NCBI GenBank assembly: GCA_019115165.1
Contig: DXEB01000017.1
Location: 1 to 64,000, forward strand
Length of the DNA stretch: 64,000 bases
Direction: 5' to 3'
Origin: Candidatus Anaerotignum merdipullorum
GTDB taxonomy: Bacteria; Bacillota; Clostridia; Lachnospirales; Anaerotignaceae
Notes under the pieces: model-generated
Databases searched by the model: none
What the model saw: the letters and a program-made list of their open reading frames with translations, nothing else
What the model was told of the DNA's origin: nothing
Made by a program: the position numbers and the translations under genes
Shown here: positions 1 to 64,000 of the stretch, piece by piece
Layout: each line of letters starts with the position of its first letter
How positions within the stretch are numbered: the first letter of the stretch is position 1

Positions 1-1026
1 GAACAGAGAAGCGGTAAGGTTCAGAACGTAGGTCTGGAACTGATCGGCGAAGCTACCAGACTGAAAGAAGATTTGAAAGACGATGTATATGCAGTGCTGC
101 TGGGCAGCGGCATTGAAGGCGAAGTGGAAAAACTGTATCACTATGGTGCAGACAAGGTAATCTTGGTAGATCATCCTTATCTGAAAGAATATGTGACAGA
201 ACCCTATACAAAGGCAGTAACCGCGATCATCAAAGAATATGACCCTGAAATTATGCTCTTTGGCGCATCTTCCATCGGTCGTGACGTGGCGCCTCGTGTA
301 GCCAGCCGTGTAAAAACCGGTCTGGTAGCAGATACCACAGGTCTGAGAATGGCAAAAACAGAAGAAGAATTCGAAAAAGAAGCTTCCATGGGCTGCGAAG
401 ACCCCACCAGAGCGCTGCTGATGACCCGTCCTGCATTCGGCGGCAACATCATGGCAACCCTGATGTGCCCCAGAACAAAACCGCAGATGGCAACCGTACG
501 TCCCGGCGTAATGAAGAGAATCGAAAAAGATGAAACCAGAAAAGGCGAACTGATCCGCTTTAACGTAGACTTTACAGAAGCAGACATGAACGTAGAAATT
601 CTGGAAGTGGTAAAAGCAGACAAGAAATCCGTAGACCTGACAGAAGCAAAACTGATTGTATCCGGCGGACGTGGTATCGGCGGACCGCAGGGCTTTGATC
701 TGATCAGAGACGTAGCAGATGCACTGGGTGCAGAAGTAGGTTCTTCCAGAGCATGTGTAGACGCAGGCTGGATTGAAAAAGACCGTCAGGTAGGTCAGAC
801 AGGGAAAACGGTACGTCCTGACCTGTACATGGCATGTGGAATTTCCGGTGCGATTCAGCACGTAGCAGGTATGGAAGGTTCCGAACTGGTAATTTCCATC
901 AACAAAAACGATACTGCTCCGATTTTCGAAGTATCCGATTTGGGGATTGTAGGCGATGTGAAAGTCATTCTGCCGAAACTGGCTGATGCGATTCGGAAAT
1001 ACAAAGCAAACAAAGCTACCAACTAA
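1..1026 (+). CDS. etfA: Electron transfer flavoprotein alpha subunit (5' truncated by window edge)
   Basis: Frame is open from base 1 (EQRSGKVQNVGLELIGEATRLKEDL...), so the listed start at 73 is an internal TTG. C-terminal FAD-binding motif region GGRGIGGPQGFDLIRDVADALGAEVGSSRACVDAGW...GISGAIQHVAGM is typical of EtfA. Confidence 0.95.
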   Translation, partial: EQRSGKVQNVGLELIGEATRLKEDLKDDVYAVLLGSGIEGEVEKLYHYGADKVILVDHPYLKEYVTEPYTKAVTAIIKEYDPEIMLFGASSIGRDVAPRVASRVKTGLVADTTGLRMAKTEEEFEKEASMGCEDPTRALLMTRPAFGGNIMATLMCPRTKPQMATVRPGVMKRIEKDETRKGELIRFNVDFTEADMNVEILEVVKADKKSVDLTEAKLIVSGGRGIGGPQGFDLIRDVADALGAEVGSSRACVDAGWIEKDRQVGQTGKTVRPDLYMACGISGAIQHVAGMEGSELVISINKNDTAPIFEVSDLGIVGDVKVILPKLADAIRKYKANKATN

Positions 1027-1071
1027 TTTGTGTTTGTATATAGTTTTGAAAACTGCATAGCATGAAATCTT

Positions 1072-1115
1072 TAACGGGTAACACATTGGATACAATGGGT
1101 TGCCCGTTTTTGATG
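1072..1115 (+). terminator. Rho-independent terminator after etfA
   Basis: AACGGGTAAC...GGGTTGCCCGTTTTT inverted repeat followed by T run. Confidence 0.7.
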
Positions 1116-1736
1116 TGTAAAAAATAGCTGTTCGGTGCGGGATATGCCAATATAATCCAGAGTAGGAAAAGATAGCTGAGAATGAAATGTTTCAAGAGCT
1201 CTAAGAAATGCTGTGTATTTATCTAGCTGTGGTCAAGGAAAGATACTGTTTTTTGAAAATACCAGGATGAAGTGAGATCATGGATGTTCGTCTATAAAAG
1301 GGTATGTGTGACACTCAATTATGATAGAAAGAGGAAAGAAAAAAGATATTGGAAGAGAATTGGATGATTTGAGGTACTTTCCATTTGAGGCAAGAGTATT
1401 TGTTGAAAATAGTCTTGCATGGGAAGAGATGCTTGACTTTGAAAAATTTCATGATGAGCCAAATAAAAAGGGAAGGTCGGAACTTGTGGAAGGGACTGCA
1501 TCCGATGATCTGATTGTTTGGGAAAAGAGTCTGATTGTAAAAAATGAAAAAAATGCAGTGAGTTTGAAAAGAGGAGGATGTTTGTACTGGGGTTCAAGAG
1601 GAGAAGGTACAAAGGGAAATGAGGCAAAATGGGACGAAATTCTTGTAAAATCATTAAGATTTTGTCAAAAAATGGACTTTCTGAAAATGTTGTGCTATAC
1701 TGCAAAGAAAAGATTACATAGATAGGAAGTGTAACT

Positions 1737-2411
1737 GTGCAAGAAGTCAATATACAATTCAGTGATATTATGAAAACAGAGCATCCTGAATTGATTTTAA
1801 AAAAGGCAAGACCCTTTCTGGATCTAATGATGGAATATCAGTGCGCACTGATGGAAGTAGAAACGAAATTAAACGTACTGAATGAGGAATTCGCATCCAA
1901 GTACCAAAGGAATCCATTCGAATCCATTCAGTCCAGAATCAAAGAACCGTTAAGTATTATCAATAAAATGAAGCGCAAAGGGTATGAAATGTCTGTAGAG
2001 AGTATGGAGAAGAATCTATTTGATATTGCCGGGATACGTGTGATATGTTCTTTTTGTGACGACATTTATACCATTGCAGAACTGTTGACGCGGCAGGACG
2101 ATATTATTTTAGTGGAAACCAAGGATTATATTCGAAATCCAAAACCAAACGGATACCGCAGTTTGCATTTGATATTAGATATTCCCATTTTTTTGTCTTC
2201 TGGGAAAAAACACATGAAAGTAGAAGTGCAATTTCGTACCATTGCAATGGACTTTTGGGCAAGTTTGGAACACAAGGTAAAATACAAGAAGAATATTCCG
2301 CATTCAGAAGAAATTGTTGCAGAATTGAAGGCGTGTGCCGATGTGATTTCAGAAATGGATTGTAAGATGCTGGAGATTCGTAATAAAATTGAAGAAACTG
2401 TGGAAGAATAG
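1737..2411 (+). CDS. Small alarmone synthetase (GTP pyrophosphokinase, RelA/SpoT synthetase domain only; YjbM/RelQ-like)
   Basis: GTG start; motifs RIKEPLSIINKMKRKGY, DIAGIRVICSFCDDIY, DYIRNPKPNGYRSLHLI, VEVQFRTIAMDFWASLEHKVKYKK are characteristic of the RelA_SpoT synthetase domain. Confidence 0.93.
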   Translation: MQEVNIQFSDIMKTEHPELILKKARPFLDLMMEYQCALMEVETKLNVLNEEFASKYQRNPFESIQSRIKEPLSIINKMKRKGYEMSVESMEKNLFDIAGIRVICSFCDDIYTIAELLTRQDDIILVETKDYIRNPKPNGYRSLHLILDIPIFLSSGKKHMKVEVQFRTIAMDFWASLEHKVKYKKNIPHSEEIVAELKACADVISEMDCKMLEIRNKIEETVEE

Positions 2412-2687
2412 ATGTAATCGCAAAGAATTGGTTATAGGAGATGCGGGATGTTAGAGCATAGATGGCTGCGATGGTGCATGTGAATCTTCTCGCAGATATG
2501 TAAGTTTTGGGAATGCCAAGAATGGGGAATAGTGCCGACAGAATGCTTCTGTTTGGAATGGGATATTTTTAAGAAAAATATGGAAAATGATCATTGTAGG
2601 AAACAAAAAGCGGTGCAATCATTTAGATGAAAGAATCTAGATGGAATAAGGAAAATGAAGATTGAAAAAATAGAAAATAAAAGAATG

Positions 2688-2728
2688 AACGGAGAGAACG
2701 TTGGAAACAATGGTTTCTCCGTTTTTTA
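2688..2728 (+). terminator. Probable terminator downstream of the alarmone synthetase
   Basis: AACGGAGA...TCTCCGTTTTTT inverted repeat with T run. Confidence 0.6.
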
Positions 2729-3096
2729 TGTATAAATTTTGTATGAAACAGCATGGTTTTTATGAAGAAGGAAGGTAGCTGATAAAGCAGGGAATGACAG
2801 AGTTGAATTGACACAAAAGAGAATACAGGAAGAGGAAGCATAATATTGCTATTTGTTTTGACTGGTTTGTCGCCGCAGAGCAAGCGCATCTCTCCCCCCA
2901 CAGTGATGCGCTTGCAGTTGCAGACAGAAGAAGCTGGCAAACAAAGGAACAGATTGACAGATGAATAGATATGCCATGACACGTTGCGGGTATGCTAGAA
3001 GCAGGAATGTCTGGAGCGACTGATATCTTATTTCAAGAAGAAGTGGAGGAATATTCTCAGGAAATTCTTGAGGGACAAGAGACATAGTGGATGATA

Positions 3097-3999
3097 TCAG
3101 GAAGACTCGTGGAGGGTATCTACATAATGGGTAATGCAGGAAAGCATATGGCGAACAGCAGGAGTTAAAAATTTCGGATTCTGTGTAATGGCACCAAGGG
3201 TGCGAAAGCCAAAGGGGACAATGGGATCGATACGCAAATCCTCCAGTGAACCGATGCCTCTGAGTGTTAAGTCTGGAGAGATAGCGTGCCCAAATCCACA
3301 TCTGACCATTGCAGCAAGAGAAGTGTTGGAAATCACAGTGCAACATGCCTGTGGCTGAAGATTCTGTTCCTGAAAATAGCTTTTGATATCTGCTTCGTTT
3401 CCATCTTGTGGCAAAATAAGGGGTAACTTGTTTAATTCATCTGCGGAAAGGAACGTTTTATTTTCTGGAACAAATTCTTTGGGAGAGAGACAAACCAATC
3501 GATCTTCATACAATGGAATGAATTGGAGCGGTGTTTTTGCATGTTGTATGGAAGAATGAGATACAATGGCAATATCCAACGCATGGGATATGACATCGTC
3601 AATGAGTTTTTTATATCCGTTTTCCTGAATTTGTATTTCAATCGAAGGAAAGGTTTCCTGAAAGCGTTTTAAGATATTGGGAAGCCAATTTACTGCAATA
3701 CTGTCAATGACGCCGAATTTGACGATGCCAATCGAGGCGCCGTTGATCTGTGCAACCCTCTTTTCCAGCATTTCTGAAGAATGTAAAATATCCTGAATAT
3801 AACGATAGACTTGCAGACCGTATTCGCTTAATACAACGGTTTTTTTACTGCGGATAAGCAGAGGAAAGCCAAATTCTTCTTCCAGTTTTCCAATGGCATG
3901 GCTGATTGCAGAAGGAGACAAATGCAGGAGTTCTGCTGCTTTGGAAAAGCTTTTTTGTTGTACAACCAACTGTAAAATTTGATAAGAATACAAAGACAT
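3097..3999 (-). CDS. LysR-family transcriptional regulator
   Basis: N-terminal MSLYSYQILQLVVQQKSFSKAAELLHLSPSAISHAIGKLEEEFGFPLLIRS is a canonical LysR HTH; divergent from RidA/PhzF genes. Start chosen at MSLYSYQ. Confidence 0.92.
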   Translation of the reverse strand: MSLYSYQILQLVVQQKSFSKAAELLHLSPSAISHAIGKLEEEFGFPLLIRSKKTVVLSEYGLQVYRYIQDILHSSEMLEKRVAQINGASIGIVKFGVIDSIAVNWLPNILKRFQETFPSIEIQIQENGYKKLIDDVISHALDIAIVSHSSIQHAKTPLQFIPLYEDRLVCLSPKEFVPENKTFLSADELNKLPLILPQDGNEADIKSYFQEQNLQPQACCTVISNTSLAAMVRCGFGHAISPDLTLRGIGSLEDLRIDPIVPFGFRTLGAITQNPKFLTPAVRHMLSCITHYVDTLHESS

Positions 4000-4249
4000 A
4001 TCCGAATCACTCCTTTCACATGACATTTTACTTGAAAAATAATTCAAATATATTTTATATAATTTTTTCGAAAGAATCAAGGATGGTATCCGATTTTTTC
4101 GGATTTATTGGAAAATGATATAAGAAATAAGAAAAGTAAGACAAAAAATAATGAATAAAAAATCAAATAATATTGATTAAAAATGAGTTTTACTTCATAT
4201 AAAAGCTATGATACAATACAAAAACAAAGGGAAAGCGAATAGTTAGGAG

Positions 4250-4636
4250 GTGGTGGCGGACATGCGCAATGCATTTCAGTCAACAAAAGCGATACAGGGT
4301 GCAGCGCCAATATCTACGTTGGTGGAGCATCAAGGAATTGTATATTTATCGGGGGTGACTGCGCTGGATCCGGTGACCAATGAGCTGAAAGGGGATACTG
4401 TGCAACAGGCGGAGAAAAGTTTGTGTATCCTGAAGGAAATACTGGAATCCTATGGCATTGGGATGGAAGATGTGCTGAAGGTGAATATCTATCTGGTGGA
4501 TATGGAAGACTTCCAGCAGGTCAATCAGGTCTATGCACCGTATTTTACGGCACCGTATCCGGCACGTACCTGTGTACAAGTGGCAAAACTGCCAATGGAT
4601 GCGAGAATAGAAATAGAGGCAGTTGCGGCAAAATAA
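4250..4636 (+). CDS. RidA/YjgF-family protein (reactive intermediate/imine deaminase)
   Basis: GAAPISTLVEHQGIVYLSGVTALDP...YLVDMEDFQQVNQVYAPYFTAPYPARTCVQVAKLPMDARIEIEAVAAK matches RidA. Confidence 0.92.
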   Translation: MVADMRNAFQSTKAIQGAAPISTLVEHQGIVYLSGVTALDPVTNELKGDTVQQAEKSLCILKEILESYGIGMEDVLKVNIYLVDMEDFQQVNQVYAPYFTAPYPARTCVQVAKLPMDARIEIEAVAAK

Positions 4637-4654
4637 GAGGGAGGAGAGAAGAGG

Positions 4655-5479
4655 ATGTTAAAATATTATGTAGCAGACGCTTTTGCAGATGATGTATTTG
4701 AAGGAAATCCGGCGGGGGTATGTGTACTGGATGAATGGCTGCCGCTGGAAAAAATGGCAAAGATCGCGATGGAAAACAATCTTTCGGAAACAGGATTTGC
4801 CGTAAAAGAGAAGGAAAATCCTTGTACATATGGTCTGAGATGGTTTACACCTACGGGTGAAATTGACTTATGCGGACATTGCACGTTTGGGACGGCGTAT
4901 ATTTTATTCCGTTTTTTTGAACAAAATACACCGGAAATTCATTTTGATACGAAAAAATGCGGCTACCATTTGATTGTAGAAAAGCATGGCGATATGCTGA
5001 CTATGGATTTTCCGTCGATTATGCCGGAGCCCTATACATATGAAGAGTATATGGGGGATGGAGTTGGTGCAGTTCCAAGTGAGGTTTACAGAACAGAACG
5101 GGATTTGGTTTTGATTTATGACTCGGCTGAAACAGTCAGAAATTTGAAACCGGACTTTTCGAAAATCAAAGAATTTCCGTATGGATTATCTGTTTACGTA
5201 ACGGCAAAAAGCGATGATACGAACTATGATTTTGTTGCCAGAGCATTTTGGCCAAAAATCAATGTCAATGAAGACCCTGTTTGCGGATCAATGCACTGTG
5301 CGCTGACCCCGTTTTGGAAAGCGCGTTTGGGGAAAGATAAAATGGCAGCGCGTTCTCTTTCGGCACGCGGTGGTACTGTATATTGCGAGGATTGCGGAGA
5401 ACGGGTAAAACTTAGCGGCAGAGGCGCGCTGTATTTGGTAGGCAACATTCTGTGTGATGAAGCGGAAGTGGATCGGTGA
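4655..5479 (+). CDS. PhzF-family isomerase/epimerase
   Basis: YYVADAFADDVFEGNPAGVCVLDEWLP...NNLSETGF...LRWFTPTGEIDLCGHCTFGTA...EDPVCGSMHCALTPFW are PhzF motifs. Confidence 0.92.
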   Translation: MLKYYVADAFADDVFEGNPAGVCVLDEWLPLEKMAKIAMENNLSETGFAVKEKENPCTYGLRWFTPTGEIDLCGHCTFGTAYILFRFFEQNTPEIHFDTKKCGYHLIVEKHGDMLTMDFPSIMPEPYTYEEYMGDGVGAVPSEVYRTERDLVLIYDSAETVRNLKPDFSKIKEFPYGLSVYVTAKSDDTNYDFVARAFWPKINVNEDPVCGSMHCALTPFWKARLGKDKMAARSLSARGGTVYCEDCGERVKLSGRGALYLVGNILCDEAEVDR

Positions 5480-5847
5480 TGGTAACTAAAAGATTGGAGA
5501 TGGAACAAACGTATCTGTATGATATTTCTGTGCAAGACAGACATGCGGTGGGCATTGTGGTTACAGTGCCTGAGCAAGAATTAGAGATCATACAGATTAG
5601 ATGTAAAAAAGGGATGCTGCTTTGCGGTATTTTTCATCCGGATGTAGTGGAAAAAATTCGAGTCCCCGCAGGAATTTTTTCTGCACCGACCATAAACGAC
5701 ATGCTGGCAAACAAACCTATTTTCTTAAGTCAGGCGGCAAAAGAAATGGGAGCGAATCTGGATATGACAGGGGAGGAATTGATGTTATTGTTTGCTTCAG
5801 ATGATGTTTCAGGAGGGGAATCATTGCTATCCCACAGAAAGGAATAA
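5476..5847 (+). CDS. YunC-like protein (DUF1805)
   Basis: CKKGMLLCGIFHPDVVEKIRVPAGIFSAPTINDMLANK resembles YunC/DUF1805; overlaps the PhzF stop. Confidence 0.65.
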   Translation: MMVTKRLEMEQTYLYDISVQDRHAVGIVVTVPEQELEIIQIRCKKGMLLCGIFHPDVVEKIRVPAGIFSAPTINDMLANKPIFLSQAAKEMGANLDMTGEELMLLFASDDVSGGESLLSHRKE

Positions 5848-5859
5848 AAGGGATCAAGG

Positions 5860-5893
5860 AGGCACAGGACATTTGTTCTGTGTCTTTTTGATT
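5860..5893 (+). terminator. Terminator after DUF1805 gene
   Basis: GGCACAGGACAtttgTTCTGTGTCTTTTT hairpin plus T run. Confidence 0.65.
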
Positions 5894-6222
5894 TGTTATT
5901 ACAAGGAGGAAAACGAAACTGCAGCGGATTTATGGGAGTTTGGGAGCATTCATTGGGGGAAAGAAAAAAAAGAGAAGTCTACTTTGGGGAGGTTGTTGGA
6001 GAAGGAGGAGAAGGAGTGGATGGAGGCGGTATCAGTAAGCTATGTAAGGAAGCGCACCAAAGGTGCTTGGAGAGCATTGTCAGTTTTTGGGAACAAATGC
6101 AGAAGAAAAATCTGAATAGACCGACACTCTTTGACAGATTGCGCACGGATGACATGTTATATTTCAAAGAAACGGCAGAAAGCTGAAAAATTTACAGAAG
6201 CAAAGGTCAAGGAGGACATCAT

Positions 6223-7416
6223 ATGCGGTATTATTTTGACGGCGACAGCAATTTATATGGATATGGAGATGGGGAAGCACAGCCCTTTTCTTTTCCCACG
6301 AAGGTAAAACAAATGGGCGCCATAGACGGCAGAATGAAGATTTATATGGAGGACTATGTATATACATATTTATATCAATATGGAAAGAGCGCCAATGGGG
6401 CGGAAAAGTTGGCGGCTTTGGTAGGACGGAACATGGAAGTGGATGGAGAGCAAGTGATTTTTATTTGCGGAGCCATTCAAGGGAAGGAGGCGGCGCAAGA
6501 GAATGGTGTGCTGACATTTCAGCCAGAAACATGGGAATACATCGGCAGCCAGATGGAGGCATATTTCAAAGGGATGATGTTGGTAGGATGGGTACATTGT
6601 CAACCAGGCTTTGGTTCATTTTTGATGGCAAAAGATGAAGCATTTCATAAGGCATATTTTCAAGAGCCGTGGCAGGTGTTATTTGTAGTGGACATATTGG
6701 ACAAGCTGGATACCTTTTATATTTACAATGAGGAGAAAAATGGATTACAGCAGGCAAGAGGATATTTTGTATATTATGAAAAAAATGCAGAAATGCAGGA
6801 ATATATGCTGGAAAATAGTGTGGTACAACCCAAAACGCAGAAGCATCCAGAAACAGTAGCTGAAGAACCGGAGCAGAACAAAGAATCGCAGACAAAAGAA
6901 AATCGAAGGGAAAAACGACGTCCAACACCGGAAGAACGGATGGACGCAGCACAGGAAATTCGGCGGGTTCTGCAGCGCAGAGCAAAAGAAGCAGAAGCAG
7001 CACAGAAAAGCAGATATGCGATGCTGACTGGTGTCAGCTGTGTATTGTGCTTGGTCTGTGTGTGTATGGGATATGTGTTGATGAGTAATATGCACCGATT
7101 ACAGGATCTAGAAAGTACGATGGCGATGGTGCAAAGCTCTTATACAGATTTAGCGGAAAGTGTAGAAGGCGTAAAGGTACAATCGGCTTTTGCGGCACAG
7201 CAGCAGATGCAGCAGACAGAAAAGGAGCAACAAGAAGCCGTGGAAGAAACAGAAGCAGTATCAATGCGGACACATATTGTAGCGGAAGGAGAGACGCTGG
7301 GTTACATTAGCAGAAAATATTATGGAGATAACAGTGGTGTGGCAAAGATTATGGAGGCAAATCAATTGGAAGATGCGAATCTGATTTATTGTGGTCAGGA
7401 ACTTCGCATTCCTTGA
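6223..7416 (+). CDS. JAMM/MPN-like domain protein with a transmembrane segment and C-terminal LysM domain
   Basis: MEDYVYTYLYQYGK...AALVGR...GWVHCQPGFGSFLMAKDEAFHKAYF has the JAMM layout with HxQ instead of HxH; TM segment MLTGVSCVLCLVCVCMGYVLM; C-terminal HIVAEGETLGYISRKYYGDNSGVAKIMEANQLEDANLIYCGQELRIP is LysM. Confidence 0.8.
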   Translation: MRYYFDGDSNLYGYGDGEAQPFSFPTKVKQMGAIDGRMKIYMEDYVYTYLYQYGKSANGAEKLAALVGRNMEVDGEQVIFICGAIQGKEAAQENGVLTFQPETWEYIGSQMEAYFKGMMLVGWVHCQPGFGSFLMAKDEAFHKAYFQEPWQVLFVVDILDKLDTFYIYNEEKNGLQQARGYFVYYEKNAEMQEYMLENSVVQPKTQKHPETVAEEPEQNKESQTKENRREKRRPTPEERMDAAQEIRRVLQRRAKEAEAAQKSRYAMLTGVSCVLCLVCVCMGYVLMSNMHRLQDLESTMAMVQSSYTDLAESVEGVKVQSAFAAQQQMQQTEKEQQEAVEETEAVSMRTHIVAEGETLGYISRKYYGDNSGVAKIMEANQLEDANLIYCGQELRIP

Positions 7417-7622
7417 GGATGGCGGGCAGATATAGGAGAATGGGATTAGGTGTTGCGAAGTAGAGAAAGAAACAGGAACTCCTAGTAGAAGAAGAGATAA
7501 AAAAAGAAAGAAATCTGTGGCAGTCAAACCTCTGTATAAAAAGGAATAGGCACACAGAAGAGAAAAGAAGAAATCTATGGCAGGCAGCAAGAAGAAACGT
7601 AGAATAGAATATGAAACAGAAA

Positions 7623-7657
7623 GAAAAAGCACATGAGAAAATACATGTGCTTTTTTG
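7623..7657 (+). terminator. Terminator after the MPN-LysM gene
   Basis: AAGCACATGagaaaataCATGTGCTTTTTT perfect stem with T run. Confidence 0.75.
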
Positions 7658-7903
7658 ATGTGTAGATTGAAATGAGAGAAAGAGCAGTTTTTCGGTGCCG
7701 TTAAAAATTTGGATATGTTGTATTGGCATGTATTGAGGATGAAACAGAAATAGGGCATCCGATTTTTTCAGTGGTATCGCATCTGACAAAAAGAAGAATT
7801 CCGCTCCGATTCCCAAGCTGGAAACAAAGGAATGTCTGAGAGGAAAGACGAGGAGCGGAACAGACAGGCGATGGATGCAGTTTTCGATAGCAACAGGATG
7901 TCG

Positions 7904-8536
7904 TTATAATTTGAATTTAACATGCAGAACTTTACCAATGATTTGCAGGCGGTCGGCATCTTTGGCAGTAAATACCATAGGCGCATAAGCAGGGTTTTCT
8001 GCCTGAAGGATGAACAGACCGTCTTTTTTTAAGACGCGTTTGAGAGTTGCGGTATCATTGTCGATGATGACAACGGCAATATCACCGGATTCTACATCGG
8101 TTTGTTTACGGACGAAGACCAAATCATTGGGATAAATCCGAGCATTGATCATGCTGTCTCCCTGAACGCGGAGATAAAAATAGGAATGGCAGGGAGACAC
8201 TTCAGAAGTGTCTACGCTTTCATAGCCTTCGATGTTTTCGACGGCGAAAGCTGGGAGTCCTGCATGTACGGCACCTAATATAGGAATGCGCACGGAGTGA
8301 GAGGGAGAGAAGGTTTCCGCGGGCAGATAACCACAGGAAATCATGAGGTCTTCATAAGAAACTTGTGGACCGGCAATGGACTTGAGCAGATCTGGAGAAG
8401 GCGGACGATCTAGACGCAGATTTAGATATTTAGACAAATAGGTGCGATTAAAGCCGGTACGTTCAGCAAATTCTGTGGTAGTGCTGTCTCCCATTAGTTT
8501 TTGCAGTTGTTCTTTAAACAATACTTTTTGAAACAT
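7904..8536 (-). CDS. LexA/CI-like phage repressor (HTH + S24 self-cleaving peptidase domain)
   Basis: HTH FAERTGFNRTYLSKYLNLRLDRPPSPDLLKSIA; Ala-Gly cleavage site ILGAVHAGLP; catalytic Ser in VQGDSMINARI and Lys in TATLKRVLK. Start 8536 preceded by AAGGAGGC Shine-Dalgarno on the minus strand. Confidence 0.93.
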   Translation of the reverse strand: MFQKVLFKEQLQKLMGDSTTTEFAERTGFNRTYLSKYLNLRLDRPPSPDLLKSIAGPQVSYEDLMISCGYLPAETFSPSHSVRIPILGAVHAGLPAFAVENIEGYESVDTSEVSPCHSYFYLRVQGDSMINARIYPNDLVFVRKQTDVESGDIAVVIIDNDTATLKRVLKKDGLFILQAENPAYAPMVFTAKDADRLQIIGKVLHVKFKL

Positions 8537-8560
8537 ATACAAAGCCTCCTTCTTGTGTTT

Positions 8561-8589
8561 AGTATAGCAAAAAAAAGAAGAGCTGGCAA
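8561..8589 (-). promoter_or_regulatory. Sigma-A-type promoter for the repressor gene
   Basis: On the minus strand TTGCCA-N17-TATACT. Confidence 0.65.
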
Positions 8590-8608
8590 TGAAGAAATGT
8601 GAAAAAAA

Positions 8609-8637
8609 TTGACAATGAATGAAATTTATGATATGAT
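8609..8637 (+). promoter_or_regulatory. Sigma-A-type promoter for the rightward element operon
   Basis: TTGACA-N17-TATGAT; the ORF-track TTG start at 8609 is the -35 box. Confidence 0.8.
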
Positions 8638-8719
8638 AGCAAAACAAAGGAATCCCAAGATGGACAATGCACAGGATTCGGATTGGGGCAGAAGAGAAGA
8701 AAGGGAGAGGGGGAGTTCT

Positions 8720-9193
8720 ATGAATCAGATGGTACAACAAGGAGAGATAGCAGAGAGTTTGGGGCATAAGACGGCGAAAGCGGAACGAGAAAGGATGAAG
8801 CATCTGCTGTTGGAATGGGGTGGCAGCCTAGATATCTGTGAGAGAAAACAAGAAGAAATCCGCAAAATGATGCAGATGCAGGAAACATGCGCAGTGTTAT
8901 CGAAACAGGGCAAGCATGCAGAATTTCAGCGCATTTTAATGAGATATGAGGATGGTATTTTCTGTCTGCAAAAAGAAATACAGCAAATTCTGGAGATGAA
9001 AAAGCAAATGGATGAAGCCATTGCTGTATTGACACAAGAAGAGCAAGAATTGTTATTTTTGCGATATCAGAAAGGATATGGGTATGATCATATTGCATGG
9101 AAATTACATATGGGACGCTCCACGTGCTTTCGGATCCATGATAAGATTTTGCAAAAACTATTGGATTTGGAACAGAGGAAAAATTTTTGTTGA
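8720..9193 (+). CDS. Sigma-like phage late-gene activator (Xpf/ArpU/RinA-like)
   Basis: C-terminal LTQEEQELLFLRYQKGYGYDHIAWKLHMGRSTCFRIHDKILQKL resembles sigma region 4 of phage activators; ATG at 8720 preceded by a purine-rich SD. Confidence 0.7.
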   Translation: MNQMVQQGEIAESLGHKTAKAERERMKHLLLEWGGSLDICERKQEEIRKMMQMQETCAVLSKQGKHAEFQRILMRYEDGIFCLQKEIQQILEMKKQMDEAIAVLTQEEQELLFLRYQKGYGYDHIAWKLHMGRSTCFRIHDKILQKLLDLEQRKNFC

Positions 9194-9293
9194 AATCGTG
9201 AAAAAAATTAACAAAAATAAGATGGGACTTTTTGAGAGTGAGACTATGATAGGATCATTCTGCGGCCGACAAAAACAGGAAAGGGGGAGGAAC

Positions 9294-9677
9294 ATGGCAG
9301 ACGAAACGCTGACAGATCGGGAGGAAACCTTTTGCAGATGGTGCGAAAGTGGGATGACAGCCAAACAAGCGGCGGAGGCTGCCGGATATACCAAAAAGGG
9401 ATATGAAAAGCAATTACTGCAAAAGGAGAAGATTCAAAAACGGCTACAGCATAGTATGAGGCAGCAGACGCAGGAAAATAAAATCGCGCCTCGAGAAGAG
9501 ATACTGGCATTTTTGACGGAAACCATGCGAGGTGGCGAGGAAGAGGCAGATATTAAAACCAGAATGCGGGCAGCGGAGTTGTTGGGCAGAAGAAACGGCG
9601 TATTTACCACAGAAGGAGAGACACAATGTCGTGTGATTATTGTGGACGATATTGGAAAGGGGAAGGCTGCAACATGA
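9294..9677 (+). CDS. Phage terminase small subunit
   Basis: DRETFCRWCESGMTAKQAAEAAGYTKKGYEKQLLQKEKIQKRL...ETMRGGEEEADIKTRMRAAELLGRRNGVF; adjacent to TerL with ATGA overlap. Confidence 0.85.
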   Translation: MADETLTDREETFCRWCESGMTAKQAAEAAGYTKKGYEKQLLQKEKIQKRLQHSMRQQTQENKIAPREEILAFLTETMRGGEEEADIKTRMRAAELLGRRNGVFTTEGETQCRVIIVDDIGKGKAAT

Positions 9678-10918
9678 CAGAACGGAAAATTCTGCTCTCG
9701 TCTATCATTAGTCCGGCATTTTATGATATTCATCAAGACATCCTGTCTCACGGGCATGTACACTACTGGCTAAAGGGCGGAAGGGGCAGTGGAAAATCTT
9801 CTTTTGTGTCTGTGGAGCTGATACTAGGGATGATGGCAGATCCTCAGGCGCATGCGGTGGTGCTGCGAAAGGTAGCGGCAAATCTGAAAGACAGCGTATT
9901 TGAACAATTATGGTGGGCAATCCGCAGTTTGGGCGTGGAACAGGAATGGGAAAGCAAAACATATCCGATGGAAATGAAGTACAAAAAAAGCGGACAACGG
10001 ATTATTTTCAAAGGAGCAGACAGACCGAAAAAGATTAAATCTGCAAAGTTTCGCGATGGATATGTGAAATATATTTGGTACGAAGAGGTAGACGAGTTTG
10101 CCGGCATGGACGAGATTCGCACCATCAATCAAAGCCTGATGCGAGGCGGCAAGGACTTTGTTGTATTTTATTCCTTTAATCCGCCCAAAAGCCTGAAAAA
10201 CTGGGTCAATGGTGCAGTGTTGGAGCCTAGGGCAGATACCCTCGTACATCATAGTACCTATTTGACGATGCCAAAAGAATGGCTGGGTGAGCAATTCTTT
10301 TGGGAAGCAGCATATATGGAGCGCAGGCATACAGACAGTTATCGGCATGAGTATCTAGGAGAAGCCATTGGATGCGGCGGAGAAATTTTTTCCAATATTG
10401 TACTGCGACAGATTCCGGCGGAAGAAATGGCAGCGTTTGACCATATTGCGCGTGGATTGGACTGGGGATATGCAAGGGATCCCCTGCATTATACAGTGAA
10501 TCATTATGACAGCGCCAGAAGAAGGCTGTATATCTTTTATGAGCTGCACAAAGCGGGAATGAGCAACCGACTGTTGGCGGCAGAAATACAGAAAGAAAAT
10601 CCTGACGGCGAAACAGTGGTATGCGACAGTGCAGAACCCAAATCCATTGCGGAACTGAGAGAATATGGGATTGATGCCATTGGTGCAAAGAAAGGACCGG
10701 ATAGTGTAGGATACGGAATCAAATGGCTCCAGGATTTGGAAGAAATCGTCATTGATCCCATTCGTTGTCCGATGACGGCAAAGGAATTTACAGAGTACGC
10801 GCTGGAGGAAGATGGAAATGGCGGATGGAAGGCATATTTTCCGGATCGAGATAATCATGCCATTGATGCGGTTCGTTACAGCAGGGAGCAGGACATGCGT
10901 CCGATTCAGATTTGGTAG
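9674..10918 (+). CDS. Phage terminase large subunit (PBSX XtmB-like)
   Basis: Walker A-like LKGGRGSGKSSFVSVELILGMM; IWYEEVDEFAGMDEIRTINQSLMRGG; nuclease region GLDWGYARDPLHYTVNHYD and DRDNHAIDAVRYS. Confidence 0.95.
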   Translation: MTERKILLSSIISPAFYDIHQDILSHGHVHYWLKGGRGSGKSSFVSVELILGMMADPQAHAVVLRKVAANLKDSVFEQLWWAIRSLGVEQEWESKTYPMEMKYKKSGQRIIFKGADRPKKIKSAKFRDGYVKYIWYEEVDEFAGMDEIRTINQSLMRGGKDFVVFYSFNPPKSLKNWVNGAVLEPRADTLVHHSTYLTMPKEWLGEQFFWEAAYMERRHTDSYRHEYLGEAIGCGGEIFSNIVLRQIPAEEMAAFDHIARGLDWGYARDPLHYTVNHYDSARRRLYIFYELHKAGMSNRLLAAEIQKENPDGETVVCDSAEPKSIAELREYGIDAIGAKKGPDSVGYGIKWLQDLEEIVIDPIRCPMTAKEFTEYALEEDGNGGWKAYFPDRDNHAIDAVRYSREQDMRPIQIW

Positions 10919-12381
10919 AAAGGAGAAAGGCAGTGTATATATCAGAAATGGCGCTGTTAAAGGCGCGGCTGGAGGCAGAGGGTAAGCTGAGTCAAAGCAG
11001 GATACTGCAGGAGTTGTTACGGGAAGACGATCAGAGCGAACGAAAGGAAAAAATGCGGGAAGGTGAGCGGTATTACCGGTGCGATCATGATGTGCGAAAA
11101 AAGGATTTTCGTTCCCGCATGATTTCGGAAACAAAAAATGGTGCAGAGGAATATCGTTTGTTTCAGAATCCCAATCGCAGCAATCACCACAACGTGAATC
11201 CATTTCACCGTACATTGGTTGCGCAAAAAGCGGCGTATTTGGTGGGCAAAGAACCAACGGTGACGGTCAAGGGCAAAGAACAGGCATATTTTGAGGCGGA
11301 GTTAGCGGAATTCTGCAATGAGGAATGGAATCAGCTATTATATCGCTGGGTTACAGGGGCGTCTAACAAAGGCGTGGAATATTTGCATGTCTATTATGAC
11401 GAGAACGGCGTATTCCGTACTTGTTTGGTTCCGGCGGAAGAATTGATCGTATGCTATGATGCGGAACATCAGCAGGATATGACGGAGGTGATTCGTTACT
11501 ATGACATGAAGGTGTTAGAGGATGGAAAAGAGAAGATACGTCGGAAGGTAGAATGGTGGACAAAGGAAGATGTTACGTATTTTACGGAAAACAGTGATGG
11601 GGAATTTTTGCAGACGAAGCGGATGCCGCACTGGCTGATCACACAGGAAGAGGATGGTCAGGAAGTGGCACGGGAGGAACATCATTGGGGCAGGCTGCCA
11701 TTCATACCACTGCAAAATAATGCAGAAGAGACAACGGACTTGGAGTTGATCAAAGGGTTGGTGGATGCATACGATCTGCTGAGCAGTGAAGGAACGAACC
11801 AATTATTGGATCTGGTGGAATTATACTGGGTGATTCAAGGATATGGCGGCGAAGCGGCAGGAGCCATTTCCAAAAAGCTACAGATTAACAAAGCGGTACA
11901 AATCAGTGACAGCAGCGGGCATGTGGAGGCAAAGCAGGTATCTTTGCCGATGGAAAGCCGTATGAGTTGGATGAGAATGCTGCGCAAGGATATTTTTCAT
12001 TTTGGCATGGGTGTCGATACGGACAGTGAGGACTGGGGAAAGGCGCCAAGTGGGGTGGCACTCCAGTTCCAATATGCCATGTTTTATTTGAAAGTCAATG
12101 GAATGATGCCTGAGATTCGGCGAGCGATCAAGGAGGTGCTGCGCTTTGTAGCGGAGGACAAAAACCGCAGAGACGGCAGGGATCGAGACTGGAAGGCAAT
12201 TCAGGTTTTGCTCAATACCAGCGGTATTACTGATGATTTGGAAACGGTGCAGATGATTCGGGAATCTCAAGGGTTGATCAGCGAGAAAACATTGTTGGGA
12301 AAACATCCTTTTGTGGATGATGTGAACCATGAAATGCAGCAGCGCAGAGAGGAAAGAAAAGAAAAGGAGGCAACGACATGA
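10912..12381 (+). CDS. Phage portal protein (SPP1 gp6/Xkd-like)
   Basis: YRLFQNPNRSNHHNVNPFHRTLVAQKAAYLVGKEPTV...LLSSEGTNQLLDLVELYWVIQGY...EDWGKAPSGVALQFQYAMFYLK typical of portal proteins; true start may be GTG 10933 after AGGAG. Confidence 0.92.
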   Translation: MVERRKAVYISEMALLKARLEAEGKLSQSRILQELLREDDQSERKEKMREGERYYRCDHDVRKKDFRSRMISETKNGAEEYRLFQNPNRSNHHNVNPFHRTLVAQKAAYLVGKEPTVTVKGKEQAYFEAELAEFCNEEWNQLLYRWVTGASNKGVEYLHVYYDENGVFRTCLVPAEELIVCYDAEHQQDMTEVIRYYDMKVLEDGKEKIRRKVEWWTKEDVTYFTENSDGEFLQTKRMPHWLITQEEDGQEVAREEHHWGRLPFIPLQNNAEETTDLELIKGLVDAYDLLSSEGTNQLLDLVELYWVIQGYGGEAAGAISKKLQINKAVQISDSSGHVEAKQVSLPMESRMSWMRMLRKDIFHFGMGVDTDSEDWGKAPSGVALQFQYAMFYLKVNGMMPEIRRAIKEVLRFVAEDKNRRDGRDRDWKAIQVLLNTSGITDDLETVQMIRESQGLISEKTLLGKHPFVDDVNHEMQQRREERKEKEATT

Positions 12382-12815
12382 CACAGGAATGGATGCAAAA
12401 GTTGGGAATTCAAGATGAGGAAACAGCGCAAAAGGTGGAGCAGCTACTGGAGGCGCTGGAAGAGCGCAGCAGACTGCTGACGGAGAAGAATGCAGCGCTG
12501 GAAAAAGAAAAAACACTGGCAGAGGAAGCATTGCAGCAGGCGAAAAAAATCGGTGCGGTGGAAAAATTGATTCTGGAAGCAGGAGGAAAGAATGCAAAGG
12601 CGATTCTAGCATTGATTGATCTGGAGGAAGTGAAACTAGACGAGAAAGGAAATATTGAAGGATTAGATCTGGAAACCGTGAGAAAAGAAGCGCCGTACCT
12701 GTTTACAGAGAAAGAAGAAAAGACGAAAGGAACTGGATTTCAGGCAGCGTACAGCAGAAAAAAAGGAAAGGAAAGCGAAGTGGCGCAGACATTTCGAAAA
12801 GCATTGAGAAGATAA
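12378..12815 (+). CDS. Phage scaffolding protein (GP20-like coiled coil)
   Basis: Charged coiled coil followed by KIGAVEKLILEAGGKNAKAILALIDLEEVKLDEKGNIEGLDLE, located between portal and capsid. Confidence 0.8.
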   Translation: MTQEWMQKLGIQDEETAQKVEQLLEALEERSRLLTEKNAALEKEKTLAEEALQQAKKIGAVEKLILEAGGKNAKAILALIDLEEVKLDEKGNIEGLDLETVRKEAPYLFTEKEEKTKGTGFQAAYSRKKGKESEVAQTFRKALRR

Positions 12816-12828
12816 GGAGGAAAAGAAT

Positions 12829-13788
12829 ATGAGTATCAATACATTAGAATATGCAGCGGTATTTATGCAGGAACTGGACAGCCAGATGGTGGAATGCGCA
12901 ACCAGCGGCTGGATGGAGGACAATGCGGGACAAGCGCAGTATCACGGCGGCGCAGAGGTGAAAATTCCCAAGATGGAGCTGAGCGGACTGGGAAATTATG
13001 ACAGAGATAAGGGATTTGCCAGTGGCAGTGTGACGGTGAATTATGAAACCAAAAAGATGACACAGGACAGAGGGAGAACTTTTCAAGTAGATGCGATGGA
13101 CGTAGATGAAACAAATTTTGCCGCAGTTGCGGGAAATGTGATGGGAGAATTTCAGAGGAGTAAGGTGATTCCGGAAATTGATGCATATCGATACAGTACC
13201 ATTGCAGCTTTGGCAGAAACCAAACAAAAAACCCAAAAATATATTCCGGCAAAAGAAACCATTTGGGAAACATTGCTGGGAGATCTGACAGAAGTACGAG
13301 ATAAAGTGGGAGATGGCGTAGAGATTGTGATTACGATGTCGGCAAAAGTGGCAGGGATGCTGGATATTGCAAAAGGGAGCAATTATGCCATTGGAAGCGG
13401 TGAATTTACCCAAGGCAGTGCAACCATGAAGGTGCGGGAAATTGATGGTTGTCCGGTGATTCGCGTACCATCTGCCAGATTCCAGACCAAGTATGAATTT
13501 TATGACGGGGTTTCCAGTTCAAAAGAAGCGGGTGGATTTGTTGCAGCAGCAGATGCGAAAGACATGAACTGGATCATTGCGGTAAGACAAGCGCCCATTG
13601 CGGTATCCAAAACAGATGTGACGCGTATTTTTGATCCTATGACCAATCAAAATGCCAATGCGTGGAAAATTGATTACCGGAAATACCATGATTTATGGAT
13701 TACCGACCATGGGATGGAGGGCATTTTGGTCAGTGTGCAGGAAAAAGCGGGAACAGACAGTGGACAGGAAGAAGAAGGGATGTCCTGA
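12829..13788 (+). CDS. Major capsid protein
   Basis: Position after scaffold; AQYHGGAEVKIPKMELSGLGNYDRDKGFASGSVTVNYETKKMTQDRGRTFQVDAMDVDETNF resembles HK97-fold coat proteins of this phage type. Confidence 0.88.
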   Translation: MSINTLEYAAVFMQELDSQMVECATSGWMEDNAGQAQYHGGAEVKIPKMELSGLGNYDRDKGFASGSVTVNYETKKMTQDRGRTFQVDAMDVDETNFAAVAGNVMGEFQRSKVIPEIDAYRYSTIAALAETKQKTQKYIPAKETIWETLLGDLTEVRDKVGDGVEIVITMSAKVAGMLDIAKGSNYAIGSGEFTQGSATMKVREIDGCPVIRVPSARFQTKYEFYDGVSSSKEAGGFVAAADAKDMNWIIAVRQAPIAVSKTDVTRIFDPMTNQNANAWKIDYRKYHDLWITDHGMEGILVSVQEKAGTDSGQEEEGMS

Positions 13789-14096
13789 TGAATCTGATTT
13801 TGGAATCCATGAAAACACTGCGAGAAGGGGCGGATGACACCGCCCTTGCCTTCGCAGCAAGGCGCAGTGCAGAAATGGTATGTGCGTACTGCGGGATGAC
13901 GCAGGTGCCTAAGGAATTGGAAGGTGTTTGCGTACAGATTGGGTTAGCGCTGTATGATAGCATGCAAGAAGGTGGACTGCGTCAGATACAGGAAGGAAAC
14001 GTATCCGTTTCTTTTACAGAAGCAAGTACAGTTGGGACAGAGCTGATGAAAGAATATGCAGAGGAACTGAATCGATTTCGGTGCATGCAATGGTAA
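13788..14096 (+). CDS. Head-tail connector/adaptor protein
   Basis: Short alpha-helical protein directly after capsid (TGATG overlap), ILESMKTLREGADDTALAFAARRSAEMVCAYCGMTQVPKELE. Confidence 0.65.
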   Translation: MNLILESMKTLREGADDTALAFAARRSAEMVCAYCGMTQVPKELEGVCVQIGLALYDSMQEGGLRQIQEGNVSVSFTEASTVGTELMKEYAEELNRFRCMQW

Positions 14097-14112
14097 ATCG
14101 AAAGGGGAAGGT

Positions 14113-14478
14113 ATGAAGGGAGTATGGTTCAAGGCAAGGCGAGCCGTTGAGAGCGGTTTTTGGGATACGTGCGAGGTGACAGCGTTTTTGGAGGTACAGA
14201 CTGAATGGGGAGAAGTACGATGGGAGCCATCGCAGACAAAAGAAATGTGCTGCCGCTTGATCGACAGAGCGGAAGGCACGACACAGGAAGGGCTGATTCC
14301 TTATACTGCTTGGGAAGGCATTCTGTTATATCCCGCACAGGAGCAAATTGCAGCGGGAAGCCGTGTGACAGTAACGAAAGAAACGGGGGAGCGCAGGATG
14401 TTTTATACAACGGGAGAGACAAGTGCTTATCGGACGCATAAAGAGGCGGTATTAACCAGAAAATGCCCTTATGTATAA
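14113..14478 (+). CDS. Putative head-closure/minor capsid protein
   Basis: Conserved position between connector and tail terminator; no strong motif recognised. Confidence 0.5.
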   Translation: MKGVWFKARRAVESGFWDTCEVTAFLEVQTEWGEVRWEPSQTKEMCCRLIDRAEGTTQEGLIPYTAWEGILLYPAQEQIAAGSRVTVTKETGERRMFYTTGETSAYRTHKEAVLTRKCPYV

Positions 14479-14491
14479 GGAGGCGAAACAC

Positions 14492-14944
14492 ATGACGCTG
14501 GAGATGGCGGAACGGTTAAAGCAGGAAGTAATTCGGACGCTGAAAGAAGGATTTTCTCTGCCGATTTATGCAGAGAGGGTGCCGCAGCATACCAAACGCC
14601 CCTGTTTTTCGGTGACGGTTACCCAAGGAGAACAAAAGCGACTACTGGGCAGACGCAGAGCGGCAGAGGCAACGGTTGTGGTGACCTATACGGCAGCAGA
14701 AGACTGTGCGGCAAGAGAAGAGAGCCTGAAAACAGCAGATGCATTATATGAACGGTTATGGATCATCGGAAGTCAGGAGAGATTCGCGGCAGGGCAGATG
14801 CATCATGAGATGCGGGAGGACGGTATGATCTTTTATGCAACGTATGGATATCAAATCATACTGGAAGAAGAGGATGTCAAAATGGAGCGGCTGGAATACA
14901 ACGGCAGAAAGGTGGTTGGTTATGGAGAAAAAAACGAAATTTGA
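14492..14944 (+). CDS. Putative tail terminator (DUF6838-like)
   Basis: EVIRTLKEGFSLPIYAERVPQHTKRPCFSVTVTQGEQKRLLGRRRAAEATVVVTY...YATYGYQI resembles a Firmicute phage tail-terminator family; gene-order position fits. Confidence 0.65.
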   Translation: MTLEMAERLKQEVIRTLKEGFSLPIYAERVPQHTKRPCFSVTVTQGEQKRLLGRRRAAEATVVVTYTAAEDCAAREESLKTADALYERLWIIGSQERFAAGQMHHEMREDGMIFYATYGYQIILEEEDVKMERLEYNGRKVVGYGEKNEI

Positions 14945-15089
14945 AAAAATACAACTGGTAAACAGCAAAACACTGGGGTATCCTGCAGATCTATTGGAAG
15001 CTGTGCTGGAGGATGACATGCGCTATACCAAGGATGAAGCAAGAAAAAAAGTGGAAGCATACTTGTGCAAAGAAATGAAAGGAGCGTGA
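14922..15089 (+). CDS. Small phage protein of unknown function
   Basis: Intact 55-aa ORF overlapping the upstream gene, MEKKTKFEKIQLVNSKTLGYPADLLEAVLEDDMRYTKDEARKKVEAYLCKEMKGA; positional. Confidence 0.5.
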   Translation: MEKKTKFEKIQLVNSKTLGYPADLLEAVLEDDMRYTKDEARKKVEAYLCKEMKGA

Positions 15090-15093
15090 AAAT

Positions 15094-16386
15094 ATGGCAT
15101 TGGGCGGCGGCACATATCAGACACAGAACAAAGTATTGCCGGGTGCATATATCAATTTTGTATCCAGACCGAGAGCAATGGGAACGATGGGAGAAAGAGG
15201 AACGGTTTGCATCGGCATGGCACTGGATTGGGGTCAGAAGGAAATGATGACGGTGGAAGCGTCGGAATTTCAGACCAATGCGCTGGAACGATTCGGATAT
15301 GGATACAGTCATGAGAAGATGAAAAATATTAGGGAACTGTTTTTGGGTGCAAAGACAGTCAAACTCTTTCGTTTGAACGGAGGAACGGCTGCTTCAGCAA
15401 CCATTGGCAGTTTGACAGTGACAGCAAAATACGGTGGGAGCCGTGGAAATGCGATTCGAATGGCAGTGACACAGAATGTAGATGAAGCGGAAAAGTTTGA
15501 TGTAGCAACGTATCTGGATCTGGAGCAGGTGGATATACAGACTGTTGCGACGGCAGAGGAATTGCAGGAAAATGCATACGTGATATTCCAAGGAAGCGGC
15601 ACTTTGACGGCAACTGCGGCAACGCCACTGACTGGCGGCACAACGACAGAGGTGGACGGCAATGCATATACGGCGTTTTTGGCGGCGGCGGAAGCAGAGG
15701 ATTTCCAGGTGCTGGTGTATGACGGAACAGACGAGGTGACCAAAAAGTTGTTTGTAACCTTTACCAAGCGTTTGCGAGAGGAAGAAGGGGTGAAGTTTGT
15801 TACGGTATTGTACGATTATCCTCAGGCAGACTACGAAGGGGTCATCTCCGTTGCGACGGCGAAAGAGCTGGTTTATTGGACAGCCGGGATGGAAGCCGGA
15901 GCGGCGGTCAATGAAAGTCTGACCAATCGGAAATATGATGGAGAGTACGAAATTTCCGCAAAGGAGAGCAAAAGTAATTACATCAAAGGAATACAGGCGG
16001 GGAAATTCATGTTTTACAATGACGGAGAGGACGTGCGTGTACTGCGGGATATCAACAGTTTTACTTCTTTTGAAAGTTCGAAAAACAGTGATTTCTCTTC
16101 GAATCGCGTGATTCGGGTACTAGATGGAATTGCCAATGATGTCGCAAGGATTTTCAGTCAGTATTATTTGGGTAAGCGAAGCAATAACGCAGACGGCAGA
16201 AATTTGCTGAAAGCAGAAATGATTGCCTACCATGAACAACTGATGCAGATGGAAGCCATTGAAGGGTTTACAGCAGAAGATATTTCTGTACAGCAGGGAA
16301 CGGAAAAACAGGATGTTGTGGTATATGAAAGTGTAAAACCCACGGATGCGATGGAAAAACTGTATATGAAAGTAGAAGTGGTGTAA
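15094..16386 (+). CDS. Contractile tail sheath protein (XkdK-like)
   Basis: MALGGGTYQTQNKVLPGAYINFVSRPRAM...GSRGNAIRMAVTQNVDEAEKFDVATYLD...DINSFTSFESSKNSDFSSNRVIRVLDGIANDVARIF is diagnostic of XkdK-type sheaths. Confidence 0.96.
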   Translation: MALGGGTYQTQNKVLPGAYINFVSRPRAMGTMGERGTVCIGMALDWGQKEMMTVEASEFQTNALERFGYGYSHEKMKNIRELFLGAKTVKLFRLNGGTAASATIGSLTVTAKYGGSRGNAIRMAVTQNVDEAEKFDVATYLDLEQVDIQTVATAEELQENAYVIFQGSGTLTATAATPLTGGTTTEVDGNAYTAFLAAAEAEDFQVLVYDGTDEVTKKLFVTFTKRLREEEGVKFVTVLYDYPQADYEGVISVATAKELVYWTAGMEAGAAVNESLTNRKYDGEYEISAKESKSNYIKGIQAGKFMFYNDGEDVRVLRDINSFTSFESSKNSDFSSNRVIRVLDGIANDVARIFSQYYLGKRSNNADGRNLLKAEMIAYHEQLMQMEAIEGFTAEDISVQQGTEKQDVVVYESVKPTDAMEKLYMKVEVV

Positions 16387-16399
16387 AAGGAGGTAAGTG

Positions 16400-16861
16400 A
16401 TGGCATATTTGAGAGCAAAAGACACAGTAAATGGTGCATTAGGCACCTGTTATGCGCGGATCAATGGAGAAAGACATGAATTGATGCAGGTCAAGCAGGT
16501 TAGTGCGACAGTAAAAAAGACGAAGACAGAGATCCCCATTTTGGGGCTGACCGGAAAACAGCACAAAAGCGGCGGTTGGGAAGGCAGCGGTAAGATGACG
16601 ATATATTATGTATCCAGCTTATTTCGCAAGGTGATGCTGGAGTATATGAAAAACGGAGTGGATACATATTTTGAGCTGATGATTACCAATGAGGATCCGA
16701 CCGGTGAAACGGGCAGACAGACAGTGTTGCTCAAAGATGTGAATCTAGATGAGATGGTAATGGCAAAACTGGATGTAGACCAATTTGCGCTGGAAGAAGA
16801 AATGCATTTTACATTTGGCGACGTCGATTTACTGGATACGTTTGATGCGTTGACATATTAA
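16400..16861 (+). CDS. Tail tube protein (XkdM-like)
   Basis: DTVNGALGTCYARINGERHELMQVKQVSATVKKTKTEIPILGLTGKQHKSGGWEGSGKMTIYYVSSLFRKVMLEYMKNGVDTYFELMITNEDPTG. Confidence 0.95.
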   Translation: MAYLRAKDTVNGALGTCYARINGERHELMQVKQVSATVKKTKTEIPILGLTGKQHKSGGWEGSGKMTIYYVSSLFRKVMLEYMKNGVDTYFELMITNEDPTGETGRQTVLLKDVNLDEMVMAKLDVDQFALEEEMHFTFGDVDLLDTFDALTY

Positions 16862-16904
16862 GAAGACATATGGGAGGGATGGCGGGGAATAAGGAGGAAA
16901 GAAG

Positions 16905-17237
16905 ATGCAGCAGGCATTTTATCGGGAAACAGCAAAACCGTTTCGGGAAGGCACTTACAGCATTACACCAAGAATACAGCAAAATGGGACGGAAGTGTAC
17001 TGGAGAATACGTGCGATGAGTCAATTGGAGCACAAAGAAATTTGGCGACGCAGTCAGGAACAGCCCAAACGGTATGAAACGATGGTTTTGGCGGCATCGG
17101 TTTGTTTTCCGGACTTGAAACAGGCAGATTTGCAGGATCATTATGGCGCAATAGGGGCAGAACAATTATTGGAAAAGATGTTAACGGCGGGAGAATTTGC
17201 CGCATTGCGAGAAGCAGTGGAGGACATCAACCAATAG
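16905..17237 (+). CDS. Tail assembly chaperone-like protein, copy 1 (XkdN-like)
   Basis: C-terminal VCFPDLKQADLQDHYGAIGAEQLLEKMLTAGEFAALREAVEDIN parallels copy 2 at 18897 (VVFPDLKDPALLESYQAKDSVQVLQKMLTPAEYLRLEKAVRKLNGF); follows the tube gene. Confidence 0.8.
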   Translation: MQQAFYRETAKPFREGTYSITPRIQQNGTEVYWRIRAMSQLEHKEIWRRSQEQPKRYETMVLAASVCFPDLKQADLQDHYGAIGAEQLLEKMLTAGEFAALREAVEDINQ

Positions 17238-17247
17238 GAGGGGGAAG

Positions 17248-17907
17248 ATGTATCGATTTTATTTGAAGCAGGGAGAACAGCAGTTTTTATTTCCGGTCAC
17301 GCCGTCGGAAGTAACCACAAAAATGGGCAACTGTAATCAAACGGTGCAGATTTATCAAATGGGGGAGGTTAATTTGCTGCGGAACAGAAAGCTGGAAGAG
17401 ATTCAGTTTCGGGTGTTGCTGCCCGGGCGGCAGTATCCGTTTGTTCAGGCAGAAGAAGGATTTCGGGAACCGGTGTATTATTTACAGCAAATGAAGGCGT
17501 TTCAGGAGGCAAAAAAACCAGTACAGCTGATCGTATTTCGCAGACTGGCAGACGGGACTCAGATATTTTGCAGCAATACGGAGATGGGTCTGGAAGCGTA
17601 TACGGTGACAGAAAAAGGCGGAGAACAGGGAGACTTTTGGTTAGAGCTTGTACTGCGGGAATATCGGCAGATGCAAAGCATTGCATATCGTCCGATGACA
17701 CAAAATGGGACAACGGTGTTACAGAAACAACAGACACAAAGACCTGCAAAAGAACCGGCAAAGACGTATACGGTGCAAAAAGGGGATAATTTATGGAATA
17801 TTGCAAAAAAAGAATTGGGAGATGGAACGAAATTTCAGGAATTGGCGCAGAAAAACGGTATTGCCAATCCGTCTCTCATTTATCCCGGACAGATATTGCA
17901 GCTCTAA
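17248..17907 (+). CDS. LysM tail protein (XkdP-like)
   Basis: C-terminal LysM KTYTVQKGDNLWNIAKKELGDGTKFQELAQKNGIANPSLIYPGQILQL; N-terminal FLFPVTPSEVTTKMGNCNQTVQIYQMGEVNLLRNRKLEEIQF. Confidence 0.9.
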   Translation: MYRFYLKQGEQQFLFPVTPSEVTTKMGNCNQTVQIYQMGEVNLLRNRKLEEIQFRVLLPGRQYPFVQAEEGFREPVYYLQQMKAFQEAKKPVQLIVFRRLADGTQIFCSNTEMGLEAYTVTEKGGEQGDFWLELVLREYRQMQSIAYRPMTQNGTTVLQKQQTQRPAKEPAKTYTVQKGDNLWNIAKKELGDGTKFQELAQKNGIANPSLIYPGQILQL

Positions 17908-17919
17908 AGGAGGCGGAAG

Positions 17920-18900
17920 ATGGAGATACGGCTTTTACTCAGCCACAACGGTACGGTATATGATGTATCCAACGTTGTGGTGGATGGAATCCGGCTGACA
18001 CACAGCATTCGGATGGAGGCAGGCAGTCTGCGCTTTTCGGTGGTGCGGGATGGTGTGATGCAGTTTGTGGAAGGAGATCCGCTGCAGCTTTATGTGGATG
18101 GGATGTTACGGTTTTCCGGTTGGGTGATGACAAAAGAGCGGACTTCGGCGCAGATCATAACGGTGACGGCGTATGATATGTTGTTTTATTTGGCAAAAAA
18201 CAGAGATACTTACGTATACTGGGATAAAACAGCCACAGAAGTGGTAAGAATGATTGCAGAAAACGCAGGGCTGCCGGTTGGAGTGATGACAGATACCAAA
18301 TGGAAAATACCGCAGCGCATTGAAGAGGGGCAGACGCTGCTGGACATGATACAGACGGCATTGACGCTGACGGCACAAGCGACGGGGCGGGAGTATTTTT
18401 TTTATGATGCTGGCGGGCGGTTGACCCTGCGGGAGCGACAGGAATTGATTGCAGCGGCAGCCCTGCGATGCGACGGCGGCATTGCCGAATATACGTATCG
18501 GACGGATATCAGCAAGGATACATACAATACCGTCAAATTATACCAGGCGGGCAGAAAGGAAACGGAGCACTTGGCATGGCAGGCGGAGCAGGCGGACAAA
18601 GTACAGGAATGGGGCAGGCTGCAATATTATGCCCATATGCCGATCACATTGCAGGAAGGACAGCTCAAAGAGATGGCGGAAGCGGTGTTGCGGGAGAAAT
18701 GCCGTGTGCAAAAGACGTTAACGGTGGAGAACATCAATGGAGATATTTATCTGACGGCGGGGCAGTCGGTATATTTGGAGATACAGGATTTAGCGGAAAT
18801 TGGCATTGCGCAGATGACTTTGATTGAGGCGTGTACGCATGTTTTTCAGGACGGCGGGCATCGGATGTATCTGGAAATGAGAGTGGAGGAATCAACATGA
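17920..18900 (+). CDS. Baseplate hub protein (XkdQ-like)
   Basis: GDPLQLYVDGMLRFSGWVMTKERTSAQIITVTAYDMLFYLAKNRDTYVYWDKTATEVVRMIAENAGLPVG...DISKDTYNTVKLYQ. Confidence 0.9.
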   Translation: MEIRLLLSHNGTVYDVSNVVVDGIRLTHSIRMEAGSLRFSVVRDGVMQFVEGDPLQLYVDGMLRFSGWVMTKERTSAQIITVTAYDMLFYLAKNRDTYVYWDKTATEVVRMIAENAGLPVGVMTDTKWKIPQRIEEGQTLLDMIQTALTLTAQATGREYFFYDAGGRLTLRERQELIAAAALRCDGGIAEYTYRTDISKDTYNTVKLYQAGRKETEHLAWQAEQADKVQEWGRLQYYAHMPITLQEGQLKEMAEAVLREKCRVQKTLTVENINGDIYLTAGQSVYLEIQDLAEIGIAQMTLIEACTHVFQDGGHRMYLEMRVEEST

Positions 18901-19256
18901 AGACATTAGAGGCATTTTTTCGGGAGGGCAGTCAGTTACCTCCAAATGAGAAAACTGTGATTTCTGAGCGTTTCCAATGGGAAGGACAAGCTTTGGAATG
19001 GGAAATTCGGGCAGTACGGGAAGCGGAACTACGAGCGACAGGGTCAGATGATATGGAGCAGGTTTGCGCATTGGCGGTGGTGTTTCCGGATTTGAAGGAT
19101 CCGGCATTGCTGGAGAGCTATCAGGCGAAAGACAGCGTCCAAGTATTACAAAAAATGCTGACGCCGGCGGAGTATTTGCGGTTAGAAAAAGCCGTGAGAA
19201 AATTAAATGGTTTTGCAGAAAGAAAAGCGAAACTGAAAGAAATGGCAAAAAACTGA
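18897..19256 (+). CDS. Tail assembly chaperone, copy 2 (0-frame product of a predicted -1 frameshift pair)
   Basis: ATGA overlap with the XkdQ-like gene; ends GCA AAA AAC TGA. See predicted frameshift extension to 19417. Confidence 0.85.
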   Translation: MKTLEAFFREGSQLPPNEKTVISERFQWEGQALEWEIRAVREAELRATGSDDMEQVCALAVVFPDLKDPALLESYQAKDSVQVLQKMLTPAEYLRLEKAVRKLNGFAERKAKLKEMAKN

Positions 19257-19417
19257 TTCGGGAGGGGATAGACGAGGCGGATTATGCCTGCTATGCCCTC
19301 CGGAAATATGGGATTCGACCAAAAGAATGGATAGAAATGGATATGGCAGAGAGGATGTTTTTCTGTGCCGTTGTGGAATTGGAGATAGAATACCGTCAGC
19401 GGCAATCAGAAAAATGA
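18897..19417 (+). CDS. Predicted -1 programmed frameshift fusion of tail assembly chaperone (gpG-T-like)
   Basis: Slippery heptamer A_AAA_AAC at 19247-19253 immediately before the 0-frame TGA (19254-19256); the -1 frame continues KKLIREGIDEADYACYALRKYGIRPKEWIEMDMAERMFFCAVVELEIEYRQRQSEK to 19417. Confidence 0.8.
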
Positions 19418-19428
19418 GGGGAAAGAGT

Positions 19429-20127
19429 ATGGAGAAGATTGCATTTTTAACAGCATGGATACAGATGTGGATGCAGCAGGAAGAATCATGGCGCAGTATA
19501 TTGGAAGAACACTGGTTTTGGGATTTGCAGCAAAAGGATATTGCCGAAGGGCTGGAGCATATACCGCAGGAAAGAAGTGAAGAGTGGATCAGTTTAGAGT
19601 TGTCAGAAAACCAACGGGAATCCATGCAAAAGTATCAGCGTTTGACCTGGTGGCAGAATCGAGAAGCAAAACGAGAAGCGATGAAAACAGAGAATGGTAT
19701 GCCGATGGGGTTTGTCATGGAGCAGGGAATGTCAGAACAAGACAGCCGACGTAAGGCGGACTCGTTTTTGGAAGGACGAGGCATACCGGATGCACAAAGG
19801 GGAGCAGAACAACATACAGGTATGGCAAATCGGATGACATGGCAGGCATGGGAGAACACAGGGATACAGCCATTGGTACGGGAAAAGCAAGAAGGCATAT
19901 CGGACTTCTGGTTTGTTGGCGGGGATGCAGGAACAGAGTTCGCCAATGTAATGCATCAATGGCAGAACGGAATGGGGCAAAGCCTGGGTGGGCAAAGTGT
20001 TTCGATTGAGATCGGACAGGTCAAAGAAACAGCAGATGTGGACAAAATCATAGCAGCATTGACAGCGAAGCTGCGGGAAGCGCATATGATCAGCGCAAAG
20101 AAAGCCAAGGAGGGAGCATCATGGTAG
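19429..20127 (+). CDS. Short protein in the tape-measure position (putative minimal tape measure)
   Basis: Located directly after the frameshifting chaperone; C-terminal QVKETADVDKIIAALTAKLREAHMI resembles tape-measure C-termini; only ~232 aa. Confidence 0.5.
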   Translation: MEKIAFLTAWIQMWMQQEESWRSILEEHWFWDLQQKDIAEGLEHIPQERSEEWISLELSENQRESMQKYQRLTWWQNREAKREAMKTENGMPMGFVMEQGMSEQDSRRKADSFLEGRGIPDAQRGAEQHTGMANRMTWQAWENTGIQPLVREKQEGISDFWFVGGDAGTEFANVMHQWQNGMGQSLGGQSVSIEIGQVKETADVDKIIAALTAKLREAHMISAKKAKEGASW

Positions 20128-20459
20128 AAGTAATTAGACAGATCGCATTGGATGCTTTGGATCGGGAAAGTTTATCCGATTATGTTGTCGGTTTTGTAAC
20201 AAGTGCGGAGCCATTGACGATTCAAATAGAAAACGGACCAACATTGACAGCGAGATTTTTGATTCTTTCCGAGCAAGTGACAGAACAGGAAGAGACGGGG
20301 AAAATCAGAACATGGACGGAAACAGAAGGGGATCGATGGTCGTTTTATCGCATGATCCGTGAAAAAGGATTGCAAGAGGGAGAGCGGGTGATTCTGGCAA
20401 AGGCTGCCGGAGGACAGCAGTATATGGTGTTGGATCGGGTGAAAGGAGGAGGCGTATGA
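20121..20459 (+). CDS. XkdR-like protein (DUF2577)
   Basis: MVEVIRQIALDALDRESLSDYVVGFVTSAEPLTIQIENGPTLTARFLILSEQV; position before XkdS. Confidence 0.85.
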   Translation: MVEVIRQIALDALDRESLSDYVVGFVTSAEPLTIQIENGPTLTARFLILSEQVTEQEETGKIRTWTETEGDRWSFYRMIREKGLQEGERVILAKAAGGQQYMVLDRVKGGGV

Positions 20460-20860
20460 TTCCGGAAGGAAAGATAGAAACAGCGGATTTACAAGAGGAA
20501 ATGCCGTCTTTGACATATCGGATGTCTCCACAGAAGCAGGAGGTCAGAGGGACGCTGGATGGATTGGATGCCGTCCGACAGGCGATTGAAAAAATACTGC
20601 AGACGGAACGGTATCGTTATGTGATTTACGACTGGAATTATGGTGTGGAATTCGAAGATTTGTTCGGCAAGCCAGTCAGCTATGTGATACCGGAATTGGA
20701 GCGAAGGATTACAGAGGCGCTGTTGACGGATGACAGAATTGAGCAGGTGACGGATTTTTCGTTTGCAGAGGAGAAGAATGAAGTGACGGTGCGGTTTTGC
20801 GTTTTTACCACACAGGGAGAGATGCAAATGGAAAGGACGGTGAAACTGGGAAATGTATGA
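20456..20860 (+). CDS. XkdS-like baseplate protein (DUF2634, gp25-like)
   Basis: GTLDGLDAVRQAIEKILQTERYRYVIYDWNYGVEFEDLFGKPVSYVIPELERRITEALLTDDRIEQVTDFSF. Confidence 0.93.
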   Translation: MIPEGKIETADLQEEMPSLTYRMSPQKQEVRGTLDGLDAVRQAIEKILQTERYRYVIYDWNYGVEFEDLFGKPVSYVIPELERRITEALLTDDRIEQVTDFSFAEEKNEVTVRFCVFTTQGEMQMERTVKLGNV

Positions 20861-21923
20861 GAGCTATGAAGCGTTGATGGAAAGAAAGCTTGCGATGACA
20901 CAAGACAAGCGGGATCGTCGTCAGGGAAGTGTCATTTTTGATGCAATGGCACCCAATGCGGCGGAAACGGCTGCGTTTTATGCAGATTTGACTATGCTGG
21001 AAGACAGGACGTTTGCGGATACTGCGACGGGAGAGGATTTGACCAGGAGATGTATGGAGCGGGGGATTTTTCGCAAAGAGGCAATCAAAGCGACTTTTTA
21101 CGGAACTTTTACCGATACGGAAGGAGAACCCTATGAGATAGAGGCAGATACCAGATTTTACATGGAGCCCTATTACTACAGGGTATTATTTCAGGAGGAA
21201 GACGGCAGATATGTGCTGGAATGCGAAACGCCGGGAGAGGACGGCAACAGTTATTTAGGGGCGCTGCTGCCATTGGAGCATTTAGAAGGATTGGCGGAAG
21301 CGACTCTATCAGAACTGCGCACGGACGGTGAGGATGAAGAAAGCGATGAAATGCTGAGAAAGCGATATATGGAAAGTTTTTCGGCAGATGCATTTGGCGG
21401 AAATGTGGCGGATTACAAACAGAAAGTCAGTGCGTTGCAAAACGTGGGCGGTGTAAAGATATATCCGGTTTGGAACGGCGGTGGAACGGTAAAAGTTGTA
21501 ATCATCGATCAAGGCTGGAAGACGCCGACATTGGTGGAACTGCAGGCGCTTCAAGAGGAAATTGATCCGCAGCAGCGAGGGGAAGGCTATGGTTTGGCAC
21601 CGATTGGGCATCGTGTGACAGTAGCTGGTGTAACGGAAAAAATATGCCAGATTTCTATGGAAATTACTTGGAAAACAGATGCGGATGCGGAGAGAGGAAA
21701 AGCAGAGATACAGGAAAAAATTGCACAATATTTTTTACAGTTGCGTCAGGCATGGGCGGAATCAGAGCATCTGATTGTGAGAATCAGTTATCTGGAATCC
21801 GCAGCCCTATCTGCGGCAGATGTTTTGGATGTACAAAATTGCACCATCAATGAAACGGCGGCAAATTTGCAGTTAGGCGCGGACGAAATTCCGGTATTAG
21901 GGGAGATTGAGGTGGCAGTATGA
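20853..21923 (+). CDS. Baseplate J-like protein (XkdT-like)
   Basis: DKRQGSVIFDAMAPNAAETAAFYADL...GEDGNSYLGALLPLEHLEGLAEATLSELRTDGEDEESDEMLRKRYMESFSADAFGGNVADYKQKVSALQNVGGVKIYPVWNGGGTVKVVIID. Confidence 0.95.
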   Translation: MYESYEALMERKLAMTQDKRDRRQGSVIFDAMAPNAAETAAFYADLTMLEDRTFADTATGEDLTRRCMERGIFRKEAIKATFYGTFTDTEGEPYEIEADTRFYMEPYYYRVLFQEEDGRYVLECETPGEDGNSYLGALLPLEHLEGLAEATLSELRTDGEDEESDEMLRKRYMESFSADAFGGNVADYKQKVSALQNVGGVKIYPVWNGGGTVKVVIIDQGWKTPTLVELQALQEEIDPQQRGEGYGLAPIGHRVTVAGVTEKICQISMEITWKTDADAERGKAEIQEKIAQYFLQLRQAWAESEHLIVRISYLESAALSAADVLDVQNCTINETAANLQLGADEIPVLGEIEVAV

Positions 21924-22486
21924 TGACAGAGCGGTACATGCAGTATTTGCCGGCAACCGTGTCGGAGTATACAGAATTTCAGCGATTAGGTGAAATCGAA
22001 GGCGTGATTTTGGAAGAAGAGACACAGGCAAAAACACAGTTGGAAGCAGATCAATGGATCCAAACTGCAAGCAGAGCAGGGTTGCTGCGACGGGCAGACA
22101 TGATGGGGATTGCTGTGTCAGAATCGGATGATACGGAGTGGCTGCGGGAAACGATTCTGTCTTATTGGAACAGTCATAGACCCTATACGTATTTTATGCT
22201 GTGTGATTGGTTGGATGGTTTCTGCGGCGCAGAAAATTATCGTGCAAAGTTGGCATATGATGCATATCGTTTGACGATTGTGCTGGAATTAAATCAAAAG
22301 GAGAAAAAAGAGCAAATCTTACGGCATTGGAGATTATTGATTCCAGCAAATATTGTGCTGGAGGTGCAGCTGAATACCAATACATATGGAAAGGTTGGTC
22401 AGTTGCGGCATCGAACCTTGCAGGAGAATCAATGGACTTATGGAGAAATTCCATTTGTGGATTTACGGGAATATTTGGCGGAATAA
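21920..22486 (+). CDS. XkdU-like baseplate protein (DUF2313)
   Basis: MTERYMQYLPATVSEYTEFQRLGEIEGVILEEETQAKTQLEADQWIQTASRAGLLRRADMMGIAVSESDDTEWLRETIL; last structural gene. Confidence 0.9.
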   Translation: MMTERYMQYLPATVSEYTEFQRLGEIEGVILEEETQAKTQLEADQWIQTASRAGLLRRADMMGIAVSESDDTEWLRETILSYWNSHRPYTYFMLCDWLDGFCGAENYRAKLAYDAYRLTIVLELNQKEKKEQILRHWRLLIPANIVLEVQLNTNTYGKVGQLRHRTLQENQWTYGEIPFVDLREYLAE

Positions 22487-22958
22487 AAAAGCCAGTCGGA
22501 AAAGGCGCAGGGCACAAACAAAAGGAAGGCAAATGGAAACAGGAGATGGATGTGAAAGAGATCTCCTGTTTTTTGTGTCGATTTTTTGTACAGAAACACA
22601 TCTGCGGAACGAAATTACTGGATCATACTATAAGGAAAGAAAAATGCGAATATCGAAAAAGAGAGAGGGAACGATAAGAAAAAGCTGAGCTTGTTGCAAA
22701 AAAAGGAGAACAGATGGGAAATGCAAGAAAAGAGGAACCGACAGTCCCTACCAAACAAGGAAGGGGCTGTCGGCAAAAGGAGGAATGCGCAAAAAATATG
22801 GAACTGGAAAGAATTTGCGGTTATGGCTGAAAGTCATGAGAGGGGAGAAAGGAGCAGATAACATGTAGGCATGCAAATATAGTATAGAAATATGTTAAAT
22901 GCGTGAGGAGCTATGAATAGGAAGAACAAAAGATTCCTTGTATTTTTCAGAAAAAGGC

Positions 22959-22987
22959 TTGCGAGAATGGTAGGAGTATGGTACAAT
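22959..22987 (+). promoter_or_regulatory. Sigma-A-type promoter for secG
   Basis: TTGCGA-N17-TACAAT, ~65 bp upstream of secG. Confidence 0.55.
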
Positions 22988-23054
22988 AACAACACTGTTT
23001 GGAATTCATATGGTTGGAAGAACCATTGGAAAATAAATGAGGAGGTTGTACAGA

Positions 23055-23297
23055 ATGTCTACCATTTCGTTGGTGTTATCCGTTGTATTGATCATTTTGT
23101 CCGTATTGCTGTGTATTATCATTTTGCTGCAATCCAAGCGTTCTGCTGGATTGGGTGCCATTGGCGGCGGTGGCAGCGCTGACACATATTGGAGCAAAAA
23201 CAAAGGAAGTTCCATGGAAGGCGCACTGGAAAGATACACGAAGATTGGCGGCGCTTTGTTCATGATTTTGGCGCTGGTGATCAATTTGGTTGGTTAA
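23055..23297 (+). CDS. secG: Preprotein translocase subunit SecG
   Basis: VLSVVLIILSVLLCIIILLQSKRSAGLGAIGGGGSADTYWSKNKGSSMEGALERYTKIGGALFMILALVINLVG. Confidence 0.94.
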   Translation: MSTISLVLSVVLIILSVLLCIIILLQSKRSAGLGAIGGGGSADTYWSKNKGSSMEGALERYTKIGGALFMILALVINLVG

Positions 23298-23347
23298 AAA
23301 ATGAGAGATGCAGAAATGCGTCTCTTTTTTTGTAGAGCGAAGGGAGC

Positions 23348-25510
23348 ATGGGAACAATGACGGAGAAAGAAGTTATACAGGAGAGAAAACAGAAAATTTT
23401 AGGCTGTATGCAGAGCAGTGAGTATGTACCGATGAAGCGCAAGGAAATGCGTATGGTATTAGGGATATCTGAGGCGGATCGCCCAATGTTTGAAGCATTG
23501 ATTGCAGAATTGATAGCGGAAGGAAAGATATTTGAAACCAGAAGAGGAAAGCTGGCACTGCCGGAAACGCTGCAGATGGGCGTGGGGAGTTTCAGTGCGC
23601 ATGCAAAAGGATTTGGTTTTGTAACGCCGGAGGATGGCGGGGGAGATGTTTTTATTCCGGCTTCGGAAACAAATGGCGCGATGCACAAAGACAAAGTACT
23701 TTATAAAGTAACTGGTGGCGGCGGCAGCGGAAAACGAGCGGAAGGGACCATTCTACGTGTGCTGGATAGGGGGATGCATCGTCTGGTTGGATTGTATGAG
23801 CAGGTACAGGGATTTGGCTTTGTGACACCGGATGACAAAAAAATGGCGAAGGATATTTTTATAGCCAAAGAAAACAGCATGGGAGCAGTGACTGGGCATA
23901 AGGTTGTAGTAGAAATGACGGATTATGGCAATGAGCGCAGAAGCCCGGAAGGAAAAGTGATTGAAATTTTAGGACATATCCATGACCCGGGTGTAGATAT
24001 TTTATCGGTGATCCGCAGATATGAATTGGCAGTGGAATTTCCTGCGGAAGTATATCAAGAAATCGAAGATGTGGAAACAGAAGTGTCAGAAGAAGAAATA
24101 GCTGGCAGAGAAGATTTGCGGGATGTGCTGACGATTACCATTGACGGTGAGGATGCAAAAGATTTGGATGATGCGGTTTCTCTGAGTGTGCTGCCGAACG
24201 GAAATTATGAATTGGGTGTGCATATTGCAGACGTATCCCATTATGTGCGGGAGCATACTGCACTGGACAAAGAGGCGTATGCGCGTGGAACCAGCGTATA
24301 TTTGGTGGATCGAGTCATTCCTATGCTGCCGCATAAACTGAGCAATGGCATTTGCTCGCTCAATCCACATACGGATCGTTTGACATTAAGCTGTATCATG
24401 GAAATTGACCGACGAGGGCAGGTATTGGCACATCAAGTGGTCAACTCCGTCATCCATTCTGATTATCGAATGACTTATACGGCGGTTCAGGATTTATTAG
24501 ACGGAAAAACGCCGGTGCTGCGGGAACAGTATGCGCAGATCCTTCCGATGTTAGAGGAAATGAACACGCTGCGGACGATATTATGGGAAAGGCGAAAAAA
24601 ACGCGGTTCGGTGCATTTTGATTTGCCGGAGGCAAAGATCAAATTGGATGAGATGGGAAAGCCAATCGAGATTTTACCGTATGAAAGAAACGATGCCACC
24701 AATTTGATTGAGGAGTTTATGCTGATTTGCAATGAAACCATTGCAGAGAATTATTTCTGGCAGGAGATTCCATTTGTGTTCCGGTCGCATCAAGAACCGG
24801 ATGAGGAGAAGATGGAAAAAATGGAACAGTTTCTGCGTGGCTTCGGGTATCGTGTGCGGAAAAAGGATGGAGAAATTCATCCAAGGGAAATTCAGAAAAT
24901 ATTGGCAGAAGCAGAAGGAAAACCGGAGGAGCGCATTATTACACGGATGGTGTTGCGCAGCATGATGCAGGCAAGATATACGGCGGACAATCAGGGGCAT
25001 TTTGGATTGGCAGCAAAGTATTACTGCCATTTTACTTCTCCCATCCGTCGGTATCCGGATTTGCAGATTCATCGCTTCATCAAAATGACCTTGGCGGGAG
25101 AAATGAGTGGAAAGAAGGAATATGGCTATCGAAAAAAAATGCCGGAAGTAGCACAGCATTGTTCCAAGCGGGAACGGATTGCAGAAGATGCCCAACGGGA
25201 TACGGAAGCGTTGAAGAAAGTAGAATTTATGCTGGATAAAGTGGGAAAAACATACGAAGGAATCATTTCCGGCGTGACGAACTGGGGGATCTATGTGGAA
25301 CTTGCCAATACGGTGGAAGGCATGGTCGCGCTGTCCCAAATGGAGGATGATTTTTATCTGTTTGACGAACAAAATATGCAGGTGTTCGGCAGAAGAAACG
25401 GAAAAAGTTACCGTTTGGGGGATTTGGTGCAGGTGACTGTGACAAAGGTTTCTCAGGAAGCAGGAACCATTGATTTTGCAATATGTGAGCAGACAGAAAA
25501 ACTTCGGTAA
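23348..25510 (+). CDS. rnr: Ribonuclease R
   Basis: Full-length RNB exonuclease: cold-shock domains GFGFVTPEDGGGDVFIP, catalytic DVLTITIDGEDAKDLDDAVSL, C-terminal S1 domain GIISGVTNWGIYVEL. Confidence 0.97.
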   Translation: MGTMTEKEVIQERKQKILGCMQSSEYVPMKRKEMRMVLGISEADRPMFEALIAELIAEGKIFETRRGKLALPETLQMGVGSFSAHAKGFGFVTPEDGGGDVFIPASETNGAMHKDKVLYKVTGGGGSGKRAEGTILRVLDRGMHRLVGLYEQVQGFGFVTPDDKKMAKDIFIAKENSMGAVTGHKVVVEMTDYGNERRSPEGKVIEILGHIHDPGVDILSVIRRYELAVEFPAEVYQEIEDVETEVSEEEIAGREDLRDVLTITIDGEDAKDLDDAVSLSVLPNGNYELGVHIADVSHYVREHTALDKEAYARGTSVYLVDRVIPMLPHKLSNGICSLNPHTDRLTLSCIMEIDRRGQVLAHQVVNSVIHSDYRMTYTAVQDLLDGKTPVLREQYAQILPMLEEMNTLRTILWERRKKRGSVHFDLPEAKIKLDEMGKPIEILPYERNDATNLIEEFMLICNETIAENYFWQEIPFVFRSHQEPDEEKMEKMEQFLRGFGYRVRKKDGEIHPREIQKILAEAEGKPEERIITRMVLRSMMQARYTADNQGHFGLAAKYYCHFTSPIRRYPDLQIHRFIKMTLAGEMSGKKEYGYRKKMPEVAQHCSKRERIAEDAQRDTEALKKVEFMLDKVGKTYEGIISGVTNWGIYVELANTVEGMVALSQMEDDFYLFDEQNMQVFGRRNGKSYRLGDLVQVTVTKVSQEAGTIDFAICEQTEKLR

Positions 25511-25852
25511 AAATCGGATGTGTTCCAGCGCTTTGAGCGGAAATGGTACTTTAGAAAACGGAGAGCACGGAGGAAAAAGGGCAAAGGGTTCCATTGGTGC
25601 AAAAAGGGAAAATAAGGAATCCATAAAGGAGAGAGGTTATTAGATAGACAGAGCCAGAGAACGTGTGCTGCGCAAGGTTGGCTCTGTCTGCGAGAAGAAG
25701 GAAGAGGATTATCAGCGATTGGCAAGAGAACGGGGCGAATGAAAGATAACAAAATTCGCCTGCACCCGATGAGGGAGAGACGAACCAATATTTTGTAAAA
25801 TATAGAATTTTCTGACAGAGAAATTGTCTTTTTATGAGAAATTTCGTTTTTT

Positions 25853-26065
25853 CTAAGGCGTATCCTCGTCTTTGGTATAAGTCAAAATGTCCGTGATATC
25901 GCAATCTAAGATATTGCACAAGCGGTTTAGGGTATATGTGGTGATACTCTGATTTTTTTTCAGCCGTTGAATTTGTGCGCGACTGATCTTTTCATAGGTA
26001 ATCAGGTAATAGGTGGAAATTCCTTTTTTCTTCATTGTCTTCCATAAGTTGTCATAAGTGATCAT
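25853..26065 (-). CDS. Small Cro/CI-type HTH regulator (YozG-like)
   Basis: MITYDNLWKTMKKKGISTYYLITYEKISRAQIQRLKKNQSITTYTLNRLCNILDCDITDIL; start after a GGAGGT SD on the minus strand. Confidence 0.85.
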   Translation of the reverse strand: MITYDNLWKTMKKKGISTYYLITYEKISRAQIQRLKKNQSITTYTLNRLCNILDCDITDILTYTKDEDTP

Positions 26066-26296
26066 GCTGTAGATCACCTCCCTGTCTTTATTTAAGAGTA
26101 TGCACAAAATATTGTAAATGGTTTATCTTTTGTGTATGCTCAATATATTGATAAGGAAGCGGGAAGAAATGGAACGGTTTTTGCGATTTTGTGAAAATTT
26201 GTAACAGAATCGTCATTTGATTTTTTGGAATTCTATGTTATAATCTATCATGCAGGCGGATACTGTATGAAAAAAGAGAAAGTACAGGTGTGAGTC

Positions 26297-26770
26297 ATGG
26301 CAAAGGGAAATGGAACAAAACTGATTGCACAAAATAAAAAAGCATATCATGATTATTTTATTGAAGAAGTATATCAGGCAGGTATTTCTCTGGTCGGCAC
26401 TGAGGTAAAGAGCCTGCGCGCAGGAAAATGCAGTCTGAAGGAAAGTTATATTCGAGTGGAAAATGGGCAGGCTTTTATTTATCATATGCATATTAGCCCA
26501 TATGAACAAGGAAATATTTTCAATAAAGATCCACTGCGTACCAGACGGCTTTTGCTGCATAAAAACGAAATCCGCAAGATTGCAGCGCAAGTTCAGGCGG
26601 CAGGGTATACTGTGGTACCACTGAAGGTATATTTTGAACGTAGTCTGGTAAAGGTAGATATTGCACTGGCAAAAGGGAAAAAATTGTATGACAAGCGGGA
26701 GACCATTGCCAAAAATGACATGCGCCGCCAGGCGGAAAAAGAATTTAAGATTCGAAATCTTACGTTATAA
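26297..26770 (+). CDS. smpB: SsrA-binding protein SmpB
   Basis: [64 protein letters not shown]...RTRRLLLHK...[10 protein letters not shown]. Confidence 0.97.
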
Positions 26771-26798
26771 AAGATTGCACAAATGATTGTCACATTAC

Positions 26799-27152
26799 GG
26801 GGATGTAATGGTTTCGACGGGAGTCTTGAACGTAGGAATAGCCATCCGCAGTCCGGTGAACTGCGTCAACAAGCCGGAAACTTTTTAAAAAGAAACGACA
26901 ACAATAAATTAGCATACGCTGCCTAATTGCGGCAGCTGTCAACCCTCGGATTCCTGCCGCCGAGGTGTTTGGCATCGACTTGGCGGGGCACTTTTTCGCT
27001 TAAGCTTTGCGGCGGAAAAAGAAAGATGAAGCTACTGAGGGGTACAGCCTGTCAATCGGCGGTACGCTAAGGGAATGACAAAAGATTGACTGTGATGGGA
27101 GAGGTTCTTACCGATGGGTTTTCGGACAGGGGTTCGACTCCCCTCATCTCCA
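26799..27152 (+). ncRNA. ssrA: tmRNA (ssrA)
   Basis: 5' GGGGATGTAATGGTTTCGACGGG, 3' GGTTCGACTCCCCTCATCTCCA, internal tag ORF ...NDNNKLAYAA* (AACGACAACAATAAATTAGCATACGCTGCCTAA, 26894-26926), directly after smpB. Confidence 0.96.
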
Positions 27153-27164
27153 TGGAATGTTATC

Positions 27165-27236
27165 GCCGCAGATTCCCCATGACATATGGAAAGAAAGGAT
27201 ACAATGCGGATGAGGGAATTGCGGCGGTGTTTTTGA
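27165..27236 (+). terminator. Probable tmRNA terminator
   Basis: CGCCGCAgATTCCC...GGGAATTGCGGCG followed by TGTTTTT. Confidence 0.55.
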
Positions 27237-27691
27237 CTGTATGATATGTCAGAAATTGAAAAGGTGAAGCCGGGCTTGAAACAATCAGAACGGGTTCACT
27301 TTGTTGTTGTGGAGACCTTTTCTCTAAGGCTCTTTTTTTATACATCGAAAAGTATGTCGTAAGGATTTGTGAAAAGATGGCAGTTGCATTCGGAAAGAAG
27401 AGATACGAAGGAATGGACTGATTGGTATCGTTTCAAAACGGCAGCAAGTTGGTGCGGGAAAGAATCCTATCAAATGTCAAATGCCGAGTGTTTGTTTCGT
27501 CGTGGTTTTTCCGGTAGAAGAAGGGACAGATGGTGTTATATATTATTAAGGAAAGAAATGGAATGATTTCAGAAAAATACGAGAAAAGGCAATGTATGAT
27601 TTCTATCCAGAAGCCAAAGCTGACGATAGATTACAGCAGGATCAGGAAGCTGGTTTTGCAGAAACTGGAGGAAAGAAAAGGAGGAACTGTC

Positions 27692-28696
27692 ATGAGAAAG
27701 CGAATCATATGGTTTTGTTTTACATGCTTGCTGTGGATCGGCATACTGCCGTTAACAGCATGGGCAGCGGAATATCCATATTTCATTGAAGTGAATTTGA
27801 CGCAGAATGTGGTGACGGTATATCGCAAAGATGCAGAGGGTGCATATACGATACCGGATCGCGCATTTGTTTGTTCGGTAGGGTCAGATACGCCGACAGG
27901 AACTTTTCAAACGTCAGATAAATATGAATGGCGTGCATTGTTTGGCAATGTGTATGGACAGTATGCTACGCGAATTACAGGGCATATTTTATTTCATTCC
28001 GTACCTTATGATACCATGTATGATAAAGGTTCTTTGGAATACGAAGAATACAACAAGCTGGGGACATCAGCATCGATGGGATGTATCCGGTTGACGGTGG
28101 AAGATGTGAAATGGATTTATGATCACTGTCCGTCGGGTACAACGGTTCGTATGGTAGAAAACAATGACCCATTGCCGATTCAGCCGGAAATGCCGATGAA
28201 GCTGGACTTGCAGGACACGGAAAAACGCGGCTGGGACCCCACCGATCCGGATCCGGAAAATCCGTGGAACAACATACTGCCCAATCATGCTAGATTGGAA
28301 GACATCAATGTAAAAAGTACGGCGGGAACCTTTGCAGTAGAGGCGTTTTATGGCGACGGGAATTACTACTTGAGCGCAGTGGATGCAAAACGTATCTTTG
28401 CGCAATTGGGAAGGACCGTTTCTTTGCCGGCATCCGTTCCTGATGCGATTCGCGCTTCGGATACAACAACCATAGAGATACAGGGAAAAACGGGAGAAGC
28501 GGCATACTGTATTTATTGGGGGAAATCCTATTATAAACTGCGGGATTTGGCAGATTTTGCGGATGTTCGGATTTTCTGGAATGAAAAAACGGGAGATATT
28601 CTGTTAACAGAAGCCAAAACAGCAGAATGGACGGATGGCGTGATTCTGAGCAGAAATATCGCGCCAGAGCAGCGAACAAGCAGTACAATGGCATAA
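27692..28696 (+). CDS. Secreted L,D-transpeptidase (YkuD) with C-terminal accessory domain
   Basis: Signal peptide MRKRIIWFCFTCLLWIGILPLTAWAA; ITGHILFHSVPY...GTSASMGCIRLTVEDVKWIY is the YkuD HxxHG/SxGCIR-type active site; SD GGAGGAACTGTC. Confidence 0.92.
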   Translation: MRKRIIWFCFTCLLWIGILPLTAWAAEYPYFIEVNLTQNVVTVYRKDAEGAYTIPDRAFVCSVGSDTPTGTFQTSDKYEWRALFGNVYGQYATRITGHILFHSVPYDTMYDKGSLEYEEYNKLGTSASMGCIRLTVEDVKWIYDHCPSGTTVRMVENNDPLPIQPEMPMKLDLQDTEKRGWDPTDPDPENPWNNILPNHARLEDINVKSTAGTFAVEAFYGDGNYYLSAVDAKRIFAQLGRTVSLPASVPDAIRASDTTTIEIQGKTGEAAYCIYWGKSYYKLRDLADFADVRIFWNEKTGDILLTEAKTAEWTDGVILSRNIAPEQRTSSTMA

Positions 28697-28837
28697 ACGC
28701 AACCGTTTGGTAGGGAAGAGAAAGCAGAGAATTCTTAAAATTTTTTGTCAAAGACAGGCATTTGCAACGGTTTTCTTGATTTTTCTTTGCTGTTGTGGTA
28801 TGATGCACGGGATAACCCCAAAGAAAGAAGGAGCAAT

Positions 28838-30025
28838 ATGGGATGGAAAAAATTGACCGTGATTGTAGTTGCAGCAGCGGCAATGGTCACTGGTGCTATC
28901 GCCTTATCCATGCATTTGACCAAACAGCAGGAATTGGAGATGGAAGTGACGGATCAGACAGAACAGACCGTTCAGCCGCCAAAAGCAGGCGATACGACGA
29001 CATGGCAGGATATTGAAAATATGCCGATTTACTATGATGATACGGATGTACTGATGCTTCCGGTACGAAATGTTGTAGAAGGCTTGGGCGGCAGTGTCAA
29101 ATGGGATGCGGAGAAAAAGGCAACGGAAATTTCATTTTACGGCAAACGGCTGGTTTTGAACCGTGGCAGCCGGGAAGCAGAGTTGAATGGATATGCCATT
29201 ACGCTGGAGCATGAAGTGGAAGCAATCAACGGTTGTCTATATGTAACAGCAGATGCTTTTTCGGATTATTTTGCAACAGAGGTCATCTGGGACAGTGAGC
29301 AGCGGCTGGTTACGGTGAAGACGGGGGATAATACCAAACCGGTGATTGCCGGCAGAGTTCTGGAAGGAAAAGAGGGAGAACGTACCTTTTCGGCAGAGAT
29401 TCCGGTGATTGTGGGATTGAACGATATCAGCTATGAAAAAAGGCTGAATGAAGATTTGGAAGCCTTTGCCATGGAACATTTGATTTCCTTTGCGGACGTC
29501 ATTGCAGCAGAAGATGAAACGTTTGGTGCGGAAGCAGAACAAGAGGCGGAAGAAGCGTTGGAGGAGACAGCAGAGGAAGCAGCGGAAGCAGCGGCTGCGG
29601 AACAAACGGAAACAGCAGTGCAAACAGAAGAAAGCGAGAACGAGACGCAGAAGATGGCACAAAGCGCAGAACCTCAGCCAAAACAGGTACGATTGGGGTT
29701 TTGGAAGGGATACTGCAGTACGGATTTTCTTTCGTTCTATTGGGAAGTGGATACAGACGGTGTGTTGTCTGCGCAAGGAGTGAATATTGACCTTCAGGAA
29801 CAGAAATATGTTGCGATCAGCGATTTGACGACAACGGAAGATATTGCTTCACAGCTGCATGTTTTTGCGGAACGTGCAGATCTAAACAATTATTATATTT
29901 CCCAGCAGAAGGAATGGATTTTGCTTACGAATGATGCCCAAAGCGGCACCTATCAAGCGGTAACCGTGCCGCAGGACTTGACCGGACGCATTTGGAAAGA
30001 AAAATATTTACTTTTTATTGCTTAA
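28838..30025 (+). CDS. Membrane-anchored stalk protein (copper amine oxidase N-terminal-like domain) with Glu/Ala-rich linker
   Basis: N-terminal TM; YYDDTDVLMLPVRNVVEGLGGSVKWDAEKKATEISFYGKRLVL is a stalk domain; linker EAEEALEETAEEAAEAAAAEQTETAVQTEE; DUF3298-like segment. Confidence 0.75.
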   Translation: MGWKKLTVIVVAAAAMVTGAIALSMHLTKQQELEMEVTDQTEQTVQPPKAGDTTTWQDIENMPIYYDDTDVLMLPVRNVVEGLGGSVKWDAEKKATEISFYGKRLVLNRGSREAELNGYAITLEHEVEAINGCLYVTADAFSDYFATEVIWDSEQRLVTVKTGDNTKPVIAGRVLEGKEGERTFSAEIPVIVGLNDISYEKRLNEDLEAFAMEHLISFADVIAAEDETFGAEAEQEAEEALEETAEEAAEAAAAEQTETAVQTEESENETQKMAQSAEPQPKQVRLGFWKGYCSTDFLSFYWEVDTDGVLSAQGVNIDLQEQKYVAISDLTTTEDIASQLHVFAERADLNNYYISQQKEWILLTNDAQSGTYQAVTVPQDLTGRIWKEKYLLFIA

Positions 30026-30032
30026 TGAAATG

Positions 30033-30071
30033 AAAAAGATCTTTCTGAACAAACAGAAGGGTCTTTTTTTG
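30033..30071 (+). terminator. Terminator after stalk-protein gene
   Basis: AAAAGATCTTTCTGaacaaaCAGAAGGGTCTTTTTTT. Confidence 0.75.
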
Positions 30072-30320
30072 TTACAACGGATGAAAAGATTCTAGTGTTT
30101 GATATTTTCATGTCAATGTCAGAAAAAAAGGAATTCTTTTTTCTGTCTTTCTATAAAGGACAGAACCTTGTTGTCATACATAATAATCTGTATTTTGACG
30201 GTAAAAACTGCAAAACGATAATAAATTGCATAAAAATATTTTTTTATACAAGAATGCTTCCGTGAATTCGCACAAACGGTTTTTTGTTAGAAACATAACG
30301 TTTTTATTTTGATTTTCTGG

Positions 30321-30349
30321 TTGAAATCGTGGGCATTTGATTGTATAAT
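30321..30349 (+). promoter_or_regulatory. Promoter of the PFOR gene
   Basis: TTGAAA-N17-TATAAT, giving a predicted leader of ~180 nt. Confidence 0.75.
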
Positions 30350-30521
30350 AAACGGGAACTTAACGCAGTGCTGCAGTCTGAGGAAAGGGATTGCGTTGTA
30401 TGACAACGTGAAAATTTTGTCATTCTTCGGACAGGCAGTACGACATGCACGGAATTTCGTGCAGACTTCGGGATTTCCCGATAGCAAAGTTTTGTAAGAA
30501 AAAATTTGCAGACAAAACTAA

Positions 30522-34067
<3,546 letters not shown>

Positions 34068-34107
34068 GCGGTTTTACAGGGCTTTGGTAGAGTCTGAAGT
34101 ATAACAG

Positions 34108-34156
34108 AAAGGGTACTCTTTTCTAGCGTATTTGCTGGAAAGAGTACCCTTTTTTA
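34108..34156 (+). terminator. Bidirectional-capable terminator after PFOR
   Basis: AAGGGTACTCTTT...AAAGAGTACCCTTTTTT. Confidence 0.8.
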
Positions 34157-34486
34157 TGTTTGTTTCTGCCGCAGCGCCAGCATATTTTGTGCCATATGCA
34201 GCAGAAGTTCCTGCTCGGTATGAGTCAGTTGATGATAAATCTGAAGAAAAGTGTCAAATGCTGGTTCTGCATTTTGTTGTGATGCGCAAGGCTGCCCGAG
34301 CAAGGTATCTGTGCTGACTTCCAAATATGCTGCGATTTTCAGCAGGGTATCCAAAGAAGGTTCATTTCTTCCGGATTCATAATTCGCAATTGCAGTGCTG
34401 CCAAAGCCCAAAGCATCTGCCAACGTTTTTTGTTTGATCCCCTTTTGTTTGCGCAGCGTTTTTAATTGTTCTGAAAATGCTGACAT
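34154..34486 (-). CDS. XRE-family transcriptional regulator
   Basis: FSEQLKTLRKQKGIKQKTLADALGFGSTAIANYESGRNEPSLDTLLKIAAYLEVSTDTLLG. Confidence 0.92.
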   Translation of the reverse strand: MSAFSEQLKTLRKQKGIKQKTLADALGFGSTAIANYESGRNEPSLDTLLKIAAYLEVSTDTLLGQPCASQQNAEPAFDTFLQIYHQLTHTEQELLLHMAQNMLALRQKQT

Positions 34487-34613
34487 ACATTTCACCTCCG
34501 TCGGATTGGTCATTTTCAGATAGATTTTTCTTTATTATAGATAAATATTTCAGTATATTCAATCCTCATTTTTGCCATGATAATAAAGGTAGCATATTGA
34601 GAGGGGTGGTTGA

Positions 34614-34826
34614 TTGATTAGTTATGCACCGTTATGGCAAACGATGATGCGGAAAAATGTTACCACATATACATTGATCAGCAAATATAATATAAACCCT
34701 CGGACAATTTATCAATTAAAGCATAACCAATCCATTACCATGCATACATTGGAACGGATTTGCCGTATTTTGGGCTGTACACCGAATGAAGTGGTCGCTT
34801 TTGTATCACAAGGGGAAGAAGTGTAA
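34614..34826 (+). CDS. Small Cro/CI-type HTH regulator (YozG-like)
   Basis: MISYAPLWQTMMRKNVTTYTLISKYNINPRTIYQLKHNQSITMHTLERICRILGCTPNEVV; related to the 25853-26065 protein. Confidence 0.85.
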   Translation: MISYAPLWQTMMRKNVTTYTLISKYNINPRTIYQLKHNQSITMHTLERICRILGCTPNEVVAFVSQGEEV

Positions 34827-34977
34827 AAACGCAGACGATACAAAGAAGAAAGTCGGGCGTTTTTTCTTTTTTCTGATGGAATATTACAATTTTATTCAGA
34901 TTGGAAAAATCCCTTTTTTCTGACGGAAAAATAGTGTATACTCTTGCTATGAAGGAAAGAAAAGAGGGAAAGTCAGA

Positions 34978-35784
34978 ATGCGGGAAATATGGAAAGACTG
35001 CAAGCGAATTGTGATAAAAGTAGGAACGGCAACCATTACATATCCCAATGGCAGATTAAACTTGAAACGGATCGCGGAATTGGCATGGGTGCTGACGGAT
35101 CTGCGCAATCGCGGTATGGATGTGACGCTGGTCACCAGTGGCGCCATTGGTGTAGGTGCGGCACGGATGTCTATGCCTGCCCGACCGACCATTATGAAAG
35201 AAAAGCAGGCAGCAGCTGCAGTCGGTCAGGCGGTATTGATGCAGATTTATCATAATTTTTTCGATCGATATAACCAGACGGTTGCACAGATATTGCTGAC
35301 AAAAGAAGAAATGGGAACTGCAGAGCGATATTCCAATACCCATAATACGTTTGAAACATTGTTTGCCATGGATGTCATTCCAATTGTCAATGCCAATGAC
35401 ACCATTTCTACATATGAAATCGAATTTTCGGATAACGACCGATTGTCTGCAATGGTAGCGGAGGTAGTACATGCAGACTTGCTGGTATTGCTGACGGATA
35501 TTGATGCGCTGTATGATAAAAATCCAAGAGAGCATACAGATGCCAAGCGGATTCCCTATGTGGAAACGGTGACGCCGGACATTGAAAAAATGGCCAGCGG
35601 CAAAGGTTCTGCATTTAGTGTAGGCGGTATGCAAACGAAGCTGGAAGCGGCGAAAATCTGTGAAAAGTCAGGGATTGCAATGGTGATTGCACATGGTGAG
35701 GACCCTACGGTGATTCATCGTATTTTGGAGGGTGAAGATGTGGGGACTTGTTTTGGAAAGAGTAAAAGGAGCGATCGTGTATGA
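34978..35784 (+). CDS. proB: Glutamate 5-kinase (kinase domain only, no PUA domain)
   Basis: KRIVIKVGTATITYPNGRLNLKRIAELAWVLTDLRNRGMDVTLVTSGAIGVGAARM...VIPIVNANDTIS...FSDNDRLSAMVAEVVHADLLVLLTDIDALYDKNP. Confidence 0.95.
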   Translation: MREIWKDCKRIVIKVGTATITYPNGRLNLKRIAELAWVLTDLRNRGMDVTLVTSGAIGVGAARMSMPARPTIMKEKQAAAAVGQAVLMQIYHNFFDRYNQTVAQILLTKEEMGTAERYSNTHNTFETLFAMDVIPIVNANDTISTYEIEFSDNDRLSAMVAEVVHADLLVLLTDIDALYDKNPREHTDAKRIPYVETVTPDIEKMASGKGSAFSVGGMQTKLEAAKICEKSGIAMVIAHGEDPTVIHRILEGEDVGTCFGKSKRSDRV

Positions 35785-36266
35785 GTTTTTGTCCAAAATG
35801 CGGCAGAGAAATTGTAGATGAATCTTTGGGATGCCCGATTTGCAGCGTGAAGGCGCAGGCACAGGAACAACTGGAGTCTGGTACACAGATGGAAGAAAAG
35901 GCAGAAGAGGTACATTCCTTTACGGTGGAGGATGCAAAGGGTACCTATCAGCGGTTCGAAAGCAAACAGTCCGAAGGCGGAACGTGGAGCCAGGGAGGAG
36001 AAAATAAGTCCTATGAACCGGTTCCGGAGCAAGGACTGCATCCTGCGTTGAAAGTGATTATCATTGTCTTGATTATTTTAGTTGGTGGCATTGGCGCAAT
36101 CGCGGGGTTGATTGCCGGGATTATTTTGATGAAAAGCCCGATTGAGGATAACCAGAAATTTGGGAAAATCGTGACGATTGTCAGTGCGGTGATGCTGGCG
36201 CTGAGCCTGATCTGCTGCTTAATGGGCGGATTCCTGTATACCATTCCGTTTCTGACTTATTATTAA
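35781..36266 (+). CDS. Zinc-ribbon membrane protein
   Basis: N-terminal MSFCPKCGREIVDESLGCPICS; two hydrophobic C-terminal helices. Confidence 0.75.
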   Translation: MSFCPKCGREIVDESLGCPICSVKAQAQEQLESGTQMEEKAEEVHSFTVEDAKGTYQRFESKQSEGGTWSQGGENKSYEPVPEQGLHPALKVIIIVLIILVGGIGAIAGLIAGIILMKSPIEDNQKFGKIVTIVSAVMLALSLICCLMGGFLYTIPFLTYY

Positions 36267-36271
36267 GCGCC

Positions 36272-36904
36272 ATGGATCTGTTCGCATTTTTTGGTTCTTC
36301 GGTCTGCCATCAGATGGCGGAGCGCAGTTTTTTTTGGGGCAGCCTGCAAAGCCCAGTATGTGCGCGCTGCACTGGAATTGAAGCCGGAATTGTGTTTGGT
36401 GTCCTTTTTTTCTGGCTGAGCGGACGAAAGGACGGCAATCGACCGTTTTTTGCTCCAACGGCAGTGCTGCTGGCGGTTTCGTTCTTGCCCATTGCAGTAG
36501 ATGGTGTTGGCAGCTATCTCGGTTTTTGGGAAAGCACACAACTGCGCAGAGTGGTGACGGGCGCGATGGCAGGGTATACCATTGTGCCTTGGTTTCTGTT
36601 AGCAGGGAATTTTCAGCCGGGCAAAGAAAATGTCAAACCGATTTTCCGTCATATTGGGGAACCGTTGCTGTTGCTTTTGGCGACATTGCTCTATGGGTTT
36701 GCCGTTTGGATGGGATATGTGCCATATGTATTGGCAGGGCTGATTACAACAGTGGGGATCCTCTGTTTTTATGGCGGGTTTTGGTATTTGCTGCTGCGGC
36801 TTTGCTGTACAGGCAGGCGTCTGCCATTCATCCGTTTGGCATTGTGCGGCGGCGGGGCAACGGCGACAGGAATTGCTGTGTTGATACAAAATCTAACGTT
36901 GTAA
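36272..36904 (+). CDS. DUF2085-like membrane protein
   Basis: FGSSVCHQMAERSFFWGSLQSPVCARCTGIEAGIVFGVLFF...DGVGSYLGFWESTQLRRVVTGAMAGY resembles DUF2085. Confidence 0.8.
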   Translation: MDLFAFFGSSVCHQMAERSFFWGSLQSPVCARCTGIEAGIVFGVLFFWLSGRKDGNRPFFAPTAVLLAVSFLPIAVDGVGSYLGFWESTQLRRVVTGAMAGYTIVPWFLLAGNFQPGKENVKPIFRHIGEPLLLLLATLLYGFAVWMGYVPYVLAGLITTVGILCFYGGFWYLLLRLCCTGRRLPFIRLALCGGGATATGIAVLIQNLTL

Positions 36905-36995
36905 CAAAGAAAAAGCTGGTTTTTTTCGTTATTCTCAGTATAATGAAAAGAAACGGCTTTTTTTTGCAGAAGATAGAAAATCAAGGAGGCAGGGT

Positions 36996-38243
36996 ATGAG
37001 CGTATTGACAGAAATGGGAAAACAGGCGAAAGAGGCAGCAGTTGTGCTGGCGGTATTGCCTACGCCGAAAAAAAATCAGGCGCTGCGTCATGCGGCAGAT
37101 GCGTTGCTGGAGGCACAGGCGGAAATCTTGGATGCGAATGCGAAGGATGTGGCTGCGGCAAAAGCTGCAGGCATCAAGGGAGCGTTTATCGATCGACTGA
37201 CATTGAACGAAAAAAGAGTCTGGGAGATGGCGGAAGGATTGCGGCAGGTGGCAGCCTTGGAAGATCCCGTTGGGAAGGTATTGTTTATGAAAACATTGGA
37301 TAACGGCTTGATTGTTGGTCAGAAACGGGTACCAATGGGAGTGATTGGCATTATTTTTGAAGCCAGACCGAATGTTACGGCAGATGCTTTCGGCTTATGC
37401 TTGAAAGCCGGCAGTGCGGTGATTTTGCGCGGCGGAAAAGAAGCCATCACGACGAATAAGACAGTGGTGTCCATTTTCCAGAAAGCGTTGGAAGAAGAAG
37501 GACTGCCTGCGGCAGCGGTACAAATTGTGCAGGATACCGATCGGCAGACGGCGAATGAGATGATGCGTCTGAACGGATATATCGATGTCCTGATCCCACG
37601 CGGCGGTGCGGGACTGATCCGGTCTGTTGTGGAAAACAGTACCGTGCCCGTGATTCAGACAGGGGTAGGAAACTGCCATGTTTATGTGGATGAGACGGCA
37701 GATTTGGATAAAGCAACTCGGATTGTGATCAATGCCAAGACCCAGCGACCGGGCGTATGTAACGCCTGTGAGAGTCTGTTGGTGCATGAGAGCTTAAAAG
37801 ATACCTTCCTGCCAATGATCGGGAAAGCATTACAGGAAAAACAGGTCGAGGTGCGCGGGGATGCGGATACCTGCGCCCGTGTGCCCGGTGCGGTGCCGGC
37901 AACGGAAGAAGACTGGGCAACAGAATATGAGGATTATATCATTTCTACGCGCGTGGTCAAGAATTTGGATGAAGCATTGGCACATATTCGAACATATTCC
38001 ACCGGTCATTCGGAAGCCATCGTAACGGAAAATTATACCAACGCCCAGCGCTTCCTCAACGAAGTGGATGCGGCGGCAGTTTATGTGAATGCATCTACCC
38101 GTTTTACGGATGGCGGGCAGTTTGGATTTGGTGCAGAAATTGGGATCAGCACCCAGAAGCTGCATGCAAGAGGACCGATGGGGCTGACGGAGTTGACCAC
38201 GACAAAATACATCATTTACGGCAGCGGGCAGATTCGGGAATGA
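36996..38243 (+). CDS. proA: Gamma-glutamyl phosphate reductase
   Basis: VPMGVIGIIFEARPNVTADAFGLCLKAGSAVILRGGKEAITTN...KTQRPGVCNACESLLVH...VYVNASTRFTDGGQFGFGAEIGISTQKLHARGPMGL. Confidence 0.97.
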   Translation: MSVLTEMGKQAKEAAVVLAVLPTPKKNQALRHAADALLEAQAEILDANAKDVAAAKAAGIKGAFIDRLTLNEKRVWEMAEGLRQVAALEDPVGKVLFMKTLDNGLIVGQKRVPMGVIGIIFEARPNVTADAFGLCLKAGSAVILRGGKEAITTNKTVVSIFQKALEEEGLPAAAVQIVQDTDRQTANEMMRLNGYIDVLIPRGGAGLIRSVVENSTVPVIQTGVGNCHVYVDETADLDKATRIVINAKTQRPGVCNACESLLVHESLKDTFLPMIGKALQEKQVEVRGDADTCARVPGAVPATEEDWATEYEDYIISTRVVKNLDEALAHIRTYSTGHSEAIVTENYTNAQRFLNEVDAAAVYVNASTRFTDGGQFGFGAEIGISTQKLHARGPMGLTELTTTKYIIYGSGQIRE

Positions 38244-38264
38244 CCAGAGAAAGGAAGCGGTGCA

Positions 38265-39188
38265 ATGCGAGTGGCAATATTGGGTGCAGGCGGTGTGGGG
38301 GCGACCGTAGCCGGTGCGCTGAACCATGATCCGAATATGGAACTGATACTGATAGCCAGAGGAGAAACCAAACGGCTGACACAGGAAAGAGGATGGATCT
38401 TGGAGTCGGAAAAGTTGGGCAATCAAGTCATACATCCTGCGCTGATTAGTGAGGATCCGACAGAAATTGGTACAGTGGATGTATTGATATTGGCATGCAA
38501 GAGCTTTTCCGTGCCGGAGGTTTGTGAGCGGTATCGTGATGTAGTACGGGAGGATACGCTGGTGATTCCCCTGCAAAATGGCGTGCAGACAACGGCACAG
38601 GCAGAAGCGGCACTAGGCAGAGGGCAGATTGCGCATGGATTGATTTATTGCCTTTCTCAATCGACAGAAAAGGGGAAGGTAGTCAATATGGGAGAACTGC
38701 TGCGTGCGGCGTTTGGATTTCCGGACGGCAGAAAGAGCGAGCGGGCGGAAGCATTGGCGGCAGGTATGCGCAAAGGCGGGTTGCCGACCGTATATACAGC
38801 GGATATTCTGCAGATGGTATGGGAAAAATTTATGATGATCTGTGGAAACAGCTGCGCCTTTTTGTATTATGATTGTCCGTCGGGCGGGATTACCGCGGAT
38901 CAGAGGCGCATGCAGTTTTTGAAAGGGACCTATGAGGATATTCTTCGTCTGGCGGCGAGGGAAGGCGTCGTATTGCCAGAGGATATTGTGGCGCGGTATC
39001 TGCAGGAGTTTGCACAAATGCCGCCGACGGCAACCTCTTCTTTGTATCGGGATATCCGTGACAAAGTGCCAAACAATGAATTGGAACAGATTGTGGGCAA
39101 TGCAGTCAGAATGGCGCGGAAAAACGGAATTCAGATACCGTTTGTTGCGGCGGCATATGATAAAACATTGCAGACGAAGCTGTGGTGA
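38265..39188 (+). CDS. panE: 2-dehydropantoate 2-reductase (ApbA/PanE family)
   Basis: MRVAILGAGGVGATVAGALNHDPNMELILIARGE...VLILACKSFSVPEV...TLVIPLQNGVQT...WEKFMMICGNSCAF. Confidence 0.88.
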   Translation: MRVAILGAGGVGATVAGALNHDPNMELILIARGETKRLTQERGWILESEKLGNQVIHPALISEDPTEIGTVDVLILACKSFSVPEVCERYRDVVREDTLVIPLQNGVQTTAQAEAALGRGQIAHGLIYCLSQSTEKGKVVNMGELLRAAFGFPDGRKSERAEALAAGMRKGGLPTVYTADILQMVWEKFMMICGNSCAFLYYDCPSGGITADQRRMQFLKGTYEDILRLAAREGVVLPEDIVARYLQEFAQMPPTATSSLYRDIRDKVPNNELEQIVGNAVRMARKNGIQIPFVAAAYDKTLQTKLW

Positions 39189-39670
39189 AAAAGCCGAAAA
39201 CAGGTATGGAGCATCGGGAATGGCATAACGAGAAATACGGCGGAATGGATGCGGCAAAACGGCGTCTGTTCCGCCGATTTTTTGGAAAAGACGGTGCAAT
39301 GGTTCGGTAAGACGTCATGGAATTGGGAAAGGAAGCTGCATGCAGAAAAAAGCGGGAATGCTTAGAAAGGAGAAAGCAGGAATTTCTATAATAATACAAC
39401 TGGATATGCGGGATTCTTTGGGCAAACAAAAGAGAACAGAGACGGAGAAATACAGTGAAAAGGAGCAATCACCGGTTTCGCTGTTTTTTTGAAGAAAGCC
39501 GGGGGTGAGAACGAGGGACAAGGGCTGTATCATGTTCTTATGGATGAAAGAAAGAGGAAAGAGCGGGAGGAGAACAGCGGGGCGGCAGAAATGCAGAGCA
39601 GGATAAATACGGATGTTTTTCAGAACAACTGCTCTGTGACGGGAGGAACAAAAGTTACGGAGAAAGCAAA

Positions 39671-39697
39671 AAAGCCTTCCCCTCGGAAGACTCTTTT
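39671..39697 (-). terminator. Terminator for rpmB (minus strand)
   Basis: On the minus strand AGTCTTCCgaggGGAAGGCTTTTTT. Confidence 0.7.
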
Positions 39698-39707
39698 TAT
39701 ACAGAAA

Positions 39708-39911
39708 TTAGATAGCGCGTGTAATTTTGTTTGCGCGCATGCATCTTGTGCAAACGTAGATAGATTTTACATTGCCGCTTGCTTCAACGATTTTGATTTT
39801 CTTTACATTGGGTTTCCATTTTCTGTTTGCACGTCTACTAACCTGACTACGGTTAATGCTGATTCTATGACCTTTCATCTGGCCTTTTTCACAAATTTCA
39901 CATCTAGCCAT
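39708..39911 (-). CDS. rpmB: 50S ribosomal protein L28 (zinc-ribbon form)
   Basis: MARCEICEKGQMKGHRISINRSQVSRRANRKWKPNVKKIKIVEASGNVKSIYVCTRCMRANKITRAI; start after GGAGGT SD. Confidence 0.95.
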   Translation of the reverse strand: MARCEICEKGQMKGHRISINRSQVSRRANRKWKPNVKKIKIVEASGNVKSIYVCTRCMRANKITRAI

Positions 39912-40152
39912 TCCCTGCACCTCCTTAATCGCCTGTATGTGACACAACAAAGATATTCTAGCAGAAAAGTTCTGAATTTGCAAGAAAAAATCCTTCTTTT
40001 TTCTGTAAATATTTTTCTGTGCACGGGGAGAGAAGCTGTCTTTCAAAAAAAGGAAAAATCGTAAGAAATTCTTAAGCATTTTCTTATGAAAGGGGAAAAA
40101 ATCAATGGTATAATAAACTACATTAACGGAGCGTTGCAAGGAGGGAAGGAAT

Positions 40153-41046
40153 ATGCGGAACATAGTGCTAACCGCAGGCGTGATAACGATGCTTTTTAGC
40201 GGGGTTGCGTATGGCGCGCAACAAAATGAAGTTGTGATTCGCCTGGATCAGAAGCCGGTGGTGCTGAAGCAAGATGTGATTTATGAGGACAACAGAATGA
40301 TGCTGCCGGTACGGGCAATGGCAGAAGTGCTGGGGGCAGATGTGACATATGATGCCGATACCAGAACAGCGGTGGTGCAAAAGCAAATGCCGACCGTTTT
40401 GGATGCAGAGGGAGCGTCGATGGTATGGAAGGTATCTTTGGGATTGGACAGTGATTATCTGACACTGTTGGACAGCCATGAGCTGCTGCTGGATACGAAG
40501 CCATTGGTAGTCAATAATCGAGCATATCTGCCGCTGCGTGAGTTGGCAGAAGCCATGAATTTGGATGTGGTTTGGCATTCTGAAAATAACGTGGATTATG
40601 TGGATCTGACTTCTGCAAGAATGCCAGAAGTTCTGTTGTCGCCGATTTCTGCATTTGATCAGGAAACCATGAGCCTGATGATGGAATGGGAAAACCGAGA
40701 GGACGCTAGATTCTATACGACGGAGGTCTTCCAGCTGCAAAAATGGAACGGCAATACATGGGAGACGATGGAACCGGATAAAGCGTACACGGTCTATGAA
40801 AATACGTACAGTATTCCCACTGGCGGTCCGACAGATGGTAAGCGGGAGCGGAAGTTTACGTTCTGGCAATGGGAAAAAAGTATGACTGCTGGAAAATACC
40901 GCGTGGCGGTGCCATATACGTACCAGGAAGGAAACGGCAAGGATATGACATTCTTTACCTTGGATCAAACGGCGGCTTTTGTGGAACAAACACCGACAAC
41001 CTATGTGGCGTACGGCGAATTTTTGGTGGAGGAGCCAATCCAGTAA
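40153..41046 (+). CDS. Secreted stalk-domain protein (copper amine oxidase N-terminal-like)
   Basis: Signal peptide MRNIVLTAGVITMLFSGVAYGA; LKQDVIYEDNRMMLPVRAMAEVLGADVTYDADTRTAVVQK and second repeat VNNRAYLPLRELAEAMNLDVVWHSE. Confidence 0.85.
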   Translation: MRNIVLTAGVITMLFSGVAYGAQQNEVVIRLDQKPVVLKQDVIYEDNRMMLPVRAMAEVLGADVTYDADTRTAVVQKQMPTVLDAEGASMVWKVSLGLDSDYLTLLDSHELLLDTKPLVVNNRAYLPLRELAEAMNLDVVWHSENNVDYVDLTSARMPEVLLSPISAFDQETMSLMMEWENREDARFYTTEVFQLQKWNGNTWETMEPDKAYTVYENTYSIPTGGPTDGKRERKFTFWQWEKSMTAGKYRVAVPYTYQEGNGKDMTFFTLDQTAAFVEQTPTTYVAYGEFLVEEPIQ

Positions 41047-41059
41047 TCACAGAGAGCAG

Positions 41060-41101
41060 GCGGGAGGTTTGCAGGACTGCAAAAGACCTTCCGCTTTTTT
41101 G
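41060..41101 (+). terminator. Terminator after stalk-domain gene
   Basis: GCGGGAGGTTT...AGACCTTCCGCTTTTTT. Confidence 0.65.
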
Positions 41102-41440
41102 CATACAAAGGAGCAGTGGGAAACGGGCAAGGAACATGCAAATTGGAGCGTTTGGCGAGGAACCCGAATGTTTTGATGCGTCTGAAACAAGCGGATGGGA
41201 ATATCACAATGGTGGAAGAAAAAAAGAGCAACAGATTCTAATCGTCGAAAGGCAATGGAGCGCAGCGGTGTCTCAGAAAGGTTTGAATGGACAAACCGTT
41301 GCATCTTTGCTGTTATCTTCTGCCAAAGAGCGGAAAGAAGCGGTTTTTACCGGAAGATGCGCTCTTGTGTTTTTGCGGACTTTGCGGTATCATAAACCAT
41401 GAGTAAGGTTCGGAAATTTTGTATACAAAGGAGGAAAGGG

Positions 41441-42358
41441 ATGTTAGATGTTTGCTTATTGGGCACCGGTGGCATGATGCCAATGCCCGGTCGGTTTTTG
41501 ACAGCGCTGGCACTGCGGTTGAACGGGCGAATGATGTTGATTGACTGCGGAGAGGGTACACAAGTGACGATGAAAATGCTGGGTTGGGGATTTAAGACAA
41601 TCGATGCCATTTGTTTTACCCATTTCCATGCAGACCACATTTCCGGTTTGCCTGGATTGCTGTTAACGATTGGAAATTCCGGCAGAACGGAACCGCTGTG
41701 TTTGGTCGGACCGCAGGGACTGCCGTATATTGTGGAAGGCTTGCGCCGGATTGCGCCGGAGTTGCCGTTTCCGATTACATATATGGAACTGAATCGAGAA
41801 ACAGAACAACCGCTGCACATCGGGGAATTTGAACTGTCTTTCTGCCCGGCAGATCACATGGTGCGTTGTTTTGCATACCGTGTGGATGTCAGAAGGCGAG
41901 GAAAGTTTGATCCGAAGAAAGCGGAAGCGTTAGGCTTGCCTCGACCGTTCTGGGGAAAGCTGCAAAAAGAAGGCGCAGTGGAATATGAAGGCAGATGGTA
42001 TACGCCGGATCTGGTGCTGGGAGCGGAACGCCCGGGGATTGCGGTTGCATACTGTACAGACAGTCGCCCGGTAGAGCGGCTAAGCGCGTTTGCTGCGGAT
42101 GTGCAGTTGTTCATTTGTGAGGGAATGTACGGGGAAGAAGAAAAAAAAGCCAAGGCGCGGGAATATAAGCATATGTTGTTTTCGGAAGCGGCGCATTTGG
42201 CAAAAGCGGCAAATGCACAGGCGTTGTGGCTGACGCATTTCAGTCCGTCTTTACATGAGCCGGAAGCGTACTTGCAAAACGCTGCGGATATTTTCCCGAA
42301 CACAGAACTGGGCGAAGAGCGGAAATGCACGACGCTGTACTTTCCGCAGGAAGGATAA
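41441..42358 (+). CDS. rnz: Ribonuclease Z
   Basis: [54 protein letters not shown]...YCTDSRPV...[45 protein letters not shown]. Confidence 0.96.
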
Positions 42359-42366
42359 GGAGAAGG

Positions 42367-43389
42367 ATGGAACAAGATATTTTGATTTTGGCAGTGGAAA
42401 GCTCCTGTGACGAAACGGCGGCAGCAGTGGTCAAAAACGGCAGAGAAGTGCTTTCTAATATCATCTCGTCGCAGATTGCGCTGCATACGCTCTATGGCGG
42501 CGTGGTGCCGGAAATCGCTTCCAGAAAACACATAGAAGCCATTGATGGCGTCATTACCCAGGCATTGGCGCAGGCGGGCGTAACATTGCAGGAAATAGAC
42601 GCCATTGGCGTGACCTATGGTCCGGGTTTGGTCGGGGCGCTGCTGGTCGGATTGGCGGAAGCAAAAGCGCTGGCATTTGCGACCGGAAAACCGTTGATCG
42701 GCGTGCATCATATCGAGGGGCATATCTGTGCGAATTATATTGAACATAAAGACTTTGCGCCGCCGTATATGGCGTTGGTGGTGTCCGGCGGGCATTCCCA
42801 TCTGGTATTTGTGTCTGATTACGGAAAGTATGAGATTTTAGGCAGAACCCGCGATGATGCGGCGGGAGAGGCCTATGACAAGGTTGCCCGTGCCATTGGG
42901 ATGGGATATCCGGGAGGACCCAAGATAGATGCTGCGGCAAAGAAGGGAAATGCCAAGGCGATCTCTTTTCCGCGGGTGTATTTGGAAGAAGACAGTTATG
43001 ATTTTAGTTTTAGCGGATTAAAGTCTGCGGTACTCAATTATGTCAATAAACAGAAGATGATGGGAGCGCCAATGGTACCAGAGGATATCGCCGCCAGCTT
43101 CCAGCAGGCAGTGGTAGAAGTGCTGGTAGAAAAGACCATGCGAGCGGCGAAAGAAAAAGGGGTTTCCCAAATTGCACTGGCAGGCGGCGTGGCGTCAAAT
43201 TCCGCTTTGCGGGAGCAGATGCGCCGGGCGTGTGAGGCGGAAGGATATTTTCTCAGTATTCCTTCTCCTATTTTGTGCACGGACAATGCGGCAATGATTG
43301 GCTGTGCAGCGTACTATGAATATTTGGCGGGGGTACGGGATGGCTGGGACTTGAATGCCAATCCGGGACTGAAGCTGGGAGAACGCTGA
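42367..43389 (+). CDS. tsaD: tRNA N6-adenosine threonylcarbamoyltransferase
   Basis: [57 protein letters not shown]...[13 protein letters not shown]...[18 protein letters not shown]. Confidence 0.97.
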
Positions 43390-43451
43390 AGCGCCAAATG
43401 GCATTGGGAACAATGAACGCATCAGGAATGTATATGAAGGAGGAAAAAGAT

Positions 43452-44132
43452 ATGGCAGGGATTTTCAGCAGATTTAAAACAATAATAGAAGCAAATATCA
43501 ACGCACTGCTGGATCAGGCAGAAGATCCGGTGAAGATGGCAGATCAGCTTGCCAGAGAGCTGCAAAAAGATTTGGGTGAAGTCAAAGCGGAAACCGTTTC
43601 TGTCATGGCGGAAGAAAAACGCGCAAAACGGATCTATGAAGAGTGTGTGGCAGAGTTGGAAAAACTGCAGAATTATGCACAGAAAGCGGTGCTTGCCGGA
43701 AATGACACGGATGCGAGAACTTTTTTGGCGGAAAAAGCGGCAAAGGCAGCACAGTTGGACAGCTTAAAAGGTGCTTGGGAGCTGGCGGCGGCAAATGCAG
43801 CTAAAATGCGCGAGCTGCATGATAAATTAACGGAACAGCTCAGAGAAGTGGAAGAACGCAAAGCCGCTGTTCGTGCCAAAGCGGCAATGGTGAAATCTCA
43901 GCAGAAAGCCAATGAAATGAAAACCGATTTCGGCGCAGGCTCGATGGCGGCATTTGACGCATTGGAAGAAAAATTGAATCGTTCTTTGGACGAGGCGCAG
44001 GCAATGACGGAGTTGAATGAAAAACAGGACGAGGTGTCGGATTTGATGGCAAAGTATGACACGGATGCTGCGGCGCAAACGGCTGCGATAGAGGACGAAC
44101 TGGCGGCACTGAAGGAAAAACTGGGCAAGTAA
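43452..44132 (+). CDS. PspA/IM30-family protein
   Basis: MAGIFSRFKTIIEANINALLDQAEDPVKMADQLARELQKDLGEVKAETVSVMAEEKRAKRIYEE. Confidence 0.93.
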   Translation: MAGIFSRFKTIIEANINALLDQAEDPVKMADQLARELQKDLGEVKAETVSVMAEEKRAKRIYEECVAELEKLQNYAQKAVLAGNDTDARTFLAEKAAKAAQLDSLKGAWELAAANAAKMRELHDKLTEQLREVEERKAAVRAKAAMVKSQQKANEMKTDFGAGSMAAFDALEEKLNRSLDEAQAMTELNEKQDEVSDLMAKYDTDAAAQTAAIEDELAALKEKLGK

Positions 44133-44149
44133 CGGGGGTGCGGAAAACG

Positions 44150-45175
44150 ATGGGATTGTTCGGCAATGAATTCAGTAATGTCGTGGAATGGCAGGAACAG
44201 GATGACCAGGTGATTTTTGATAAATGGCAGAATGATGAGATTAAAAAAGGCAGCCGTTTGGTCATTCGCCCCGGTCAGGATGCGATTTTTCTGTACAATG
44301 GAAAGATAGAGGGCATTTTTACCGAGGAAGGCAGTTTTGATATCGAATCTCAGATTGTACCGTTTTTAAGTACGCTCAAGGGAGTTCGGTTTGGATTCAA
44401 CAGTGGCATTCGTGCGGAAGTGCTGTTTGTCAATACCAAAGAATTTACGGTGAAGTGGGGAACCAAAAATGCGGTCATGATTCCTTACAGCGGATTGCCC
44501 GGCGGACTGCCGGTTCGTGCGTTTGGCACCTTCCAGATGAAAGTATCCGACTATGTCTGCTTGATCGATACCATTGCAGGAATCAAAGCTCGTTTTACTA
44601 TCGATGATGTGAAAAGCAGGGTGCTGAGTATTCTGGATCAGTTGCTGATGAAATGGATTGGAAAGGAAGGCAAGGATCTGTTTTGTTTACAGGCAAGCGC
44701 CTATGAGATTGCCCGTGGGATGCAGGAGGATTTGGATATGGAGCTGCGCAAGATTGGGATTGCAGTAACTGGGATGCAGATTTCCAGTTTCAGTTATCCA
44801 CAGGAAGTGCAGGAAAAAATCAATGCAGCGGCGGGATATCATATGGTAGGGGATATGAATCGCTACCAGCAGGGGAAATTGGCAGACGGTTTGGATCAAA
44901 GCGGTAATGCGGCGGGAAGTATTGCCGGAATGGGGGTTGGTATGGCTGCCGGTATGCAGATGGCACAGGAGATGCTGCGGCAAACTTCTCAGCAAAGAGA
45001 GGTTTCGCAAGGCGGCAAACAGTGTCCGTCCTGCGGTGCAGCGGTAGGTGCAGCGGATCGGTTTTGCTCCGCCTGCGGACAAAAATTAGAAACCGCAGTA
45101 TTTTGTCCCGCCTGTGGCGCGAAAGTCAATGCAGGGGATCGCTTTTGTTCCGGCTGTGGAAAGAAGATGGCATAA
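44150..45175 (+). CDS. SPFH-domain protein with C-terminal zinc ribbons (YdjI-like)
   Basis: MGLFGNEFSNVVEWQEQDDQVIFDKWQNDEIKKGSRLVIRPGQDAIFLYNGKI; C-terminal CPSCGAAVGAADRFCSACGQK...CPACGAKVNAGDRFCSGCGKK. Confidence 0.9.
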   Translation: MGLFGNEFSNVVEWQEQDDQVIFDKWQNDEIKKGSRLVIRPGQDAIFLYNGKIEGIFTEEGSFDIESQIVPFLSTLKGVRFGFNSGIRAEVLFVNTKEFTVKWGTKNAVMIPYSGLPGGLPVRAFGTFQMKVSDYVCLIDTIAGIKARFTIDDVKSRVLSILDQLLMKWIGKEGKDLFCLQASAYEIARGMQEDLDMELRKIGIAVTGMQISSFSYPQEVQEKINAAAGYHMVGDMNRYQQGKLADGLDQSGNAAGSIAGMGVGMAAGMQMAQEMLRQTSQQREVSQGGKQCPSCGAAVGAADRFCSACGQKLETAVFCPACGAKVNAGDRFCSGCGKKMA

Positions 45176-45391
45176 AAAAAGAAGGGCAGCGGAATTGTTT
45201 TGGTGGTACAGCTCTCAGACGGATGGGGGTGGCTGCACAGGAAAGAAAGCGCGGGGATGTGCAAGATGGAGCTGCGCGGCTTGGATGGAGCGCATGAGAG
45301 TGCGCAGGATTCCTCTGTACAGGCGCTGAAACAAATGGGAAAAATAGGACAGAGACAGCAGTACAGCTTGATAAAATGAAGGGGAAGAAAG

Positions 45392-45913
45392 ATGGAGATT
45401 CGATTGGCGAAAGCGTCGGATTTAGACGCGGTTGCGGCAATATATGATGCTGTATTGCAGCAGGAAGAACGAGGAATCTGTTATACCAACTGGCAAAAGG
45501 GGTTATATCCCCGTCGAGAAACGGCGGAACGAGGCTGGAGAGACGGAACCCTATTTGTGCTGGAGGAAGCGGGACAGATTTGTGCATCAATGGTGCTTAA
45601 TCAGGTGCAGCCAAAGGAGTATGGGACGATAGAATGGGTATATCCTGCAGCACCGCAGGAGGTTTTTGTGATTCATACCCTTTGTGTACATCCGGCGCAA
45701 ACGAAAAAAGGATATGCAAAAGCAATGGTTGTCTTTGCGGAAGAACAGGCGCGAAAGCAGAAGGGACGCGTCATGCGGCTAGATACCTATGTGGGCAACC
45801 AACCGGCAGTAGCGTTGTATCGCCATTTGGGTTATCGGTTGGCCGGCAGCACGGATTTTCTATTTGAAGGCGTGATTCCAGAAGAACTGTATTGTTTGGA
45901 AAAACGTTTGTGA
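45392..45913 (+). CDS. GNAT-family N-acetyltransferase
   Basis: MEIRLAKASDLDAVAAIYDAVL...VIHTLCVHPAQTKKGYAKAMVVFAEEQARKQKGRVMRLDTYVGNQPAVALYRHLGYRLAG. Confidence 0.93.
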   Translation: MEIRLAKASDLDAVAAIYDAVLQQEERGICYTNWQKGLYPRRETAERGWRDGTLFVLEEAGQICASMVLNQVQPKEYGTIEWVYPAAPQEVFVIHTLCVHPAQTKKGYAKAMVVFAEEQARKQKGRVMRLDTYVGNQPAVALYRHLGYRLAGSTDFLFEGVIPEELYCLEKRL

Positions 45914-46082
45914 GAAAGATCCAAGATGGCAATAGAGCTTGTCGTGTGGATTGCTTTCTTTCTGTTGGCGAATGCGAAACAAAGACAGGCAGTGCACAGT
46001 GTGGTGCGGAACATGCTGCGGAAAGATTGAATGGCAAAGAAACGGAAGGAACAGAAAAAGCAAAATGGGAAAATAGGAAACA

Positions 46083-46128
46083 GAAGGATTCTCTGTAAGG
46101 CAAATCACCCAGAATTCTTCTGTTTTTT
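46083..46128 (+). terminator. Terminator after GNAT gene
   Basis: AGAAGGATTC...GAATTCTTCTGTTTTTTG inverted repeat with T run. Confidence 0.6.
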
Positions 46129-46144
46129 GTATGCAGGAATAGGA

Positions 46145-46355
46145 GAAAAAAGAAAGGTCTTGGATGAGAACCAAGACCTTCTTCTTCGATGAGAAATCAT
46201 CGAGTAAGGGGAGGGGTACTATGTATGTGTTATAGAAACCAAAATAGAGATATAAACTGTTGTCGCCCATTGTATTGGGAAGGGGTGCCTGAAGCGACTC
46301 GGGGAAATCGCTTCAGGCGGGAAGTAAAAGGGGGCGTCCTTTTGACTTCTCCTAC
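46145..46355 (-). ncRNA. Candidate structured small RNA with C-rich loops, minus strand
   Basis: Ends in a perfect 10-bp stem AAGGTCTTGG/CCAAGACCTT followed by TCTTTTTTC on the minus strand; contains GCCTGAAGCGA-ttTCCCCgag-TCGCTTCAGGC and ATGATTTCTCAT hairpins and single-stranded ACCCCTTCCC and GTACCCCTCCCC; no credible ORF with SD. Confidence 0.45.
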
Positions 46356-46393
46356 AGTATAAAACAGAAATATGTCCATTTTGTGAATAGAAA

Positions 46394-46420
46394 CTTAAGG
46401 CTAGCTTAAGGAATCTTAAA
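46394..46420. promoter_or_regulatory. CTTAA direct repeats at 11/10-bp spacing
   Basis: CTTAAGGctagCTTAAGGaatCTTAAA, starts at 46394, 46405, 46415. Confidence 0.45.
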
Positions 46421-47059
46421 AAATCCGCATGGAAAAAACAAAGAAAAAAAGAAGATGCAACCAACCTTGGGGGGATGAACATAAGCTGTTAAATAAAATA
46501 GTGTGAAACGGTAATCAATGATATCTGGTTGCAAACAAAGGATAACACGTTTATGGCAGCGATAAAACAAAAAAGTCAGGAAAGGTAAGTGGCTGAACAA
46601 TAGAGAGAGCATTTCAAGACAAAACAAAAAGACCGTATCTCGCGATGTAGGTGAGAAGATGACACCGTTGTTTCGTGGAGAAAGAAGGCTTTTGTAATGT
46701 TTGGAATGGAAAAGCGGGTTAGAAAAGTATGGACAAAAAAGTGGTACAAACGGTGTTTTGAGTGGAATGATTGGGGAGAAAAATAAGAATGGGAGCATAG
46801 CAAAAAGATAGGAATCCAACTGTATTTTGTTGATAAGTCTGCAGAAAGCAATCAGAGAGAATGTTGGTATGTTGACTTTTTGACATTTGATGCAAGGATG
46901 GCGCTGAGCGTTTGAAATTGGAAAAAAGGTACAGGGCATTTGATAATACTGGAGGGACAACATTAAAGAAATATTAAAAAATATTGTGTTGTATCTTCCA
47001 ATTTGAGGTTTATAATGACAGCATATCTGTTGTAACATTGCATGAGGAGGAGAACAGTC

Positions 47060-48280
47060 ATGACAAAGAAAAAGAAGATCATACTGGCGGTAGCTGTGAT
47101 TGCAGTTGCGGCAGCTGGACTGAAAGTAGCATTAGGGGCTGGTGGACAAGAACCGATTGGGACTCCTGTGACAACTGCCGCAGTTACTCGGCAGGATTTA
47201 CAGGAAGTATTGAAGGAAAAGGCGGTGCTGGAAGGAACAGAAAGTACGGAAGTAGTGTCTCGTCTGCATTATGAGGTGACGCAGCTGTTAGTCCAGGAGG
47301 GAGACAAGGTATCCAAGGGACAGTTGCTTGCGGTATTGGACAGCAGTGATATTCAAGACGAAATTGCACAAACAAACGGCGAACTGCAACTGTTAGAATA
47401 TCAGCAGCAAGAGACCTTAAAGGATCGCCAGACAGAATATGATAATGCATTGTTGGAAAAACAAAACGCGGAAAAAACGTATCAAGACAAACAACAGCTG
47501 TTCTCCATTGGAGCAGCCAGTCAATCAGAAGTAGACGAGGCGAAGGATGCTTTGGATAAGGCGCAGCGTACGCTGGATGCCATTCCCAGTGAAAATGGTC
47601 AGGCAGTGCTGACAAGTGCGGAAAAACAGACCAAGGCGAATGCAGAGCAAAAAGCCAGAATACAAGCCGCAACATTGGAAGATTGTCAGATCCGCAGCGC
47701 CATTGACGGAACGGTAACGCGCGTGAATATCAAAGTAGGACGATTTGCAGATGAAACAGAAAACGAGAATCCGATGTTTGTCATTGAGGACATCGAGCAT
47801 CTGCAAATGAAAGTGATGATCAGTGAAAATGACATTGACCGAGTACAGGTAGGGCAAGAAGTGGAAATTTCTGCGGATATTCTCGGAAAAGATACGGTGG
47901 CAGGTATTGTTGACCGTATTTCTCCAACTGGGGAACAGAAAAGCAGCACCTCTTCGGAGCGGGTTATTCCTGTTTATATCACGGTAGAAGAGCAAAATGA
48001 CAAGCTGATTGCCGGTATTACAGCAGAAGCAACGATTAAAATCGCTTTTGCAGAAAATACACTGGTGGTGCCGCTGGAAGCAATTGGAGAGATGGAAGAC
48101 GGTACGACGGCAGTGTATACGGTGACAGAACAGGGGACGGTACATATTGTTCCGGTGACATTGGGGCTGGAAACCGATTTGTTGGCGGAAGTGAAGTCGG
48201 ATGCACTGACAGAAGGGCAGACTGTCATATTAAATCCCGGTTTTGCGCTGACAGAGGGCATGGCGGTAACCGCACAGTAG
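47060..48280 (+). CDS. Efflux periplasmic-adaptor-like subunit (MacA/HlyD family)
   Basis: N-terminal TM; VSRLHYEVTQLLVQEGDKVSKGQLLAVLDSSDIQDEIAQ; coiled coil; CQIRSAIDGTVTRVNIKVGRF...GITAEATIKIAFAENTLVVPLEAI. Confidence 0.92.
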   Translation: MTKKKKIILAVAVIAVAAAGLKVALGAGGQEPIGTPVTTAAVTRQDLQEVLKEKAVLEGTESTEVVSRLHYEVTQLLVQEGDKVSKGQLLAVLDSSDIQDEIAQTNGELQLLEYQQQETLKDRQTEYDNALLEKQNAEKTYQDKQQLFSIGAASQSEVDEAKDALDKAQRTLDAIPSENGQAVLTSAEKQTKANAEQKARIQAATLEDCQIRSAIDGTVTRVNIKVGRFADETENENPMFVIEDIEHLQMKVMISENDIDRVQVGQEVEISADILGKDTVAGIVDRISPTGEQKSSTSSERVIPVYITVEEQNDKLIAGITAEATIKIAFAENTLVVPLEAIGEMEDGTTAVYTVTEQGTVHIVPVTLGLETDLLAEVKSDALTEGQTVILNPGFALTEGMAVTAQ

Positions 48281-48291
48281 GGGTGATGGAC

Positions 48292-48990
48292 ATGAAAGAA
48301 ATGATTAAAATGGAACATCTGCATAAAACCTATGATACCGGTGCGGTACAGGTTCATGCACTCAATGATATCAATTTGCGCATTACAGAAGGGGAATATG
48401 TAGCCATTATGGGGCAGTCTGGTTCTGGAAAATCGACACTGATGAATATTTTGGGATGTATGGACAGGCAATTTGAAGGCGTCTATGAATTGGATGGCAT
48501 TCGGATTGCGAATCAGAGTGAAAATCAACTTTCGACAATTCGGAATAAAAAAATTGGGTTTGTATTTCAGGCATTCCAACTCATTCCCCGAACTTCTGCG
48601 CTGAAAAATGTTGAAATTCCTATGATTTATGCGGGGATGAAGGCGGACGAGAGACGAAAGAAAGCGATTGCGTTGTTAGAAAAAGTCGGATTGGGGGAAC
48701 GGATCTATCATTTGCCCAATGAATTATCCGGCGGACAAAAACAGCGGGTAGCCATTGCGCGGGCGTTGGCGAACGATCCGTCTATTATTCTGGCAGACGA
48801 ACCGACTGGAAATCTGGATACAAAGGCATCTTATGAAATTATGGAATTCTTTACGAGTTTGAATCGAGACGGCGCCACAGTGGTGGTAGTGACCCATGAG
48901 GAAGAAATTGCGGCGTATACGAACCGAATTATTCGATTTCAGGACGGAAAAATCGTTCGGGATGAAAAGGTGGTGAAAGGCGAATGTTGA
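48292..48990 (+). CDS. ABC transporter ATP-binding protein (MacB/LolD type)
   Basis: Walker [10 protein letters not shown], signature [40 protein letters not shown]. Confidence 0.97.
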
Positions 48991-50192
48991 TTTTTGAGAA
49001 CATCCGATTGGCAATCTCCTCCATTCGTGTCAATAAAATGCGTTCGTTTTTGACCATGCTCGGGATGATCATTGGGATTGGGTCTGTCATTGCTATTGTG
49101 TCTTTGGGAGATACCATGCGTACGTTGATGGCAAATGAATATCAGAATGTGGGGCTGGGGCTGGCGTACATGTATGTTTCTAAACCGGATGATGTTTCCA
49201 CCGACAATGATTTCTTTACGGTAGAAGAAGCGGAAAATATCAAAGAAGCCATGGGGGATGCCGTATCCTATGTTGGATTCCAATCTTCGCAGCGAACAGA
49301 CATGAAAGCAGGAAGAAAAACCAGCACGCTGTATCTGAGCGGGTTGGCAGAGAATCCGACGGCGCTGAAGGATTTGAAAATTCTGTATGGTCGTATGCTC
49401 AATGACAGCGATTTTCAAAATAAGCGGAATTATGTTGTGCTGCAAAAAGAAACGGCAGAAGAATTCTTCGGCGATGCAAATGCGGTAGGGCGGACCGTGG
49501 AGGTGAAGTTAAACGAAGATACAGAGGAGCTGCTGGTCATTGGGGTATATGAAAATACGGATTCCGCGTTTATGAAGCTGATGTCCGGCGGCAGCATGCA
49601 GACTGCCTATGTACCGGAAAGTTTGTTGATCAGTGAAGATGCCTATAATTGGAGCATTTACTTTATCGTATCGGATGTGGATCAGATGCAGCAGACCGTG
49701 GAACGGGTTAAAGGATATACCGCACGGATGAAGAATCTGGAGCCGGAGTATCTGATCTCCAGTTCGGCGGCGGAAGAAATGGAAATGGTGGACACCATGC
49801 TGGGGGCAATGTCCTCTGTCGTCGGCGCCATCGCGGCAATTTCTTTGTTGGTCGGCGGAATTGGCATTATGAATATCATGTTGGTATCCGTAACGGAGCG
49901 CACACGGGAAATTGGAATACGAAAGGCATTGGGTGCCAAAACCAGAGATATTTTGATTCAATTTTTGGTAGAAGCAGCAATGATTTCGGCTGCCGGCGGT
50001 GTTATCGGGACATTCTTAGGGATTTCTGTTGTGGCGCTGGGCGGCATGGCGTTTGGGCTTGAGACCGTAGTGAAGCCGCAAACGATATTGGTTGCAGTTG
50101 CTTTTTCCGCAGTAGTGGGGCTTGGATTTGGACTATATCCGGCAAGAAAAGCGGCAAAAGCGGATCCGGTGGTTGCGTTGCGTTATGAATAA
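48984..50192 (+). CDS. ABC transporter permease (MacB/FtsX-like)
   Basis: ENIRLAISSIRVNKMRSFLTMLGMIIGIGSVIAIVSLGDTM...LLVGGIGIMNIMLVSVTERTREIGIRKALGAKTRDILIQFLVEA...GLYPARKAAKADPVVALRYE. Confidence 0.97.
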   Translation: MLIFENIRLAISSIRVNKMRSFLTMLGMIIGIGSVIAIVSLGDTMRTLMANEYQNVGLGLAYMYVSKPDDVSTDNDFFTVEEAENIKEAMGDAVSYVGFQSSQRTDMKAGRKTSTLYLSGLAENPTALKDLKILYGRMLNDSDFQNKRNYVVLQKETAEEFFGDANAVGRTVEVKLNEDTEELLVIGVYENTDSAFMKLMSGGSMQTAYVPESLLISEDAYNWSIYFIVSDVDQMQQTVERVKGYTARMKNLEPEYLISSSAAEEMEMVDTMLGAMSSVVGAIAAISLLVGGIGIMNIMLVSVTERTREIGIRKALGAKTRDILIQFLVEAAMISAAGGVIGTFLGISVVALGGMAFGLETVVKPQTILVAVAFSAVVGLGFGLYPARKAAKADPVVALRYE

Positions 50193-50423
50193 AAAAAGCC
50201 GGTTGATTTGGCAAAAAGGTGTAAAACATGGAAAAAATTCATGGGATACGCCTTTTTTTTATGTTGCTTTGCACCGGAGTATGGTATAATGACTCCAATA
50301 TGGGTTTTGCTTTATGATGATTGCAAGAAGCAAGAAATCAGAACATTGGATTGCATGAAATGCCGGTTCCGCAATATCGCGAACGGCATTCTCATTTGCA
50401 TCAAAGCGAAAGGGGGCATTGCT

Positions 50424-53400
50424 GTGGAACAGAAGATGCAAACAACCGAATACAGACCGTTTACTCATCTGCATGTCCATACGGAATACAGCCTTCTGGA
50501 TGGGTCGGCGAAAATTAAGGAACTGGTAGAGCGGGTCAAGGAATTGGGCATGGACAGCATTGCCATTACGGATCATGGCGCCATGTACGGTGTGATCGAG
50601 TTTTATAAGGCGGCAAAGGAAGCTGGAATCAAGCCGATTCTTGGATGCGAGGTTTATGTGGCTGCTGCCTCCAGATTCACCAAAGAAGGAAAAGGCGGCG
50701 GATATTACCATCTGGTGCTGTTGGCGGAAAATGAAGAAGGGTATCATAACTTGATGAAACTGGTATCCTATGGATTTTTAGAGGGATTTTATTATAAGCC
50801 GCGTGTGGATAAAGAACTGCTGCGGAAATATCATAAAGGGATCATTGCTTCTTCTGCCTGCCTGGCGGGAGAGGTGGCACGGAACATTCTGACCTTATCC
50901 TATGACCATGCGAAAGCCGCTGCAATGGAATACTTGGATATTTTCGGCGAAGGCAACTTTTTTTTGGAATTGCAGGATCATGGCATCGCAGAACAGAAGC
51001 GGGTCAATGAAGCATTGATTCGGATGTCCCGGGAAACGGGCATACCACTGATTGCGACCAATGACAGTCATTACATCTATCGGGAGGATGCGGTTCCTCA
51101 TGATATTTTGCTGTGTATCCAGACTGGGAAAACGGTGCAGGATGCGGATCGGATGCGATATGAGGGCGGGCAGTTCTATGTGAAAAGCCCGGAAGAAATG
51201 TATGCATTGTTTCCCGAAGTGCCGGAGGCGCTGGAGAATACGGTGAAAATTGCAAATCGCTGCCAGGTAGAGATTGTGTTTCATGACTTAAAACTGCCGC
51301 GTTTTGATGTGCCGGATGGCAAAACGGCAACACAATATCTGCGGGAGATTTGTTATCAAGGATTTGCAGAAAAATATCTCAATCCGACAAAAGAATGGAA
51401 GGAACGTCTGGAGTATGAGCTGCGAACCATTGAAACCATGGGATACGTGGATTATTTCTTGATTGTATGGGACTTTATTAAGTATGCAAAGGATCATGGC
51501 ATTATGGTGGGACCGGGCAGAGGATCGGCGGCAGGAAGTATGGTTTCCTATTGCCTGAGTATCACAACCATTGATCCCATCCGGTATGATCTGATTTTTG
51601 AGCGATTTTTGAATCCGGAGCGGGTCAGCATGCCGGATATTGATATTGATTTTTGTTATGAACGACGGCAGGAAGTCATAGACTATGTCATTGCCAAATA
51701 TGGAGAGGACCATGTGGCGCAGATCATTACCTTTGGGACGCTGGCGGCGCGGGCGGCGATTAAAGATGTGGGACGGGCATTGGCAATGCCCTATGCAGAG
51801 GTCGACCGTATTTCCAAGATGATTCCAACAGAATTGGGCATTACCATACAAAAGGCGCTTCAAATGAATCCGGATCTGAAACGGGCGTATGAGACAGAGG
51901 AAGAGACGCAGTATCTGTTGGATATGTCAAAACGCTTAGAAGGGCTGCCCAGACATTCTTCTACCCATGCGGCGGGCGTGGTGATCTGTCGGGAACCGGT
52001 CATCGAGTACGTGCCGTTGAGCGCCAACGATGGGCAGGTCAATACGCAGTATACCATGACGCTGCTGGAAGAATTAGGCTTGCTGAAGATGGACTTTTTG
52101 GGGCTAAGGACGTTGACGGTGATCCAAAATGCTGTGCAGGAAGTAGAGCGGACTTACGGCGTGAAGCTGGACATGGACCAGATCCCGCAGGACGATGCCG
52201 CTGTGTATCAATTGGTTTCCCAAGGGAAGACGGAGGGCGTGTTTCAGCTGGAAAGTGGTGGGATGAAGCAGTTTATGCGGGAGCTGCAGCCTACCTGTTT
52301 GGAAGATTGGATTGCGGGAATCGCATTATATCGACCGGGTCCCATGGACTTTATTCCCAAATATATCAAAGGAAAAAACAATCAAGGGAATATCCAGTAT
52401 ACGCATCCGACACTGGAGCCGATTCTGAAAAATACGTATGGTTGTATTGTGTATCAAGAACAGGTTATGCAGATTGTGCGAGATTTAGCAGGATATAGCT
52501 TAGGACGGAGCGATCTGGTACGGCGTGCCATGAGCAAGAAAAAAGCTTCTGTGATGGCGGAAGAGAGAAAGAATTTTGTCAACGGCATAGGAAACGAGGT
52601 GCCGGGTTGTGTGAAAAACGGCATCCCGGCAGAGGTGGCAGAAAAAATATTTGACGAAATGACAGACTTTGCAAAATATGCATTCAATAAAAGTCATGCG
52701 GCATGCTACGCCGTCGTTGGATACCAGACGGCATGGCTGAAAACCCATTATCCAGTAGAATTTATGGCTGCGTTGATGACCAGTGTCATGGATCATACAG
52801 CGAAAATTTCCGGTTATATCGAAGAATGTAAAAAAATGGGCATTGGGCTGCTGCCGCCGGATGTAAATGAAGGATATGGGCAATTTACTGTGTCCGGCGG
52901 GAAGATTCGCTTTGGATTGGCGGCGATCAAGAATGTTGGGCGTAATGCAGTGGAACTGCTGGTAGCAGAACGGGAGAAAAACGGTCCCTATGTATCTATG
53001 ACAGATTTTTGCAACCGCTTAAGCGAGGGAGAATTCAATAAGCGCAGTGTAGAAAGCCTGATCAAAGCGGGGGCAATGGATTCCTTAGGCGGTACGCGCA
53101 GTCAGTATATGGCGATTTATAAAACCGTTATCGACGGGATCGGTCAGGCGAAAAAACGGAATTTTGCAGGGCAGTTAAACTTATTTGATCTGGGCGGCGA
53201 GGACACAGGGTTACAGCAAACGGATGAACTTCCTGCAATTGCGGAATTTTTGCCGCGGGATAAGCTGGCGATGGAAAAAGAAGTGCTGGGTATTTATGTC
53301 AGCGGACATCCATTGGCAGAATATGAAGAGCAGCTGCGGCGTAAGATTAGCCATACAAGCACCGCTTTCCTGCCAGAAGAGGAAAGCGGCGGGCATACGC

Positions 53401-53909
53401 AGGCGGCAGACGGCGAAAGAGTCGTGGTGGGCGGCATGATTGCGGTGAAATCTGTTAAATATACCAGAAATAATGAAAAAATGTGTTTTTTGACATTGGA
53501 GGATTTGCAGGGAACAATGGAAGTCATTGTATTTCCGAAAGTCATGGAGCAATGTGATGAGATACTGGAAGAAGAGCAGGTAGTGCTGGTGCAGGGACGC
53601 GCCAATGTTTCTGCGGACGGAGAAGGCAAGGTGATTGCCGATCGGATTCGTTTGTTGACGCAGATGGAACATCCGAAAAAGGATTCTTCTTTATGGTTAA
53701 GACAGGAAGCAGGTAATGAAATGCCGTTTGCCTGGATTACAGCGATACTGGAACGCTACGGCGGAGAAACACCGGTATATATTTATGAAGAAAAAACAAA
53801 GCGAAAGATGAAAGCAGATCGAAAATTTTGGGTAACATTAGAAGAAGGACTGCTGGAGGAACTGAAGAAGCTGCTGGGAGAAAAAAATGTGGCAGTGAAA
53901 AATGGATAG
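50424..53909 (+). CDS. dnaE: DNA polymerase III subunit alpha
   Basis: PHP domain FTHLHVHTEYSLLDGSAKIKELVERVKELGMDSIAITDHGAMYG; VGPGRGSAAGSMVSYCL; PDIDIDFCYERRQEVIDYV; MKMDFLGLRTLTVI. Start likely GTG 50424 or ATG 50436. Confidence 0.97.
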   Translation: MEQKMQTTEYRPFTHLHVHTEYSLLDGSAKIKELVERVKELGMDSIAITDHGAMYGVIEFYKAAKEAGIKPILGCEVYVAAASRFTKEGKGGGYYHLVLLAENEEGYHNLMKLVSYGFLEGFYYKPRVDKELLRKYHKGIIASSACLAGEVARNILTLSYDHAKAAAMEYLDIFGEGNFFLELQDHGIAEQKRVNEALIRMSRETGIPLIATNDSHYIYREDAVPHDILLCIQTGKTVQDADRMRYEGGQFYVKSPEEMYALFPEVPEALENTVKIANRCQVEIVFHDLKLPRFDVPDGKTATQYLREICYQGFAEKYLNPTKEWKERLEYELRTIETMGYVDYFLIVWDFIKYAKDHGIMVGPGRGSAAGSMVSYCLSITTIDPIRYDLIFERFLNPERVSMPDIDIDFCYERRQEVIDYVIAKYGEDHVAQIITFGTLAARAAIKDVGRALAMPYAEVDRISKMIPTELGITIQKALQMNPDLKRAYETEEETQYLLDMSKRLEGLPRHSSTHAAGVVICREPVIEYVPLSANDGQVNTQYTMTLLEELGLLKMDFLGLRTLTVIQNAVQEVERTYGVKLDMDQIPQDDAAVYQLVSQGKTEGVFQLESGGMKQFMRELQPTCLEDWIAGIALYRPGPMDFIPKYIKGKNNQGNIQYTHPTLEPILKNTYGCIVYQEQVMQIVRDLAGYSLGRSDLVRRAMSKKKASVMAEERKNFVNGIGNEVPGCVKNGIPAEVAEKIFDEMTDFAKYAFNKSHAACYAVVGYQTAWLKTHYPVEFMAALMTSVMDHTAKISGYIEECKKMGIGLLPPDVNEGYGQFTVSGGKIRFGLAAIKNVGRNAVELLVAEREKNGPYVSMTDFCNRLSEGEFNKRSVESLIKAGAMDSLGGTRSQYMAIYKTVIDGIGQAKKRNFAGQLNLFDLGGEDTGLQQTDELPAIAEFLPRDKLAMEKEVLGIYVSGHPLAEYEEQLRRKISHTSTAFLPEEESGGHTQAADGERVVVGGMIAVKSVKYTRNNEKMCFLTLEDLQGTMEVIVFPKVMEQCDEILEEEQVVLVQGRANVSADGEGKVIADRIRLLTQMEHPKKDSSLWLRQEAGNEMPFAWITAILERYGGETPVYIYEEKTKRKMKADRKFWVTLEEGLLEELKKLLGEKNVAVKNG

Positions 53910-53923
53910 GAGGCAGATGAAGC

Positions 53924-54196
53924 ATGAAAGAAAATGAACCCTTTTTTTCTGATGCACCGTATATTTGTGTAAAAGCTTTGGAGAAGGGCGTGAATGTCAT
54001 TGGAATCACAAGGGGAGAAGTGACCAAGATTCATCATACAGAAAAGCTGGACTGCAATGAGGTATGGATTGCTCAGTTTACGGAACATACTTCTGCCATG
54101 AAAGTCAGAGGAAAAGCGGATATTTATACGCCTTATGGCATTATCCACTGTGGAAAGGAGTCAGAAAGTGTATCACTTATTGGGAGGAATGAATAA
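53924..54196 (+). CDS. mtrB: trp RNA-binding attenuation protein (TRAP) homologue
   Basis: [59 protein letters not shown] aligns by eye with B. subtilis TRAP core ([49 protein letters not shown]). Confidence 0.93.
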   Translation: [90 protein letters not shown]

Positions 54197-55176
54197 TGGA
54201 GCAGAAAAAAATTAAGAAGATTGGTGTGCTAACCAGCGGCGGAGATGCACCTGGCATGAATGCGGCCATTCGTGCGGTTGTGCGGACTGCGCTGTATGAT
54301 GACGTCAGCGTGATTGGGATTCGTAAAGGATATAATGGACTGATCAATGGAGAAATCAAAGAAATGTACAGTAAGGACGTATCCAATGTGATGAATTTGG
54401 GCGGGACTATTTTGCATACAGCACGCTGCCCGGAAATGATGACAGAAGAAGGGCAGAATAAAGCGGCGGCTATTTATAAAATATTGGGATTGGATGCTTT
54501 GGTGGTTATTGGCGGCGATGGCTCTTATCGTGGTATGGCGGAGCTGGCGAAAAGAGGGGTAAATTGTATTGGCATACCTGCCACCATAGACCTAGATATG
54601 AATAATACAGAATATACCATTGGGTTTGATACAGCAGTAAATACCGGAATGGATGCGCTCAATAAACTGCGGGATACTTCCAGTTCTCATGAAAGATGTT
54701 CGGTTGTAGAAGTGATGGGAAGAGATGCCGGCTATATTGCGACTTGGTGCGGTATGGTAGGCGGCGCGGAGGATGTGATGTTTCCTGAGGCAAAGGATAC
54801 CATTGACAATGCGGAAGTGATCCAGCAGATTTTGGAAAATCGGAGTATCGGGAAACGGCATAACTTGATTGTTGTAGCGGAAGGCGTCGGCGGGACACAG
54901 AAACTGGCGAAAGAGATTCAGGAAATTACCGGCATTCAAACCAGAGCAACGATATTAGGACATTTGCAGCGTGGAGGCAGTCCAACGGCGGTTGATCGGA
55001 TGCATGCGTCTATGATGGGATATCACGCAGTCAAAGCAATACTGGCAGGGGAGCAAAACAAGGTAGTGGCATACAACAGAGGCAGATATGAGGTGCTGGA
55101 TTTGTTTGAAGCCCTGCAGATGAAAAAAGAATTGGATCGGGAAGTATACGATGTGATTAAGATCCTTGCGATTTAA
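54196..55176 (+). CDS. pfkA: ATP-dependent 6-phosphofructokinase
   Basis: KIGVLTSGGDAPGMNAAIRAVVRTALYDDVSVIGIRKGYNGLI...VVIGGDGSYRGMAELAKRGVNCIGIPATIDLDMNNTEYTIGFDTAVNT. Confidence 0.97.
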   Translation: MEQKKIKKIGVLTSGGDAPGMNAAIRAVVRTALYDDVSVIGIRKGYNGLINGEIKEMYSKDVSNVMNLGGTILHTARCPEMMTEEGQNKAAAIYKILGLDALVVIGGDGSYRGMAELAKRGVNCIGIPATIDLDMNNTEYTIGFDTAVNTGMDALNKLRDTSSSHERCSVVEVMGRDAGYIATWCGMVGGAEDVMFPEAKDTIDNAEVIQQILENRSIGKRHNLIVVAEGVGGTQKLAKEIQEITGIQTRATILGHLQRGGSPTAVDRMHASMMGYHAVKAILAGEQNKVVAYNRGRYEVLDLFEALQMKKELDREVYDVIKILAI

Positions 55177-55203
55177 TAAAAAAAGAAGAAAGGAGGGATT
55201 TTC

Positions 55204-56967
55204 ATGCGCAGAACAAAAATTGTTTGTACATTGGGACCGGCGACAAACGATGTAGAGGTGATGAAGCAGTTGATCCGAAACGGGTTGGATGCGGCACGGA
55301 TCAATTTTTCTCATGGAACCTATGAAACCCATGGAGAGATTATTCAAAAGCTGAAACAAGCCAGAGAAGAATTGGGAGCGCCAATTCCGCTTTTGTTGGA
55401 TACCAAAGGTCCAGAAATTCGGATAAAAACATTTGAAAACGGTTCCATTCGTTTGGAACAGGGAGCGGTGTTTACGCTGACAACGGAAGAGGTCATTGGA
55501 ACGCAGGAGAGAGTATCTGTCACTTATGCGGATCTGCCAAAAGATCTGCATAGAGGTTCCAGAGTATTGATAGATGATGGCTTGGTGGAATTGAGAGTCG
55601 AAGCCATTGAAGGCAGTGAAGTGCGCTGTGTTGTGGTGACCGGAGGAGAAATCAGCTCCAGAAAAGGGGTGAATTTGCCGGGAGTCCAGGTGAATTTGCC
55701 GTCTCTGACAGAGAAGGATATCGCTGATTTGAAATTTGGCATAGAAAATGGATTTGATTATGTGGCGGCTTCTTTTGTTCGTTCGGCATCGGATGTGGTA
55801 AAGATTCGGAAAGTTTTGGAAGAGAATGGCGGAGAAGGCATTTACATCATCGCAAAAATAGAAAATCAGGAAGGCGTAGACAATATTGAAGAAATATTGG
55901 AAGTGTCCGATGGTATTATGGTAGCCAGAGGAGATTTGGGTGTAGAAATCCCGCCGGAAGAAGTGCCTTTGGTGCAGAAGATGCTGATTGCAAAAGCGAA
56001 TAAGCGCAGTAAGCCAGTGATTACGGCAACGCAGATGCTGGAGAGTATGGTCAAAAGTCCAAGACCCACCAGGGCAGAAGCCAATGATGTGGCGAATACG
56101 ATTTTTGACGGTAGCGATGCAATCATGCTTTCCGGGGAAACAGCGATGGGGAAATATCCTTGCGAGGCAGTGGCAACCATGGCTCGGATCGCGGAGAAAG
56201 CGGAAAGCAGCATCAATTATGGCAAAAATCTGACAAAAAATTTGGATATTGGACAGACCAATATTACAACGGCAATCAGTTTTGCAGCGTGCACCACAGC
56301 GGCAGAGTTGAAAACAGCGTGTATTGGCACCATTACCTATTCTGGATTTACAGCAAGAATGATTTCAAAACACAGACCGATCTGTCCCATTGTGGCTGGA
56401 ACCATGCGGGAGCAGGTATGGCGGCAGTTGAATCTGGTCTGGGGCTGTAAGCCGATTTTGCATCAGGCAACATTGTCCAAGGGCGAGGTATTCGATACCG
56501 CCATGACGGTAGTGAAAAAAAGCGGATTGGTGAAAAACGGGGATACCGTTGTACTGGCACTGGGCATTCCGGTGGGAATCAGCGGTTCTACCAATACGCT
56601 GCGGGTAGATATTGTTGGGGATGTATTATGCAAAGGCGTTGGAATTGGGGAGAAAAGAGTCAGTGGCACTGCTCGAGTGATTAAAGTACGGGATGAGATG
56701 GAACGTCAGTTTAAAAAAGGAGATATTTTGGTGGCGACTGCCACAGATAACGATTTAATGCCATATTTGCAGAAAGCTTCTGCGATTTTGGTAGGTCCGA
56801 TGGATCATGTGGAAAACAGCCATGCAGAAATCGTCGGAAGAGCATTGGATATTCCTGTCATTATTTGCAATGCAAAGGTAGTAGACTTTATTCCAAATGA
56901 TGCACTGATTACGGTAGATGCAAAAAAAGGGTTTGTATATAAGGGTATTCCCATTGAGGAAGCATAA
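55204..56967 (+). CDS. pyk: Pyruvate kinase (with C-terminal PEP-utilising-type domain)
   Basis: RRTKIVCTLGPATNDVEVMKQLIRNGLDAARINFSHGTYE...DTKGPEIRIKTF...MVARGDLGVEIPPEEVPLVQKMLI; C-terminal GVGIGEKRVSGTARVIK...DILVATATDNDLMPYLQKASAILV. Confidence 0.97.
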   Translation: MRRTKIVCTLGPATNDVEVMKQLIRNGLDAARINFSHGTYETHGEIIQKLKQAREELGAPIPLLLDTKGPEIRIKTFENGSIRLEQGAVFTLTTEEVIGTQERVSVTYADLPKDLHRGSRVLIDDGLVELRVEAIEGSEVRCVVVTGGEISSRKGVNLPGVQVNLPSLTEKDIADLKFGIENGFDYVAASFVRSASDVVKIRKVLEENGGEGIYIIAKIENQEGVDNIEEILEVSDGIMVARGDLGVEIPPEEVPLVQKMLIAKANKRSKPVITATQMLESMVKSPRPTRAEANDVANTIFDGSDAIMLSGETAMGKYPCEAVATMARIAEKAESSINYGKNLTKNLDIGQTNITTAISFAACTTAAELKTACIGTITYSGFTARMISKHRPICPIVAGTMREQVWRQLNLVWGCKPILHQATLSKGEVFDTAMTVVKKSGLVKNGDTVVLALGIPVGISGSTNTLRVDIVGDVLCKGVGIGEKRVSGTARVIKVRDEMERQFKKGDILVATATDNDLMPYLQKASAILVGPMDHVENSHAEIVGRALDIPVIICNAKVVDFIPNDALITVDAKKGFVYKGIPIEEA

Positions 56968-57139
56968 TACCACACAGGTTTCACCCAAGGGGGAGGAACC
57001 TGTTTTTGTCTGCATCTGGAGCAAGAAAAGACCGCATAACATGTTACGGGAAACAGAAAGCGGCAGGATACTGTGGTAGAAAAAACGGTGTATCGTTTAG
57101 AGGAAAAGAGGAGGCAGGTGTTGGGGGAGGCAAGGACGG

Positions 57140-57691
57140 CTAGAAAAACGACGGTGTCATTGCCCAGATGGAAACACAGTCGGCATTGGAGCGATTGATG
57201 TATTTATGCGGCAGGCTGCTGTTGAAATAGATGCTGTCGCCGGGATAGAGCACATATTCCTTGCCATTGAGCAGGACGGTCAATTCCCCTTCCAATACAT
57301 ACCCACATTCCTCACATTCATGCGAAAGGGGCGGATGTTCGTAGGAGCAGCCGCTTTTGAGCGTAATTTCTGTGACATCCAGTAAGTGCCCGGGAACATT
57401 GGGACTGAGCAGTTTATAATAGCTGCTGCCTTCGTGGGCAATCAATGTTTTATGGCTGTCTTTGCGTTGGATCACGGTATCCTCTTGGTCGGAATCGCCA
57501 AAGAAATAATTGATATTGGTATCCAATGCCTGTGCCAGACGCCAAAGGCTGACTACGGATGGAATGACGATATCCCGTTCGATTTGGCTGATTAAGCCGG
57601 TACTAACTTCTGAACGCTTTGCCAGTTCTGCGATGCTCATTTTTTTTTGATTACGTACTTCACGCAATCTGCTGCCGTGGAATACCGCCAT
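57140..57691 (-). CDS. XRE-cupin transcriptional regulator
   Basis: HTH MSIAELAKRSEVSTGLISQIERDIVIPSVVSLWRLAQALD plus cupin YEHPPLSHECEECGYVLEGELTVLLNGKEYVLYPGDSIYFNSSLPHKYIN. Confidence 0.93.
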   Translation of the reverse strand: MAVFHGSRLREVRNQKKMSIAELAKRSEVSTGLISQIERDIVIPSVVSLWRLAQALDTNINYFFGDSDQEDTVIQRKDSHKTLIAHEGSSYYKLLSPNVPGHLLDVTEITLKSGCSYEHPPLSHECEECGYVLEGELTVLLNGKEYVLYPGDSIYFNSSLPHKYINRSNADCVSIWAMTPSFF

Positions 57692-57916
57692 ATATCTCAT
57701 CCTTCCCGTTTGTTTTACTGCGATGGTTCTCAATCAAAACCTTATCGGTATTGTAGCATGTTTCGTACTTTGAAACAAGGTGGGCGATGGGAATTTTTTC
57801 TGAGGGATTTTCGGGAAACGGACAGGTTTTTGTGTGCCTGACATTGCAAAATCAAGGGGTGTGTGCTATGATGGTTAAGATTATGATAGGGAAAGAAGTA
57901 CAGAACGGAGGAAATT

Positions 57917-58216
57917 ATGTTAACAGGGAAACAAAGAGCGTATCTGCGTTCCTTGGCGAACGGCATAGACGCGATCTTTCAGGTTGGCAAAAATGGAGTG
58001 ACGCCGGAGCTGCGGGATACGGTGCATCACGCGCTGGAGGCAAGAGAATTGGTGAAAATCAGCGTATTGGACAATAATATGCTGGCAGCAGCCGAAGCGG
58101 CGGAAATGCTGGCCAGCAGAACCGGAGCAGATATTGTGCAGGTAATTGGCAATAAATTTGTATTATACCGTCCCTCGAAAAAGCCTGTCATTGTACTGCC
58201 GCAGGCGAAGAAATGA
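57917..58216 (+). CDS. yhbY: YhbY-family RNA-binding protein (CRM domain)
   Basis: MLTGKQRAYLRSLANGIDAIFQVGKNGVTPELRDTVHHALEARELVKISVL...IVQVIGNKFVLYRPS. Confidence 0.95.
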   Translation: MLTGKQRAYLRSLANGIDAIFQVGKNGVTPELRDTVHHALEARELVKISVLDNNMLAAAEAAEMLASRTGADIVQVIGNKFVLYRPSKKPVIVLPQAKK

Positions 58217-58238
58217 CCCAAAGTCGGAGGAAAGACGG

Positions 58239-59471
58239 ATGCGAAACGAAATAGCAAACTTTAAGAATTGCAAAAGCATTGCCATTATGGGCGGTACGTT
58301 TGACCCGATTCATTATGGACATTTGGTGACGGCAGAAGCGGTACGCCATCGTTTCCAGGTGGATAAGGTCGTGTTTATCCCCACTGGTAAGCCGGCACAT
58401 AAAACAGATAAGGCGGTGACCCACAACGAGCACCGGTATCTGATGGCAGTTTTGGCAACGATGCGAAATGAAAACTTTGAAGTTTCCAGAATTGAAATTG
58501 ATCGTCCCGGCGTTACGTATACCATTGATACCATTGAACAACTCAAAAAACTGTGCCGCCCCGACGTGCGGTTATATTTTATTACGGGAGCAGATGCCAT
58601 CCATCAAATCATGAGCTGGAAGGAATCGGAACGGTTGTTGTCGTTATGCGATTTTGTGGCGGTTACACGACCGGGATATCAAAAAAACCAGATGTTTGAG
58701 GAGATTGGAGAGATACAGGATAAATATGCCAGCAGAATACACTACATGGAAGTGCCGGCACTGGCAATCTCTTCTTCGGATATCCGCAGCCGCGCGCAGC
58801 GAGGCATGCCGATTCAATATTTGCTGCCACAGGAAGTGGTGGACTATATTCATAAATTTGGGTTATACCAAGATGAGAGAAAAGAAGAGGTGAAATTTGT
58901 GCTGTCTGTAGAGGTCATGCAGGAAAAGCTGCAGTCTGCGCTGTCGGTTAAGCGTTATATTCATACGATGGGAGTGGCGGAAGAGGCCGTACGCTTGGCA
59001 GAGATTTATGGCACATATGCAGACCGTCAAAAAGCAAGAGTGGCGGGATTGTTGCATGATTGTGCCAAGGACTATCCAAAAGAACTGCGTCAGCGTTTCT
59101 GCAAGGAATATAAGATTCCAGTAGATGACATTATGGAGCGTCAGCCGGATTTGATTCATCCATTTTTGGGTGCGGAAGTAGCAAAACGGGAGTATCAAAT
59201 CAAAGATGAAGATATTTTGAATGCCATCCGGTATCATACGACAGGGCGTGCCAATATGTCGCTGCTGGAAAAAGTCGTCTTTATTGCCGATTATATCGAA
59301 CCGAATCGAGAGAAATTCGAAGGATTGGAAGAAGCAAGAAGATTGGCATATCTGGATCTGGATATGGCGATGAAATTCATATTGGAAGAGACCATTGCGT
59401 TTGTCAAGGAAAGAGGCAGACTGCTGCATCCACTGTCCTTGGAAGCGTTGGAATACTATAAAAATCGGTGA
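58239..59471 (+). CDS. nadD: NadD nicotinate-nucleotide adenylyltransferase fused to YqeK-type HD hydrolase
   Basis: N-terminal AIMGGTFDPIHYGHLVTAEAVRHRF...ISSSDIRSRAQRGMPIQYLLPQEVVDYI; C-terminal KRYIHTMGVAEEAVRLAEIYGTYADRQKARVAGLLHDCAKDYP...IRYHTTGRANMSLLEKVVFIADYIEPNR. Confidence 0.95.
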   Translation: MRNEIANFKNCKSIAIMGGTFDPIHYGHLVTAEAVRHRFQVDKVVFIPTGKPAHKTDKAVTHNEHRYLMAVLATMRNENFEVSRIEIDRPGVTYTIDTIEQLKKLCRPDVRLYFITGADAIHQIMSWKESERLLSLCDFVAVTRPGYQKNQMFEEIGEIQDKYASRIHYMEVPALAISSSDIRSRAQRGMPIQYLLPQEVVDYIHKFGLYQDERKEEVKFVLSVEVMQEKLQSALSVKRYIHTMGVAEEAVRLAEIYGTYADRQKARVAGLLHDCAKDYPKELRQRFCKEYKIPVDDIMERQPDLIHPFLGAEVAKREYQIKDEDILNAIRYHTTGRANMSLLEKVVFIADYIEPNREKFEGLEEARRLAYLDLDMAMKFILEETIAFVKERGRLLHPLSLEALEYYKNR

Positions 59472-59492
59472 GTTGGAATAAGGAGGAATCAT

Positions 59493-59834
59493 ATGATGGA
59501 AGCGTTGGAAGCGGCAAAAATTGCGCAGGCTGCATTGGACGATAAAATGGGACAGGATATTCAGGTGCTGAATTTAAAAGGATTGTCTAATGTTGCCGAT
59601 TGTTTTGTGATTGCCAGCGGAAATAATGTGAATCATTTGCGTGCGATGGCGGACGAAGTGGAACAAAAATTATTTCAGGCAGGTCTGAAGATGCACCACT
59701 CCGAAGGTTATAGTACAGGGACATGGATTTTACTGGATTTCGGTAATTTACTGATCCATTTATTTAATAAAGAAGAACGTGCGTTTTATGGTTTGGAGCA
59801 TATTTGGGGCGACGCAGAGAACGTAACGAAATAA
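59493..59834 (+). CDS. rsfS: Ribosome silencing factor RsfS
   Basis: DIQVLNLKGLSNVADCFVIASGNNVNHLRAMADEVEQKL...EGYSTGTWILLDFGNLLIHLFNKEERAFYGLEHIWGDAENV. Confidence 0.96.
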   Translation: MMEALEAAKIAQAALDDKMGQDIQVLNLKGLSNVADCFVIASGNNVNHLRAMADEVEQKLFQAGLKMHHSEGYSTGTWILLDFGNLLIHLFNKEERAFYGLEHIWGDAENVTK

Positions 59835-60277
59835 AAGAGGCAGGAAGTTTGAGTGCCGACGGAAAGAAACAATAGGAAGAAAAAGGGCGTTTTATCACGG
59901 AATGTATGGGATGGCAGTTTCTGCTTTTTTGTCTGGTTGGATGTGATGTTCGGCAAAAGAATCCAAGTCGGAGCGTTCTTTTCTTTTTCTATTCGGCGTT
60001 CGGAAAGGCGTTTTTCTCCACAAGACAAGAAGTTCGGTCTATGTAAAAGATTGCGGGATTTGTACAAAAATCAGAAAAGGGATTTTGTAATTTTGTAGAT
60101 GCGTGAGAAAAAATATTTAGCATTTTCCAAAGTATTGCATAAAGTGCCGAGATTATGGAGAATGATAAAAAATACTTGTATCTTGCCGTATTTTGCAGTA
60201 CATTTTATGTATCTGAAGTTGTGTTAGTAGTATCAGGCGCTTTGTGCCGATTGGAAGAGAAAGGATGGAATCATTTC

Positions 60278-60958
60278 ATGGAAAAAATTTATCAAGGCAA
60301 AACAAAAGATGTTTACAAACTGGAAAACGGCAATGTGCTGTTGAAGTTCAAAGACGACTGCACAGGGAAAGACGGCGTATTTGATCCCGGTGAAAACTCT
60401 GTTGGCTTGACCATTGAAGGGATTGGCAAAGCGAATCTGCAGACATCCATCAAGTTTTTTGAAATTCTGAAAGAAGCAGGGATCAAAACACATTATGTTT
60501 CCGCAGATGTGGATAACGCGACGATGGAAGTTCTGCCTGCAACGGTATTTGGTCATGGACTGGAGGTTATTTGCCGCTTGAAAGCAACAGGCAGCTTTAT
60601 TCGCCGTTATGGTGATTATATTGCAGATGGCACTGTTTTGGAAGGTGGTTATGTAGAAACCACATTCAAGGACGATGCAAAAGGGGATCCGCTGGTAACC
60701 AAAGACGGTCTGATTGCACTGGGTGTGATGAGTGGTGAAATGTATGACAGCATGAAAGAACAAACACTGAAAATCACACGCATTGTAGCGGATGAATTGG
60801 CGAAAAAAGGTTTGGATCTGTATGATATCAAATTTGAATTTGGTTACAACAACGACGAAGTAATTCTGATTGACGAGATTGCTTCTGGAAATATGCGCGT
60901 ATATAAAGACGGCGCAATCGTAGATCCTGTAGAACTGACCAAAATTATTTTGGGTTAA
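60278..60958 (+). CDS. purC: Phosphoribosylaminoimidazole-succinocarboxamide synthase
   Basis: [44 protein letters not shown]...[18 protein letters not shown]-type core; [32 protein letters not shown]. Confidence 0.95.
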
Positions 60959-61000
60959 TATAGTAAGAAGGCTATAAAAACATATCCTGTACGGGAAGGG

Positions 61001-61045
61001 ACAGCCAAAAGAAGGACAAACCTCCTTTTGGCTGTTCTTTTTTTG
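61001..61045 (+). terminator. Terminator after purC
   Basis: ACAGCCAAAAGAAGGacaaaCCTCCTTTTGGCTGTTCTTTTTTT. Confidence 0.85.
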
Positions 61046-61519
61046 AGAATTGGAAAGAAACGATAAGAAATATTCCTTGTAGATGGATGCAGGGAATTTT
61101 TGTGATAGGACCATTTCATGAAAGAGGATGCATTTCCATAGAAAGAGAAGAGTCTGTGCGGGACAGGAGAAAAGAATGGTGTGCATGTAGAATCCGATGG
61201 AAAGAAACGAACTTGCTGCGTATGCTTGCTGGAGAGAAGGAATGGGAACAGCAAGGAAAAATGCGCAGAAAAAACGCTTTTCCAGATAGGTATTGGAAGG
61301 GGAATGATCCGTATCTCTATAAAACATAGTGGATACAGAAGCAATGGGTATGGATTGCAGAAAGACTGCTAACTTTTTTGAACTTCTGTTTGATACCGTG
61401 AGGAATATGGAACAATGACAGGTGACCTGCTGGAGGAAAGAATACCACCAGCAGATGGGACAAATGTGGATTTGTTTACAGTATTGTGATATACTTCTCG
61501 TAAAAAAGCGGAGTCATCT

Positions 61520-62008
61520 ATGAAAAGGAGGCGCAATGATGGGAAAATGATTTGTGGGATACTGCTGACTGGAATCGGTCTGACCTTTTCTGCTATTTGT
61601 TTTCTTACCGCAGTATGTAATCCATGGAACGAGAATGGCATAGATGGATGATTGGGTTCTCTATTGGGGACACATACATTCTTTCTATTTATCCTTTCAT
61701 TTGTGGCTATGATTGGTGGATTGGGAATTTGTTTTTGGCTCGCGTTTCGAAAAGGAAGCGAAGAATGCATTTCTCACGCAGAATGCAGTGTACAAGAAAA
61801 GAGGTGGATAACCGAGGAAATCGAACGTTATTTTTCGCAAGCAGGGAAGGGTTTTTCTAATCAGGAAGATCAAAAGAACAGGGATGTCGTTTTTTATATT
61901 TTCCTGAAAAGAAATTTGCTGCACCGGGCTGCATTGGGTTGGGAGCATGAGGCAGCGCTTTATGGAAAAAGGAAGGTATTTGGCATGGAACCGAGTGGAG
62001 GAATGTAA
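61520..62008 (+). pseudogene. Two-TM small membrane protein interrupted by in-frame TGA at 61649-61651
   Basis: MKRRRNDGKMICGILLTGIGLTFSAICFLTAVCNPWNENGIDG*LGSLLGTHTFFLFILSFVAMIGGLGICFWLAFRKGSEE... reads in one frame across the TGA. Confidence 0.5.
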
Positions 62009-62009
62009 G

Positions 62010-62300
62010 ATGAAATCAAAGGCAGTAATATACAGTGAACTTATCATTATGTCCATAAACTACATCATGATCCAGTACGCATTATCCAATATGGCAATGC
62101 TGCTGAAAAGCAATCCGCTGTTTATTTTATTTTTTGCCTCTGAAGTATGGACGATGGGGATCTATTGGCAAAAAAGCTACGAGCTGACGCAGCGTAAAAT
62201 GCTTTCGGCAGGACTTCTGATTCTTTGTTTTGCCATTCAAGTGGGACTGCTCTATTTTGTCGGGCGGACGGTGGGAGAGATGGTTCCGTTTTGGCAATAA
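62010..62300 (+). CDS. Small membrane protein of unknown function
   Basis: SD GGAGGAATGTAAG; MKSKAVIYSELIIMSINYIMIQYALSNMAMLLKSNPLFILFFASEVWTMGIYWQKSYELTQRKMLSAGLLILCFAIQVGLLYFVGRTVGEM. Confidence 0.6.
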   Translation: MKSKAVIYSELIIMSINYIMIQYALSNMAMLLKSNPLFILFFASEVWTMGIYWQKSYELTQRKMLSAGLLILCFAIQVGLLYFVGRTVGEMVPFWQ

Positions 62301-62616
62301 CAAATTTGTCTTTTTGAATGCAGGATATCCATACGCTCATAAAAATGTTTCTGGATGGGCAGACGGGAAATCACGTGCTCCTTTTCTGTTCCCATCAACA
62401 GGCGCACCGTGGCAAACCCGAGGGTGCAAGTTGGTAAGAGAATCTATCACTGGGATAAAAAAAGAGCTTCTTTCTGTTTCAAAATGTATGGTTTCAGAGG
62501 AAATTTTAGGAATCAAACAGTAGCAGTACAGAATCAAAAAAAACAGAACGCATCCTACGGCGATTGCGTTAGACACGTTCTGCGTATGGTTTGGCATAGG
62601 ACAATTCTCTGCCGCA

Positions 62617-62913
62617 CTATTTTTTCAGATATTTTTCGTTGCATTTGGAAAGAAAAACGACGCAAATCAATAAAAGAATAAAAAATATGCCAAACAGTAT
62701 TTTGCTTGCGGGAAAGATTCTGGATAATACTGCCGTGCCAACAAAAAGGACACCGGTAATGATATTCCAAATGCCGATTTCCCGCAAATATGCCGGCAAG
62801 TCCGCTTCAGAAATCTGCTCCAAGGAACGCTTGGTATAAAAGATGGTTTGACCAAATAAAGCGAATATACCGCGGGCAAAGAAATACAGTCCTGCTACAA
62901 AAAAAAGCATCAT
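62617..62913 (-). CDS. Small DUF3784-like membrane protein
   Basis: MMLFFVAGLYFFARGIFALFGQ...WNIITGVLFVGTAVLSRIFPASKILFGIFFILLLICVVFLSKCNEKYLKK; start after GGAGGT on the minus strand. Confidence 0.65.
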   Translation of the reverse strand: MMLFFVAGLYFFARGIFALFGQTIFYTKRSLEQISEADLPAYLREIGIWNIITGVLFVGTAVLSRIFPASKILFGIFFILLLICVVFLSKCNEKYLKK

Positions 62914-62981
62914 GGACTGCACCTCCCTTCGATTGTTTTCGTTGCCAGAAACGAGGTTTCATGGTAAAATAAGCAATATTC

Positions 62982-63431
62982 TTAATAAGAGCGTTTGTTT
63001 GCCCGTTTGTTCAAGCTGGTTTGCCGTTCATTGGATTGTTTCATCCATTCCCGCATTTTTTCTTCAAAGTCCGCAGACGGGTTCATTGTTTGCGGCTTGA
63101 AGTATTCTTCTGCAGGATTGGTTTTTTGCTCCTGCGGTTGTTTATGTGAATGAAACGGTCTGTCGCCTCTGGTGCGTCGCGCTTCTTTGGGCAGCGCTTC
63201 TTTCATTGAAAGCGCTATCTTATTGGTTTCAGGATCTACGGAAAGCACTTTTACTGTCACGGTATCGCCAACCTTTACATGGTCGTTGATATCCTGGACA
63301 AAAGAATTTGCCACTTGTGAAATATGCACCAATCCTTGGGCTTGTTCCCCAATGGATACAATGGCGCCAAAGGGTTTGACACGGATGACTTTGCCTTCTA
63401 CAATACTGCCAACTTCGAGTTTTTCGGACAT
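62982..63431 (-). CDS. S1 RNA-binding domain protein (YugI/GSP13-like)
   Basis: MSEKLEVGSIVEGKVIRVKPFGAIVSIGEQAQGLVHISQVANSFVQDINDHVKVGDTVTVKVLSVDPETNKIALSMKEA. Confidence 0.92.
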   Translation of the reverse strand: MSEKLEVGSIVEGKVIRVKPFGAIVSIGEQAQGLVHISQVANSFVQDINDHVKVGDTVTVKVLSVDPETNKIALSMKEALPKEARRTRGDRPFHSHKQPQEQKTNPAEEYFKPQTMNPSADFEEKMREWMKQSNERQTSLNKRANKRSY

Positions 63432-63537
63432 TCTGCTATACACTCCCGTTCGGTTATTTTGAAATCAATATGGAATCAGTATATCATAGAATGCGGGCGA
63501 ATACAAATACAATTTTTTTTATATTTTGGAGGATACA

Positions 63538-64000
63538 ATGAAGAAAAAAGACATCATTACTGTGAAAATTGATGGTGTAAGATTCCCGAACAAAGCGTTT
63601 GGGTATGTGGAAGGGGAAAAAGTGGTTGTTAAAAACGCGATTCCCGGACAGACGGTACAGGCGCAGGTGACTAAAAAACGCAGCGGCGCAGTGGAAGCAA
63701 GACTTTTGGGAGTGATGGAACCCTCAGATTTGGAGCGTACGGAAGGCTACTGTTCTCATTATGCCATTTGCGGCGGATGCACTTACCAAACGATGCAGCG
63801 TCAGGCGGAACTGGATATGAAAGAACGCCAGGTGAGACAATTATTAGAAGAAGCAGGCATTATGGTAGAGCAGTGGGAAGGAATCACACCGTCTCCAATG
63901 GAAACAGGTTATCGGAACAAATGCGAATTTTCTTTTGGTGATGAAGAAAAAGATGGTCCTCTGGCACTGGGGATGCGAAAAAAGATGAGCCATTATGAAG
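63538..64000 (+). CDS. 23S rRNA (uracil-5-)-methyltransferase family, TRAM + Fe-S N-terminus (3' truncated by window edge)
   Basis: ATG after GGAGG; MKKKDIITVKIDGVRFPNKAFGYVEGEKVVVKNAIPGQTVQAQVTKKRSGAVEARLL...YCSHYAICGGCTYQTMQ (Cx5CxxC), runs to window end. Confidence 0.88.
   Translation, partial: MKKKDIITVKIDGVRFPNKAFGYVEGEKVVVKNAIPGQTVQAQVTKKRSGAVEARLLGVMEPSDLERTEGYCSHYAICGGCTYQTMQRQAELDMKERQVRQLLEEAGIMVEQWEGITPSPMETGYRNKCEFSFGDEEKDGPLALGMRKKMSHYE

Follow-up and report, generated by a model that had tools for sequence, protein, structure and literature searches.

Does the slippery heptamer that closes a tail assembly chaperone gene in the genome of Candidatus Anaerotignum merdipullorum belong to a genuine -1 programmed frameshift signal, and what kind of element carries it? 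In the window (the whole stretch of 64,000 nucleotides that was analysed), the 0-frame of this gene, here called TAC2, ends in ATG GCA AAA AAC TGA, with the TGA at 19254-19256 and A_AAA_AAC directly 5' of it. The sequence and coordinates of this site given in a preliminary description were exact, and the peptide reported there was recovered from the -1 frame, which is open from 19247 to a stop at 19415-19417. The features at the end of the gene are as follows.

18897..19256, + strand: TAC2, an XkdN-type tail assembly chaperone with a 0-frame product of 119 aa (PF08890, phrog_389, 3KLU)
19247..19253, + strand: the A_AAA_AAC slippery heptamer
19247..19417, + strand: the -1 frame extension (T-like segment), 54 residues past the heptamer (phrog_33439, codon-position changes, pN/pS)
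19261..19301, + strand: a stem-loop with outer arms 19261-19271 and 19291-19301 and an inner stem pairing 19275-19279 with 19285-19289

The chaperone identity of the 0-frame gene, likewise proposed in the preliminary description, is borne out by matches of the product to PF08890 Phage_TAC_5 (XkdN-like tail assembly chaperone, 2.8e-19) and phrog_389 (2.1e-24), and by a match to YqbN (PDB 3KLU) at 9e-4. AAAAAAC itself occurs 40 times in the window, 21 times on the + strand and 19 times on the - strand, and only the copy at 19247-19253 is immediately followed by a stop codon. The heptamer and the stem-loop at the end of TAC2 very probably constitute a -1 programmed ribosomal frameshift signal of the gpG/gpGT type; the frameshift reading with which the locus was first presented is supported by the conserved phase of the heptamer, the conserved -1 protein and the stem-loop at the usual spacing.

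Conservation of the heptamer in homologous loci had been named at the outset as a check on this reading. Relatives of the TAC2 0-frame protein, searched for with that protein alone, were present in 45 of 98 genomes, and a slippery heptamer in the -1 phase was found in all 30 TAC loci read (23 A_AAA_AAC, 6 A_AAA_AAG and 1 A_AAA_AAA), followed in each case by a recognisable extension of the form KK(L/A/G/M)IxEG... At one locus (L007) the 0-frame stop lies five codons farther downstream, and the heptamer is unmoved and in the same phase. A second set of 80 loci was collected via the tail-tube protein, which avoids selection on the chaperone, and was supplemented with five phage regions; the two sets overlap within the Anaerotignaceae family itself. 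In the second set, 78 XkdN-type TAC genes carry the site and the -1 extension (AAC in 69, AAG in 5 and AAA in 4), with the heptamer immediately before the stop in 67 of them. The A-site codon is AAC in 69 of the 78, versus 0.35 in the remainder of the same genes, and the third base of the preceding codon is always A, versus 0.30 in the same genes. The TAC genes of phiC2, phiCDKH02, Osiris and PBP180 carry the site as well. Thus, its occurrence in distant prophages and phages indicates that the frameshift feature is widespread in XkdN-type chaperones and not specific to the window.

Two variants were also observed. In a clade of Clostridia prophage chaperones (L087, L088, L105 and L125), A_AAA_AAA located 31 nt before the stop replaces A_AAA_AAC at the stop. 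Streptococcus phage EJ-1 (L134 5481-6077) has a single longer chaperone ORF of 198 aa, possibly a natural fused form, and no slippery site was found in its TAC region.

Another important question is whether the -1 extension is itself a conserved protein segment. It matches phrog_33439 (function unknown) at 5.6e-27, and within the genus of the window, the changes at codon positions 1, 2 and 3 number 94, 22 and 232, respectively, with a pN/pS of 0.19-0.21. Purifying selection acts on the extension. The preliminary description had made the frameshift reading depend on conservation of the downstream ORF in the -1 register; the extension is conserved, and the reading survives.

The signal has a second half that was absent from the preliminary description, namely, the stem-loop, which is separated from the heptamer by a spacer of 7 nt (19254-19260). 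Its GGAGGG, starting at 19261, pairs with CCCTCC ending at 19301, and the outer stem of the window is interrupted by a single G-G mismatch (19267 with 19295). A fold with the same arms was obtained in 30 of 30 loci found with the TAC2 protein. When the peptide was recoded synonymously, none of 500 recodings reached the stability of the stem-loop in the window, and the mean z across the 30 loci is -4.3. In the 27 gap-free loci, 87% of the cells are paired, as opposed to 40-52% after sliding of the 3' arm, and covariation exceeds that of all 500 shuffles; since the shuffles ignore relatedness, the recoding test and the slid-arm control were given more weight than the shuffle control. A compensatory pair, GGAAGG/CCTTCC, is present in the stem of locus L029. 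In the distant prophages the stem is weaker, with z below -2 in 34 and above -2 in 24 of 58, and the best pairing register is shifted by one (0.71 paired versus 0.84), so the claim of covariation is confined to the 27 gap-free loci of alignment A1.

Could the -1 segment be produced by some other route? It might be a separate small protein translated by re-initiation after the TGA, with GGAGGGG as a Shine-Dalgarno sequence, and almost every family locus does have a strong Shine-Dalgarno-like GGAGGG 7 nt beyond the heptamer. However, the -1 frame of the window contains no ATG, GTG or TTG before codon 31, whose ATG at 19337 is the first in that frame, as expected from the initial view that the ORF has no good independent start, and the alignment contains no conserved start codon behind GGAGGG. 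The same GGAGGG is an arm of the conserved stem, and re-initiation would not account for the skewed synonymous codons at the heptamer; we regard this route as very improbable. Transcriptional slippage, in which mRNAs joining the two frames would arise on the run of six A within the heptamer, is improbable to the same degree. Recoding by slippage on runs of A is known, but a run of six is short for slippage by RNA polymerase; moreover, the base 3' of the run does not lengthen it but is held to C or G at almost every locus, and the stem-loop is conserved at ribosomal spacing.

Least credible of all is the view that the two frames are the debris of a decayed prophage gene, formerly continuous and split by an indel. 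The surrounding cluster is remnant-like in that it is without integration and lysis genes, the element is absent in some relatives, and EJ-1 has one longer uninterrupted ORF at this position. Against these points, the two frames, the site and the hairpin have all been kept in different genera as well as in unrelated prophages, and the pN/pS values of the element genes range from 0.07 to 0.49, most being comparable with that of the neighbouring rnr (0.21-0.28). The element genes are under purifying selection. A working particle would need a finely tuned translational signal that persists from genus to genus, a dying prophage would not, and the programmed frameshift signal thereby supports the maintenance of a contractile phage-like particle by these gut anaerobes.

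How would such a signal act? Most ribosomes would terminate at the TGA at 19254 and release the 119-aa TAC2; the stem-loop, 7 nt past the heptamer, would stall a minority, and these would slip by -1 on A_AAA_AAC and add 54 residues to yield a TAC2-T fusion. In lambda, gpG forms a coat on the tape measure, tube subunits are brought in by the T part, and the ratio is set (PMC5009743). By analogy, TAC2 would coat the tape-measure protein, the T segment would recruit tail-tube subunits, and the ratio of TAC2 to TAC2-T would set tail assembly. We infer slippage in vivo and its rate, as well as the roles of TAC2 and TAC2-T. In another phage chaperone cluster, shifting amounts to 6% and 7% in two genes (PMC3711429). 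In E. coli, A_AAA_AAC is reported to shift far less readily than A_AAA_AAG (PMC5009743), and it may be because of this weakness of the site that a strong stem-loop has been kept.

The mechanism itself is textbook knowledge, and the larger interest, held with moderate confidence, lies in the inherited element that contains it. The element and two further genes considered below are as follows.

7904..22486, S24 repressor on the - strand and the remaining genes on the + strand: head and contractile-tail element of about 14 kb (ORFs and family matches)
16905..17237, + strand: TAC1, an unshifted paralogue of TAC2 (39% identity to TAC2, PF08890 3.3e-17, separate tree group)
19429..20127, + strand: short tape-measure candidate of 232 aa (position, phrog_28264)

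The order of genes on the + strand is regulator, terminase, portal, scaffold, capsid, connectors, sheath and tube, followed by TAC1, a LysM protein, the hub, TAC2, the tape-measure candidate and xkdR/S/T/U-like genes; the family matches include a sigma/ArpU-like regulator, both terminase subunits, an SPP1-type portal and a YqbQ-like hub. Among the ORFs and family matches within about 7.9-22.5 kb, no integrase or other integration genes and no replication, lysis or fibre genes were seen. Named among the relatives are Anaerotignum lactatifermentans DSM 14214, which carries the same cluster, and Chakrabartyella piscis.

Is the element inherited with its hosts or repeatedly acquired? In the genus of the window and in other Anaerotignaceae genera, the cluster is flanked by a LysM gene and by secG-rnr. 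In three genomes (G003, G050 and G044) these flanks are adjacent, with the element absent between them, and in others a single flank is shared, on the rnr side (G057 and G034) or on the LysM side (G042 and G029); G037, with its short contigs, was left out of the flank-linkage comparison. The distances of TerL and RNase R are correlated (Mantel r 0.89, 0/2000 permutations), and most groups are common to the TerL and RNase R trees. As the fixed-site TerL copies do not form one clade in a quick TerL tree (3 changes), the case for vertical inheritance is built on the distance correlation, the shared flanks and the similar groupings, according to which the element appears to have been inherited vertically with its hosts in Anaerotignaceae. 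Other prophages in Anaerotignaceae, whose TerL shares 64-67% identity with that of the window, were also encountered (G015:C22, G018:C16 and G042:C1:2363757), some of them in genomes alongside a fixed-site copy. Elsewhere in the window, a tmRNA gene (26799-27152) encoding the tag DNNKLAYAA directly follows smpB.

The cluster contains two XkdN-type chaperones, of which only one is shifted. A slippery heptamer is carried by 18 of 18 TAC2 genes and 0 of 18 TAC1 genes, and no slippery site was found near the stop of any of the 18 TAC1 genes. In a tree of 106 TACs, which is drawn from a short alignment and has many unresolved forks, the 18 TAC2 cluster together with support, and the 18 TAC1 fall in a different group that also holds one lone family TAC. 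Such separate groups indicate that the duplication is older than the split of the sampled genera. TAC1 would supply extra unfused chaperone, and the combination of one shifted and one unshifted chaperone is a variant of the known mechanism. The natural pair, with the shift in one member only, could be used to investigate the importance of the chaperone ratio. In the literature searched, mostly outside subscription papers, we found no description of duplicated chaperones or of the Anaerotignum element.

The 232-aa gene downstream of TAC2 is a putative tape measure by virtue of its position, and its sole match, to phrog_28264 (unknown function), covers the C-terminal third. Its length is 195-241 aa in most family loci, although the assembly that gives 195 aa seems to contain frame errors, and one genus has 314-430 aa; the corresponding gene in other prophages commonly encodes 400-985 aa. 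If the candidate is truly the tape measure, a very short tail is implied, of roughly 35 nm by the rule of thumb of about 0.15 nm per aa.

These data suggest that the element is probably a domesticated PBSX-like or gene-transfer-agent-like particle. A more specific picture, which we offer tentatively and hold to be somewhat less probable than not, is that Anaerotignaceae possess a vertically inherited contractile-tailed gene transfer agent (GTA) with a very short tail, in which the copies of a duplicated frameshifting chaperone divide the work: TAC1 would be made in the unfused form only, and TAC2, beside the tape measure, would frameshift and supply the fusion.

How does this locus compare with known systems? 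It shares with lambda gpG/gpGT and its dsDNA phage counterparts (PMC5009743) a -1 X_XXY_YYZ heptamer near the chaperone stop, a -1 frame extension and a gene position before that of the tape measure, but it differs in its XkdN-type chaperone sequence family, the A_AAA_AAC heptamer, the clear conserved downstream stem-loop and the second, unshifted paralogue in the cluster. The chaperones of phiC2, phiCDKH02, Osiris and PBP180 are closer, belonging to the same Pfam family, with A_AAA_AAC directly before the stop and a similar -1 extension, although a single chaperone ORF was found per region there, as opposed to two here.

The PBSX-like defective phages, of which PBP180 is a sequenced example, have XkdN/XkdM/YqbQ-type contractile-tail genes together with head and terminase genes, as does the element studied here, whereas in the latter, the LysM protein and hub precede TAC2 and the tape-measure candidate, and this candidate is much shorter. 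PBSX is treated as GTA-like and packages 13.4-kb chromosomal fragments, and GTA-like packaging has been described as active in further gut Bacillota, among them Faecalibacterium with its podovirus-like FpGTA (PMC12946183). With gene transfer agents, the element has in common a compact head-tail cluster that is kept across related hosts and contains no phage replication genes. Its sheath and tube genes set it apart, in a comparison by description, from FpGTA, described as podovirus-like (PMC12946183), and from the non-contractile GTA tails described in PMC9662315.
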